Part shown: positions 1 to 51,360 of the stretch, in pieces
How the letters are laid out: each line of letters starts with the position of its first letter
How positions within the stretch are numbered: the first letter of the stretch is position 1
Assembly: GCA_024709365.1 (NCBI GenBank)
Contig: JANJWV010000117.1
Span: 1 to 51,360, forward strand
Direction: 5' to 3'
From: Desulfomicrobium sp.
Lineage (GTDB): Bacteria > Desulfobacterota > Desulfovibrionia > Desulfovibrionales > Desulfomicrobiaceae
DNA length: 51,360 nucleotides
Made by a program: the position numbers and the translations under genes
The notes under the pieces: generated by a model
Databases searched by the model: none
The model's input: only the letters and a program-made list of their open reading frames with translations
Told to the model about the DNA's origin: nothing

Positions 1-180
1 GTCCGTGGCAGCCTTGACCGCGCCGACGTCGCCGCGGACCATGACGGTGACGAGTCCGCCGCCGACCTGGGTGCGGCCGATCAGGGTCACGTTGGCGGCC
101 TTGACCATGGCGTCGGCGGCTTCGATGGCGCCGACCAGTCCTCTGGTTTCGATCATTCCGAGTGCGTTCTGTGCAGACAT
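1..180 (-). CDS. BMC-H microcompartment shell protein (partial)
   Basis: This is the first 60 residues of a single-domain bacterial microcompartment shell protein; the gene runs off the left edge. The visible part begins [19 protein letters not shown] and continues with the alternating hydrophobic pattern of the Pfam BMC fold ([17 protein letters not shown]), as in PduA/PduJ-type hexamers that tile the shell facets. The start at 180 is supported by an AAGGAG Shine-Dalgarno sequence. It lies 46 bases downstream of the aldehyde dehydrogenase stop on the same strand, so it is most likely cotranscribed as part of the cut operon. It is closely similar to the N-terminal domain of the shell protein at 1683-2216. 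Function is known for the family; the exact shell position is inferred. Confidence 0.9.
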
Positions 181-226
181 GGTGTTCTCCTTAAAATGGG
201 GTGTGCGTTAAGAGTGTTGCGAAAAA

Positions 227-1678
227 TCAGGCGATCTTCTTGAGCTGTTCGAGGATCAGGGCCGTGATGGCGCCAACGTCGATGGACGCCGCGGCGGCAT
301 GGCCGGGGGCCTGCTCCGCAGGCGCGGCGCAGCATGATCCGCCGAGGTCGTAGGCCACGCGGCGGATGTTCATGAGGTTGAGCGGCGTCACGTTGTCCGA
401 GGTGGAGCTTCCGCCTACCGTGCCGCAGCCCAGGGTGAAGGACGGGAACAGGCTGGTGGTCAGGCCCACGGCGCCGTGGGTGGACGGGGTGTTGACCAGC
501 AGTCGCGACACGGGCTTCTTCAGGCCGAACTCGCGGATGACGTCCTCGTTGCGGGAGTGGATGGACAGGGAATGCCCGATGCCGCCGTTCTTGAGCAGGG
601 CGTGGCAGAGCTCGCAGGCCTCCTGCCAGTCGTTGACGGTGTAGAAGCCCAAGAGCGCCGTCAGCTTTTCCTTGGAGAAGGGATACTTCGGGCCCACGCC
701 GGGTTCGTCGGAGACCAGAAGGCGCGTGCCGGCCGGAATCTCGATGCCGGCCAGGCGGGCGATGTACTGGGCGTCGCGGCCGACGATGTCGGGGTTCATG
801 GAGCCGTTGCCGCGCTCCATGACCCGCTTGACCTTCTCCAGCTTCTCCCCTTCCAGGAAATACGCGCCCTGCGCGACAAAGGTGGCGCGGACCTTGTCGG
901 CGATGACGGCCTCTGTCACGATGGCCTGTTCCGAGGCGCAGACCGTGCCGTTGTCGAAGGTCTTGCTGGCGAAGATCTTGGTCACGGCGTCGACGATGTC
1001 GGCGCTGCGCTCGATGTAGGCCGGCACGTTGCCCGCGCCCACGCCCAGGGCCGGGGTGCCGGAGCTGTACGCGGCCTTGACCATGCCGGGGCCGCCCGTG
1101 GCCAGGATCAGGTCGGCCACGCGCATCAGCTCCTGGCTGCCCTCGATGGTCGGCACGCTCATGACGCTGACCAGGTCCTCGCACACGCCGCACTGCGCCA
1201 GCGCCCCGCGGATGATCTCCACGGTCTTGCCGATGCACTTTCGGGCGCTGGGGTGCGGGGTAAAGACGATGGCGTTGCCGGCCTTGAGCGCGATCATGGA
1301 CTTGTAGATGGTCGTGGACGTGGGGTTGGTCGACGGGACGATGCCCGCGATGACGCCCATGGGGATGGCGATCTCGACCAGCTTGCGCGCCTTGTCGTCG
1401 CAGAGCACGCCGATGGTCTTCATATCCCTGATGGCGGCCAGCAGCTTCTCGCTGGCCAGGATGTTCTTGGTCTTCTTGTCCTGGACCTTGCCGAAGCCCG
1501 TCTCCTCCACGGCCAGGGTCGCCAGTGCTTCCGCCTGGGCGGCCGCGGCCTTGGCCACGGCCTCGACCACGGCGTCCACCTGGGCCTGTCCCAGCGCGGC
1601 GAACCCCGCCTGGGCCTGGCGCGCGGCCCGCACCAGGGACCGGGCTTCCTGAACGGACAGTAAATCCTTGTCTACCAT
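227..1678 (-). CDS. CoA-acylating acetaldehyde dehydrogenase of the cut microcompartment (CutF-like)
   Basis: This 483-residue aldehyde dehydrogenase should oxidise acetaldehyde released by CutC to acetyl-CoA, reducing NAD+, inside the microcompartment. The catalytic cysteine is Cys247 in [11 protein letters not shown], the signature of the EutE/PduP/AdhE acylating class. Cofactor-site features include [19 protein letters not shown] and [20 protein letters not shown]. After a Ala/Pro-rich linker near residues 448-465, the C-terminus ends in an amphipathic helix ([17 protein letters not shown]) that resembles an encapsulation peptide. It starts 4 bases downstream of the shell protein stop at 1683 and is clearly in the same operon. 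It is paralogous to the protein at 5783-7258, which lacks the cysteine. The acetaldehyde substrate is inferred from context. Confidence 0.93.
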
Positions 1679-1682
1679 TGTC

Positions 1683-2216
1683 TTACTCCTCTCTGTATGC
1701 CGTCATGATTGCTTCAATCAGAGTCTTCTTGCGCGCGGTCCCGATCTCGCCGGAGGCCAGCGGCAGCCCCGGCAGACCGGCGGCGATGCGGCGCAACCTG
1801 CCGACCGTCATCGCCCCGAGCTGCGAAATGTCGTATGCGGGCATCCCCCGCGAATGCGCCCCAGCTTCGGGGGCCTTCTCTTCCTTCGGCTCACCCTGCG
1901 AGACCCGCGAGGTCTGCGGAGTCTGCGAGACCTGCGGGGCCTGAGGACCGCCGCCGATGACCGCGGCCAACTCCAGGTCCGGCCGGGCGATGACGTGCGC
2001 GGACACCAGACACCCGCCCATGCGCCGGATTTCGACCGCGCCCGCGTCCACGGCGGCCTGCACCGCGGCCACCTCGCCGCGGACGGTGACGGTCACCAGC
2101 CCGGCGCCGACCTGGTCGCGGCCCGCGATGCGCACGTCCGCGGCCTTGACCATGGCGTCGGCCCCGGCGATGGCGGCCACAAACCCGCGAGTCTCGATCA
2201 TTCCCAGTGCGTTCAT
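1683..2216 (-). CDS. BMC shell protein with C-terminal SAP/Rho-N-like tail
   Basis: The protein has 177 residues. Residues 1-90 are a BMC domain ([20 protein letters not shown], then GLVTVTVRGEVAAVQAAVDAG). A low-complexity linker rich in Gln, Ser and Pro follows (about 95-120). The last 50 residues (from MPAYDISQLGAMTVGRLRRI to the end) form a compact helical module with the pattern of SAP or Rho N-terminal domains: 'MTVGRLRRIA' then 'ARKKTLIEAIMTAY'. Shell proteins with C-terminal extensions are known (EutK, PduK), and some extensions are thought to bind nucleic acid or recruit cargo; I infer something similar here. The start at 2216 leaves 8 bases after cutD. The longer reading from 2270 would overlap cutD and was rejected. 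Confidence 0.88.
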   Translation of the reverse strand: MNALGMIETRGFVAAIAGADAMVKAADVRIAGRDQVGAGLVTVTVRGEVAAVQAAVDAGAVEIRRMGGCLVSAHVIARPDLELAAVIGGGPQAPQVSQTPQTSRVSQGEPKEEKAPEAGAHSRGMPAYDISQLGAMTVGRLRRIAAGLPGLPLASGEIGTARKKTLIEAIMTAYREE

Positions 2217-2224
2217 GCTCTGCC

Positions 2225-3157
2225 TCAGTGCCGGATCACGGCCACGTCGAAGTTGTGGGCGGCGAACCACCCGGTCAGGCGCGCCAGGTCCTCGTCCGTC
2301 AGGGACGGCTGCGCATCCAGGGTGTAGTCCCAGCCGAGCTGCCCGTACTTGCCCACGCCCATACGGTGGTACGGCAGCAGGTCGATCCCCTTGAAATTCC
2401 TGTAGTCCCGGTACGGCAGCAGGAAGCGGATCAGGGCGTGAATCTCGTCATGGCCGTCGTTGAGCCCTTTCAGCAGGGGCAGGCGGATCTTGACGTTGTG
2501 CCTGTTGTCCAGCAGCCAGCGCAGGTTCGTCAGGATGGTCTCGTTGTGCACGCCGGTCAGGGCGTAGTGGCGGGCCGAGTCCATGTGCTTGACGTCGTAG
2601 AGGAAGAGGTCCGTGAACTCGGCCACCCGGGCCAGGGCCTCGGGGCGGGCGTAGCCGGACGTCTCCACGGCCGTACCTATGCCGCGCCGGCGACAGGTCA
2701 TGAGCAGGCTGGCCGCGGCCTCGGGCTGCATGAGCACCTCCCCGCCGCTCAGGGTCACGCCGCCGCCGGACATTTCATAGAAGGCCCGGTCCTCCTCCAC
2801 GATGTCCGCCAGTTCCGAGACGGTCCGCAGTTCGCCCATGACCGACAGGGCGCGCACCTTGCAGACCTGCTCGCAACGTCGGCAGCCGATGCAGTCCACA
2901 TCCTGCACGATCTCGTGCATGCGCGTGCGCGGCGAGATGCGGTGCTTGCCCACGGGGCAGACCGGCACGCAGTCGCCGCAGCGCGTGCAGATGTTCGTGC
3001 GGCACAGGACCTGGGGCTGGCGCTTCTGCCCCTCGGGGTTGGAGCACCACGTGCAGCGCAGTGGGCAGCCCTGGAAGAAGACCATGGTCCGCACGCCGGG
3101 TCCGTCGTACATGTTGTACTTCTGGATGTTGAAGATCAGAGCCTTGCGTTCGATCAT
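2225..3157 (-). CDS. cutD: Choline trimethylamine-lyase activating enzyme (radical SAM)
   Basis: This 310-residue glycyl-radical-enzyme activase uses S-adenosylmethionine and a 4Fe-4S cluster to abstract hydrogen from the glycine of CutC. The radical-SAM cysteines are in GCPLRCTWCSNPEG (CX3CX2C) near residue 33. Two ferredoxin-type motifs follow (ICTRCGDCVPVCPVG and CIGCRRCEQVCKVRA), as expected of activases with auxiliary clusters. SGGGVTLSGGEVLMQP is the usual SAM-binding glycine motif. The ATG at 3157 is preferred to the GTG at 3163 because GGAAG lies 5 bases before the ATG. The gene follows cutC directly and its identity rests on the family signature plus this adjacency. Confidence 0.95.
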   Translation of the reverse strand: MIERKALIFNIQKYNMYDGPGVRTMVFFQGCPLRCTWCSNPEGQKRQPQVLCRTNICTRCGDCVPVCPVGKHRISPRTRMHEIVQDVDCIGCRRCEQVCKVRALSVMGELRTVSELADIVEEDRAFYEMSGGGVTLSGGEVLMQPEAAASLLMTCRRRGIGTAVETSGYARPEALARVAEFTDLFLYDVKHMDSARHYALTGVHNETILTNLRWLLDNRHNVKIRLPLLKGLNDGHDEIHALIRFLLPYRDYRNFKGIDLLPYHRMGVGKYGQLGWDYTLDAQPSLTDEDLARLTGWFAAHNFDVAVIRH

Positions 3158-3162
3158 GGTCA

Positions 3163-3192
3163 CTTCCGTCTGCTTCCGTCAGCTTCCATCTG
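3163..3192 (-). repeat. Three imperfect 10-base tandem repeats between cutC and cutD
   Basis: Three adjacent 10-base units fill most of the short gap between cutC and cutD. On the minus strand they read CAGATGGAAG, CTGACGGAAG and CAGACGGAAG. Each ends in a GGAAG that could pair weakly with the 3' end of 16S rRNA, and the last copy sits at the proper distance from the cutD start. Whether the other copies matter for translation is unknown. Confidence 0.6.
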
Positions 3193-3205
3193 CTCAGGGC
3201 CGCGC

Positions 3206-5764
3206 CTAGAGCGAGTGCAGCATGGTGCGGCTGATGATCTCGTCCTGCACGTCCTTGCACAGCTCCACGAAGAAGGCGCTGTAGCCGGCCACGCGCACCA
3301 CCAGGTCGCGGTACTTCTCGGGGTGCTTCTGGGCGTCGAGAAGGATCTCGTTGTCCAGGTAGTTGAACTGCATCTCGCCGTTGCCGAGCATGCAGGCCGT
3401 GCGGATCAGGGTGATGATGCCGTTCTCGCCTTCGGGCGTGTCCAGGAGGCCCGACATGAGCTTGAAGTTGTGCACCATGCCGATGTTCATGTAGTCGTTG
3501 CCCATTTTGGACACGGACTTGATGATGGCCGTGGGGCCCTTGAAGTCCGCGCCCTGGGTCGGGCTGATGCCGTCGGACAGGGGCGACCAGGCCCGGCGGC
3601 CGCCCGCCGACGCGCCGAGGAGCTGCCCGAAGGGCGTGTTGTTGGAGATGGACAGGGTGCCGTGGCTCAGCACCGAGTACAGCGTCCGGTACTTGCGGTG
3701 CTCGATCTCGGTGAAGTGCACCAGGTCGGCGGCGATGAGGTCCGCGTAGTCGTCGTCGTTGCCGTATTTGGGCGCGGCCAGGCAGTCGGCCAGAACCTGG
3801 TCGTAGCCTTCGAAATCGGCCTTCAGGGCCAGGTTCAGTTCGGCCAGGGTGTACTTTTTGTCCTCGTAGACCAGCTTCCTGATGGCAGCCATGGAGTCGG
3901 CGTAGGTGGCCAGGCCGCTCCAGACCACGCCGGGCCCGAAGTTGTACATGGCCCCGCCGGCGGACACGTCGCGGCCGGACTCCATGCAGCCCTCGTACAT
4001 GAGGGACATGAGGGGCTTGGGCGCCAGCTCGCGATGCACGCGCTGGGAGATGACCGTGGCCACGCCGGACAGCTTGGTGATGTGCCGGATCTGCTCCTTC
4101 ACCGCGGCCTCGAACTTCTCGTAGGTGTCGAAGGCGCTCAGGTCGCCCATGTCCGGGCAGACCTGCTTGCCGTACCACAGGGGCACGCCCCGGTTCAGGA
4201 CCAGCTCGATACAGATGGGCCACTGGGTGTAGGCCGTGGACGTCCACTGATAGAGGCGTCCGGACTTCTGGGGCTCCACGCAGCCCATGAGGCAGTAGTC
4301 GCGGGCGTCTTCCATGGACACGCCCTTGGCCAGCATCATCTTGATGTGCGTGTCGTCGAAGTGCACGGCCGGGAAGCCCATGCCGGAGCGGATGACGTCC
4401 ACGATCTTCCTCAGGTACTTCTGCGGCGACTTGTTGTGCACGCGCGTGGCCAGGGACGGCTGGTAGATGCGCACGTGGCGCACGGCGTCCATGAGCAGGT
4501 AGGTCAGGTCGTTGGTGGCGTCGCGGCCGTCGCGGGTCACGCCGCCCACGCACATGTTCACGAAGGGCTGGTAGCCGGCGAAGAACTTGGAGCCGCCTTC
4601 GCTCGTGATCCACATCATCTCCGACATCTTGACGAGCATGCACCCGGCCAGGTCGAAGGCCTCGTACTCGGTCATGCGGCCGGCATCGATGTCGGCGCGG
4701 TAGAAGGGGTACATGTACTGGTCCACGCGGCCGATGGACATGCCGGTCTGGTTCTCCTCCACCACCAGCAGGGACTCGATGGTCCACACGGCCTGGATGG
4801 CTTCCCAGAAAGTGCTCGGGGCGTGGGCCGGGACGCGGGCGTTGACCTCGGAAATCTTGAGGAGCTCTGCCTTGCGCCTGGGGTCGCTCTCCTTGGCGGC
4901 CAGCTCCGCGGCGTACTGCGACAGGCGCCGGGCGTAGATCATCACGCCTTCGGCCGTGTCGATGAGGGAGCGGTAGAAATAGATTTTGTCGATGTCCTCG
5001 GGATTCTCGTAGTGCAGCTTCTCCAGGTGCTCGCTGGCCTCGCGCTGGATGTCGAGCATGCCCTTCTTCATCAGGATGACGTCGTAGCCGGGGTTGGAGT
5101 CGCCGCCGCCGTTGATGGCGTGGTACGAGCAGTCGGACACGTAGGATTCGCCCGACAGCTCCCACAGGCCGGCCTCTCGGTACTGGTCCTCGCAGTGCTC
5201 GTCCACGGACTTGCCCTTCCAGAACGGAAAGAGTTCATCGCGCATGTAGCGCTTGTCATCTTCGGAGATGAAAAACGGGTCCTGGGCGCGGATGCCGATG
5301 GTGTCGAGCTCGGCCTCCATCCAGCGCCAGGCGATGTCGGGGGAGAAGGCGCCGGTGCGGGGAGCCCCGTTGGGCGCACCGACGATGAGCTCGTGGTCCT
5401 GGATGACCAGGGGCGCCGTCTCGCAGGCCCGCTTGAAGGCCTTGCCGCGCAGGATGGCCTTGGGCATGCCCGGATTCTCCCTGGCGACCTCGGTCATGGC
5501 CCGCGCGCGGTGCGTGGAGATGCTCGGCACGTGGGTCAGGAATTTCTTCTTCAGGGCCACATGGCGCTCTGTGGGGCCGTCGGGAATGCCGGCCTGGGGT
5601 GCGGCGCCGGCGTACACGGCCCCTGCGGGCGCGGGCGAAACCGTCTTGGCGCTGCCGATTTCCGCCGACAGGTTCTCGAAGACCCTGCGCAGCGAAGCCC
5701 GGTCCTCGGGGCTCAGGTTTCTGGTCGCCTCGGCGAGCTTCTGGGAAAAATCACGAAGATCCAC
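3206..5764 (-). CDS. cutC: Choline trimethylamine-lyase (glycyl radical enzyme)
   Basis: This 852-residue enzyme cleaves choline to trimethylamine and acetaldehyde by radical chemistry. The thiyl-radical site is Cys495, with the catalytic Glu at 497, in [14 protein letters not shown]; this motif and the following [16 protein letters not shown] are typical of CutC rather than of glycerol or propanediol dehydratases. [19 protein letters not shown] carries the aspartate that contacts the trimethylammonium group in characterised CutC. The glycyl radical is Gly827 in RVAGYSAFF near the C-terminus. The N-terminal 40 residues ([20 protein letters not shown]) form a helix separated from the core by an Ala/Pro linker and look like an encapsulation peptide. 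The start codon is GTG with a strong AGGAGG five bases upstream. Sequence resemblance to the Desulfovibrio enzyme is high throughout. Confidence 0.97.
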
Positions 5765-5782
5765 GCTTACCTCCTGGTTGTC

Positions 5783-7258
5783 TCAGGGCCTTTTGAGGAC
5801 CTGAATCGCTTCGTTCAAAATTTGCCGTAAGGCGTCGCTCACGGCCCGCGACGGGCTCGGTTCCGACGCCTGGATGTCAGTGCATGTCAGTTGCCCGTCC
5901 TCTGTCCGCACCTCGCGCACCCCGTAGCCGACCTTGCGGACGTAGACGAGGTTCATGGGCGAGACGTTGTCGGAGGTGATGCCCTGGCCGGCGGAGCCGC
6001 TGCCCAGGGTCAGGGCGGGAAAAAGGTTGGTGGTCAGGCCCATGCCGCCGAAGGTCGCCGGGGTGTTGACCAGCACGCGGCCCACGGGCTTCTTCAGGGC
6101 GAACTGGCGGACGACCTCCTCGTCGCGTGAATGAACGACCAGGGTGTGGGCGCAGCGTTCGTGCAGAAGCAGCTCGATGCACTTCTCGCAGGCGTTGCGC
6201 CAGTCGTCCTCGACATAGAGGGTCAGGACCGGGGCCAGCATCTCGCGCGAAAAGGGGTCGGACTCGGACACGAAGGACCGCTCCGCCACCAGCACGCGGG
6301 TGCCCTCGGGCACGTCGAACCCGGCCCGGCGGGCCAGGACCGTGGCCGGCAGCCCGACCAGGCAGGCGTTCGGGCGCCCGTGAGTGACGAAAAGGCCGCC
6401 CAGCCGCCCGGACTCCTCGTCGCTCATGAAATATGCGCCCTGCTCCCGCAGGGCCCGGCGGACGAGGTCCGCTACCGGCGCGTCCACGACCACGGCCTGC
6501 TCGGCCGAAGCCGCGATGCCGTTGTCGAAGACCTTGCTGACGATGACGTCGCGCACGGCGCGGTCGATGTCCGCCGTGCGTTCGATGAAGACCGGCCCGT
6601 TGCCGCTGCCGCCGTAGATGAGGGGCTTGCCCGCGGCCCTGGCCTCGGCCAGCATGCCCGGCACGCCCGTGATCATGATGAGCGACGTGGCCGCATGACG
6701 CATCAGCTCCCGCGTGCCGCTTTTGGTCACGGTGCCGAGGTAGCCCAGGCAGCCTTCGGGCAGGCCGTGGCCGTGGGCGGCGGCGATCATGACGTCCAGC
6801 GCCCTGCCGATGCTGCGGCTGGCGCGGGGGTGCGGGGAGAAGAGCGCGGCGTTGCCGGACTTGATGGCCAGAAGCGTCGTGCAGATGGTCGTGGACACCG
6901 GGCTGGTGGACGGGCACAGGGCCGCGACGACCCCGACGGGCACGCCGATGTCCATGACGCCCCGCTCCCGGTCCTCGCCGATGACGCCCACGCAGCGCAT
7001 GCCGCGCAGCCGGGCCCGGACCTGCTCGCAGACGAAGCGGTTCTTGATCAGCTTGTCCTGCCAGCGCCCGAAATCCGTCTCCTCCCGGCTCATGACCGCC
7101 AGGTCGCGCAGGTGCGGGGCCACGGCGTCGGCCACGCCCTCGACAATGGCGTCGAGACTGTCCTGGTCGAACCCGGCCAGGCGCTTCTGGGCCTCCACGG
7201 CGTTCTCGGCCAGAATCCTGGCCTGCTGGATGGAGAGCAGATCGTTGTCGATGATCAT
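5783..7258 (-). CDS. Aldehyde dehydrogenase homologue lacking the catalytic cysteine (CutB-like)
   Basis: This 491-residue protein has the full acylating aldehyde dehydrogenase fold: it aligns along its length with the enzyme at 227-1678, including VPVGVVAALCPSTSPVSTT, GVPGMLAEARAAGKPLIYGG and KKPVGRVLVNTPATFGG. Where that paralogue has [11 protein letters not shown], this one reads FDNGIAASAEQ, so the nucleophilic cysteine position (residue 250) is alanine. It should therefore not oxidise aldehydes by the normal covalent mechanism. A C-terminal amphipathic helix (SDALRQILNEAIQVLKRP) resembles an encapsulation peptide. It sits between the tandem-BMC gene (13-base gap) and cutC (18-base gap). 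A structural, regulatory or cofactor-binding role is possible; none is shown by the sequence. Confidence 0.9.
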   Translation of the reverse strand: MIIDNDLLSIQQARILAENAVEAQKRLAGFDQDSLDAIVEGVADAVAPHLRDLAVMSREETDFGRWQDKLIKNRFVCEQVRARLRGMRCVGVIGEDRERGVMDIGVPVGVVAALCPSTSPVSTTICTTLLAIKSGNAALFSPHPRASRSIGRALDVMIAAAHGHGLPEGCLGYLGTVTKSGTRELMRHAATSLIMITGVPGMLAEARAAGKPLIYGGSGNGPVFIERTADIDRAVRDVIVSKVFDNGIAASAEQAVVVDAPVADLVRRALREQGAYFMSDEESGRLGGLFVTHGRPNACLVGLPATVLARRAGFDVPEGTRVLVAERSFVSESDPFSREMLAPVLTLYVEDDWRNACEKCIELLLHERCAHTLVVHSRDEEVVRQFALKKPVGRVLVNTPATFGGMGLTTNLFPALTLGSGSAGQGITSDNVSPMNLVYVRKVGYGVREVRTEDGQLTCTDIQASEPSPSRAVSDALRQILNEAIQVLKRP

Positions 7259-7271
7259 GGCCGGTCCGTCG

Positions 7272-7877
7272 TTACGGGAGCAGGTTTTCGAAGGCGTAGC
7301 GCCCTGTGATCTTGACCAGGTCCGGGTGGGGCGTGGGGATGACCACGGAGCTGTAGACGGACGCGCCCATCTTCTCCACGGCCTTCACGCCCGCCGCCAC
7401 GGCGGAGGCGCAGGCGGCCACATCGCCCTGAACCAGCACGGAGACATACCCCGAGGCCACGTTCTCGAAGCCGACGACCTCCACATCCGCGGTCTTCTGC
7501 ATGGCGTCGGCCGCTTCGAGCAGGTAGACGATGCCGAAGGTCTCGATGAGTCCCATGGCCCGCGGGCGCCCGGCCTCGCCTTCCGCGTCCACCGCGTAGA
7601 CGGACACGATGTCGGCCACGCCCCTGATGGGCCGTGGCATGACGTTCTTGGCCGTCAGCTTGCCTATCTCGGCCGCGCCGGCCGCGCCGGCCTCGACGGC
7701 GGCGGTCACGGCCGCCACGTCGCCCTTGACCATGATGGTGACCAGGGTCGAGCCCACGTTCTCATAGGAGATGAGCTGCACGTTGGCCGCCTTGAGCATC
7801 CTGTCCGCGCCGTTGATGGCCGGGACCATCCCCAGCGTCTCGATGAGGCCCAGGGCCTCTTCGCCGTAATATCGCAT
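7272..7877 (-). CDS. Tandem-domain BMC shell protein (BMC-T)
   Basis: The 201-residue protein has two BMC domains in series. The first covers about residues 5-95 (ALGLIETLGMVPAINGADRM, then TLVTIMVKGDVAAVTAAVEAG) and the second about 107-198 (AMGLIETFGIVYLLEAADAM, then GYVSVLVQGDVAACASAVAAG). Such proteins form trimers that act as pseudohexamers in the shell and often carry a gated pore. No cysteine resembling the PduT iron-sulfur site was recognised. The start at 7877 is chosen because GGGAG lies 4 bases upstream; the upstream 29 codons look non-coding. It is the first gene of the visible cut operon, and its probable control region is at 7878-8100. Confidence 0.93.
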   Translation of the reverse strand: MRYYGEEALGLIETLGMVPAINGADRMLKAANVQLISYENVGSTLVTIMVKGDVAAVTAAVEAGAAGAAEIGKLTAKNVMPRPIRGVADIVSVYAVDAEGEAGRPRAMGLIETFGIVYLLEAADAMQKTADVEVVGFENVASGYVSVLVQGDVAACASAVAAGVKAVEKMGASVYSSVVIPTPHPDLVKITGRYAFENLLP

Positions 7878-8026
7878 ATCGCTCCCGATACGATGACGTT
7901 TTCGGTGCCGCTCGCCTGCAATCCTGGCGAAGGTTGCGGCACACCTGCATTGAAACTGAGACAAACCACTGCCCCGCAGGGAAGGTCACCCGGTTATTCA
8001 AAAAATATGCTCATGGTGATGAAATG

Positions 8027-8046
8027 GATATTTATCAATCAATATC
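8027..8046. promoter_or_regulatory. AT-rich palindrome upstream of the cut operon
   Basis: The 20 bases GATATTTATCAATCAATATC have matching 6-base ends (GATATT/AATATC) around an 8-base centre. The site lies about 150 bases upstream of the first visible cut gene in a locally AT-rich patch, a reasonable place for an operator or UP element. No known regulator motif was matched; this is a candidate only. Confidence 0.3.
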
Positions 8047-8425
8047 AGAGTGTTGTGTCAGACTCGGCGTTTTTGCCGCGTTGTGCGGGATGTCGCTCCT
8101 GGGGCCTTGCCAAGGCGCCTTGAACGGCCATTGGGCAGGGCGGAACGGTTGCCATGGCGCGCAGCAGGCCGTGAAGACGGTTTTCCCGAGGAAATCCGTC
8201 AACAACGATCAGGGAAAGGCGATGCGACATGAATGACGCATCATTCCGACAACACGACAGAACTGTCCGATGCGTCGAGCTCGGTGCGACGAGCCAAGAA
8301 CATTCGACTTCGGAGAAAAGGAAACGGCAGGGAAAATCAGCGTACTCGGCCGCGCAGGTGCGACGGGAAGACAGAGGGAACGATTGAAATGCAGAAGCCG
8401 CTGACGGGGCACGGCCCTCAAACGC

Positions 8426-8452
8426 ATGAAGGAGAGCCGGGCTCTCCTTCAT
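8426..8452. terminator. Perfect 12-bp hairpin between the small gene and the cut operon
   Basis: The arms ATGAAGGAGAGC and GCTCTCCTTCAT flank a 3-base loop. It lies 55 bases beyond the stop of the small gene at 8508-8618, read on the minus strand, so it could end that transcript. There is no clear T-run on either side, which makes intrinsic termination uncertain; RNA stabilisation is an alternative. Confidence 0.45.
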
Positions 8453-8507
8453 GGGGTATACGTCCTGCGCGAGGGTTCTGAACCATCACGCGAAAACAGG
8501 CCGGAAA

Positions 8508-8618
8508 CTACACTTTCTTGACCTGTTTCTCATTCTTTACTTGAGCTTTTTTGCTATCCTTGGCCGCTTTCTGCTTCTGCATCTTATCCTTGTCCTTCTT
8601 TCCGCCCTTGTCTCCCAT
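8508..8618 (-). CDS. 36-residue lysine-rich small protein
   Basis: The gene encodes a very basic 36-residue protein starting MGDKGGKKDKDKMQKQ and continuing with alternating Lys, Ala, Gln and Asp to a KKV end. It has no hydrophobic core or membrane segment and is probably disordered or a single helix. AGGAG lies 6 bases upstream of the ATG at 8618, a good ribosome binding site. Similar short MGDK-type lysine-rich proteins are annotated as hypothetical in other proteobacteria (from memory); the function is unknown. A longer reading starting at 8777 lacks comparable support. RNA or ribosome binding is conceivable from the charge alone. Confidence 0.65.
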   Translation of the reverse strand: MGDKGGKKDKDKMQKQKAAKDSKKAQVKNEKQVKKV

Positions 8619-8791
8619 GATGCGCTCCTGGTGTTGAAGTTCGTCAAGATGTGGCGACCCTGTTCCCGGCCGGCAAAGCCGGACCTGCGACGGGTCGATC
8701 CGTCCTCGGATGGAATTTGCTGATGCTGATAGCACTCTTTGCCGACGGCTGCAACGTGGGCGGTATTCCCGGCGCAAATATCCTCAATCGT

Positions 8792-9697
8792 TCAGGGGGT
8801 TGCCGGAGGCTGCGCGGCCGCAATCCGCTCAAAGACGTGCGCGGCGTTGTAGCTGCTGCGCACGAGGGGCGCGCTGAACACGTACTCCAGGCCCGCCTCC
8901 CTGCCCCACCGGGCGTATTCTTCGAACACGTCCGGGTGCACGTAGCGCTCTACGGCCGGATGCTTCCGACTCGGCCGCATGTACTGCCCGATAGTCGCAA
9001 TGCGACACCCGCTTCCGGCCAGGTCCGCAAGCACGCCGCGCACTTCCTCGTCCGTCTCGCCGAGGCCGACCATGAGGCCGCTCTTGGGGATGCCGCCCGC
9101 CTCCCGGACCCGCCGCAGCAGTTCCAGGCTTTGGCGGTAGTCGGCCTGGGGCCGGATGCGGCCGTAGTGGGCCGGAGGCGTTTCGACGTTGTGGTTGACG
9201 ATCTCCGGCGCCGCGTCGAGCACGGTCCGCAGGGCCGCGCGGGAGCCGCGGAAATCCGGGATGAGCACTTCTATGGATGGGCCGACATCGGCGCAGGCCT
9301 CGCGCACGGCCCGGATCACGGCAGCGAAATGGGCCGCCCCGCCGTCCAGGAGGTCGTCGCGGGTCACGGAGGTGATGACCACATGCTTCAGCCCAAGTCG
9401 GTGCGCGGCCTCGCTCACGCGCCTGGGTTCGTCGCCGTCGAGGGGTTCGGTCACGCCCGGAGAAATGTTGCAGAAGGCGCAGTTGCGGGTGCAGACGTGC
9501 CCCATGATCAGGAACGTGGCCGTGCGCTTGGAATAGCACTCGAACATGTTCGGGCACTTGGCCCCGCGGCAGACCGTGTGCAGGCGCAGGCCCTCCACCA
9601 GGCTGTCGGTTCCGGCAAAGGCGGGGCTAGTCGGCAGTTTCGTGCGCAGCCACGGCGGGATGCGCAAATACGGTGCGGAATTCTCGTGCACAGACAT
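8792..9697 (-). CDS. lipA: Lipoyl synthase
   Basis: This 301-residue radical-SAM enzyme inserts two sulfur atoms into octanoyl groups on carrier domains to make lipoyl cofactors. It shows both iron-sulfur motifs: [12 protein letters not shown] (CX4CX5C, auxiliary cluster) and CTRNCAFC (CX3CX2C, SAM cluster), plus the C-terminal RSSYNA that supplies the serine ligand of the auxiliary cluster. The start at 9697 is chosen because AGGAG lies 7 bases upstream and the protein then begins [20 protein letters not shown]. This makes the gene overlap the end of lipB by 71 bases, which suggests coupled translation. Downstream 170 bases separate it from the small lysine-rich gene. Confidence 0.96.
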
Positions 9698-10283
9698 GCT
9701 TGATCTCCTGCATGGAAATGGATTCGTCCTGCAGTTCATGGTGTAGGGATGTGGGCTCGACATCGTGCAGCCCGCAGAGGGTGATGAGGCGGAACAGGGA
9801 CAGGTCGCGGCCGATGTTGAGGGCCAGCCCGTGATAGGAAGTCCAGCGCCGCATGCCGATGCCGATGGACGCGATCTTGCGCGGGCCGACCCACACGCCG
9901 GGACGCCCTTCACAGCGGCCTGCGGACAAGCCGAAATGGGCCAGGGTGCGGATCACGACCTCCTCCAGGTCGTGGAAGAATCGCCGCAGTCCGCCAGATC
10001 GCGAGGAGACGCGGAACACGGGGTAGGCCACGAGCTGCCCCGGGTAATGACAGGTGATGTTCCCGCCCCGGCTGGTCTGCACCAGTTCAATGCCCTGCGC
10101 GGCCAGGGCGCCGTCGCCGATGAGCAGGTTCTCCCGACCGCCGTTGCGGCCCAGAGTGATGGTGGGGGGATGCTCCAGCAGGTACAGGGTATCCTCGGCC
10201 CCTGCGGTGACCAGCGGCAACCGACGCAGTTGGATCGCCTCGGCCTCCGCATGGCAGACAAGTCCCAGATCTAGGATGTTCAT
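9627..10283 (-). CDS. lipB: Octanoyltransferase
   Basis: LipB moves octanoate from acyl carrier protein to lipoate-dependent enzymes or the glycine cleavage H protein. The 218-residue product has the family motifs: [39 protein letters not shown] (the RGG...HxPGQL substrate-binding stretch) and [19 protein letters not shown], where the lysine of the RKIASIG motif is catalytic together with the later cysteine (LCGL). The start at 10283 gives [14 protein letters not shown], matching the usual N-terminus; 14 extra upstream codons were rejected. It overlaps lipA downstream. Confidence 0.95.
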
Positions 10284-10664
10284 TCTCCCCCTTATCCCGC
10301 GCGGCGCTCTCCGCCTCGACGACACTACGCGTCAAGGCCGGAAGCCTCAACCCGCAGCACAAGAGCACTCCGTCATGAAAACGGGAACAAGGGTTCGGAG
10401 GCGCGTCGCGGGCAACAAAGCCGCAGGCAATTTGCCCAGACGGCAAGCACACTTTGTGCCACACGACGCAAGCGGACAAGGGCACGCTGCCCTGTCCGCT
10501 TGCTGGTCCGCTTTTCTTCCCTATGAATTTCCGGGCAGAACCGCCCGATCCTGAATCCGTTCCGGCAGAGGGAGCCCGCTCCGGCTACCGCCCACTTCGG
10601 CACAGAGGCAGATTTGCCCTCGCCTATTCCGGCGACATGTGTCCGTGAAAGCCCTTGACGGGTA
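10284..10664. other. Intergenic region between lipB and the XRE-kinase gene
   Basis: These 381 bases contain the end of the kinase transcript and the probable promoter of lipBA. Apart from the hairpin at 10470-10512 nothing could be assigned; open frames here look random. Confidence 0.5.
10470..10512. terminator. Compound hairpin downstream of the kinase gene
   Basis: The arms AAGCGGACAAGGGCA (10470-10484) and TGCCCTGTCCGCTT (10488-10501) pair with one bulged A. A second copy of GTCCGCT at 10506-10512, followed by TTTT, could pair with the same left arm, giving two alternative folds. On the plus strand it looks terminator-like; on the minus strand, where the kinase gene ends 150 bases away, there is no T-run. 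Confidence 0.4.
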
Positions 10665-13600
10665 TCAGGGCTGCATGGCCTCAAGGGCGACGCGCAGCAC
10701 TTCTCTGATGTCCATGGGCTTGGCCACGTAGCCGTTCATGCCTGCGTCCAGCATCCGTTCCCTGTCGCCGGCCATGGCGCAGGCGGTCAGGGCGATGACG
10801 GGGATGTTCCGGACCGCCTGACCGGCTTGGCCCTGGCGGATGCGGCGGGTGGTTTCGATGCCGTCCATCTCGTTCATCTGCACGTCCATGACCACGAGGT
10901 CGAAAGACTCCCCGCGCAGGGCGGCCAAGGCCTCCTGGCCGCTCCTGACGTGGGTCAGCTCGGCCCCCTGCCTGCCCAGGAGCGCCACGCCTGCCAGGGC
11001 GCTGACGGCGTCATCCTCGACCAGCAGGACGCGCTTGCCCCGCAGGGACGCTCCGCTGCCGGCGCCCCGAGGTTCCCTGCGCCCCACGGACCGTCCGTGT
11101 CCGTTGAAACTCAAGGTGAATGCGAAGGTCGTGCCCTGCCCGGCCTCGCTGCTCACGGACATGTTCCCGCCCATGAGATCCACGAGACGTTTGCAGATGG
11201 ACAGGCCCAGCCCCACTCCCTTTCTCCCGCGGACGCAGCCTTCCCCGAACTGGGTGAACGGGTCGAAGAGCGTCTTGAGTTCCTCGTCACAAATGCCGAT
11301 GCCGCTGTCCGTGACCGAAAAGAAGACGCGGGGCGCTCCGGGACGCAACGCCGGCAGCGCCCAGGCCTCGATGCTGACCCGGCCTGAGGTCGTGAACTTG
11401 CAGGCGTTATCCACAAGATTGATGAGAATCTGCTGCAGCCGGACCGCATCGCCGTCCATCCGCTCCGGCAAGGCCGAATCCAGGGCGAAACGGAGCTCGA
11501 TCCCGCTGCCGGCGACCAGAGGCGCGAACAGCTCCCGGACCTGGCCGAAGATGTCCGCGAGGCTCATGGGCGCGGCCACGATGTCGAGCTTTCCGGCCTC
11601 CATGCGGGAAAAATCCATGATGTCCGTCAGCAGCCGGACCAGACGGTCGCAGGACCGCACGGCCATGTCCACGAAGGAGGCCTGGTCCGCACCCAGGTCC
11701 GAGGACTGCAGCAGCTGGAGCATGCCCATGACCCCGTTGATGGGCGTGCGGATCTCGTGGCTCATGCTGGCCAGGAAGGCCGACTTGGCCCTGTTGGCGT
11801 TTTCGGCCTGCTCCTTGGCCCGCTGCAGGGCTTCTTCGGACCGCCGCCGCTCCGTGATGTCCTCGCCCGAGCAGACCACGTACTCGACCTTTCCGTCGGG
11901 CCCGAGCTTGGGCGACTTGAGGATGGACAGCAGCCGGAGCTCGCCGGAGACATGCGGCACCCACTCATCCGTGCGTATCGGCCGACCGCTCGAAAACACC
12001 TCGCTGTTGCCCTGCCGGCAGACTTCCGCGACATCCTCGGGATAGATGTCGCGCAGCTTCCGGAACGCCATCTCCCCGATGCTCCGGCCGCAGAAGGCCG
12101 CGTGGGCTTCGTTCACGGCCCCGTACGTCTCCTCGTCCTTGAGATACCAGACCTGGGTCTGCATGTGGTTGAGAAGGATGCCCTGCTCTTCCGCCGCCTT
12201 GGCGAGCAGGCTCTCGCTTCGCTTGAGTCCCGTGATGTCCATGGCGATCCTGACCCGGGCCGGGCGTCCGTCCAGCCAGGTCACCTGCCGGTCGAAATAC
12301 AGCCGCCATTTTCCGCTTACGGGGTCGAGATGCTCCCAGGTCGACACGCCGTCGGGACGCGCCTCCACGCCGCGCGCTCCCGGCGTGGAGCCGGGAGCGG
12401 CCGACGCCCAGGCGCAATCCTGCACGATGCGGTCGCCCTCCAGGCTCTCGCGCAGGGACAGGTTCATGAAGAGGATAGCCTGCGCGGCCTCGTCGATAAC
12501 GCAGATCTCCGCAGGGACACTGTCGAGGATGGCCCGCAGGGCGGTGTTCCCGGCTTCGAGTTCCCGTGCCATGCGCTTCTGCTCCGTCACGTCCCTGGCC
12601 GAACCGACGGTCCCGATCATTTCCCCCGCATCATCGAACAGCGGAGCCTTGCGCACGTCCAGGAACAGGAACTTTCCCATGACGTTGCCGTACTCGTCGA
12701 ACTGCCTCTCCGTCCCGGAGTCCATGGTCATCTGGTCCGTGTCGCGACAGATTTCCCCGAAGCTGTGCCAGCCGGGATCTTCGGGATGCCGGGCCCGTTC
12801 CCGTTCGGCGAAGAAAATGTCCGTCCTGCCGACGGGCTCCGTCGTGTCGGAGGCCCCCAGCAGCTTCTCGCAGAGGGCCTTGTTGGCGAAGATGTACTTC
12901 TTGTCCAGATCCTTGGCCCAGATCATGTCCGGCACGTTGTCGCAGATGAGCCGCAGCATTGTGTCGAGCTGCTGGCTCTTGCGCTCCATGGCCTTGCGGG
13001 CCGCGACCTCCTCCTTCTGCTGCGTGACGTCGGTGGCCACGCCGTGCATGACCAGCCCGCCGTTCTCGGCGACCACCACCCCCCTGTCGTGCAGCCACTT
13101 GTAGCTGCCGGACCCGGCGAGCACGCGGTATTCGACATCGTGCACCCCGGAATGGGCGCGCTTCTGCAGCGATTCCCTGTACAGGCCGATATCGTCGGGG
13201 TGAATGCGGTCGCTCCAGAACCCGTCCTCGGCGTCCCCGGGCCGGAACCCCAGAACCTGCCGGATCTGGGGCGAGCAATAGTGAGTCCCCGTCCCGCTCA
13301 GGTTTCTGGTATAGACGATGGCCGGGATGGTCCGGATCAGACGCTGCAGGTCCTCGTGGGCCCGCTGGGCCGACCTCTCCGCTTCATGGCGCAGCGCCAG
13401 CTCCCTGTTGGCCTCGGCCACGGCCATCGAAAGGGCGGCGGTCCGTTCCCTGATGGTTTCGCTCAGGTCCAGCTGGGTGCACTGAAACAGTCGCTGCGCC
13501 TCGATCCAATCCGTGATGTCCCAGAAGACGATGCACGCCGTGTCGCCTCCATTGGAATTCAGGATTTCGGCCTGGACCTGCATGTCCCTGCGGACGCCGT

Positions 13601-14090
13601 CCTTGCGCTCCACTTCGACAACCATGGGTTCCGGCGGGGCGCAGTCGAGCACACGCTGAAAAAAATCACGAAAGGCGGTCGCCCCGCTGTCGGACAAATG
13701 TCGGGAAAAGTGCTCAAGCGAAGGGACGCGGACCGAGGAATGGCCGAGCATCCGGCACAAGGAACGAGACCACGTATGACGCCCGGTACGGATGCAGACG
13801 GTCCACAGCCCGCACCCGTTGACGGGCTGAAACTGCCATGCGCCGGCCGGGTTTGATTTGGGATCGGCTTCGGATGAGGCCGGGCCGTGGCCGAGGAAGA
13901 AATTGGCCACCGGGGTGTTCAGGGCTGTGGCGGCCTTGGTCAGAAAATCCAGCGATGGTTTGCATTCCCCGCGTTCGATCTGTCCGAGATGCTGCTTCGA
14001 AACTCCGATGGCCTCGGACAGGCTTTCCTGAGTCAGACCACGCAGCTGGCGAAACAACCTCAGCCGTGTCCCGACACCTTTTCGAACCAT
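10665..14090 (-). CDS. XRE-family HTH fused to a multi-PAS hybrid histidine kinase
   Basis: This 1141-residue protein begins with an XRE/Cro helix-turn-helix (about 8-66: LRLFRQLRGLTQESLSEAI, then SKQHLGQIERGECKPSLDFL). Four or five PAS domains follow, roughly 90-195, 250-365, 380-510, 525-630 and 645-760, several ending in a DIT or DVT motif. The kinase core has phosphoacceptor His778 in SMSHEIRTPINGVMGML, then an ATPase domain with the N box (LINLVDNACKFT) and GVGLGLSICKRLVDLMGG. A C-terminal receiver carries Asp1069 in LVVMDVQMNEMDG. There is no membrane segment, so it should sense cytoplasmic signals. GAGG lies 5 bases before the ATG. The fusion suggests direct coupling of DNA binding to phosphorelay, which is unusual. 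No response regulator gene lies next to it, so partner and target are unknown. Confidence 0.93.
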   Translation of the reverse strand: MVRKGVGTRLRLFRQLRGLTQESLSEAIGVSKQHLGQIERGECKPSLDFLTKAATALNTPVANFFLGHGPASSEADPKSNPAGAWQFQPVNGCGLWTVCIRTGRHTWSRSLCRMLGHSSVRVPSLEHFSRHLSDSGATAFRDFFQRVLDCAPPEPMVVEVERKDGVRRDMQVQAEILNSNGGDTACIVFWDITDWIEAQRLFQCTQLDLSETIRERTAALSMAVAEANRELALRHEAERSAQRAHEDLQRLIRTIPAIVYTRNLSGTGTHYCSPQIRQVLGFRPGDAEDGFWSDRIHPDDIGLYRESLQKRAHSGVHDVEYRVLAGSGSYKWLHDRGVVVAENGGLVMHGVATDVTQQKEEVAARKAMERKSQQLDTMLRLICDNVPDMIWAKDLDKKYIFANKALCEKLLGASDTTEPVGRTDIFFAERERARHPEDPGWHSFGEICRDTDQMTMDSGTERQFDEYGNVMGKFLFLDVRKAPLFDDAGEMIGTVGSARDVTEQKRMARELEAGNTALRAILDSVPAEICVIDEAAQAILFMNLSLRESLEGDRIVQDCAWASAAPGSTPGARGVEARPDGVSTWEHLDPVSGKWRLYFDRQVTWLDGRPARVRIAMDITGLKRSESLLAKAAEEQGILLNHMQTQVWYLKDEETYGAVNEAHAAFCGRSIGEMAFRKLRDIYPEDVAEVCRQGNSEVFSSGRPIRTDEWVPHVSGELRLLSILKSPKLGPDGKVEYVVCSGEDITERRRSEEALQRAKEQAENANRAKSAFLASMSHEIRTPINGVMGMLQLLQSSDLGADQASFVDMAVRSCDRLVRLLTDIMDFSRMEAGKLDIVAAPMSLADIFGQVRELFAPLVAGSGIELRFALDSALPERMDGDAVRLQQILINLVDNACKFTTSGRVSIEAWALPALRPGAPRVFFSVTDSGIGICDEELKTLFDPFTQFGEGCVRGRKGVGLGLSICKRLVDLMGGNMSVSSEAGQGTTFAFTLSFNGHGRSVGRREPRGAGSGASLRGKRVLLVEDDAVSALAGVALLGRQGAELTHVRSGQEALAALRGESFDLVVMDVQMNEMDGIETTRRIRQGQAGQAVRNIPVIALTACAMAGDRERMLDAGMNGYVAKPMDIREVLRVALEAMQP

Positions 14091-14212
14091 GATACCTCAC
14101 CGAATGCGGACGACCTGTGGACAACGAAATTCCGGGGCGCTCCTGCGGACCGCCATAACCTGCCAACATCGCAACTCATGACACACGCGAAATTGAGTAC
14201 ACGATGAGCTGA

Positions 14213-14251
14213 AATATTTGAACAAGGCTGCATCTTGCTTTTGCAAATATT
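14213..14251. promoter_or_regulatory. Nested inverted repeat upstream of the XRE-kinase gene
   Basis: The outer arms AATATTTG and CAAATATT enclose inner arms CAAG and CTTG around the bases GCTGCAT, giving a dyad about 39 bases long. It lies about 120 bases upstream of the kinase start. Because the kinase carries its own XRE domain, this is an obvious candidate autoregulatory site, but an RNA hairpin is equally possible. Confidence 0.3.
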
Positions 14252-14493
14252 GGCGCTCGGCATTTTTTTGTGATGGTATACCGAAAGGATCGAGACTGCG
14301 GAACATCAAAAATGTCATACACCACCAACCGTGCCGCACGATGTCGACACATGTCATACAGAATCACGGAAACAGCGGGCACGTGCCGATTTCACACGGC
14401 AGACAAATGATGTTTCACGAAACTATACGTTACGTGAATTTTCGCGGGGATAGGCGTGGCCAGCCCGGCACAAAACTCCGGGCTGGTCCACGG

Positions 14494-14715
14494 TCAGGTC
14501 TGCGGACGGCCCGAACGGACCGGGAAGATCGCCAACCAAGCGGAACTCTCACGGCATGAACGGTTGAAGCCGCATGATGATCGCAGCGAGATTTTCGAGC
14601 AGCTAGGGAGCGGGGTTGACGGCGTCCCTGACGGAGCGGGCCGAGTTCCGGCCGGAGCGGCGACGGCCCGGAAAATCAGATCTTCGGCATGAGGCTTTCT
14701 CATGAGTTCCAGCAT
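14494..14715 (-). CDS. Possible 73-residue small protein (doubtful)
   Basis: An open frame starting MLELMRKPHAEDLIFRAVAA is preceded by GGAGGTGCGCC, a good Shine-Dalgarno arrangement. The rest of the frame is rich in Ser, Pro, Arg and Cys and shows no fold I recognise, as expected of chance translation of GC-rich DNA. The true product could be short or absent. It is kept only because of the strong initiation signal. Confidence 0.25.
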   Translation of the reverse strand: MLELMRKPHAEDLIFRAVAAPAGTRPAPSGTPSTPLPSCSKISLRSSCGFNRSCRESSAWLAIFPVRSGRPQT

Positions 14716-14852
14716 GGCGCACCTCCACACGTTGAACGGAGCCGGCCGGCATCTCCGGCCGGGCGGCAGTCAGTGATGATGCCTGGAAGCCCCGCGCTGG
14801 CAGGAAAATGGATTGCGCCCCTGATCTTGCACCGAAAAATTTCTACCTGTTT

Positions 14853-14880
14853 TTGACATGGCTCAAAGCGGCCTTATCCC
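14853..14880 (+). promoter_or_regulatory. Candidate sigma-70 promoter of the 4Fe-4S protein gene
   Basis: A perfect -35 element TTGACA (14853-14858) is followed after 16 bases by TATCCC (14875-14880) as a poor -10 element. Transcription would start near 14887, leaving a leader of about 43 bases before the ATG at 14930. Confidence 0.35.
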
Positions 14881-14929
14881 AAAGCCCCTAGACAGGACTC
14901 ACGCAAACAACAGCGGAGGAGAAAAAACC

Positions 14930-15742
14930 ATGATACGCAAGATCATCGAAATAGACGAAGAAAAGTGCACGGGCTGCGGCCAGTGTGTGACCGGATGTGC
15001 GGAAGGGGCTCTGGCCATCATCGACGGCAAGGCCAAGATCGTGAGGGACATGTTCTGTGACGGCCTCGGGGCCTGCATCGGGCACTGCCCCGAGGACGCC
15101 CTGCACATCATCGAGCGCGAGGCCGATGATTTCGACGAGGAGGCGGCCATGGAGCACGTGCGCCGCATGGGCGGCGTCGCCCCCCAGGGTCACGGCCACG
15201 ACGCCGGACACGGCGGTTGCCCCTCGGCCCAGGTCCAGACCATGAAGCCCGCCCACGGCGGCTGCCCCTCGGCCGGCATGATGCGGATGACGCCCTGCGA
15301 CCGGGCCAACGTCCCGGCCGGACAGGTCGGCTCGGCTCTGTCCCACTGGCCCATCCAGATCCGGCTCATCCCGCCCCACGCGCCGTTCCTGCAGGACGCC
15401 GACCTGCTCATCGCCGGGGACTGCTGCCCCGTGGCCACGCCGGACTTCCACGGCCGCTTCCTGGCCGGACGGACCATCATGCTCGGCTGCCCCAAGTTCG
15501 ACAACGCCGCCGAGTACGTGGAGCGCCTGAGCCAGGTCTTCGCCCAGAACCGCATCAAGTCCGTGACCATCCTGGAGATGGAAGTGCCCTGCTGCTCCGG
15601 CCTGTCGCGCATCGTCGGCCAGGCCCTGGCCAAGAGCGGCAGTGACATCCCCTGCACGCGGGCCATCGTGGCCAGGGATGGTCAGGTCAGCGAGGAGAGA
15701 ATCACGCCCGCCGCGGCGCCCATGGGCCTCGGCAAACTCTAA
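14930..15742 (+). CDS. 4Fe-4S ferredoxin-type protein with cysteine-rich C-terminal domain
   Basis: The 270-residue protein starts with two ferredoxin motifs: CTGCGQCVTGCAEGA (about 11-25) and CDGLGACIGHCPEDA (about 42-56), suited to two 4Fe-4S clusters. A flexible His/Gly segment (about 85-120) contains HGGCPSA twice. The C-terminal domain has further cysteines in GDCCPVATPDFH, MLGCPKFDNA and VPCCSGL, a pattern seen in small iron-sulfur proteins of strict anaerobes that are annotated only as 4Fe-4S binding. Electron transfer in the cytoplasm is the likely role; partners are unknown. CGGAGGA lies 8 bases upstream of the chosen ATG. It is a single-gene unit between a promoter-like site and a convergent exporter gene. 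Confidence 0.9.
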   Translation: MIRKIIEIDEEKCTGCGQCVTGCAEGALAIIDGKAKIVRDMFCDGLGACIGHCPEDALHIIEREADDFDEEAAMEHVRRMGGVAPQGHGHDAGHGGCPSAQVQTMKPAHGGCPSAGMMRMTPCDRANVPAGQVGSALSHWPIQIRLIPPHAPFLQDADLLIAGDCCPVATPDFHGRFLAGRTIMLGCPKFDNAAEYVERLSQVFAQNRIKSVTILEMEVPCCSGLSRIVGQALAKSGSDIPCTRAIVARDGQVSEERITPAAAPMGLGKL

Positions 15743-15782
15743 CCCTTCGTCGGCGCGGGAGTCGGGGCCGGGAAGGCTCCGC

Positions 15783-16772
15783 TCATTTCCGGCGCCGCAC
15801 CGGAGCCATCGCCTCCTCCATCACGCCCAGAGGCTGCGGCAACGCCTCACCATCGACGCCCTCGTCCGCCACAACGCGGCCGGGGGCGTCGTCTTTGCCC
15901 TCCCCGCCCCACTCCTGGCTCAGGACCACCCCGCCGAAGACCACCGCCACGCCGGCCAACTGGGCGGCGTTGAGGCTTTCCCCCAGCCAGGCCCAGCCCA
16001 GCAGCATGGAGATGACGGGGATGAGGTTGACGAAGGCCGAGGCCTGCCAGGCCGGGAGCCTGCTGATCCCGAAGTTGTAGAGCCCGTAGGCCCCGATGCT
16101 GATGCCCACGGCCAGGTACATGACGGCCATGCTCGGACCGGCAGGAAAGGCCTGGGGCAGATCCGTCGAGGGGAGAAAGAGCAGCGGCAGGAAGAACACG
16201 GTCCCGACCAGGGACTGCACCGCCGTCAGGAACCAGGGGGAATAGCTGGCGCAGAGCTTCTTCATGCTGACCGTGTACCCGGCAGCGCAGAGCATGGCCG
16301 CGAGCTCCAGGAAATTGCCGAGCACGGGCCGCGGCGCGACCTCTGTGGCGGTCCCGGTCAGGCTGACCCAGGCCACACCGGCCAGGGCCAGGAGCAGACC
16401 GACCCAGGAGCGCCGCGATAGACGTTCGCCCAGCAGGAAGCCGGCGCAGACCGCCACCAGGACGGGCAGCGTGGCCGCGACCATCCCGGCCTGGGAGGCC
16501 GTGGTCAGGGTCAGGGCCTGGCCTTCGAAGACGAAGTACAGGCACGGTTCGCACAGGGCCATGAAGACCATGAACCAGATGTCGCCGCGCTTCACGGAAC
16601 GCGGCCGCCACACGGGAAGGACCAACAGGAAGAGCGCCGCCGAGACGAACATGCGCGCGAAGACGACCACGATGGGATCGAAGGTCATGACCGCATACTT
16701 GAAGGCCACGAAGGAACTGCCCCACAGGAGCATTGCCAGGGACAAGGCGAAGAAGGGGAGCGAAAAGGTCAT
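15783..16772 (-). CDS. EamA/DMT-family membrane transporter
   Basis: This 329-residue protein of the drug/metabolite transporter superfamily has about ten hydrophobic helices in two EamA repeats (about 5-140 and 150-285). The N-terminal repeat shows LAMLLWGSSFVAFKYAV and the second one NFLELAAMLCAAGYTVSMKK, both typical. Relatives such as RhaT, YdcZ or YedA export amino acids or other metabolites; the substrate here cannot be told. The last 40 residues are hydrophilic and longer than usual (GGEGKDDAPGRVVADEGVD). It converges with the 4Fe-4S gene and diverges from the DamX-like gene. Confidence 0.9.
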   Translation of the reverse strand: MTFSLPFFALSLAMLLWGSSFVAFKYAVMTFDPIVVVFARMFVSAALFLLVLPVWRPRSVKRGDIWFMVFMALCEPCLYFVFEGQALTLTTASQAGMVAATLPVLVAVCAGFLLGERLSRRSWVGLLLALAGVAWVSLTGTATEVAPRPVLGNFLELAAMLCAAGYTVSMKKLCASYSPWFLTAVQSLVGTVFFLPLLFLPSTDLPQAFPAGPSMAVMYLAVGISIGAYGLYNFGISRLPAWQASAFVNLIPVISMLLGWAWLGESLNAAQLAGVAVVFGGVVLSQEWGGEGKDDAPGRVVADEGVDGEALPQPLGVMEEAMAPVRRRK

Positions 16773-16917
16773 CTCGAACCGCCAAAGCGCGCATAATAGC
16801 GGGATATTTCAAAAAAAGCTTGCATAGAATTCCGTCAACACCTAATTGAAGAGGTCAGAATAGAAGAAAATTCCAGCATTGGGACTAACAATCGGATTTC
16901 CGGAAACAATCCATCAC

Positions 16918-18372
16918 ATGACCGATTCCCCTTTCGACACTGCATCCGGCTCAACGCTGCACTTTACGACTCCACAGCTGGAGGACGTATTCGACTCTGT
17001 TCTGAACGAGATACAAAGCTTACGCCCTTTAAGTTGCGTCATCGGATTCCCCAAGTCCGGAAAAACGGCATTCCTGGATCGACTGAAGACGGCCATCGAC
17101 ATCGAAACGCTGAGTCTTGTCGCATCGTCGGAACAGACGCTTTTCCACATCCTGATGATGCACACGACGCCCGAAGGAGAAAGCAAGCCGGTCCTGTCCA
17201 AGCTTTTGCGGGAAAAGAAACGCCTTGTCCTGTTCATAGACAACGCCCACCTGCTGACGGACGGCGACTTTGCCTTTCTGGCGAGCCTCTTCGGGCTGGC
17301 CAAGCAGCACCAGAGCGGGCTGCAGGTGGTCCTGGTGGGCAACGGCGAGATCGTCCACCGTCTGGCCCGTCCTGAAAACAGGACCATCTACTCCATGCTC
17401 GGGGCCGTCTGGACCCTGCCCAAGCTGACCCGGGAACAATCCCGCGAATACATCGGCTTCCTGCTCGAAAACGCCGGCCTGGCCGCCGACCTTATTTCCA
17501 ACCCCGAACCTCTGATCAAGAAGGCCGCCGGCGTCATCGGCATCCTGCGCATGCTGACCGTGACCCTCGCCCTGCGGGCGCTCAGCACCAAGGAGGCCTG
17601 CAACGCCGAGGACGTGCTGGAGTGCGCCCCGGAAGCCGCGGCCCAGCTGCAGGAGCCTCCCTCCGCCGCCCCCGCGCCCACCCAGCACATGGGCGCCAGG
17701 ATGTCGCGGTGGGGCGTGCTTGTCCTGGCCCTGAGCATGTGCGGCATCATCGGCCTGCTCGTCTTCTTCCTGTCCTGGCTCATGCCGGACCTGCGCATCA
17801 TGGACATGGTCTTCAGGTCCGAGGAAACAGCGCGTGAATCGGTCTCCGCGCCGCCCGCCCCGAAGATGGAGACCCGCCCCGCCGGCCCGGTCATGCAGAG
17901 CGTGGCCAAGACGGTCTTCCGCAAACGCACCAAGGACGGCCCGTATTCCGTCCAGCTCGGATCCTTCGCGACCATGGAGGCCATGCTCCTGCATCTGCCC
18001 CGCTTCAAGGACCTGGACCAAAACCTGTTCTGGAACCGCGAAAGCGGAACGCCCACCAGCTTCTCCCTGTTCGTCGGGCGCTTCGAGAGCTTCGAACAGG
18101 CCAGGGACTACGGCAACGAGCACGACCTTCAGGACACGCAGGTGGTCTTTCGCCCCTTTGTCGGCACCGTCGGCCCCCTCACGAATCCGGAGCAGATCCG
18201 TCACGCGAGCCTGCTGCTGGGTCTGCAGGAACCGCTGAAGGTCTTCGAGCAGGATCTCGTCAGCGGCGTCGAAATCCAGTTCGCCCTTGAGCGCTCCCGC
18301 GAGGACGCCCTGAACCAGTGCATGGAAGCCGAAAAGAAAGGCATGTCCTGCGCCGTGACCCAGTACGAATAA
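16918..18372 (+). CDS. DamX-like AAA ATPase with membrane anchor and SPOR domain
   Basis: The 484-residue protein has an N-terminal AAA/ExeA-type ATPase (about 10-245) with Walker A GFPKSGKT and Walker B LVLFIDNAHLL. A proline-rich stretch leads to one membrane helix (WGVLVLALSMCGIIGLLVFF, about 262-285). The periplasmic part ends in a SPOR domain (PYSVQLGSFATMEAMLLHLP, about 342-420), which in other proteins binds denuded peptidoglycan glycan at the division site. This is the architecture of DamX in gamma-proteobacteria with a fuller ATPase, so a role in cell division or envelope assembly is inferred. The ATG at 16918 has no clear Shine-Dalgarno; a TTG at 16879 is the alternative. Confidence 0.88.
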   Translation: MTDSPFDTASGSTLHFTTPQLEDVFDSVLNEIQSLRPLSCVIGFPKSGKTAFLDRLKTAIDIETLSLVASSEQTLFHILMMHTTPEGESKPVLSKLLREKKRLVLFIDNAHLLTDGDFAFLASLFGLAKQHQSGLQVVLVGNGEIVHRLARPENRTIYSMLGAVWTLPKLTREQSREYIGFLLENAGLAADLISNPEPLIKKAAGVIGILRMLTVTLALRALSTKEACNAEDVLECAPEAAAQLQEPPSAAPAPTQHMGARMSRWGVLVLALSMCGIIGLLVFFLSWLMPDLRIMDMVFRSEETARESVSAPPAPKMETRPAGPVMQSVAKTVFRKRTKDGPYSVQLGSFATMEAMLLHLPRFKDLDQNLFWNRESGTPTSFSLFVGRFESFEQARDYGNEHDLQDTQVVFRPFVGTVGPLTNPEQIRHASLLLGLQEPLKVFEQDLVSGVEIQFALERSREDALNQCMEAEKKGMSCAVTQYE

Positions 18373-18375
18373 GAA

Positions 18376-18404
18376 GACCGGCCGCGCCGCAGGCGGGGCC
18401 GGTC
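18376..18404. terminator. Hairpin between convergent genes
   Basis: GACCGGCC and GGCCGGTC pair around a 13-base GC-rich loop immediately after the DamX-like stop and 26 bases from the paaK stop. There is no T-run, so it may be a weak bidirectional terminator or an RNA end stabiliser. Confidence 0.45.
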
Positions 18405-18429
18405 ATTCGGTCGCGTCGGCGACGAAGGG

Positions 18430-19722
18430 CTATTCCCGCAGGTCCAGAACGCGCTGGGCCTTGCCCTCGGACTTGGGCAGGGAGTTCTGCTCCACCAGGT
18501 CGATGCGCGCCGTGATGAGGATCTCGTCGCGCAGCTTCGCGCTGATGCGGCTCTGCAGAGCCTTCAGCTCACGCATGTCCTCGACGAAGAACTCCTCCTT
18601 GACCTCCACCTTGACCCGCATCTGATCCAGATACCCCTCGCGCTCCAGCACGATGAGATAGTTCTGCCCCACCTCGGGGATGCTCATGAGCACCTGCTCG
18701 ACCTGCATGGGATAGATGTTCACGCCCTTGAGGATGATCATGTCGTCGGCGCGGCCCTTGATGCGGTCCAGCCGCCGGTGGGTGCGGCCGCAGGGGCAGT
18801 CGCCGGGCAGGAAGCGCGTCAGGTCCTTGGTGCGGTAACGGATCAGCGGCATGCCCTCGCGGCACAGGGTAGTGATGACGAGTTCGCCGATCTCACCGTC
18901 GGGCAGGCGCTCACCCGTCTCAGGGTCCACGATCTCGGCCAGGTAGGCGTCCTCCCAGATGTGCATGCCGTTCTGCTCCAGGCACTCGAAGGCCACGCCG
19001 GGGCCGTTCATCTCGGACAGGCCGTAGGAGTTGTAGGCCTTGAGGCCCCAGACCTCCTCGATGCGCCGGCGGATGGCCTCGGTGTGCGGCTCGGCGCCGA
19101 TGAGGGCCACTCGCACGTGCAGGCGGTCGGGCCCGTAGCCGAGCTCTTCCTTCACGGTGCCCAGGTGCAGCGCGTAGGACGGGATGATGTGGATGGCCGA
19201 AACCTGGAAGTCCTCCAGGAGCTTGAGCTGGCGCTTGGAGTTGCCGGCGCCGGCCGGGATGGTCAGGCAGCCCAGGCGTTCGGCGCCGTAGTGGATGCCC
19301 AGGCCTCCGGTGAAGAGGCCGTAGCCCGACATGTTCTGAAAGGTGTCCTCGGCCCGGATGCCGATCATGTGCATGCAGCGCGCCATGAGGTCGGCCCAGG
19401 AGTCCACGTCGTTGCGCGTGTAGTAGATGACCGTGGCCGAGCCCGTGGTGCCCGAGGAGGCGTGCAGGCGGATCATGTCCGTCACGGGACGGGTCAGCAT
19501 GCGCGCGGGGTAGGCGCTGCGCAGGTCGTCCTTGGTGGTGAAGGGCAGCTTGACGATGTCGTCCGCGGAGGTGATCGCGGACAGGTCGATGCCGGCCTCG
19601 GCGAAGCGGCTGGAGTAGAACTCCGAGCGGGCCGCGCGTTCGAGGGTGGTGGTCAGGCGCGTCTTCTGGACGTTGTCGAGCTGGCTGCGCGAGAAAAACT
19701 CTTCAGGACAATAGGCTTTCAT
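18430..19722 (-). CDS. paaK: Phenylacetate-CoA ligase family protein
   Basis: This 430-residue adenylate-forming enzyme has the PaaK hallmarks: the ATP-binding loop HASSGTTGSATVIYYTRND, YGLSEMNGPGVAFEC, YRTKDLTRF and GRADDMIILKGVNIYPMQVE. PaaK activates aryl acetates with ATP and CoA; in anaerobes it takes part in aromatic amino acid breakdown or synthesis, often with indolepyruvate oxidoreductase, which is not present here. The C-terminal domain (SKSEGKAQRV-like NSLPKSEGKAQRVLDL) supplies the catalytic lysine. It lies 36 bases after dnaB on the same strand, so read-through from the ribosomal protein operon is likely. The aryl substrate is an inference from family. Confidence 0.93.
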   Translation of the reverse strand: MKAYCPEEFFSRSQLDNVQKTRLTTTLERAARSEFYSSRFAEAGIDLSAITSADDIVKLPFTTKDDLRSAYPARMLTRPVTDMIRLHASSGTTGSATVIYYTRNDVDSWADLMARCMHMIGIRAEDTFQNMSGYGLFTGGLGIHYGAERLGCLTIPAGAGNSKRQLKLLEDFQVSAIHIIPSYALHLGTVKEELGYGPDRLHVRVALIGAEPHTEAIRRRIEEVWGLKAYNSYGLSEMNGPGVAFECLEQNGMHIWEDAYLAEIVDPETGERLPDGEIGELVITTLCREGMPLIRYRTKDLTRFLPGDCPCGRTHRRLDRIKGRADDMIILKGVNIYPMQVEQVLMSIPEVGQNYLIVLEREGYLDQMRVKVEVKEEFFVEDMRELKALQSRISAKLRDEILITARIDLVEQNSLPKSEGKAQRVLDLRE

Positions 19723-19758
19723 GACGGCATCCGCAAAAGTTGAGGGTGGCGGAGAAGG

Positions 19759-21207
19759 TCAGTACGCGCCGCCGTCCTCGGACGGCAGTCCAACTTCCGT
19801 GAGGTTTTCGAACACGGTGTACTGGCCGAAATAAGCCAGGCGCAGCATGCCGACGGGGCCGTTGCGCTGCTTGCCGATGATGATCTCGGCGATGTTCTTG
19901 TTGGGGTTGTCCTCAGCCTTGTTGTAGGCCGCGTCGCGGTAGATGAAGACGATGACGTCGGCGTCCTGCTCGATGGCGCCGGACTCGCGCAGGTCCGAGA
20001 TCATGGGGCGCTTGTCGGACCGCTCCTCGACCTTGCGGTTGAGCTGCGACAGGGCGATGACCGGGACTTCCAGCTCCTTGGCCAGGGCCTTCAGGTTTCG
20101 GGAAATGTCGGAGATCTCCTGCTCGCGCGAGTCGCTCTTGTGGCTGGAGCGCATGAGCTGGAGGTAGTCGACGATGATGAGGCCCACGCCCTTCTCGGCC
20201 TTGAGGCGGCGGCTGCGGGCCCGGATCTCCATGGTCGAGAGGGCCGGCGTGTCGTCGATGTAGATGGGCGCCCGCGACAGGTCGTCGGCGGCCTGATAGA
20301 GGCGGCTCCAGTCCTCGTCGTTGAGGTAGCCGCTGCGCAGGCGGCTTAAGTCCACGCGGCCGTGGCAGCCCAGAAGGCGCATCATCAGCTGGTCCATGGA
20401 CATTTCCAGGGAAAAGACGGCCACGGGCACGTCGTGGCGGATGGCCGCGCGCATGCCCATGTTCAGGGCCAGGGCCGTCTTGCCCATGGACGGGCGGGCG
20501 GCCAGGATGATGAGGTCCGACTTCTGCAGGCCCGCGGTCATGTGGTCGAAATCCGTGTAGCTCGTGGGCACGCCAGTCACCAGTTCGCCCTGGCCGGCCC
20601 GCGTCTCGAGCTGTTCGAAGACGCGCTGGACCAGGTCCTTGCTGCTCGCAAAGGCCGGCTTGCCCTTGGACTCGGCGATGGAGAAGATCTGCTGCTCGGC
20701 CTGGTCCAGAAGGGACTCCGTCTCCTCGCCGGCCTCGAAGCAGCTGGTCAGGATCTCCGAGGAGGTCTGGATGAGCCGCCGGCGCACGGCCTTGTCCCGC
20801 ACGATCTGGGCGTGGTAGACCGCGTTGGAGGCCGAGGCCACGGACTCGGCCAGGGAAGCCAGGTAGACGGTCCCGCCGACTTCGTCGAGCTGGCCGCGGG
20901 TCTTGAGGTGCTCGGCCACGGTGACCAGGTCGGCCGGCTCGCGGCGGCGGTAGAGCTCCTGGAAGGCCTGGTAGATGGTCTTGTGCACCGGCGAGTAGAA
21001 ATCCTCGTCGGAGATGACGTCGACCAGGGTGTGAAAGATGTCGTTGCGCAAAAAAACCCCGCCCAGCACCGCCTGTTCGGCTTCGGTGTTGTGCGGGGGT
21101 ATCCGGCGCAACAAATCAGAAGAGGCCTTTTGCAAGGCCTCTTCCGGTTGGATTTGCGTTCCGAGGCGCTGCCCGAACTTATTCTGCGGCGGCTTCTTCG
21201 GTTGCAT
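19759..21207 (-). CDS. dnaB: Replicative DNA helicase
   Basis: DnaB is the hexameric 5'-3' helicase of the replication fork. The 482-residue product has the N-terminal domain (RIPPHNTEAEQAVLGGVFL, about 35-140), a linker that binds primase, and the RecA-like motor with Walker A AARPSMGKTALAL, Walker B LIIVDYLQLM and DLRESGAIEQDADVIVFIYR. The ATG at 21207 has GGAG close upstream and makes the gene overlap rplI by 29 bases. The first 34 residues are a variable extension. That extension's DNA contains a strong hairpin at 21119-21144 which could attenuate transcription from the ribosomal operon. Confidence 0.97.
   Translation of the reverse strand: MQPKKPPQNKFGQRLGTQIQPEEALQKASSDLLRRIPPHNTEAEQAVLGGVFLRNDIFHTLVDVISDEDFYSPVHKTIYQAFQELYRRREPADLVTVAEHLKTRGQLDEVGGTVYLASLAESVASASNAVYHAQIVRDKAVRRRLIQTSSEILTSCFEAGEETESLLDQAEQQIFSIAESKGKPAFASSKDLVQRVFEQLETRAGQGELVTGVPTSYTDFDHMTAGLQKSDLIILAARPSMGKTALALNMGMRAAIRHDVPVAVFSLEMSMDQLMMRLLGCHGRVDLSRLRSGYLNDEDWSRLYQAADDLSRAPIYIDDTPALSTMEIRARSRRLKAEKGVGLIIVDYLQLMRSSHKSDSREQEISDISRNLKALAKELEVPVIALSQLNRKVEERSDKRPMISDLRESGAIEQDADVIVFIYRDAAYNKAEDNPNKNIAEIIIGKQRNGPVGMLRLAYFGQYTVFENLTEVGLPSEDGGAY
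21119..21144 (-). terminator. Hairpin inside the 5' end of dnaB, just after rplI
   Basis: Arms GAAGAGGCC and GGCCTCTTC pair perfectly around an 8-base loop (TTGCAAAA on the coding strand). It lies about 35 bases past the rplI stop and is followed by TGATTTGTTG. It may act as a partial terminator or mRNA processing point that lowers dnaB expression relative to the ribosomal proteins. Confidence 0.45.
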
Positions 21208-21688
21208 CGGTCTCCGCAGCGGCTTCGGTCATCTGTTCGACCTTGCCGTGCTTGATGACGTTCACGGTGAGCTTGGCTACGACTTCGGGGTGCAGCTTCA
21301 CTTCGATGATGTACTCGCCCAGGGAGCGGATGCCCTCTTCGAGCTGGATCTTGCGGCGATCCACGTCGACGCCCTGCTCGGCCAGGATGGCCGCGATCTG
21401 GGGGGAGGTGACGGAGCCGTAAAGCTTGTCGCCGTCGCCCGTACGCACTTCGATGACCACCTTGGCGGCCTCGATCTTGGCGGCCAGGGCGGAAGCCTCG
21501 GCCTTGACGGCGTCGTTCATGGCCTGCAGCTTGCGGCGCTCCTGCTCGAAAACCTTCAGGTTGCCGGGAGTCGCCAGGGAAGCCAGACCCTGCGGCAAGA
21601 GGTAATTTCTGCCGTAACCGGGCTTGACGGCGACGATGTCGCCGAGGCGGCCCAGATTATCCACGTCTGCTCGCAAAATGACCTTCAT
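21179..21688 (-). CDS. rplI: Ribosomal protein bL9
   Basis: The 169-residue product starts MKVILRADVDNLGRLGDIV, followed by VKPGYGRNYLLPQGLAS, the classic L9 N-terminal signature that binds 23S rRNA. The central helix (about 50-75) and C-terminal domain (ITSPQI-like GSVTSPQIAAILAEQGVDVD) are present. An Ala/Glu-rich tail of about 20 residues (AAETDATEEAAAE) extends beyond the usual length of about 150. The gene lies 11 bases after rpsR in the rpsF-rpsR-rplI-dnaB operon. Confidence 0.98.
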   Translation of the reverse strand: MKVILRADVDNLGRLGDIVAVKPGYGRNYLLPQGLASLATPGNLKVFEQERRKLQAMNDAVKAEASALAAKIEAAKVVIEVRTGDGDKLYGSVTSPQIAAILAEQGVDVDRRKIQLEEGIRSLGEYIIEVKLHPEVVAKLTVNVIKHGKVEQMTEAAAETDATEEAAAE

Positions 21689-21699
21689 GACCTACTCTC

Positions 21700-21963
21700 C
21701 TAGACTCTGGATTTTTTGAGCACGTCCGTGCTGTGGGTGGCCGTGTAGAACAACAGCGCCATCTGACGTGCGCGCTTGACCTCGCGGGTGATGGCCCGCT
21801 GGTGCTTGGCGCAGGATCCGGTGATGCGGCTGGCGATGATCTTGCCGCGATCGGTCACGAAGTCCTTCAGGATCTCGGGGTGCTTGTAGTCGAGCGCAAT
21901 CTCGGGGTTCTCGCAGAAACGGCAGTACTTTCTCCGGGGTGCGAACTTCTTCTTGAAAGACAT
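21700..21963 (-). CDS. rpsR: Ribosomal protein bS18
   Basis: The 87-residue protein of the small subunit has [20 protein letters not shown] near its start, then [18 protein letters not shown] and [19 protein letters not shown], all characteristic. The cysteines in CRFC...C suggest the zinc-binding form. The start at 21963 follows the rpsF stop by one base; the longer reading from 22002 was rejected because it overlaps rpsF and adds unrelated residues. Confidence 0.98.
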
Positions 21964-21964
21964 C

Positions 21965-22279
21965 TTAGGCCTCCTCGGTGGTCTCGACGGGGGTGTCGGC
22001 AAGCTTCACGGTGATGAATTTGAACACGCCGTCGGCGATGCGCACGTTGCGCTCCAGTTCGGCCACAGCCTTGCCGGGCATGTTCATTTCCATGCGGATG
22101 TACCGGCCGCGGTTGAACTTGCGCACCGGGTAGGCCGTATCCTTGACGCCCCAGTCGTCGATCTTCAGGACGCTTCCGCCCTCGCGTTCGACAACGGCGC
22201 TCAGGTTGTTGATGATCTCGCGGCACTCATCGGTGCCGAGCTCCGGGCTGAGCAGGAGCAGTTCCTCGTACCTGGTCAT
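21965..22279 (-). CDS. rpsF: Ribosomal protein bS6
   Basis: The 104-residue protein starts [18 protein letters not shown] and has the S6 fold markers [20 protein letters not shown] and [19 protein letters not shown]. bS6 pairs with bS18 on the 30S platform. The start at 22279 is preceded by AAGGAGGATTCTGTA, a strong ribosome binding site. No ssb gene lies between rpsF and rpsR, unlike in many bacteria. The operon promoter must lie in 22280-22424, shared with the divergent kinase gene. Confidence 0.98.
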
Positions 22280-22424
22280 TACAGAATCCTCCTTGTGGGT
22301 GATAGCCCGCCCATTCACTTCGAGCGAGCAAGGAAACACAGACCGTTATTCCCAACGGCAGGGCCTGTCAAGGACGTTCGCGCACGGGCTTGAATGCCGC
22401 GCCGTTTGGGCATACACCCGCAAC

Positions 22425-24821
22425 ATGCCGCGTGTCATCCTCCCCCTGCTGCTTGCCCTGCTGCTGTTTCTGGCCCCCGCCCCCGCGCAGGCCAAGTCGC
22501 AGAACGTGCTCCTGCTGCACTCCTACCACCCGGGCCTGTCCTGGACCGACACCCTCAACGCCGGCATCCAGGAGACCTTCCGCGCGGAAATGCCCCAGGC
22601 CCTGCTGTGGGTCGAGTACCTGGACACCAAGCGCAACACCGACACGTCCTACCTGTCCCTGCAGGCCGCCCTGCTCGGGCACAAGCTGTCCGAGAGCGTC
22701 TTCAACCTCATCGTGACCACGGACAACGACGCCCTGGACTTCGTCCTCGAATACCGCGACAGCATCTTCCGCGGAGCGCCCGTGGTCTTTTGCGGCGTCA
22801 ACGACTTCCGCCCCGAGCAGCTGCGCGGCCAGCCCCTCATCACGGGCCTGGCCGAAAACCCGCCCTTCGCCGAAACCATGCGCACGGCCCTGGGCCTGCA
22901 TTCGGGAACACGCGAGTTCGTGGTCATCGGCGCGGACCAGTCCATCACCGACCTGCTCACGGACCAGTCCCTGCGCGCCCTGGAGGCGCAGTTCCCCGGC
23001 ATCCGCTTCACCTACTGGAACAACCTGCCGGCCCAGGAACTGCGCACGCGCCTGTCGCAGCTCGGCCCCGGACAGATCATCTTCGTGCACGGCGTCATGC
23101 GCAACGAGGAAGGCGTGCTGGTGGACTACCGCGGCAAGAACCTCTTCCTCTCGACCTACGCCAAGGTGCCCATCTACGGCTTCTGGGACTTCGAGATGGG
23201 CACGGGCTGCGTGGGCGGACGCATGGTCGAGGGCCGGGCCGAGGGCGAACGCGTGGCCCGGCTGGCCATGCGCGTCCTGAACGGGACAAACCCGGACTCC
23301 ATCCCCGTGGACACGCTGACGCCGTCGCGCTTCATCTTCGACCACATCCAGCTGCGGCGCTTCGGCATCCCCGAATCCCTGCTTCCCGAGGGCAGCCTGA
23401 TCCTGAACCAGCCGGCCCGATTCTACCAGATCGACAAGCGCTACATCTGGACGGCCACTGTCGGCGTGGCCGTGCTCCTGGCCGCCGTGGCCATGCTCGT
23501 CAGCGCCATCCGCCGCCGTCAGGAGGCCCAGGCGGTGCTGCGCCGCCACAAGGAGCAGCTGGAGGAGGCGGTCCGGGCGCGAACGGAGCATCTGCGCGCG
23601 GCCAACGACGAACTCGAGCGCGAGGTCGGCGAGCGCATCCGCGCCGAGGGCGACCTGCGCAAGGCCCGGGCGCGCCTGGAAATCGAGGTCGAGCGCCGCA
23701 CCAGCGACCTGCTCTTCGAGATCGAGCAGCGCCGCCTGGCCGAGGCCCAGATCCGCGACCGCGAGGCCAAGGCCCGCGCCCTCATCAACGCGCCCACCGA
23801 GACCCTCCTGCTCATGGATCAGGACGGCATCCTCCTCGACATCAACGACACCGGCGCCTCGCGCCTGGGCACCATCCGCGAGTCCCTCATCGGCCAGTCC
23901 CTGTTCGACATCCTGCACAACGACCGGGGGGCGAGGCTGCGGCAGGCCGTGGACGCCGTCTTCGCCGGCGGCGAGGCCGAATCCATCACGGAGTACGGGC
24001 AGGACGAGGACCTGGACCTGCACATCTACCCCGTCTTCGACGACGCGGGCCGCGTCACGCGCGTGGCCGTATTCATGGCCGACGTCACGGCCTCGCGGCG
24101 CATGGCCCGGCAGATCATGCTGCTGGACAAGATCAACTCCCTGGGCCGCATGGCCGCCGGCATCGCCCACGAGATCCGCAACCCCCTGACGGGCATCCAC
24201 GCCTACCTCTACGCCATGGACGAAATCTGCGCCGAGCTGACCGAGGACGGCCCGGCCGGCGTGCTGCGCGCGACCATCGAAAAGATCCGCAAGGCCGCCG
24301 GCAAGATGGAGTCCGTCATCCGCCGCGTGCTGGACTTCTCCAAGCCGGGCACGCCGCGCCTGGAACTGCTGGACCTGTCGGCGCCCGTGCAGGAGGCCCT
24401 GGGCCTGCTGGCCCCGACCCTGCGCAAGGCCGGGGTGGACGTGGTCACGCGTTTCGAGCCGGCCCCCATGATCCGCGGCGACCGCATGCAGCTCGAACAG
24501 GCCGTGGTCAACATCGTCGACAACGCCGCCCGCGCCGTGCGTCAGGGCGACGGCGAAAAACGCGTCGAGATCCGCATCGACTCGGCCGAGGACCGCGTCC
24601 TGCTGACCGTCGGCGACACGGGACCCGGCATCGCCCCGCCGGACCGCGAACGCATCTTCGACCCCTTCTACACCACGGCCAGCGACGGCACGGGCATCGG
24701 CCTGTCCATCGTGCAGCGCATCGTCGCCGACCACCGCGGCGTCATCCGCGTGGCCGAGAGCCCCCTGGGCGGGGCCGAATTCAGGCTGGAATTCCCGCTT
24801 CCGGCCCCGGAGCACCCATGA
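22425..24821 (+). CDS. Sensor histidine kinase with periplasmic ABC-substrate-binding domain
   Basis: The 798-residue kinase begins with a signal peptide (LPLLLALLLFLAPAPAQA) followed by an ABC_sub_bind-type periplasmic domain (about 25-325; KSQNVLLLHSYHPGLSWTDT). A membrane helix near 345-365 (VGVAVLLAAVAMLVSAI) and a long coiled coil lead to a PAS domain (about 450-560) and a kinase core with His in GIAHEIRNPLTGIHAYL, N box NIVDNAARAV and GTGIGLSIVQRIV. It likely senses a small extracellular ligand bound by the periplasmic domain. Its stop overlaps the start of the sigma-54 activator gene (ATGA), so the two form a two-component pair. The start lacks a strong Shine-Dalgarno. Confidence 0.93.
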   Translation: MPRVILPLLLALLLFLAPAPAQAKSQNVLLLHSYHPGLSWTDTLNAGIQETFRAEMPQALLWVEYLDTKRNTDTSYLSLQAALLGHKLSESVFNLIVTTDNDALDFVLEYRDSIFRGAPVVFCGVNDFRPEQLRGQPLITGLAENPPFAETMRTALGLHSGTREFVVIGADQSITDLLTDQSLRALEAQFPGIRFTYWNNLPAQELRTRLSQLGPGQIIFVHGVMRNEEGVLVDYRGKNLFLSTYAKVPIYGFWDFEMGTGCVGGRMVEGRAEGERVARLAMRVLNGTNPDSIPVDTLTPSRFIFDHIQLRRFGIPESLLPEGSLILNQPARFYQIDKRYIWTATVGVAVLLAAVAMLVSAIRRRQEAQAVLRRHKEQLEEAVRARTEHLRAANDELEREVGERIRAEGDLRKARARLEIEVERRTSDLLFEIEQRRLAEAQIRDREAKARALINAPTETLLLMDQDGILLDINDTGASRLGTIRESLIGQSLFDILHNDRGARLRQAVDAVFAGGEAESITEYGQDEDLDLHIYPVFDDAGRVTRVAVFMADVTASRRMARQIMLLDKINSLGRMAAGIAHEIRNPLTGIHAYLYAMDEICAELTEDGPAGVLRATIEKIRKAAGKMESVIRRVLDFSKPGTPRLELLDLSAPVQEALGLLAPTLRKAGVDVVTRFEPAPMIRGDRMQLEQAVVNIVDNAARAVRQGDGEKRVEIRIDSAEDRVLLTVGDTGPGIAPPDRERIFDPFYTTASDGTGIGLSIVQRIVADHRGVIRVAESPLGGAEFRLEFPLPAPEHP

Positions 24822-26185
24822 ACTATTCCCTGCTCATCATCGACGACGAGGAGTCCATCCGCGACAGCCTGTCCATGACCCTGGGCCGCCGGTACGACGT
24901 CGCCACCCGGGCCACGGGCAAGGAGGCCCTGGCCGACCTGACGGGCCTGAACCCGGACCTGGTGCTCCTCGACATCGGCCTGCCGGACGTGAGCGGCCTG
25001 GACGTGCTGGACGGCATCCGCAGGCTGGCGCCCCACGCGGCGGTGATCATGATCACGGCCTTCGAGGACCTGGACACGGTCATCTCGGCCATGAAGCGCG
25101 GCGCCTTCGACTATCTGGTCAAGCCCCTGCGCATGGACGCCCTGAAGCTCTGCCTGGAGCGCGCCGGCAGCTCCATCCGTCTGGGCAAGGAGATCCGCGA
25201 GCTGCAGGACAAGGCCCTGCGCGAGCAGATCCCCTTCTTCGTGGCCGAGAGCGAGGCCCTGACGGACGTGGTCCAGACCGTGGCCAAGGTCGCCGTCAGC
25301 CCCGACACGCCGGTGCTCATCGAGGGCGCCACGGGCACGGGCAAGGAGCTCGTGGCCAGCTCCATCCACCACCGCAGCCCCAATTTCCGCGGGCCCCTGG
25401 TCACGGTCAACTGCGCGGCCATGCCGGGGGAGCTCATCGAGAGCGAACTGTTCGGGTACGCGCCGGGGGCCTTCAGCGGCGCCGGCAAGAAGGGCAAGGC
25501 CGGGCTCGTGGAGGAGGCCGCCGGCGGCACGCTGTTTCTGGACGAGATCGGCGAACTGCCGCCCAGCGCCCAGGCCAAGCTCCTGCGCTTCCTGCAGCAC
25601 GGCGAGTTCTACCCCCTGGGCTCCACGACCAAGCGCACGGTTCGCACGCGCATCCTGGCGGCCACCAACCGCGACCTGGAAGGCATGGTCGCCACGGGGA
25701 CTTTCCGACAGGACCTGTTCTACCGTCTGGCCGTGGTGCGCATCCGCGTGCCGTCCCTGGCCAGCCGCCGCGAGGACATCCTGCCCCTGGCCAAGCTCTT
25801 CCTGCACCAGTACGGCGAGAAGTTCGGCAAGAAGTTCACGGCCCTGACGGACTCCGCCCGCCAGGCCCTGCTGGGCCACGACTGGACCGGGAACGTGCGC
25901 GAGCTGCGCAACATCATGGAGCGCGCCGCCCTCATGGCCTGCGGCCCGGAGCTGGACGCCGCGGACCTGGGCCTGCGCGACGGCTGCGCGCCCGATGAGG
26001 AAAGAACCGGCATGACGCCCCTGACCGGGGCGGGCGTGGACCTGCCGGCTCTGCTGCAGCGCCTGGAGCGCGACTACTACGAGCAGGCCCTGGGCCTGGC
26101 CGACGGGAACGAGTCCCAGGCCGCCAGGCTCCTGAACGTGTCGCGGGACACGTTCAGGTACCGGCGCGGAAAGCTCGGCCTGTAA
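24818..26185 (+). CDS. Sigma-54-dependent response regulator
   Basis: The 455-residue regulator has a receiver (about 1-120; phosphoacceptor Asp in LVLLDIGLPDVSG), an AAA+ domain (about 140-375; Walker A EGATGTGKELVASS, Walker B GGTLFLDEIGELP) and a Fis-type helix-turn-helix at the end (ESQAARLLNVSRDTFRYRR). The sigma-54 contact loop reads GAFSGA where GAFTGA is usual, a conservative Thr to Ser change that may alter activation strength. It is translationally coupled to the upstream kinase by a 4-base overlap and should activate sigma-54 promoters when phosphorylated. Target genes are not visible. Confidence 0.95.
   Translation: MNYSLLIIDDEESIRDSLSMTLGRRYDVATRATGKEALADLTGLNPDLVLLDIGLPDVSGLDVLDGIRRLAPHAAVIMITAFEDLDTVISAMKRGAFDYLVKPLRMDALKLCLERAGSSIRLGKEIRELQDKALREQIPFFVAESEALTDVVQTVAKVAVSPDTPVLIEGATGTGKELVASSIHHRSPNFRGPLVTVNCAAMPGELIESELFGYAPGAFSGAGKKGKAGLVEEAAGGTLFLDEIGELPPSAQAKLLRFLQHGEFYPLGSTTKRTVRTRILAATNRDLEGMVATGTFRQDLFYRLAVVRIRVPSLASRREDILPLAKLFLHQYGEKFGKKFTALTDSARQALLGHDWTGNVRELRNIMERAALMACGPELDAADLGLRDGCAPDEERTGMTPLTGAGVDLPALLQRLERDYYEQALGLADGNESQAARLLNVSRDTFRYRRGKLGL
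26131..26158. repeat. Perfect 12-bp inverted repeat in the HTH coding region
   Basis: CCTGAACGTGTC (26131-26142) and GACACGTTCAGG (26147-26158) are perfect complements around GCGG. The repeat covers the codons for the recognition helix of the regulator. It may be chance from the codons used, an mRNA hairpin near the 3' end, or a binding site. Confidence 0.5.
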
Positions 26186-26192
26186 ACGCAAT

Positions 26193-26222
26193 CGGCCCGC
26201 CGGATGGATTCGCGGCGGGCCG
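26193..26222. terminator. GC hairpin downstream of the sigma-54 regulator
   Basis: CGGCCCGCC and GGCGGGCCG pair around a 12-base loop, starting 8 bases after the stop. A T-run is missing. It probably marks the 3' end of the kinase-regulator transcript, which converges on the next gene. Confidence 0.5.
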
Positions 26223-26309
26223 GACGGGACTGTCCCGAAGGGTGCCGGAGGTCTCCGGCGGTCATTTTCTCATGAGCGGCAATGAACACGCATGCCATCC
26301 CTGGACCTG

Positions 26310-28196
26310 TCAGACCAGGGCCGCGGCCTGCTCTACGCGCCACAACTCCTGCATGATCTCCTCGCCCAGGGACGCCGCCTTGTCGGCGCGGGAGCGGCGG
26401 CAGGCCTGCTCGGCCATCTCCGCCAGGACCCGCACGCCCTCGGCCCGGATGTTTCCGGCCATACCGCGCAGGGCGTTGGACTTCTGCTCGGCCGCAGGGA
26501 AATCCCCCAGCTCCAGGTCCTGCAAAAATTCGCCCACCCTGGTGCGGCCCTCCCGCAGGAAGGTCTGCAACACGTCGGCCAGCAGCACCTGATCGTGGTC
26601 CAGCTGATCGAGGAGCCGCTCCACATCCAGGGCCTGGCCGCGGAAATCGCTCTTTCCGGGCTCGTTGGGCTGGACGTACTTTTCGAGGGCCCGGAAAAAG
26701 GCCTGGGCGTCCACCGGCTTGAGCATGATCTCGTTGAAACCGGCCGACGCGCACCTGGCCGCGTCGCCGCTGGCGAGCCGCGCCGTCGTGCCGATCACGG
26801 GCACGTCCCCGCCCGTCTCGGGGTTGCGGATGACCCTGGCCGTGTCGAGGCCGGACATGCCGGGCAGGTCGAGTTCCAGAAAGACGAGCGCGCAGGGGTT
26901 GTCACGCAGCAAGCGCAGGGCCTCTTCGCCGGAGTCCGCTTCGAGGTGCGCGTAGCCCCCCTGGTCGAGCTTGCGGGCCATGAGCGCCCGGCTCTCGGGA
27001 TCGGGGTCGACCACCAGCACGATCTTGCGCCGCTTGCTCTCCTCGGCCACGACATGGCGGGTCACCAGGCCGACGCTGCGGCCCTGGATCCGGGCCCCCA
27101 GGATGAGGCTCAGGGCGTCGCGCAGCCGGAACTGCTCCACGGGCCTGGACAGGTAGCCGGCGAAACCGGCGGCTTCCATGCGCGCCGCATCGCCCGGACG
27201 GGCTGAGGACGGCAGCGCCACCAGCCTGGCCATCTCCAGCTCCGGATGCGTGCGGATGGCCGCGGCGAACCCCTCCATGTCCATGCTGCCGAGGTTCGAG
27301 CCGGCAAGGATGAAGTCCGGAGCCTCGCCGCGGGCCGCGGCTTCGAGCATAAGGTCCAGGGCGGCCTGCCCGTCGGGGGCTTCGAGGAAGGGGCATTCCC
27401 AGAGATAGCAGTATTCCCGGAGCACCCCGCGCCAGGTCGCATCCGTGTCCACGGCCAGGATGCGGCGGCCGGCGATGGGCTGCGGCGGCGGGAAGGACGA
27501 CGGCCTGGCCTGCAGCTCGGGCAGGCGGAAGCTCGCCCAGAACACGCAGGACTCCGCTCCCTCTTCGAACCCCGCACGGCCGTCCTGACGGGCGGCGAGA
27601 TCGCGGCAGAGGGTCTGGCACTCGGCATCGGGCGGCTCGATCCGCGCGTCGACGCGCACCTCCAGCCGCACCGTGGCCGTCCCTTCCCCGCGTTCAGCCA
27701 GCCCAAGGCCCATGGACACGTTCGAGCCGGCCGGTGCGCGCAGTACGCGGTTCAGAAACCCGCCGGCGATGCGCCGCACAATTCCCGGCACACCCCGGAC
27801 CAGGCTCGGGACCTCGTCCTCCACATCGGCCTTGAAATGGATATTGCGACGGCGGGCGTGAATGCGGGACAGCTCGGCCAGGTCGTGCACCAGCACGCGC
27901 AGGTCGAAATCGGCCTCACCGCCCAGGGCGCTCCGGGTATCCTGCCAGGCCATGTCGCCCATGCTCCGGCGCACCAGATCCATGCCTTCGGCCGCGTCGC
28001 GGATGACCCGCAGATATTCGGCCTGCTCACCGCTCAGGCCCGAGTTCTGCAACAGCCCGGCCACGCCCAGGATGGAGGAAATGGGCGATTCCAGCTCCTG
28101 GCGCAGATGCTCCAGAAGGCTCTCCATCCGTCCCCTGAGCCGTTCACACTCGGCGCAGCACGACCCGTCCTCTGCGCTTCCGCCGTTCGTCGCCAT
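26310..28196 (-). CDS. Degenerate hybrid kinase/phosphorelay protein (pseudokinase, two receivers, Hpt)
   Basis: The 628-residue protein has, in order, a DHp-like helix pair (about 20-80), a degraded ATPase domain (about 95-235), two receivers (about 243-360 and 385-500) and an Hpt domain (about 530-610). Each active residue I can align is changed: the DHp histidine is Gln33 (LRQELESPISSILG); N and G boxes are missing; the receiver-1 aspartate is Gly299 (FILAGSNLGSMD); the receiver-2 aspartate is Glu441 (VFLELDLPGMSG); the Hpt histidine is Asn574 (KSNALRGMAGN). The fold patterns are otherwise well kept and the frame is intact, so it is not simple decay. GGAGG lies 5 bases before the ATG at 28196, which shares its A with the ntrX stop. 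A scaffold or decoy acting on the adjacent NtrYX pair is inferred. Confidence 0.88.
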   Translation of the reverse strand: MATNGGSAEDGSCCAECERLRGRMESLLEHLRQELESPISSILGVAGLLQNSGLSGEQAEYLRVIRDAAEGMDLVRRSMGDMAWQDTRSALGGEADFDLRVLVHDLAELSRIHARRRNIHFKADVEDEVPSLVRGVPGIVRRIAGGFLNRVLRAPAGSNVSMGLGLAERGEGTATVRLEVRVDARIEPPDAECQTLCRDLAARQDGRAGFEEGAESCVFWASFRLPELQARPSSFPPPQPIAGRRILAVDTDATWRGVLREYCYLWECPFLEAPDGQAALDLMLEAAARGEAPDFILAGSNLGSMDMEGFAAAIRTHPELEMARLVALPSSARPGDAARMEAAGFAGYLSRPVEQFRLRDALSLILGARIQGRSVGLVTRHVVAEESKRRKIVLVVDPDPESRALMARKLDQGGYAHLEADSGEEALRLLRDNPCALVFLELDLPGMSGLDTARVIRNPETGGDVPVIGTTARLASGDAARCASAGFNEIMLKPVDAQAFFRALEKYVQPNEPGKSDFRGQALDVERLLDQLDHDQVLLADVLQTFLREGRTRVGEFLQDLELGDFPAAEQKSNALRGMAGNIRAEGVRVLAEMAEQACRRSRADKAASLGEEIMQELWRVEQAAALV

Positions 28197-29601
28197 CACT
28201 GCCTCCCGAGGCCGTCCCGCTGACGGCCTTCGTCAATGCCGATGCCATAAGTCTTGAGTTTGCGGTAGAGGTATGTCCGCTCCAGCCCGATGGCCTCGGC
28301 CAGGCGGGCGATGTTGCCGTCGGAGCGGGCCAGCTCACGGCGCAGGAAGGCCTCCTCGAACCGGGCGCGGGCCTCCTTGAAGTCCGTGACCCCGTCCGGG
28401 ACCGCGGCCAGGGTGTCCTGGGCCGCGGCGGCGCGGTATTCAGGCGGGAGCATGGAGATGTCCACATCCCGCCCCTGGTAGAGGATGTAGATCCGCTCCA
28501 CGAAGTTCCTGAGCTCGCGGACGTTGCCAGGCCACGCATAGCGCTTGAGCGCGTCCATGACCTCGCTGTCCAGGCGCACGGGCTGCAGGCTCTGCTCCTC
28601 GATCATGAGGCGTGAAAAATGCCCGATCATCTCGGGGATGTCTTCGGCCCGCTCGCGCAGGGCCGGGACCGTCAGGGGAAAGACGTTGAGGCGGTAGTAC
28701 AGGTCCTGGCGGAAGCGCCCCTCGGTCATCTCCCTGACCAGGTCCTTGTTGGTGGCCGCGATGACCCGCACGTCCACCCGGAAGGACTTCGTCCCGCCGA
28801 CGCGCTCGAACTTCTGCTCCTGCAGGATGCGCAGGATCTTGGCCTGGGTCTTGAGGCTCATGTCGGCGATTTCGTCCAGGAAGAGCGTCCCCTTGTCCGC
28901 CAGCTCGAACTTGCCCTTGCGGGCCTTGTCGGCGCCAGTGAAGGCTCCCTTCTCGTGGCCGAAAAGTTCGCTTTCGATGAGTTCCTCGGGGATGGCCGCG
29001 CAGTTCACGCAGACCATCTCCCGGGCGGCGCGGCGGCTGGCCGAGTGGATGGCCCTGGCCGCGACCTCCTTGCCCGTGCCGTTCTCGCCGGTGATGAGCA
29101 CCCAGGCCTCGGTGGGCGCGACCTGGCGGACGAGTTCGCGCAGGCGGACGATGCCCGGCGAGGAGCCGATGATGACCGGCACGCCCTCGGGACGGATGCG
29201 CGAGCGCAGCTCCCGGTTCTCGCGCTTGAGACGGGACAGCTCCAGGGCCTTGCCGGCCGCGACCAGGGTGTCGTCCAGGGAAAGGGGCTTCTCGATGAAA
29301 TCGAAGGCCCCGTTCTTCAGGGCCGTGACCGCGGTCTCGATGTTGCCGTGGCCGGAAATCATGATGGCCGGGGTGTCCACCCCCTTCTCGCGCATGACAC
29401 GAGCACGCCCATGCCGTCGAGGCCCGGCATCCAGATGTCCAGAAAAATGAGATCGAAGTCCCCGTCCAGGGCCATCTCCAGGCCCTCCGTCCCGCTGCCG
29501 GCCTCGGACACCTGCCAGCCCTCGTCCTCGAAAATGCCGCGCAGCGCCGCGCGGATGTCCTTCTCGTCGTCGATGATGAGAATGGATGCGGTGCTCATCA
29601 T
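28196..29601 (-). pseudogene. ntrX: NtrX-like sigma-54 response regulator with a frameshift in the receiver
   Basis: Two overlapping frames together make one NtrX-type regulator. The first (from 29601) encodes ILIIDDEKDIRAALRGIF through DLIFLDIWMPGLDGMGVL, which includes the phosphoacceptor aspartate. The second takes over at about 29396 with MREKGVDTPAIMISGHG and runs through the AAA+ domain (ITGENGTGKEVAARA; intact GAFTGA loop; LFLDEIADM) to a Fis-type helix-turn-helix (NIARLAEAIGLERTYLYRK). One base seems to be missing between 29396 and 29400. No slippery heptamer is seen, so programmed frameshifting is unlikely; mutation or sequencing error are the choices. The start overlaps the ntrY stop (ATGA), and the end overlaps the next gene (TGATG). 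Reinitiation at the ATG at 29395 would yield an unphosphorylatable activator. Confidence 0.85.
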
Positions 29602-31808
29602 GCCTCGCTGCGCGCCGCCGGCAGCTCGATGACGAAGGTCGTGCCGGCTGGCTCGTTGGGTTTGACACGGATGTGACCGTGGTGATCGCTGACGATGGAC
29701 TTGACGATGGTCAGGCCCAGCCCCGTGCCGCTGCGTTTGGTCGAATAGTACGGTTCGAACATGCGTGACTGTTCCTCGGGCTTGATGCCCGGGCCGTTGT
29801 CGCTGATCTCGATGTAGACCCGCGCCTTGCGCTTGCGCGAGTAGAGCACGGCCTCGACGCGGCCGTCGTCCCGGCCGGCCAGGACCTCGGCGGCGTTGAG
29901 CAGGATGTTGGAGAAGACCCGGCCCATGGCCTCCCGGTCGAGCATGACGTCAGGTGCGTCCTCGAACCGCACGATCCAGCGTATGGCCGTGTGGCTCTCG
30001 GCGAAGACCGAGACGGCTTCTTGCAGGATGGGCTCGATCTTCCCCCGGACCAGGGTCACCTCGGGCATCTTGGCGAAGGATGAGAACTCGCGCACCATCT
30101 CCTGCAGGTGCTCCACCTGCCTGACGATGAGCCCCGTGCACTGGCCGAATACCGGATCGGCCACGACGGCGCCGAACTTGCGCTCCAGGCGCTCGGCCGA
30201 AAGCTTGATGGGCGTGAGGGGGTTCTTGATCTCGTGTGCGATGCGGCGGGCCACCTCCTTCCAGGCGTCCAGGCGCTGCATCTTCTCCAGCTCGGAAATG
30301 TTCTCGAAGACCGCGACGATGCCCGAATCGCCGCCCTCGCTGTCCATGAGGGCCACGGCGTTGACCAGCAGCTTGACGGTCTCCCCTCCGACATCCAGGT
30401 CCAGCCGCCGCTGCCATTGGGAACCAGGGCTGCTCGACAGGAGCTGGCGGACCTCCTGCACCAGGCCGCGGTGTTCCGGCCCGAGCATGTCCAGGGCCGC
30501 CCGGCCGACCAGGCTCCCGGTCTCGAGTCCCAGAATGGCCTCGGCCGCGCGGTTTATGGTCGTGACCCGGCCGGATCGGTCCACGGACACCACGCCGGAG
30601 GTGATGTTGTCGAGGATGGCCTGCACGTAATGGTTCTTGGCGATCAGCGCCTGATACTGCTCCTGCAGCCGGCGGTTGGCCTCGGTCAGTCCCTGGCGGC
30701 TCTGCTCCAGGTCCTCGGCCATGCTGTTGAAGGACTGGACCAGCAGGCCGAGTTCGTCGCGGGAGTCGTCCATGAGCCGCACCGAAAGATCGCCCCGGGC
30801 GATGCGCTGGGTGCCGGCGGCCAGGGCCTGCACCGGGGCGCTGATCTCCCGGGCCAGGCGGAAGCCGAACCAGGTCGCGCCGAGAAAGATGAGCAGGGTC
30901 ATGAGGCCCAGCACCATGTAGAGCGTCATCTTCAGGGGGAACTTGAGGCTCCTGAGCTGCTTGTACTCGCCCACGCCCTTGGCGATGAGCTCCAGGCGTT
31001 CCAGAAAGCCCTGCCCCACCTCGGCGCCCACGACGAGAAAGGCCGAGGCCGCCTCGTCGACCGGCAGGATGCCGACCACGAGGTCCGAGTCAGGGTGGGC
31101 CCGGAGCGTCGCCCAGTAGGCCGGCTGCCGGGCCAGGTCTGCCCATGGCACCTCCGCCTTGGTCTTCCGCCAGGCCTCGTCCCAGACCGGGGCGGCCTGC
31201 CAGCTCCTCTCCTGCAGGGTGGGGGTGACAAGGCCCACCAGCGTCAGCCTGTACTCGCGACCCTTGGCGCGGATGGCCTCCTCCGCCCCCTTGGCGCTCC
31301 AGGTGATGCGCCGCTCCCGCAGATGGTCGAGGATGCCCTGGGCCTTGGCCTCCAGGCCGGACTCGGCCGCGGCGTAGAAATCCTGGCCGACCTCAAGGGC
31401 GTGGTCCATGGACGTCTCGACCTGGGACTGGAACCAGTAGTCCACCGAGGTCTGCACGAACCACATGGACAGGATGAACATGATGAAGGTCGGGACCATG
31501 GACAGGGTCACGAAGACGAGGACAAGGCGCGCCCTGAGCCCCGAGCCCAGCACGCGCCTTCGCCGGTCCAGGATGAGCTTGATGACGTTTCGGAGGACCA
31601 GGAAGAGGACGAGGATGAGCAGGATCAGGTTGACGTTGAAAAGGGCGAAGAAGAGGTAGGAGTTGACGCCCAGCAGGCGCAGTTCGATCCAGGTCAGGAT
31701 GACGATGACGAAGATGGCGATGACGGCCAGGGTGATTTCACGCTGCCGCTTGCGGCGTTCCTGGGCGGGCCGTTCCTTGACCGGGATGAGGCGCGACGGG
31801 TTATCCAT
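29598..31808 (-). CDS. ntrY: NtrY-like membrane sensor histidine kinase
   Basis: The 736-residue kinase has three N-terminal hydrophobic segments (about 25-50, 52-78 and 95-118), an extracytoplasmic domain, and a fourth membrane helix near 305-330 (YMVLGLMTLLIFLGATWFGF). A HAMP domain (REISAPVQALAAGTQRIARG), a PAS domain (about 400-505), and the kinase core follow, with His in RRIAHEIKNPLTPIKLSAER and GTGLGLTIVKSIVSDHHG. This is the NtrY arrangement; NtrYX systems act in nitrogen or redox and envelope responses depending on the organism. The gene follows the DUF4390 gene by 17 bases and overlaps ntrX. Confidence 0.94.
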   Translation of the reverse strand: MDNPSRLIPVKERPAQERRKRQREITLAVIAIFVIVILTWIELRLLGVNSYLFFALFNVNLILLILVLFLVLRNVIKLILDRRRRVLGSGLRARLVLVFVTLSMVPTFIMFILSMWFVQTSVDYWFQSQVETSMDHALEVGQDFYAAAESGLEAKAQGILDHLRERRITWSAKGAEEAIRAKGREYRLTLVGLVTPTLQERSWQAAPVWDEAWRKTKAEVPWADLARQPAYWATLRAHPDSDLVVGILPVDEAASAFLVVGAEVGQGFLERLELIAKGVGEYKQLRSLKFPLKMTLYMVLGLMTLLIFLGATWFGFRLAREISAPVQALAAGTQRIARGDLSVRLMDDSRDELGLLVQSFNSMAEDLEQSRQGLTEANRRLQEQYQALIAKNHYVQAILDNITSGVVSVDRSGRVTTINRAAEAILGLETGSLVGRAALDMLGPEHRGLVQEVRQLLSSSPGSQWQRRLDLDVGGETVKLLVNAVALMDSEGGDSGIVAVFENISELEKMQRLDAWKEVARRIAHEIKNPLTPIKLSAERLERKFGAVVADPVFGQCTGLIVRQVEHLQEMVREFSSFAKMPEVTLVRGKIEPILQEAVSVFAESHTAIRWIVRFEDAPDVMLDREAMGRVFSNILLNAAEVLAGRDDGRVEAVLYSRKRKARVYIEISDNGPGIKPEEQSRMFEPYYSTKRSGTGLGLTIVKSIVSDHHGHIRVKPNEPAGTTFVIELPAARSEA

Positions 31809-31825
31809 GATCCCCCAGCAAGGCT

Positions 31826-32395
31826 TCAGAAATCGAAGTCGAACTCATAGACGACCTCGGGGACGAGATCCCAGCTGACGAAAAAGAGGGGCTTGCTGAC
31901 CCAGGCGGACATGTTCGTGCGCGTGACCTTGAAGGTCATGACCACCCTGTAGGCCGAACCGCGCTCGATCATGTCCCAGCTGCCCATGGGGATGGATACC
32001 TGGGACCAGTAGCGGTTGAGCTGGTCCTGCAGGCTCTGGAACGGAAAGGTGTGGGTGCCGCGGTCGTCGACGACCTGGCATTCGCGGGCGATGGGCTTGC
32101 TGGAGATGACGCAGGTATAGCCGGCTTCGGACAGGAAGGAATTCCAGAAGCCGGCCCGGCGATAGTAGAGCCGGCTCGTGCAGCGAACCTCGTAATCCCC
32201 GCCGTTCTTCAGGGCTTCCATGAGGGGCCCCATGTCGTTGACCACGATGCTGAACCCCACGGAGACCTGGCCTGCCGCATTGTCGACGCCAAGATTCGTG
32301 ATGGAGATCGAGTTCGCCGACGCCGGGCGGGCCTGACAAACAGCCAGCGCGAAAAGGCACCAAAAGGTGATGAATATTCTGTTTAGTTGCATCAT
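31826..32395 (-). CDS. DUF4390 exported protein
   Basis: The 189-residue protein has a signal peptide (IFITFWCLFALAVCQARPAS, cleavage near ASA-N) and a single beta-rich domain matching the DUF4390 pattern, with SWDLVPEVVYEFDFDF at the end and SYYRRAGFWNS-like LYYRRAGFWNSFL in the middle. DUF4390 genes commonly lie next to NtrYX-type kinases, so it may supply a periplasmic signal or be a target; neither is proven. Two adjacent ATG codons (32395 and 32392) can serve as the start; no strong ribosome binding site is seen. It is the first gene of the ntrYX operon. Confidence 0.85.
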   Translation of the reverse strand: MMQLNRIFITFWCLFALAVCQARPASANSISITNLGVDNAAGQVSVGFSIVVNDMGPLMEALKNGGDYEVRCTSRLYYRRAGFWNSFLSEAGYTCVISSKPIARECQVVDDRGTHTFPFQSLQDQLNRYWSQVSIPMGSWDMIERGSAYRVVMTFKVTRTNMSAWVSKPLFFVSWDLVPEVVYEFDFDF

Positions 32396-32583
32396 GAGCG
32401 ACTTACATAAGCAAAAATAGCCAGTTGTTGCAATTTTTCTTGATTTTCAAGACAAGGCAGGTATGCACCCCTGAAAGATCGATACACTCTGGGCCAGCCG
32501 ATTCCGGAAGAGCCCCTGCGCGCCATCCCGCGGTGATAGTCCAAGGGATGGGGTTTGACAACCGCCGATGCGAGGACTGCGTC

Positions 32584-34653
32584 ATGAAGCTCAATGAACA
32601 CAGCAGCAAACAGCTTTTCCAGGAATCCGGCATCCCGGTCCCCCAGGGCGTGCTTCTCGCGCCCGGCGGCCTCCCAGACATCCCGTTCCCCCTGCCCTGG
32701 GTCCTCAAGTCCCAGGTCCTGAGCGGCGGCCGCGGCAAGGCCGGGGGCATCCGCCTGGCCGACACAGCCGAGCAGGCCCGGGAAGAGCTCGAACGCCTCT
32801 TTTCCCTGGACATCAAAGGGGAGCGGGTGCGCCTGGTGCGCGTCGAACCCCGGGCGGCCTTCAGCAGGGAGATGTACCTGTCCGTGACCCTCGACCGCCG
32901 CAGCCGCAGCCTCTGCGTCACGGCCGGACGCACTGGCGGCGTCGACATCGAGGCCTGCGACCCCGAGACGATCCTCGTCGAGCACGCCATGCCCGACGCG
33001 GGGCTCGCCCCCTACCAGGTCCGCAACATCTTCTTCCACCTCGGCCTGCCCAGGGAACTCATGAAGCCCTTCAACGGGCTCCTGACCGCCCTTTTCGACC
33101 TGAGCCTGCGCCACCGCCTGCTCCTGGCCGAGATCAACCCCCTGGTCGTGACCGACGGCGGCGAACTGCTGGCCCTGGACGGCAAGGTCGAGATCGACGG
33201 GCACCGCGTGGGCATCGACCCGTCCCTGAACCGCTTCTTCGAGCCCGTCCACCTCAGTCCCGAGGAAAACCGCTCCCGCGAGGCGGGCCTGAGCTACCAC
33301 AAGCTCGACGGCTTCGTGGGCCTCATGGTCAACGGCGCGGGTCTGGCCATGGCCAGCATGGACATCCTCAACTATTCGGGCCTGGAGGCCGCCAACTTCC
33401 TGGACCTGGGCGGCGGCGCCGACAGCGCGGCCATGCGCACGGCACTGGACATCCTCTTCGACGACTCCCGCGTCGGCATGGTCTTCATCAACATCTTCGG
33501 CGGCATCCTGTCCTGCCACAAGGTGGCCCGGTCCATGCTCGAAGCCCTGGGCGGCGAGGCGCCGCGCAAGCCCATCGTGGTCCGCTTCGCCGGCAACGGC
33601 GCAGCCGACGGCCTGGCCCTGCTGCGCGAGGCCGACGTGCGGGGCCTGCACCTCTGCCCCGACCTCTCCTCGGCCCGCGCCGAGCTGGAAAAGCTCAAGG
33701 GCGAGATGCGGGGCGCCGTGCATACCCCGGTGCGCGTTGAGTCCACGGCCCCGCTGCTCCCCGCCCGGACCCGCGCCGAAAGCGCGCCCTTCCCCCTGCC
33801 CCCGGACTGCCAAATCCTGGTCCAGGGCCTGACGGGCAAGCAGGGCCAGCTGCACTGCCGGCTCATGCAGGAATACGGCTCGCGGGTCGTGGCCGGGGTC
33901 ACGCCCGGCAAGGGCGGAAGCGAGGTTCTGGGCGTGCCGGTCTTCGACACGGTGCGCGAGGCGGCCGCGGCCACGCGCATCGACGCCTCCATCATCTTCG
34001 TGCCCGGCGCCCTGGCCCCGGACGCGGTCCTCGAAGCGGCCGCCGCGGGCGTGCCCTGGGTGGTCTGCATCACCGACGGCATCCCCCAGCTGGACATGCT
34101 GCGCGCCCTGGAACGCCTCAAGGGCGGCGCCACGCGCGTCATCGGCCCCAACTGCCCTGGACTCATCATGCCCGGACGCACCAAGATCGGCATCATGCCC
34201 GGCGACATCTTCACCCCCGGCCCCGTGGCCGTGTTCTCGCGCAGCGGCACCCTGACCTACGAGTGCGTGGACCGCCTTACCCGCGCCGGCATCGGCCAGT
34301 CGGTCTGCGTGGGCATCGGCGGCGACCCCTTCGTCGGCACCTCCTTCACGGACCTCTGCCGGCTCGTGCGCCACGACCCGCAGACCAGGGCCGTGGTCAT
34401 CCTGGGCGAGATCGGCGGCAGCGCCGAGGAGGACCTGGGCCGCTACATGCGGGAGACGGGCTTCGAGCTCCCGGTCTTCGGCTTCATCGCCGGCCGCACG
34501 GCCCCTCCCGGCAAGCGCCTGGGCCACGCCGGAGCCATCCTCGAAAAGGGCTCCGGCGGCATCGAGGCCAAGCTGCGCGCCATGGCCGACTCGGGCTTCC
34601 ACCTCATCGACGACCTGGACCAGATCGCTCCGGCCGTGGGGAAGGTTCTCTAG
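32584..34653 (+). CDS. Fused succinyl-CoA synthetase (SucC-SucD, beta-alpha)
   Basis: The 689-residue protein joins a SucC-like beta subunit (about 1-390; MKLNEHSSKQLFQESGIPVP, ATP-grasp LAEINPLVV and NIFGGILSCHKVA) to a SucD-like alpha subunit (about 400-689; ILVQGLTGKQGQLHCRLMQE, VIGPNCPGLIMPG, FSRSGTLTYE). The phosphohistidine is His648 in GKRLGHAGAIL. It should interconvert succinyl-CoA and succinate, or a similar acyl-CoA pair, with substrate-level phosphorylation. The two subunits are usually separate genes; the fused order is beta then alpha. A variable Ala/Pro/Arg linker lies around residues 380-405. GAGGA sits 7 bases before the ATG. It is a single-gene unit. Acyl-CoA specificity is not settled by the sequence. 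Confidence 0.93.
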   Translation: MKLNEHSSKQLFQESGIPVPQGVLLAPGGLPDIPFPLPWVLKSQVLSGGRGKAGGIRLADTAEQAREELERLFSLDIKGERVRLVRVEPRAAFSREMYLSVTLDRRSRSLCVTAGRTGGVDIEACDPETILVEHAMPDAGLAPYQVRNIFFHLGLPRELMKPFNGLLTALFDLSLRHRLLLAEINPLVVTDGGELLALDGKVEIDGHRVGIDPSLNRFFEPVHLSPEENRSREAGLSYHKLDGFVGLMVNGAGLAMASMDILNYSGLEAANFLDLGGGADSAAMRTALDILFDDSRVGMVFINIFGGILSCHKVARSMLEALGGEAPRKPIVVRFAGNGAADGLALLREADVRGLHLCPDLSSARAELEKLKGEMRGAVHTPVRVESTAPLLPARTRAESAPFPLPPDCQILVQGLTGKQGQLHCRLMQEYGSRVVAGVTPGKGGSEVLGVPVFDTVREAAAATRIDASIIFVPGALAPDAVLEAAAAGVPWVVCITDGIPQLDMLRALERLKGGATRVIGPNCPGLIMPGRTKIGIMPGDIFTPGPVAVFSRSGTLTYECVDRLTRAGIGQSVCVGIGGDPFVGTSFTDLCRLVRHDPQTRAVVILGEIGGSAEEDLGRYMRETGFELPVFGFIAGRTAPPGKRLGHAGAILEKGSGGIEAKLRAMADSGFHLIDDLDQIAPAVGKVL

Positions 34654-34680
34654 CCCCACCTTCGCGTCCGAAACGAAAAA

Positions 34681-34716
34681 CGCCCGCCGCCCCGGCACTG
34701 TCCGGGACGGCGGGCG
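34681..34716. terminator. Bidirectional terminator between sucCD and the ABC permease gene
   Basis: CGCCCGCCG plus CCCGG (left) pairs with CCGGG plus CGGCGGGCG (right) with one mismatch and a 6-base loop. AAAAA just before it gives a T5 run on the minus strand for the permease gene that ends at 34745; the plus side is followed by TCCTGTTT. Confidence 0.75.
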
Positions 34717-34744
34717 TCCTGTTTCTGCGGCCGCAGTCCGCCCC

Positions 34745-36430
34745 CTATCCACCGCCCTCCACGGGCTTGAATCTGGCCCCGACCAGCGTGGCCAGGATCA
34801 CCAGCGCCGTGGAGATGAAGATCATCATGATGCCCAGTGCCGAAAGCCTGCCCCACAGCCCGTCCTCGGCGAAGCGCAGGATCTGCACCGCCAGGACCTC
34901 GGTGCCGGGCCTCGACAGAACCACCGACAGGGTCAGCTCGCGTACGAACATGGTGGCCATGAGAATCCAGCCCGAGACCATGCCCGGCACGAGCAGGGGG
35001 ATGATGATGCGACGCATGGTCGTCATGCGGCTGGCGCCGCAGACCAGGGACGACTCCTCCAGGTGGCTGTGGACCTGGATGAAGGCGCTGGCCATGGGGC
35101 GGATGCCGTAGGGCAGGTAGGTGGCGATGTAGCCGATGAGCAGGGCCCAGATGGTGGCGTAGAGCGGCGTGCGCACGAAGAACCACATGAAGCCCACGCC
35201 GATGACGATGCCGGGGAAGGAGAAGGACAAAAAGCTCAGGGATTCGAGAAATCCCGCGGCACGGGTCCGGACCTTGACGATGGTGTAGGCCACGAAGACC
35301 GAGAGGGCCACGCCCAGTGTGGCCCCGCCCACGCCGAGGTAGAGGCTGTTCTTCAGGGACAGCAGGGAGATGGGGTCCTTCAGGACCTCGATCCAGTGCT
35401 TCCAGCTCATGAGGGAGAAGGCCCGGGCGCTTGGCACCATGGAGTACGGCACCAGCGAGGTGTAGAAGAGCACGGCCACGGGCAGGACGATGAGCACGAA
35501 GGACAAAAGCGCCACCACGGCAAAGAGCGGGTATCTGGCCGCCTTGAGGGGGATGACCGTGGGGCGGTAGCCGCGGCTCGAAATGGTCACGAACTTCTCG
35601 CTCTCGGCCGTCAGGGCGCGGTAGACGAAGATCAGCGTGATGGACGCGGCCAGGACGCTCATGCCCACGGCCGCGGCCTTGCCGTAGTCCGTGGAGAAGC
35701 CCGTGGCGATCATCTGGTAGAGGTGCGTGGCCAGGACGTAGACCCGGCCGGGCATGCCGATGACCGACGGCACGGCGAAGGACGCCAGGCTCCTGACCAC
35801 GCCGAGGATGAAGGCCGCCAGGATGGCCGGCCGCAGCACCGGCAGGGTCACGCGCAACAGGGTCCGCCACGGCCCAGCCCCGCAGACCTTGGACGACTCC
35901 TCCAGGGCCACGTCGAAGGAGGCCATGGCCGGCGCGATGATGAGGTAGGCGATGGGCAGGTCCAGGAGCCCCTCCACCAGGATCATGCCCCACAGGGAAT
36001 AGATGTTCAAAGGCGCGTGATCGAGAAAGAAGGCCTGCTTGAGCACCAGGTTGATGAGCCCGTTGGAGGGGTTCAGCAGCAACGCCCAGCTCACGGAAAA
36101 GAGGATGTGCGGGATCATCATCGGAATGATGGAGATGATCCGGAACATGAACTTGCAGGGGATGTCCGTGCGGTTGTTCAGGTAGGCCAGGAACAGGGCC
36201 AGGCCCGTGGCCAGGCTCGCGGAGCCGAGGACGAAGACCGCGGTGTTGAGGATGATCTGTCCCAGGGCCGGGTCCGTGTAGGCGTCGACGTACTTCTGCA
36301 CGGTGAAGCTGCCGAAGGCCGTGAGCCCCTCGGAAAAGCTGCCGAGCACCAGCATGACCACCGGGCAGACGGTCAGGACGCCGACGATGAAAATCAGGGA
36401 AATGGTCAGTTTGGATCGGCTGGTGTCCAT
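34745..36430 (-). CDS. ABC importer permease, two fused domains (AfuB/FbpB-type)
   Basis: The 561-residue protein holds two BPD_transp_1 permease domains (about 50-265 and 330-555), with about twelve membrane helices. Each carries an EAA-like loop for the ATPase: EESSKVCGAGPWRTLLRVTL and EESSLVCGASRMTTMRRIII. Fused double permeases are typical of ferric iron (FbpB/AfuB) and related thiamine/phosphonate systems. The start at 36430 gives MDTSRSKLTISLIFIVG; an upstream extension overlaps the ATPase gene and was rejected. It is the last gene of the SBP-ATPase-permease operon, starting 10 bases after the ATPase stop. Confidence 0.9.
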   Translation of the reverse strand: MDTSRSKLTISLIFIVGVLTVCPVVMLVLGSFSEGLTAFGSFTVQKYVDAYTDPALGQIILNTAVFVLGSASLATGLALFLAYLNNRTDIPCKFMFRIISIIPMMIPHILFSVSWALLLNPSNGLINLVLKQAFFLDHAPLNIYSLWGMILVEGLLDLPIAYLIIAPAMASFDVALEESSKVCGAGPWRTLLRVTLPVLRPAILAAFILGVVRSLASFAVPSVIGMPGRVYVLATHLYQMIATGFSTDYGKAAAVGMSVLAASITLIFVYRALTAESEKFVTISSRGYRPTVIPLKAARYPLFAVVALLSFVLIVLPVAVLFYTSLVPYSMVPSARAFSLMSWKHWIEVLKDPISLLSLKNSLYLGVGGATLGVALSVFVAYTIVKVRTRAAGFLESLSFLSFSFPGIVIGVGFMWFFVRTPLYATIWALLIGYIATYLPYGIRPMASAFIQVHSHLEESSLVCGASRMTTMRRIIIPLLVPGMVSGWILMATMFVRELTLSVVLSRPGTEVLAVQILRFAEDGLWGRLSALGIMMIFISTALVILATLVGARFKPVEGGG

Positions 36431-36440
36431 GCCCACCCCC

Positions 36441-37526
36441 TCAGGCGCCGACCAGCATGCAGTGGGCCGGGTCCAGGGTGAAATGCAGAGGGTCCCCCTC
36501 CTGGATGCGGGTGTCGGCGTCCACCTTGGCCAGCAGGCGCTCGCCCCCGGCCACGAGTTCCATCTCGAAGGCCTCGCCGATGAAGACCAGGGTGTCGACC
36601 GTGCCGCGGACCGTATTCGCCCCACCCTCCCCTGCCCCGGGCGCGACGCGGATGAACTCGGGGCGGATGCACAGGGTCACTTCGGAACCCACGGCGAAAT
36701 CCCGCTTCTGGCAGGTGATGCTGCCGAGGGGGCTCTCGACCACGGTCGAACCGTCCTGCTGGCTCGCGACCCTGGCCGGGATCAGGTTGGCCCGGCCGAT
36801 GAAGTCGGCCACGAAGCGATGGTCCGAGTCGAAATAGATCTTCTGCGGAGAACCCTGCTCGATGATCCGGCCGGCGCGCATGACGGCGATGGAGTCGGAC
36901 AGGGCCAGAGCCTCGATGCGGTCGTGAGTCACGTACACGGCCGTGATGGACAGTTCCGTCAGGAAGGTGCGCAGCTCTTTGCGCGTCTCCTCCCGCAGCT
37001 TGGCGTCGAGGTTGCTCAGGGGCTCGTCGAAGAGGATGACCTTGGGTTCGGCCACTAGGGCGCGCGCCAGGGCCACGCGCTGCTGCTGCCCGCCCGAGAG
37101 CTTGGTGGCCGGGCGCTTCTCGAATCCTTCCAGCTGCACGAACTTGAGGGTCTTTTCGACCTTCTCGCGCATGACGTCCCTGGGCGTCCCCCTGGTCTGC
37201 AGGGGATAGGCCACGTTGTCGAAGACGTTCATGTGCGGCCAGATGGCGTAGGTCTGGAAGACCATGCCGAGCCCGCGCCGCTCCGTAGGCACGAAGATGC
37301 CCTTGTCCCTGGACCAGACCACGTCGTCGCCGATGGATATCTCGCCGGCGTCGGGCGACTCCAGGCCGACGATGCAGCGCAGCAGGGTCGTCTTGCCGCA
37401 GCCGCTGGGGCCAAGGAGGGTGAAAATCTGGTTGGCCGGGATGGTCAGGTCCACGTTGTCCAGAGCCTTTATGGTCTTGCCCTCGGAAAAGTAGTGCTTG
37501 CTGACGCCTCGGATTCGAATCTCCAT
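36441..37526 (-). CDS. ABC importer ATPase (AfuC/FbpC-type)
   Basis: The 361-residue subunit has Walker A LLGPSGCGKTTLLRC, Q loop MVFQTYAIWPH, signature LSGGQQQRVALARAL, Walker B VILFDEPLSNLD and the switch histidine in VYVTHDR. The C-terminal 110 residues form a TOBE-type regulatory domain (VTLCIRPEFIRVAPG). It energises the fused permease downstream. The start at 37526 follows a weak GGGA. The gene is separated from the binding-protein gene by a hairpin, which fits the usual excess of binding protein over the other subunits. Confidence 0.93.
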   Translation of the reverse strand: MEIRIRGVSKHYFSEGKTIKALDNVDLTIPANQIFTLLGPSGCGKTTLLRCIVGLESPDAGEISIGDDVVWSRDKGIFVPTERRGLGMVFQTYAIWPHMNVFDNVAYPLQTRGTPRDVMREKVEKTLKFVQLEGFEKRPATKLSGGQQQRVALARALVAEPKVILFDEPLSNLDAKLREETRKELRTFLTELSITAVYVTHDRIEALALSDSIAVMRAGRIIEQGSPQKIYFDSDHRFVADFIGRANLIPARVASQQDGSTVVESPLGSITCQKRDFAVGSEVTLCIRPEFIRVAPGAGEGGANTVRGTVDTLVFIGEAFEMELVAGGERLLAKVDADTRIQEGDPLHFTLDPAHCMLVGA

Positions 37527-37625
37527 GATGTGATCCCGTTCGCCGCAGGCCGGTGCGCGTCCGGTCCGGCGGTGCTCAAGTTCAGGTTGAAGGGGACGGG
37601 GGTTTCCGCGGAAAAGTCGGGACAC

Positions 37626-37654
37626 GGCCGCCCGGACCCGAAATCCGGGCGGCC
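37626..37654 (-). terminator. Intercistronic hairpin after the binding-protein gene
   Basis: GGCCGCCCGGA and TCCGGGCGGCC form a perfect 11-bp stem with a 7-base loop, starting 9 bases after the stop of the binding-protein gene. The likely role is partial termination or 3' protection, raising binding-protein mRNA over ATPase and permease mRNA. Confidence 0.6.
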
Positions 37655-37663
37655 GCCTGTTGA

Positions 37664-38662
37664 TCACTGCACTTCGAATATGGTCTGGAACTCGGCTCCC
37701 CACTTCTGGATTTCCTCGTCGGAAAGCTCCCGGATGGGGCGCACGTCGGCCTTGTCCATGCCGTCGATGGGCGGGAACACCCCGGGCGCCAGGACATACT
37801 CGCCCACGTCCTTGGCCAGGACGTCCATGGCCTTCCGGGACAGCCAATAGTCCACGAATAGCCTGGCGGCGTTGGGGTGCGGGGCCTTGGAGGTCACGGC
37901 GATGGCGCGGGGCGTGCCGAAGAGGGGCTCCTCGACGCGGGCCCAGTCGAGCGGAGCCGGGGCCTTGGTGATGATGTACTTGGGCATGGAGATGGCGATG
38001 AGCTTCTCGCCGCTCTCGACCGGGGCCGGCGTGGGCCCGAAGGAGGCCACGAACATGGGCTTGTTGGCCGCAAGGCCCTTCAGGAAGGCCCGCCACTCCT
38101 CCTCGCTCTTGAAGACGTTGTCCTTGAGGCCCACCAGCCAGGAGATGGTCGTGGCATGGTTGGCCGGGTTAGCCATGACGATCTTGTCCTTCCACTTGGG
38201 GTCGGCCAGGTCGGCGTAGCGCTTGGGCACGTCGGCCGGCTTGACCAGTTCCTTGTTGTAGACGAGGCCGACGTACTCGATGCCGAAGAGTTGGATGGAG
38301 TCGTCCTTCCTGGTCCACTCGGCATAGCCGGCGGCAGCCGGGGAACTGTAGGGGGCCAGCACGCCCTTGGCCTTGAGGATTTCAAGGACCGGGAGCGGCC
38401 CCTGCACCACGTCGGCCATGAGCTTGCCCGCCTCGAACTCCGTCACGACGGTGGCCACGAACTTCGAGGTGGATATTCTCGTGTACTGCCCCTTGACCCC
38501 GGTATCGGCCTCGAAGGCCTCCATGATGGGCTCCACCGATGTGATGTTCGCGTAGAAGGCCGCCGATCCCTCGGCCTTGGCCTTGGCGGCAACATCCTCC
38601 GCGGCCTGGGCCGCCAGGGCCGTACCGAGCAGCAGCGCAAGCACAACCACCAATCTCTTCAT
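37664..38662 (-). CDS. Periplasmic binding protein of an Fe3+-type ABC importer
   Basis: The 332-residue protein has a signal peptide (MKRLVVVLALLLGTALAAQA) and the fold of family 1 extracellular solute-binding proteins. Features include AAFYANITSVEPIMEAFEAD at the N-terminus and IEYVGLVYNKELVKPADVP in the hinge region, similar to ferric-iron (FbpA/AfuA) proteins. The tyrosine pair that binds iron in FbpA cannot be assigned with certainty, so other ligands (phosphonates, thiamine-like) remain possible. AGGAGG lies 8 bases before the ATG at 38662. It is the first gene of the operon; a candidate promoter is at 38697-38726. Confidence 0.9.
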   Translation of the reverse strand: MKRLVVVLALLLGTALAAQAAEDVAAKAKAEGSAAFYANITSVEPIMEAFEADTGVKGQYTRISTSKFVATVVTEFEAGKLMADVVQGPLPVLEILKAKGVLAPYSSPAAAGYAEWTRKDDSIQLFGIEYVGLVYNKELVKPADVPKRYADLADPKWKDKIVMANPANHATTISWLVGLKDNVFKSEEEWRAFLKGLAANKPMFVASFGPTPAPVESGEKLIAISMPKYIITKAPAPLDWARVEEPLFGTPRAIAVTSKAPHPNAARLFVDYWLSRKAMDVLAKDVGEYVLAPGVFPPIDGMDKADVRPIRELSDEEIQKWGAEFQTIFEVQ

Positions 38663-39120
38663 CAACGCATCCTCCTTCGGGCTCCACATGGCCCTGTGTT
38701 ACGGAATTGTGACACAAGAATGACAATTATGTGGCAGAAACTAGCCCACGGGATAGGTGCTGTCAACGCGCAAATGCCGGAACGAAACAATTTTCTATTT
38801 TAATATCGGGATATTAAGGCACAGCACAACTGCAATATCCAATAAATTGGTTCCCCATGCCCTCCAGCGTGCCAAGAATTTATTGCTGCCTTGGGGTTCT
38901 GAACAGACGGGCTTCGCAAAACCAAGAACCTTCATTCCGGCAATCTCATCAAACTGCCCTACGAATATCTGCCTCTGATTACACATCAAACCGTCTGTCA
39001 CGGCGTGGCCGTAACGCATAGGTTCCATGAGGTCCCGCAATCGCGAAACGCGGGAACGTCGAAAACCGGAAATGAAAACCTTCGTTCCCCAAAAACATTC
39101 CATTGACGGAATATTAAAGC
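38663..39120. other. AT-richer intergenic region between importer and toxin-antitoxin genes
   Basis: These 458 bases are markedly less GC-rich than the rest, especially 38760-39000. The near side carries a promoter candidate for the importer. The far side contains short open frames on both strands without ribosome binding sites or recognisable homology; they may be remnants of an acquired element that brought the toxin-antitoxin pair. No direct repeats or attachment site were found. Confidence 0.5.
38697..38726 (-). promoter_or_regulatory. Candidate promoter and operator of the importer operon
   Basis: On the minus strand TTGTCA (38726-38721) and GTAACA (38702-38697) form -35 and -10 elements with an 18-base spacer. 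The spacer contains the perfect palindrome TTGTGTCACAA (38717-38707), well placed for a repressor or Crp/Fnr-type regulator. The binding protein is unknown. Confidence 0.35.
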
Positions 39121-39501
39121 ATGACTACCCATCACCATATCTGGGACGTCGAGTACACGGACGAATTCGGAGCATGGTGGCACACCCTGACCGAAACCGA
39201 ACAGATGGCCGTCGACGCGTCCGTGCGGCTCCTCGAACTGTTCGGCCCGGCGCTGAATTTTCCGCACTCCGCCGCAGTGAACGGCTCACGACACGGGCAT
39301 CTGCGGGAGTTGCGGACTCAGTGCGGAGGACGGCCCCTCAGAACGTTGTATGCCTTCGATCCCCGCAGGACAGCCATACTGCTCATCGGCGGGGACAAGA
39401 CGGGAAACGACCGCTGGTACGAAACCCACATCAGCAAGGCCGACGCGCTGTACGACGAACATCTCCGGCAGCTCCGGAAGGAAGGTTTGCTCCATGGCTA
39501 A
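39121..39501 (+). CDS. HigB/RelE-type toxin
   Basis: The 126-residue protein matches the phage-derived Gp49-like/HigB toxin family: DEFGAWWHTLTETEQMAVDA at the N-terminus, then GHLRELRTQCGGRPLRTLYAFD, where the arginines correspond to the mRNA-cutting surface, and ILLIGGDKTGNDRWYE. Such toxins cleave mRNA on the ribosome and are held inactive by an antitoxin encoded downstream, which is the order seen here. No strong ribosome binding site is visible. It probably arrived by horizontal transfer, since its upstream sequence is AT-richer than the genome. Confidence 0.88.
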   Translation: MTTHHHIWDVEYTDEFGAWWHTLTETEQMAVDASVRLLELFGPALNFPHSAAVNGSRHGHLRELRTQCGGRPLRTLYAFDPRRTAILLIGGDKTGNDRWYETHISKADALYDEHLRQLRKEGLLHG

Positions 39502-39826
39502 AAAATTCGCATCATTGCGCGAGGCCATGTCGGCCCAGGCCCGAGAGCAGTCCCGCGCCCTGGCCGACAGCATGCTCAAGGACATGCCCCTGCATGAACT
39601 CAGGCAGGCCCGCGGCCTGTCGCAGCAGGACCTGGCGAAACTCCTGAACGTTCAGCAGCCGGCCATCGCCAGGCTGGAGCGACGGACGGACATGTACCTC
39701 TCGACGCTGCGCGGCCATATCCAAGCCATGGGCGGAGAGCTGGAAATTCTGGCCAAATTTCCCGACGGCGTCGTTCGCATCACGAATTTTTCCACCCTCG
39801 ACGAAAAGGATACCGCTCCTCGCTGA
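39494..39826 (+). CDS. XRE-family antitoxin (HigA-like)
   Basis: The 110-residue protein begins MAKKFASLREAMSAQARE and has an XRE helix-turn-helix around residues 38-75 (HELRQARGLSQQDLAKLLNV, then QQPAIARLERRTDMYLSTL). It overlaps the toxin gene by 8 bases, the usual coupling in higBA operons, and should neutralise the toxin and repress the shared promoter. GAAGG about 10 bases upstream is a reasonable ribosome binding site. The C-terminal part (GGELEILAKFPDGVVRITNF) is common to this antitoxin family. Confidence 0.9.
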   Translation: MAKKFASLREAMSAQAREQSRALADSMLKDMPLHELRQARGLSQQDLAKLLNVQQPAIARLERRTDMYLSTLRGHIQAMGGELEILAKFPDGVVRITNFSTLDEKDTAPR

Positions 39827-39852
39827 GAATCAGCCCCGCGTCCCGCAACAAT

Positions 39853-39892
39853 GCGAAAGCCCCGGCCGGAGAACTCCGGTCGGGGCTTTCGC
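39853..39892. terminator. 19-bp bidirectional terminator hairpin
   Basis: GCGAAAGCCCCGGCCGGAG pairs with CTCCGGTCGGGGCTTTCGC, with one G-T wobble and a 2-base loop. The AAAG and CTTT ends serve as short A/T tracts on each strand. It lies between the antitoxin gene and the convergent UDP-glucose dehydrogenase gene. Confidence 0.75.
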
Positions 39893-39917
39893 GTCATGAC
39901 GAGCGGGGGGGGTGTCT

Positions 39918-41243
39918 TCAGCGGCCCACGCAGAAATACGCGAACCCCTCCGCGGCCATGAGGGTCGGGGAGTAGAGGTTGCGGCCGTCGAAAAGGATGG
40001 GGGCCGAGAGGCCCTTTCTGATCTTGGCGAAGTCGGGGTTGCGGAACTGGTTCCACTCCGTGACCACGGCCAGGGCCGCGGCGCCGTTCAGGGCGTCGTA
40101 CTGGTCGTCGCAGATCTCGACCAGGGGGTTGTCCTGCAGGATGCGGCGGGCGTTGGCGCCGGCCACGGGGTCGAAGGCGCGGATCTTCATGCCCAGGGCC
40201 GTCAGGTAGCGGATGAGCTCCAGGGACGGCGCCTCGCGCATGTCGTCGGTGTTGGCCTTGAAGGCCAGGCCCCACAGGGCCAGGGTCTTGCCGGCCACGC
40301 CGCCCTGCTCGGCGAAATAGGCCTCGACCTTGCGGGCGATGACGGTCTTCTGGCGGTCGTTGACCTCGTCCACGGCCGACAGGAGCTGCGGCTCATAGCC
40401 CGCGCCCTTGGCCGTGCCGATGAGGGCCTTGACGTCCTTGGGGAAGCAGGACCCGCCGTAGCCCACGCCCGGGTAGATGAACTGGTAGCCGATGCGGTGG
40501 TCGGCGCCGATGCCGTGACGCACGTCGCGCACGTCGGCCCCGACCTTCTCGCAGATGTTGGCGACCTCGTTGATGAAGGAGATCTTGGTGGCCAGCATGC
40601 AGTTGGCCGCGTACTTGGTCATCTCGGCGCTGCGCACGCCCATGACGATCATCTTCTCGCGGCTGCGGGCGTAGGGGGCGTAGAGGGTCTTCAGCAGTTC
40701 GGCCGTGCGCACGTTGTCCGTGCCGACGACCACGCGGTCGGGCTTCATGAAGTCGTTGACCGCGTCGCCCTCCTTCAGGAACTCGGGGTTGGAGACCACG
40801 TCGAACTCGATCTTCAGGCCCCGCCTGTCGAGTTCCTCCTGGATGATGGCCCGCACGCTGTCGGCCGTACCCACGGGCACCGTGGATTTGTCGACGACGA
40901 TCTTGTAGTCGGTCATCAGCTGCCCGACCTGGCGGGCCACCTGGCGCACGTAGCGCAGGTCCGCGCTGCCGTCCTCACCTTCGGGCGTGCCGACGCAGCA
41001 GAAGACGAAGAGGCTGTCCTTCAGCCCTTCGGCCAGATCCGTGGTGAAGGTCAGGCGGCCCTCCTGGGCGTTGCGGCGGACCATGGGCTCCAGGCCCGGC
41101 TCGTAGATGTGGACCTCGCCCCGTTTCAGGCGCTCCACCACTTCGGGGTTGATGTCGACGCAGGTCACGTTGTTGCCCATTTCGGCGAAACAGGCTGCGG
41201 AGACGAGGCCGACGTAGCCGGTCCCGACGATGCATATATTCAT
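39918..41243 (-). CDS. ugd: UDP-glucose 6-dehydrogenase
   Basis: The 441-residue enzyme oxidises UDP-glucose twice with NAD+ to UDP-glucuronate for surface polysaccharides. It has the N-terminal Rossmann loop MNICIVGTGYVGLVSAACFA, SNPEFLKEGDAVNDFMKPDR and the catalytic cysteine in YPGVGYGGSCFPKDVKAL. The third domain has WGLAFKANTDDMREAPSLEL, which binds the UDP part. Length and motifs fit the UGD family over GDP-mannose dehydrogenase. It is transcribed toward the terminator at 39853 and may be cotranscribed with the cysteine desulfidase gene upstream (36-base gap), though the two are not functionally linked. Confidence 0.95.
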   Translation of the reverse strand: MNICIVGTGYVGLVSAACFAEMGNNVTCVDINPEVVERLKRGEVHIYEPGLEPMVRRNAQEGRLTFTTDLAEGLKDSLFVFCCVGTPEGEDGSADLRYVRQVARQVGQLMTDYKIVVDKSTVPVGTADSVRAIIQEELDRRGLKIEFDVVSNPEFLKEGDAVNDFMKPDRVVVGTDNVRTAELLKTLYAPYARSREKMIVMGVRSAEMTKYAANCMLATKISFINEVANICEKVGADVRDVRHGIGADHRIGYQFIYPGVGYGGSCFPKDVKALIGTAKGAGYEPQLLSAVDEVNDRQKTVIARKVEAYFAEQGGVAGKTLALWGLAFKANTDDMREAPSLELIRYLTALGMKIRAFDPVAGANARRILQDNPLVEICDDQYDALNGAAALAVVTEWNQFRNPDFAKIRKGLSAPILFDGRNLYSPTLMAAEGFAYFCVGR

Positions 41244-41279
41244 AGGTTAGATCTCCTTTGAAGTGCAGGGAGGGCCGGG

Positions 41280-42587
41280 TCAGAAACCCGAGAACCGCTT
41301 CTCCAGCATGATTTTCAGAATGGTCCTGTCGGTCTCGATCATGCCCTCGGTGCTGAGCGTGCCGATGTTCTGCATGGTCTGCTCGGGCGAGGCGCCGATG
41401 ATGCCGTCCGTATGCAGGACGTTGACGCCCTGCAGGGAAAAAAGGGCCGACTGCACTGCCGTGCCCGCGGCCGTGGCCAGCTTGAGGGAGCAGCCGGCCT
41501 TGGCCCCGTCGCAGATGACCCCGGCCAGGTCCTCGATGATGTTCTTGATGGCCCCGGCGATGTGCGCCAGGTTCCCGCCCAGGAGGTAGGCCACGCCGGC
41601 GCTGGCACCGGCCCCGGCCGCCACGGAGCAGCCGCAGATGGCCGAGAGGCGACCCGTGTGCGCCTTGACGTAGGCCGTGACCAGGTGGCTCAGGGCCATG
41701 GCCTCGATCACAGTCTTCTCGTCGCACTCGATGAAGTCGCGGATGGCCCAGATGGGCAGGATGGCCGTCAGGCCGTGGTTGCCGCTGCCGGCGGAACTCA
41801 TGGCCGGCAGCTTGACCCCGCCCATGCGCGCGTCGGACGCGGCCGAGGTCAGGATGCGCGCGGCCAGGACCATGTCGCGGCAGATGAGCTTCTGGCGCAC
41901 CAGACGGTCCAGGGCCTTGCCGATGCCCAGCCCCGGCCCGAACTTGAGCCCGTGCTCGGCCAGGCGCATGTTCGTGCGCACGCCCTCCATGAGGAACTCG
42001 CGGTCCTCGTCGTCCAGGTCGTCCAGCAGGCGGACCAGGTCTTCGAGGGTCAGGGCCTTGATCCAGGCCTCCAGACGCGACACGTCGGCCTTGGCGGCGG
42101 CGCGGGGCGCGGCCTTGTCCAGCGGCAGGGGCCGGCCGTCCAGGCTCACGCCGACGACGTTGTCATGCATCTCGCGGATGACCGCCTCGGCCACGTGGGA
42201 GCCGTCGAAGACCTCGGCGCGGATGAAGAGCCCGCGCTGGTCCTGCAGCAGGTTCAGGGTCACCCCGCCGTCACGGACCAGGGTGCGGGCGGCCTGCACG
42301 GCCTCGGGCGTCAGGGGTTCGAGAACCTCCAGGCCCAGGGCGGGGCTCCCGCCGAAGGCGCCCAGGGCCCCGGCCAGGTCCAGGCCGCTCAGGCCCCCGG
42401 TGCCGGGGATGATCACGGCCAGCCCGTTCTTGTAGATATTGGGGTCCACCCACAGGGCGATGCGCTCGGGCCGGCCCGGCAGGACGGCCGACGCGGCGGC
42501 CGCGGCCAGGGCCACGGCCACGGGTTCTGTGCACCCCAGGGCCGGGGCCACCTGCGCGCGCAGTAAATCCTTGACGGAGAAACTCAT
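41280..42587 (-). CDS. L-cysteine desulfidase / UPF0597 family protein
   Basis: The 435-residue protein belongs to the UPF0597/CyuA (YhaM) family, related to the alpha part of iron-sulfur L-serine dehydratase. Motifs: APALGCTEPVAVALAAAAA near the N-terminus, KLPAMSSAGSGNHGLTAILP in the middle, and ICGCSVAAGAGASAGVAYLL with CDGAKAGCSLK, whose cysteines hold a 4Fe-4S cluster. Family members split cysteine to pyruvate, ammonia and sulfide in anaerobes. GAGGG lies 4 bases before the ATG at 42587; the upstream codons were excluded. The 63-residue gene at 42658 lies 70 bases upstream on the same strand. Confidence 0.93.
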   Translation of the reverse strand: MSFSVKDLLRAQVAPALGCTEPVAVALAAAAASAVLPGRPERIALWVDPNIYKNGLAVIIPGTGGLSGLDLAGALGAFGGSPALGLEVLEPLTPEAVQAARTLVRDGGVTLNLLQDQRGLFIRAEVFDGSHVAEAVIREMHDNVVGVSLDGRPLPLDKAAPRAAAKADVSRLEAWIKALTLEDLVRLLDDLDDEDREFLMEGVRTNMRLAEHGLKFGPGLGIGKALDRLVRQKLICRDMVLAARILTSAASDARMGGVKLPAMSSAGSGNHGLTAILPIWAIRDFIECDEKTVIEAMALSHLVTAYVKAHTGRLSAICGCSVAAGAGASAGVAYLLGGNLAHIAGAIKNIIEDLAGVICDGAKAGCSLKLATAAGTAVQSALFSLQGVNVLHTDGIIGASPEQTMQNIGTLSTEGMIETDRTILKIMLEKRFSGF

Positions 42588-42657
42588 TGCACCCTCTTCA
42601 GGAAAAATCCGCAAAAGCGGATTTCATTGCCGAGAATACCGGGGCTGTCAATCCGGC

Positions 42658-42849
42658 TCACTCACGCACGTCGAGGTTCGGCTCGAAGAGCTGCACCAGG
42701 CGCACGAACAGGTCAGGAATCTTCTCCGGGTCCGCGGCGGCGGAACCGGCGTATATCTTGGTGATCTCCAGGGCCGTGTCGATGCCCGTGGTCTTGCCGA
42801 AGCCCACGTCGAAAAAGTCGTCCAGGCGCTTGCGCAGCTGAGGGTCCAT
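42658..42849 (-). CDS. Conserved small protein of unknown function (63 residues)
   Basis: The product starts MDPQLRKRLDDFFDVGFGKT and is acidic overall with no cysteine or membrane helix; the C-terminal half (EKIPDLFVRLVQLFEPNL) is probably helical. A strong GGAGG lies 5 bases before the ATG at 42849, so translation is likely. I do not recognise the family. It is 70 bases upstream of the cysteine desulfidase gene on the same strand and divergent from the FmdB-type gene. Confidence 0.7.
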   Translation of the reverse strand: MDPQLRKRLDDFFDVGFGKTTGIDTALEITKIYAGSAAADPEKIPDLFVRLVQLFEPNLDVRE

Positions 42850-42925
42850 GATTACCTCCGTCGATTGAATCGTGCCTGTCACCGTAAACCGCCCCGCCCG
42901 GAGCGATCACACAGGAATTTCTACC

Positions 42926-43120
42926 ATGCCCATCTATGAATTCCAATGCAAAACCTGCCAATTCTGTTTCGAGGAGATCATCCCGGCCAGCCGCGAGGAC
43001 ATGCCTCCGTGCCCGAGGTGCGGCTCGTCCGAGAACGTGGTAAGGCTCGTCTCGGCCTGCGCGTCGCAGCCCGGACGAAAGACGGAATCGACCTGCACCC
43101 CGCGTGGAGGCTTCTCCTGA
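42926..43120 (+). CDS. FmdB-family zinc ribbon protein
   Basis: The 64-residue protein has the FmdB/CxxC_CxxC_SSSS signature: MPIYEFQCKTCQFCFEE with the first cysteine pair and PPCPRCGSSENVVRLVS with the second, forming a zinc ribbon. FmdB proteins were named as putative regulators of formamidase or formate dehydrogenase genes; the real role is unclear. ACAGGAATTTCTACC before the ATG contains AGGA. It ends before a bidirectional terminator. Confidence 0.88.
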   Translation: MPIYEFQCKTCQFCFEEIIPASREDMPPCPRCGSSENVVRLVSACASQPGRKTESTCTPRGGFS

Positions 43121-43158
43121 GGATGAACCGCCCTTCCCGTGCGGAAGGCAAAAAAAAA

Positions 43159-43192
43159 CGGCGTCACCCCCGCGGGCGACGCCGTTTTTTTT
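43159..43192. terminator. Bidirectional intrinsic terminator
   Basis: CGGCGTC and GACGCCG form the stem around a 12-base GC-rich loop, preceded by eight A and followed by eight T (43185-43192). It serves both the FmdB-type gene on the plus strand and potD on the minus strand, a textbook arrangement. Confidence 0.9.
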
Positions 43193-43206
43193 GGTCTGCC
43201 GAAAGG

Positions 43207-44235
43207 CTACTCGGTCTTGAGCTTCATCCAGCATTCCTCGTACGCCTTGACGGCCTGGCCGAGGTCGGTCTCGAACTCGCCGCGGGCCATGTCCTCGGGC
43301 GCCGGGTAGACGAGGGCGTTGGTGCGCACTTCCTCGGGCAGGGTTTCCTTGGCCGCCAGGTTGGGGGAGGAGTAGCCCATCTCCTGGCAGATGAAGGCCG
43401 CCACTTCGGGCCGCAGGAGGTAGTCGATGAAGATGTGGGCGTTCTCGACGTTGGCCGCGTTCTTGGGGATGCAGAGGTTGTCCACCCAGAGGCTGAAGCC
43501 CTCCTTGGGGTAGACGAACTTGATGTCCGCATTCTCGCCGGAGGCGATGTAGGCCTCGCCGTTCCACAGCACCGCCGCCATGACCTCGTTGTTCAGCAGG
43601 GCCTGCTTGGGGGAGTCGGAGTCGAAGACGCGCACGCTTGCCATCAGCGGCATGAGCAGTTCGCAGGCCTGGCCGACCTTGGCCGGGTCGGACTCGTTCA
43701 GGGAATACCCGAGACGCTTGAGACCCATGCCCAGCACCCCGCGCATGTCGTTGGGCAGCAGGATCTTGCCCTTGAGTTCGGGCTTCCAGAGATCGGCGAA
43801 GGAGGTGATGGAGGCCGCGTCAGGGTCCTTGGCGTTGATGGCGATGACCGTGGAGCCCCACATGTAGGGGACGCTGTACGTGTTTTCCGGGTCAAAGGAC
43901 TGGTTCAGGAGCTTGGGGTCGAGGTTGCCGAAATTGGACAGCTTCGACTTGTCGATGGGCTGGAGCAGCCCCTCCTTGCGCATGCGGGAGACGAAGTCCG
44001 TGGAGGGGACGACGAGATCGTACCCCTTGGCATCGACCATCTTGATCTTGGCGTACAGGGCCTCGTTGCTGTCGTAGGTCGACATGACGACCTTGATCCC
44101 GGTCTCCTTGGTGAAGTCCTCCAGCACGCTGTCGGGCATGTATTCCGACCAGTTGTAGACGTAGAGCTCCTTGGAGGCCGCCAGGGCCTGTGAGGCCAGC
44201 AGCAGACTGAGGACGAGAAGGACGAGACGTTTCAT
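43207..44235 (-). CDS. potD: Spermidine/putrescine-binding periplasmic protein
   Basis: The 342-residue protein has a signal peptide (MKRLVLLVLSLLLASQALAA) and the PotD/PotF start LYVYNWSEYMPDSVLEDFTK. Polyamine-site features include VVPSTDFVSRMRKEGLLQ, VPYMWGSTVIAINA and AVLWNGEAYIASGEN. The final gene of the pot operon, it overlaps potC by 4 bases (ATGA) and ends just before a strong terminator. It should deliver polyamines to PotBC; spermidine versus putrescine cannot be told. Confidence 0.95.
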   Translation of the reverse strand: MKRLVLLVLSLLLASQALAASKELYVYNWSEYMPDSVLEDFTKETGIKVVMSTYDSNEALYAKIKMVDAKGYDLVVPSTDFVSRMRKEGLLQPIDKSKLSNFGNLDPKLLNQSFDPENTYSVPYMWGSTVIAINAKDPDAASITSFADLWKPELKGKILLPNDMRGVLGMGLKRLGYSLNESDPAKVGQACELLMPLMASVRVFDSDSPKQALLNNEVMAAVLWNGEAYIASGENADIKFVYPKEGFSLWVDNLCIPKNAANVENAHIFIDYLLRPEVAAFICQEMGYSSPNLAAKETLPEEVRTNALVYPAPEDMARGEFETDLGQAVKAYEECWMKLKTE

Positions 44236-44996
44236 TGTTTCTCCTTGAGAAAGCGCTGCGACAGCGTGACGGCCACAACGGTTATGAGGATCATGATGGC
44301 GCACAGGGCGTTGACCTCGGGTTTGAGGCCAAGTCGGACCATGGAGTAGATGCGCAGCGGCAGGACCTCGAAGGTCGGGCCGGTGGTGAAGAAACTGATG
44401 ATGACGTCGTCCACGGACAGGGTGAAGCTCAGGAACCACCCGGCCAGGACCGCCGGGAAGATCATGGGCAGGACCACGTGCCGGAAGACCTCGTACTCCC
44501 CCGCCCCCAGGTCCCGCGCCGCCTCCACCACGTGGGGGTCGAAGCCGTGCAGCCGGCCGAAGACAGTGATGGCCACGAAGGGCACGCACAGGGTCACGTG
44601 GGCCATGAGCAGGGTCCAGAACCCCAGCGGCAGGGACAGGGCCATGAACAGGACCAGGAGCGAGATGCCGATGACGATGTCCGGCGACATCATCATGACG
44701 AAGAGCGAGGTGCGGATGACCTTGCGCGACGGGAAGCGCCAGCGGTGCAGGGCCATGGCGATGAGGGTGCCCAGGATGCTCGAGCAGGTCGCCGCGAGGA
44801 CGGCGATGACAAGCGAGTGCAGGGCGGCCTGCATGAGGCTCGTGTTGCCGAAGAGCTTGGCGTACCAGTCCAGGGTGAAGCCCTTCCAGGCCATGGAGAA
44901 GCGCGAGTCGTTGAAGGAATAGATGACCATGACGGCCAGGGGCAGATACAGGAAGAGGTACACCAGACAGGCGTAGACCGCGCGCAGGGTTCGCAT
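44232..44996 (-). CDS. potC: Polyamine ABC importer permease
   Basis: The 254-residue permease has about six membrane helices and the EAA loop EAARDLGAGEYEVFRHVVLP that contacts PotA. The opening LRAVYACLVYLFLYLPLAVM and IYSFNDSRFSMAWKGFTLDW are typical of PotC/PotI. It forms the heterodimeric channel with PotB. Its start codon shares a base with the potB stop (TGATG) and its end overlaps potD. Confidence 0.95.
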   Translation of the reverse strand: MRTLRAVYACLVYLFLYLPLAVMVIYSFNDSRFSMAWKGFTLDWYAKLFGNTSLMQAALHSLVIAVLAATCSSILGTLIAMALHRWRFPSRKVIRTSLFVMMMSPDIVIGISLLVLFMALSLPLGFWTLLMAHVTLCVPFVAITVFGRLHGFDPHVVEAARDLGAGEYEVFRHVVLPMIFPAVLAGWFLSFTLSVDDVIISFFTTGPTFEVLPLRIYSMVRLGLKPEVNALCAIMILITVVAVTLSQRFLKEKQ

Positions 44997-45836
44997 CAGG
45001 ACGCCTCCCGGCCCAGGCGGGCCGCGCTCTTCCAGTACAGCAGGAGCATGAGCCCCATGAGCGCGGTCAGGGTCACGCTGGCCGCCGCGCCCAGGGGCCA
45101 GTCGCGGGTGGTCAGGAACTGGTCGCGGATGAAGTTGCCCAGCAGCATGGCCTTGGCCCCGCCCAGCACGTCGGACACGTAGAACATGCCGATGGCCGGC
45201 AGGAAGACCAGCATGCACCCCGAGACGATGCCGGGCATGGTCAGGGGCACGACCACGCGCCAGAAGGCCCGCCATGGGCTCGCGCCGAGGTCGCGGGCCG
45301 CTTCGAGGTAGCGGCGGTCCAGGCGCTCCAGGGCCGCGTAGAGGGGCAGGATCATGAACGGCAGCAGCGTGTAGGTCAGGCCCAGCACCACGGCCCCGGG
45401 CGTGTACATCATGGCCAGGGGCGCGTCGATGAGACCCAGGGACATGAGGACGTTGTTCACGATGCCGCTGGAGTTGAGCATGGCCGTCATGGCGTAGGTC
45501 CGCACCAGCGAGTTGGTCCAGAAGGGGATGACCACCAGCAGGAGCAGGATGTTGCGCACGGGTTTCCTGGCCCGGGCCAGGATGGAGGCGAAGGGGTAGG
45601 CCGTCAACAGGCAGATGGCCGTGACCAGCCCCGAAAGCCGCAGGGACCCCAGCAGGATGTCCAGGTGGGTCCTGTCCATGAGGCGCGCGTAGTTGCGCAG
45701 GGTCGCGGCCGGTTCGATGAAATTCTCGGTCGAGGTGGTGCCGAAGCTGGCCAGGAAGACGAGGATGTTGGGCACGAAGGCGAAGACGGTCATCCAGCCC
45801 ACGGCGCCGATGATCACGGCCCGCTTGAAGAAGCCG

Positions 45837-45847
<11 letters not shown>
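44996..45847 (-). CDS. potB: Polyamine ABC importer permease
   Basis: The 283-residue permease has about six membrane helices with the EAA loop EAARDLGASPWRAFWRVVVP. The segment RNYARLMDRTHLDILLGSLR and LLLVVIPFWTNSLVRTYAM match PotB/PotH. It starts 11 bases before the end of potA and runs into potC with a one-base overlap, so all four pot genes should be cotranscribed and coupled in translation. Confidence 0.95.
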
Positions 45848-46982
<1,135 letters not shown>

Positions 46983-47224
46983 GGCCCCTCCTGACTTGGA
47001 ATTCTGCCGGGGCGCTGACATGACGACACCTTCCAGCAAGCCCTTTTTTTTGGAGAACTCGCGATGCGGAGTCAAGAATAATTTTCCCCCTTGTGCGAGA
47101 TCGTGACATAAAGATCATGACTGGCATAGTGCCGCGATTCGTGGCAAGGACGGGCGAAAACGCGAACCGAGGCCTTCAACGCCGGCGCGAGAGCCGGGCA
47201 ACGACAGCACGACGAGGAGACTCG

Positions 47225-48781
47225 ATGGTCATCCATTTGCCCACCCCCGAGGAAATGGCCCGCTGGGACAGCCTTACCATGCAGGAATTCGGCCTGTCCG
47301 GGACGATCCTCATGGAGAACGCAAGCAGGGCGGCCCTCTACGTTCTGAAAAAAGAGTTCGGCCCCCTGCGCGACATCTCGGCCATGGTCTTCGCCGGACC
47401 GGGCAACAACGGCGGCGACGCCTTCGCCCTGGCCCGCCATCTCTTCAACCTCGGGGCCAAGGTCCTCATCCTGCATTCCAAGCTCCCGACCGCGTACACC
47501 AGCGACCCGGCCTACCACCTGCGGCTGGCGGAGAGCATGGGCATCCCCTGCTACTATCTGCCCGAATACGAGCTCGACGCCCTGCCCAGGATCGACCTGG
47601 TCGTGGACGGCCTCTTCGGCACCGGCTTCAAGGACATGCTGAGTCCCGCGGCCCAGTCCTGGATCAAGTCCATCAACAAGCTCGGCAAGCGCTCCTTCGT
47701 CCTGTCCCTGGACATCCCCTCGGGCCTGAACGGCGCCACCGGCGAACCCATGCCCGTGGCGGTCAAGGCCGACCTGACCGTGACCTTCGAGGAGGCCAAG
47801 CTCGGCCTCTTCCTGCCCCCGGCCAAGGACCACATCGGCAAGCTGGTCACGTCCAAGATCGGCATCCCCCGGCACATCAAGCAGAGCCATCCCGCGTCCC
47901 ACATCGCCCTGGCGCCGGATCTGGTGAAGGTGCTGCCCGAGACCTCCGCGACCATGCACAAGGGAGATGCCGGGCATCTGCTGGTGCTCGGCGGTTCGCC
48001 GGGCCTGACGGGCGCCCCCATGCTCGCGGCCCGCGCCGCCTTCCGCTCGGGAGCGGGCCTGGTCAGCATCGCCTGCCCCAAGGCCCTGACCGCGTTCTAC
48101 GGCAGCTTCCCCGAGGTCATGACCATCGGCCTGGGCCAGGGGGAGAACTGGGACGCCGACTGCCTCGACTCCCTGCGCCCGCATCTGCAGCGCTTCTCGG
48201 CCGTGGTCTTCGGGCCCGGACTGGGCCGCACCGACGGAGCCGCCGCGTTTCTGGAGCGCTATCTGGCCGAACCGCACCCCGACACCCTCTTCGACGCCGA
48301 CGCCCTCTTCCTCCTGGCCAGGCGGCCCGAGCTGCTGGAACGGCTGGGCCCCGACGCCGTGCTCACGCCGCACCCGGGAGAGATGGCCAACTTCTTCGGG
48401 GTCACGCCCCGCGAGATCAACCTGGCCAGAGCGCGCTACGCCAGGGAGTTCTCCTTCGGACGCCAGGTCAACCTCGTGCTCAAGGGGGCCGCGTCCATCG
48501 TCGCCGGGCACAAGGACCCCATCGCCATTTCCCCCTTCTGCGCCCCCAACCTGGCCATCGCCGGATCGGGCGACGTGCTCTCGGGCGTCATCGGCAGCCT
48601 CCTGGCCCGTGGACTGCCGCCATTGACCGCCGCGCAGATCGGCGTGTATTGGCACGGGTATGCGGGCACCCTGCTCGCCGAGGAATTCCCGGACCGGGGC
48701 AACACCCCCCTCGAAATCGCCGATCATCTGCCAACAGCCCTGAAGGAGTGGAAAAAATGCGTACAGCTCAAGATATCATGA
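47225..48781 (+). CDS. nnr: Bifunctional NAD(P)H-hydrate epimerase/dehydratase
   Basis: The 518-residue protein repairs damaged NADH and NADPH. Its N-terminal epimerase (YjeF_N, about 1-220) has MENASRAALYVLKKE, FAGPGNNGGDAFALARHL and LSLDIPSGLNGATGE. The C-terminal ADP-dependent dehydratase (about 225-510) has GDAGHLLVLGGSPGLTGAPM, VLTPHPGEMANFFG and the NAGSGD-type motif AIAGSGDVLSGVIGSL. GAGGAG lies 6 bases before the ATG. It overlaps the CBS-domain gene by 25 bases. Confidence 0.96.
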   Translation: MVIHLPTPEEMARWDSLTMQEFGLSGTILMENASRAALYVLKKEFGPLRDISAMVFAGPGNNGGDAFALARHLFNLGAKVLILHSKLPTAYTSDPAYHLRLAESMGIPCYYLPEYELDALPRIDLVVDGLFGTGFKDMLSPAAQSWIKSINKLGKRSFVLSLDIPSGLNGATGEPMPVAVKADLTVTFEEAKLGLFLPPAKDHIGKLVTSKIGIPRHIKQSHPASHIALAPDLVKVLPETSATMHKGDAGHLLVLGGSPGLTGAPMLAARAAFRSGAGLVSIACPKALTAFYGSFPEVMTIGLGQGENWDADCLDSLRPHLQRFSAVVFGPGLGRTDGAAAFLERYLAEPHPDTLFDADALFLLARRPELLERLGPDAVLTPHPGEMANFFGVTPREINLARARYAREFSFGRQVNLVLKGAASIVAGHKDPIAISPFCAPNLAIAGSGDVLSGVIGSLLARGLPPLTAAQIGVYWHGYAGTLLAEEFPDRGNTPLEIADHLPTALKEWKKCVQLKIS

Positions 48782-49212
48782 CCACGACGGTCGTTACCAT
48801 CAGCCCCGAAGCCGACATCACCGAGGCGGCGAAGACACTCATCGAGAAAGGCGTCAACGGGTTGCCCGTGGTCGACGCCGACAACCGCCTGGTGGGCATC
48901 CTCTGCCAGTCCGACCTGGTGCGCATGCAGAAGAGCCTGCCCATCCCCTCGCTCTTCACCCTGCTCGACGGCTTCGTGCCCCTGTCCTCCACGGCCCTGC
49001 TGGAGGCCGAGGTCAAGCGCATCGCCGCCTCCAAGGTGGCCGACGCCATGAGCGCCAAGGTTGTGACCGTGTCCCCGGACACGACCATCGACGAGATCGC
49101 GACCCTCATGGTCGACCGCAAGTTCCACACCCTGCCCGTCACGCGCGGCGGCCTGCTGGTGGGAGTGGTCGGCATGCAGGACATCATCAGAACCCTGATG
49201 CCGAAGTCATGA
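48757..49212 (+). CDS. Two-CBS-domain protein
   Basis: The 151-residue protein consists of two CBS domains, about 1-65 (AQDIMTTTVVTISPEADITE, then GLPVVDADNRLVGILCQSDL) and 82-148 (AMSAKVVTVSPDTTIDEIAT, then HTLPVTRGGLLVGVVGMQDI). Pairs of CBS domains form a Bateman module that binds adenosine nucleotides and usually regulates a partner. No effector domain is attached, so the partner is unknown; its position between nnr and tsaE hints at energy or adenylate sensing. AAGGAG lies 8 bases before the ATG. It overlaps nnr by 25 and tsaE by 4 bases. Confidence 0.93.
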   Translation: MRTAQDIMTTTVVTISPEADITEAAKTLIEKGVNGLPVVDADNRLVGILCQSDLVRMQKSLPIPSLFTLLDGFVPLSSTALLEAEVKRIAASKVADAMSAKVVTVSPDTTIDEIATLMVDRKFHTLPVTRGGLLVGVVGMQDIIRTLMPKS

Positions 49213-49685
49213 ACATCGACCTGACCTCCTTCGAGGCGACCGCCAGGCTGGCCCGGGCCCTGGCGGCCTGCATCGACGGGAGTCCCTTCCTTCCGCCCGT
49301 GCTGATGCACGGCCCCCTGGGCGCGGGAAAGACCACGTTCGTGCGCGAACTGGTCCAGGCCCTGCCGGGGAGCGACAAGGCCGAGGTCAGCAGCCCGAGC
49401 TTCAACCTGCTGAACCTCTACCCGACAGACCCGCCCGTGGGTCATTTCGACCTCTACCGCACCGCCGGCCAGGGCTTCAGCGCGGATCTGGAGGAGACCC
49501 TGCTGGCCCCGGACCACTTCTGCCTGGTGGAGTGGGCCGAGCATCTCCCGCCGGACTCCCTTCCCGAGAGCTACATCGAGATGACCTGGACCGTGCAGGA
49601 AGAAGGCCGTTCCGTCGAACTCACGGCCCGCGGCCGCGAGGCCCAGACCATCCTCGACTGCGTGCGGAACGTTCTGGAGGCCTAG
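49209..49685 (+). CDS. tsaE: tRNA threonylcarbamoyladenosine biosynthesis ATPase
   Basis: TsaE works with TsaB and TsaD to make t6A at position 37 of ANN-decoding tRNAs. The 158-residue product has Walker A HGPLGAGKTTFVRELV, the switch region SSPSFNLLNLY, the HFDLYR motif and LVEWAEHLP, all diagnostic. It begins inside the last codon of the CBS gene (ATGA), and rarA follows after 4 bases. Confidence 0.96.
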   Translation: MNIDLTSFEATARLARALAACIDGSPFLPPVLMHGPLGAGKTTFVRELVQALPGSDKAEVSSPSFNLLNLYPTDPPVGHFDLYRTAGQGFSADLEETLLAPDHFCLVEWAEHLPPDSLPESYIEMTWTVQEEGRSVELTARGREAQTILDCVRNVLEA

Positions 49686-49689
49686 GAGC

Positions 49690-50940
49690 GTGTCCCAGAA
49701 GCGCCCCCTGGCCGAATCCCTGCGGCCCGAGTCCCTCGACGATTTCATCGGCCAGAGCCACTTCCGCCAGCGGCTGCGGACACTCATGCAGTCCAAGAGC
49801 CTGCCGAGCCTGCTGCTCTTCGGCCCTCCCGGCTGCGGCAAATCCACTGTGGCCCTGCTCCTGGCCCAGCACACGGGGCGGCCCTTCCTGCGCCTGAGCG
49901 CGCCGGAGGTCGGCATCACGGCCCTGCGCAAGCAGATCCAGGACATCGAGATCCTCATCCTCGACGAGCTCCACCGCTACTCCAAGGCCCAGCAGGACTT
50001 CTTCCTGCCCCTGCTGGAAACCGGCGAGCTGACCCTCATCGCCACGACCACCGAGAACCCGTCCTTCAGCGTCACGCGCCAGCTCCTCTCGCGGCTGCAC
50101 GTATTGCGGCTGCGGTCCTTGGGCATGGCGGAGCTGGTGGACGTGGGCAAGCGAGGCACGGACAAGCTCGGGACGGCCATCCCGGAAAAGAGCCTGGAGC
50201 TGCTGGCCACCCTCTCGGGCGGCGACGCGCGGACCATGCTCAATCTGGTGGAGTTCGCCTCGGGGCTGGAAGAAAAGGAACTGGAACTGGAGCACCTCAA
50301 GGCGCGCCTGCCGGAGATCGTGCTGCGCGGAGACCGCGAGGGGGACTCGCACTACGAACTGGCCTCGGCCCTGATCAAGTCCATCCGCGGCTCTGACCCG
50401 GATGCGGCCCTGTACTACCTGGCCTGCCTGGTGGAAACGGGCGAGGACCCGCGTTTCATCTGCCGCCGCCTCATCCTCTCGGCCGCCGAGGACGTGGGTC
50501 TGGGCGACCCCATGGCCATGCCCCTGGCCGTGGCCTGCGAGCAGGCCGTGGAGCGCATCGGCATGCCCGAAGGCTGGATCCCCATGGCCGAGACCACGGT
50601 CTACCTCGCCCTGGCGCCCAAGAGCAACTCGGCCTACGCCGGGTACCTCTCGGCCATCAAGGAAATCCGCACCAACGGCCCCAAGCCCGTGCCCCTGCAC
50701 CTGCGCAACGCGTCCACCAGCCTGCAGAAGGAATGGGGCTACGGCCAGGGCTACAAATACCCCCACGCCTACCCAGAAGCCTGGGTCGACCAGGAGTACC
50801 TCCCCCCGGAACTCAAGGGCCGCACCTTCTACCAGCCCAAGGTCCAGGGCCACGAGGAACGCCTGAACCTCTGGACCCGCAAGCTCAGGGCCTCCCGCGT
50901 CAAGCCCAAGGGCAAGGACGCCAAGGACTGGACGGGATAG
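49690..50940 (+). CDS. rarA: Replication-associated recombination protein A (MgsA/RarA)
   Basis: The 416-residue AAA+ clamp-loader-like ATPase acts at stalled replication forks and tetramerises. It has the N-terminal LAESLRPESLDDFIGQSHF, Walker A LFGPPGCGKSTVALL, Walker B ILILDELHRYSKAQQDFFLP, sensor 1 IATTTENPSF and the C-terminal KSIRGSDPDAALYYLACLVE and LSAAEDVGLGDPMAMPLAVA typical of RarA. The start is a GTG with TAGGAGC directly upstream. It is the last gene of the operon and ends 36 bases before a terminator. Confidence 0.96.
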   Translation: MSQKRPLAESLRPESLDDFIGQSHFRQRLRTLMQSKSLPSLLLFGPPGCGKSTVALLLAQHTGRPFLRLSAPEVGITALRKQIQDIEILILDELHRYSKAQQDFFLPLLETGELTLIATTTENPSFSVTRQLLSRLHVLRLRSLGMAELVDVGKRGTDKLGTAIPEKSLELLATLSGGDARTMLNLVEFASGLEEKELELEHLKARLPEIVLRGDREGDSHYELASALIKSIRGSDPDAALYYLACLVETGEDPRFICRRLILSAAEDVGLGDPMAMPLAVACEQAVERIGMPEGWIPMAETTVYLALAPKSNSAYAGYLSAIKEIRTNGPKPVPLHLRNASTSLQKEWGYGQGYKYPHAYPEAWVDQEYLPPELKGRTFYQPKVQGHEERLNLWTRKLRASRVKPKGKDAKDWTG

Positions 50941-50976
50941 CAGGCCGCCCCAAAACGACGATCTGCCGCGTCAGCG

Positions 50977-51029
50977 AAAAAAGCCAGACCGCTTATGTAT
51001 GAGCAATACACTGCGCGTCCTGGCTTTTT
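50977..51029 (+). terminator. Intrinsic terminator after rarA
   Basis: AAAAAAGCCAG (50977-50987) pairs with CTGGCTTTTT (51020-51029) across a 32-base loop that can fold further (GCTTAT...ATGAGC). The T-run is on the plus strand, and the A-run makes it usable from the minus strand as well. Confidence 0.75.
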
Positions 51030-51360
51030 CCTCTTCCTTGCATCCCGCCATTTTTGAACGGTCTGCTCATTTTCAGTGTCTCAACAGCCAGATAGGGCCC
51101 GCGATCCATGAGCAAAAAAGTATTGCTCTAGCTTCGCATGGAAATCTGCCTTCTTGCCCCTCTGCATCATAGCGGAGATTGAAATCCCATCTCGGCGCCA
51201 TGCTCTTCCCGCATCAGCACCGACAGAGCTGTCCGGTCCGGGTCCGGGCGGGGGGCGGCGACTGTCCGACCGAGCCAGGCATCGTTTGCCGAACCGTCGC
51301 CACTCGACCTGCCCCGACCTCCCGCAATGCCACGCGACGGTCCGGCTCTACGAGGCCGGC
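51030..51360. other. Unassigned right-edge region
   Basis: No gene could be assigned here. Short open frames reach the right edge on both strands but are too short to judge. A small AT-rich hairpin (GAGCAA...TTGCTC, 51112-51130) is present near the left part. Confidence 0.4.

Follow-up and report, generated by a model that had tools for sequence, protein, structure and literature searches.

Second Aldehyde Dehydrogenases of Choline Microcompartments

Cleavage of choline in bacterial compartments produces trimethylamine, the precursor of TMAO. In 2014, Axen et al. showed that every GRM1 locus with two aldehyde dehydrogenases (AldDHs) carries one in which the catalytic cysteine is replaced by serine or proline, and a scaffold or regulatory role was suggested for this protein (PMC4207490). 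The second AldDH copy of GRM1A and GRM1B was later described by Sutter et al. (2021) as "putatively inactive" (PMC8217296). A dead second AldDH in GRM1 is already known in outline, and the alanine found at the cysteine position in the protein studied here, CutB, is a minor variant of it. Other sources assign an activity to the protein. Price et al. (2014) placed Dde_3283, which adjoins the choline lyase gene Dde_3282 and is probably cutB, among acetaldehyde-processing genes without separate proof, and a 2026 review lists CutB as one of the two CoA-acylating aldehyde oxidoreductases of the pathway (PMC13258700).

In the GRM2 system of Klebsiella, unlike GRM1, there is no separate dead AldDH. 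The GRM2 CutC, however, carries a duplicated N-terminal domain devoid of the glycyl radical, for which a role in core assembly has been proposed (PMC6325248, PMC6971018). In addition, the Klebsiella AldDH CutF shifts the full-length CutC, and not an N-terminally truncated version, to larger complexes (PMC6971018). As for the enzymes themselves, the roles of the active-site Cys, Asn, His and Glu are known from solved acylating AldDHs (PMC4762007, PMC5311937), the oxyanion Asn being N138 in Cphy1178 (PMC4762007).

The Choline Locus of Desulfomicrobium sp.

The locus described here is found in Desulfomicrobium sp. (class Desulfovibrionia; assembly GCA_024709365.1, contig JANJWV010000117.1), and the window corresponds to the whole stretch that was analysed, positions 1 to 51,360 of the forward strand (51,360 nucleotides). 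All genes of the locus lie on the minus strand. CutB, a 491-residue homologue of CoA-acylating AldDHs (5783-7258; open reading frame, translation, PF00171 and AF2 fold), is preceded directly by the BMC-T shell protein CutA (7272-7877, by homology, with a likely start at MRYYGEEALG within the open reading frame 7272-7964) and followed directly by the choline trimethylamine-lyase CutC (3206-5764; TIGR04394, 1644.6 bits against a cut-off of 1050). Next come the glycyl-radical activating enzyme CutD (2225-3163, assigned by position and homology), the shell protein CutE (1683-2270, homologous to BMC shell proteins) and the active acetaldehyde dehydrogenase paralogue CutF (227-1678, 483 residues), in which Cys247 and Asn118 are intact.

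The presence of CutC/CutD together with shell genes places the locus in GRM1, and more precisely among the GRM1 loci with two AldDHs of which one lacks the catalytic cysteine (Ala250 in CutB versus Cys247 in CutF). The locus occupies window positions 1-8000 and is truncated by the contig start just past CutF, which leaves its distal genes out of sight. Among the genomes searched, the source genome and one other (G016) are the only members of the genus with a cut locus, which suggests sporadic gain.

Loss of Two Catalytic Residues

The minus strand of positions 6500-6529 reads TTC GAC AAC GGC ATC GCG GCT TCG GCC GAG, encoding F244-D-N-G-I-A-A250-S-A-E253. The Ala250 codon, GCT (6509-6511), stands in the same alignment column as Cys247 of CutF (938-940). 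An earlier, sequence-only reading of this DNA had reported this substitution, and the codons and the alignment agree with it exactly. That reading also regarded CutB and CutF as full-length proteins, which is confirmed by their near-gapless alignment (44% identity, 3 gap positions in 445 columns). Such uniform alignment of full-length proteins excludes a frameshift or misalignment as the cause of Ala250, while sequencing error or chance is excluded by the survey described below, where none of 148 CutBs has cysteine in this column.

A second loss had been missed. The oxyanion Asn (Asn118 of CutF, in the motif STNPT) is replaced in CutB by Ser119 (STSPV; codon at 6902-6904). His371, Thr372 and Glu339 of the active site are retained, and Lys133 is also mostly kept across the CutB alignment, along with Glu339 and His371. 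Compared with acylating AldDHs of the CutF/EutE type (TIGR02518; PDB 3k9d, 5j78), CutB shares the fold, as judged from its PF00171 match and its Foldseek match to 3k9d, as well as the length, the C-terminal extension and most of the sequence motif. It differs in having Ala250 and Ser119 instead of the catalytic Cys and oxyanion Asn of this type, and its TIGR02518 score (508.8 bits) is under the curated equivalog cut-off of 620.1, whereas CutF scores 642.6.

The sequence-only reading had noted that a nearby cysteine placed at the active site would speak against a non-catalytic protein. When conservation was examined across CutBs, no cysteine was found that was both conserved and suited to the site. 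Cys77, Cys89 and Cys115 occur in 91, 95 and 88% of CutBs, respectively, being missing from some members and located elsewhere in the fold, and Cys357 and Cys360 are common to most active paralogues. The first three (codons at 7027-7029, 6992-6994 and 6914-6916) are specific to CutB and absent from active paralogues.

It could be argued that CutB is still an enzyme, acting through serine or another residue or catalysing a different reaction, since most members retain the active-site His, Thr and Glu, and serine is the residue most often found at the cysteine column. However, in half of the members Pro or Ala stands in place of the nucleophile, the oxyanion Asn is also gone with no conserved cysteine to compensate, and the TIGR02518 score is below the cut-off, making this proposal very improbable. 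That CutB is non-catalytic is strongly supported by these comparisons, because the nucleophile has been lost throughout the clade, and the oxyanion Asn in most of it, and because the pocket has been remodelled. As far as sequence can tell, this contradicts the label of CoA-acylating enzyme given to CutB in the 2026 review.

Distribution and Evolution of CutB

The survey of CutB loci covered 348 genomes belonging to the window's class, 56 of them with CutB, as well as the species genomes of GTDB, which gave 80 loci, and genomes of Clostridia and Bacilli. Among 124 unique CutBs, the cysteine column contained Pro (66), Ser (49), Ala (6) or Thr (3) and never Cys, and the asparagine column Ser (112), Gly (6), Asn (5) or Asp (1). 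After later additions, the counts at the cysteine column were Ser 71, Pro 67, Ala 7, Thr 3 and Cys 0 (148 CutBs). Cysteine is present, in turn, in 57/57 CutFs and in all 15 other active paralogues having a residue at this column. The possibility that CutB orthologues would mostly keep the cysteine, raised in the sequence-only reading, is thereby dispelled. As to whether alanine itself is conserved at this position, the loss of cysteine proved universal and the alanine rare (7/148), and Ala was dismissed as a conserved feature of CutB.

The Desulfomicrobium protein thus resembles the inactive second AldDH of GRM1A/GRM1B in locus type, in being encoded by a second AldDH gene and in lacking the catalytic Cys. 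It differs from the published cases, all Ser or Pro, in having Ala, and Thr is found in other members. The description "Cys to Ser or Pro" therefore does not fit the window's CutB, yet on the sequences compared the protein is no outsider and it is the wording of Axen et al. that is too narrow, as Ser, Pro, Ala and Thr all occur within one clade. In a quick tree rooted with an AdhE outgroup, in which long branches were flagged, CutB forms a single clade (SH-aLRT 100) with a long stem, and the window's CutB sits in it with the other CutBs (support 100). According to this tree, the CutB clade is old and lost the cysteine only once. The residue then moved repeatedly among Ser, Pro, Ala and Thr, with at least 15 changes counted over all states and no reversion to Cys in any CutB.

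The median dN/dS is 0.28 for CutB, 0.215 for CutF, 0.176 for CutD and 0.144 for CutC, values (Nei-Gojobori) to be taken as relative only because many pairs approach saturation at synonymous sites. By these estimates CutB is under purifying selection. It evolves faster than its neighbours, with a median identity of 61% as opposed to 75% for CutF and 81% for CutC, and three Firmicutes CutBs are very divergent, features that could be seen in a decaying duplicate held only by its operon position. Against such decay, all loci read, those of Desulfobacterota and Firmicutes alike, have an intact open reading frame, dN/dS is well below 1 and some positions are invariant. Moreover, choline induction has been reported: the Clostridium ljungdahlii AldDH gene CLJU_RS19625, which holds the cutB position adjoining the choline lyase gene, responds to choline with an increase of about 7 log2 units (PMC12016505). 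We consider decay very improbable.

Fold, Pocket and Terminal Helices

The AF2 monomer model of CutB (pLDDT 78, pTM 0.73) has an ordinary AldDH fold, 3k9d being the closest structure (Foldseek, TM 0.86/0.92). DSSP of the model delimits an N-terminal helix at residues 2-27 (7178-7255). At the other end, residues 471-489 (5792-5848) are predicted to form an amphipathic helix resembling an encapsulation peptide, with a hydrophobic moment of 0.61 for residues 472-489 that was equalled or exceeded by only 0.24% of shuffles. An amphipathic terminal helix is what would be looked for in an encapsulated BMC core protein, and the modelled helix is as expected for an encapsulation peptide, in line with the encapsulation-like C-terminus that had been attributed to CutB from sequence alone.

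Several residues are conserved specifically in CutB, either in the pocket (Ser119, Val121, Val199, Tyr215-Gly216, Ala252, Ser420 and Gly426) or outside it (Glu18, Glu350, Tyr439 and Gly444). Tyr215 (6614-6616) belongs to the conserved GVGxGN loop and corresponds to Gly212 of CutF; its column contains Tyr in 89% of CutBs and Gly in 100% of active paralogues. The remodelled yet conserved pocket could point to ligand binding instead of a purely scaffolding role. CutB might bind NAD, CoA, acetaldehyde, trimethylamine or choline and serve CutC as a sensor, buffer or channel, a proposal that finds some backing in the non-random changes N119S, T121V, G199V, Tyr215-Gly216 and Ser420 and in the frequent retention of Glu339, Lys133 and His371. 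Nevertheless, in the three divergent Firmicutes CutBs residues 41-100, in the nucleotide-binding half, have eroded to 10-35% identity to the CutB consensus, so that nucleotide binding would not be the common requirement. We consider a ligand-binding role of this kind unlikely. The more specific notion of an NAD or CoA buffer, put forward in the sequence-only reading, is disfavoured by the clade-wide changes at the dinucleotide site and by the collapse of the nucleotide-binding half in the most divergent members.

The same three proteins have proline at the cysteine column. Their best-kept part is residues 1-20 (75-80% identity to the consensus), and residues 341-360 and 381-400 are at 50-70% and 70-75%, respectively. 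These three segments are, by comparison of sequences, candidate binding surfaces of CutB. The proteins in question (L213:6427-7869, L239 and L240) retain the N-terminal helix and residues 340-400, whereas their nucleotide-binding half is largely gone.

CutB and the Active AldDH

CutB is accompanied by two kinds of active AldDH, one from the CutF clade in most Desulfobacterota and one from another clade in Firmicutes and Halodesulfovibrio. The two groups are non-sister on the tree, so that a single lineage of CutB is combined with two lineages of AldDH. Conversely, CutB is absent from two loci that encode a CutF-type AldDH, PduL and shell proteins but no CutC. In these compartment loci (L174:12580-15078 and L181:4140-6650), which have the same CutF-type AldDH as choline loci, the glycyl-radical enzyme was initially regarded as an isethionate lyase, an assignment dropped in favour of the (2S)-3-sulfopropanediol dehydratase HpsG indicated by NCBIfam.

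The opposite arrangement is found in two Halodesulfovibrio genomes (G203 and G209), where CutA, CutB, CutC and CutD are retained and no other type-I AldDH was detected in the genome at 1e-60. Their CutB has a dN/dS of 0.06-0.10 and is as constrained as in relatives with an AldDH. The two AldDH losses look independent because different neighbouring genes are missing in each genome. In the corresponding stretches (L042, 20 kb, and L112, 21 kb) the active AldDH and PduL have been lost, the other genes differ in what is missing, and CutA-B-C-D is kept. Two satellite choline loci (L048 and L057) have no AldDH of their own in the locus, and none was seen within the stretches read of L144 and L061.

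These observations bear on the idea, advanced in the sequence-only reading, that CutB is a partner in mixed oligomers, and more precisely on the possibility that it joins the active AldDH in tetramers, where it would regulate that enzyme or support its structure. CutB and CutF do share the fold and 44% of their residues, other acylating AldDHs are tetrameric (PMC4762007), and the C-terminal oligomerisation strand is recognisably retained in CutB. But the strand contains the CutB-specific Tyr439 and Gly444, a single CutB clade stands beside two non-sister AldDH lineages, selection maintains CutB in the choline loci of genomes where no other type-I AldDH was detected, and loci with a CutF-type AldDH and no CutC are without CutB. 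Mixed oligomers are thus disfavoured and seem to us rather improbable.

CutB Accompanies the Extended CutC

In every locus read, CutB is directly upstream of CutC-CutD. An independent survey by CutC showed that the 56 genomes of the window's class with an extended CutC are the same 56 that have CutB, with one more genome, G016, set aside because its CutC is cut by the contig end. CutB is likewise found in 42/42 Clostridiaceae with an extended CutC, in five further genomes of Clostridia and Bacilli (G637, G512, G383, G1257 and G1293), three of which have a very divergent CutB, and in the gammaproteobacterium AwWohl, where extended CutC and CutB are both present. In total, 104/104 surveyed extended CutCs are accompanied by CutB. 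G512, with no CutB match at 1e-100, was rejected as an exception when a divergent CutB (212 bits) was recognised at the same place.

The extension corresponds to about residues 1-58 of the window's CutC (5591-5764), as delimited by comparison with extension-less CutCs. Seven CutCs at 78-81% identity start only at query residue 53-58. In their loci CutD is present, and neither shell genes nor CutB were found. These seven proteins are nested among extended CutCs (support 96 and 100), which is most simply read as one joint loss of the extension, the shell and CutB in this clade. The extension-less CutCs without shell genes (L184-L190) represent a lyase that left the microcompartment. CutB is also missing beside the GRM2-like CutC of the Clostridiaceae genome G1176, where the active AldDH is the only AldDH.

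CutB as a Possible Partner of CutC

The loss of the asparagine, the pocket changes, the link with extended CutC and the survival of CutB without an active AldDH were not described by Axen et al. (2014) or Sutter et al. (2021). Among the functions contemplated in the sequence-only reading, a structural core is the best supported, with the amendment that it appears to be tied to CutC rather than to the AldDH. In this scenario, CutB would be a pseudoenzyme kept as a structural partner or scaffold of encapsulated CutC. CutB oligomers would attach to CutC, with the N-terminal extension of CutC as the probable contact, and to the shell or core by way of their own C-terminal helix, so that CutC becomes clustered and enclosed. 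The acetaldehyde chemistry would be left to a separate active AldDH, either CutF or its non-sister substitute. We regard the chances of this model as about even, because both the putative CutB-CutC binding and the absence of activity are deduced from comparisons, and because cutB and cutC are neighbouring genes, whose linkage in an operon may account for part of their co-occurrence. That CutB and extended CutC go together also restates, in part, their shared membership in microcompartment loci.

The Klebsiella precedent differs in its AldDH, since the CutF there is active, and in the CutC extension, which is longer and of another kind. The cross-linking task held by active CutF in GRM2 may have passed to CutB in GRM1. 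Another parallel is the N-terminal domain of GRM2 CutC, which, like CutB, is homologous to a core enzyme, lacks catalytic function and is linked to the choline lyase in a choline compartment. The differences are that the domain in GRM2 is a fused glycyl-radical-enzyme domain and CutB a separate AldDH, and that the sole GRM2-like locus surveyed has no CutB. More tentatively, and with less confidence than in the partnership itself, CutB could be a dedicated pseudo-AldDH adaptor that recognises the CutC extension and nucleates the core, the dead AldDH of GRM1 being comparable to the fused dead lyase copy of GRM2 and the loss of extension and of CutB a single event.

What is new here is comparative evidence tying the dead enzyme to CutC rather than to the AldDH, which makes its role directly testable. 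If CutB is indeed an assembly factor of CutC, this would account for the retention of a dead enzyme across Desulfobacterota and Firmicutes, and it would provide a handle on the enclosure of the lyase and a part for the engineering of compartments.
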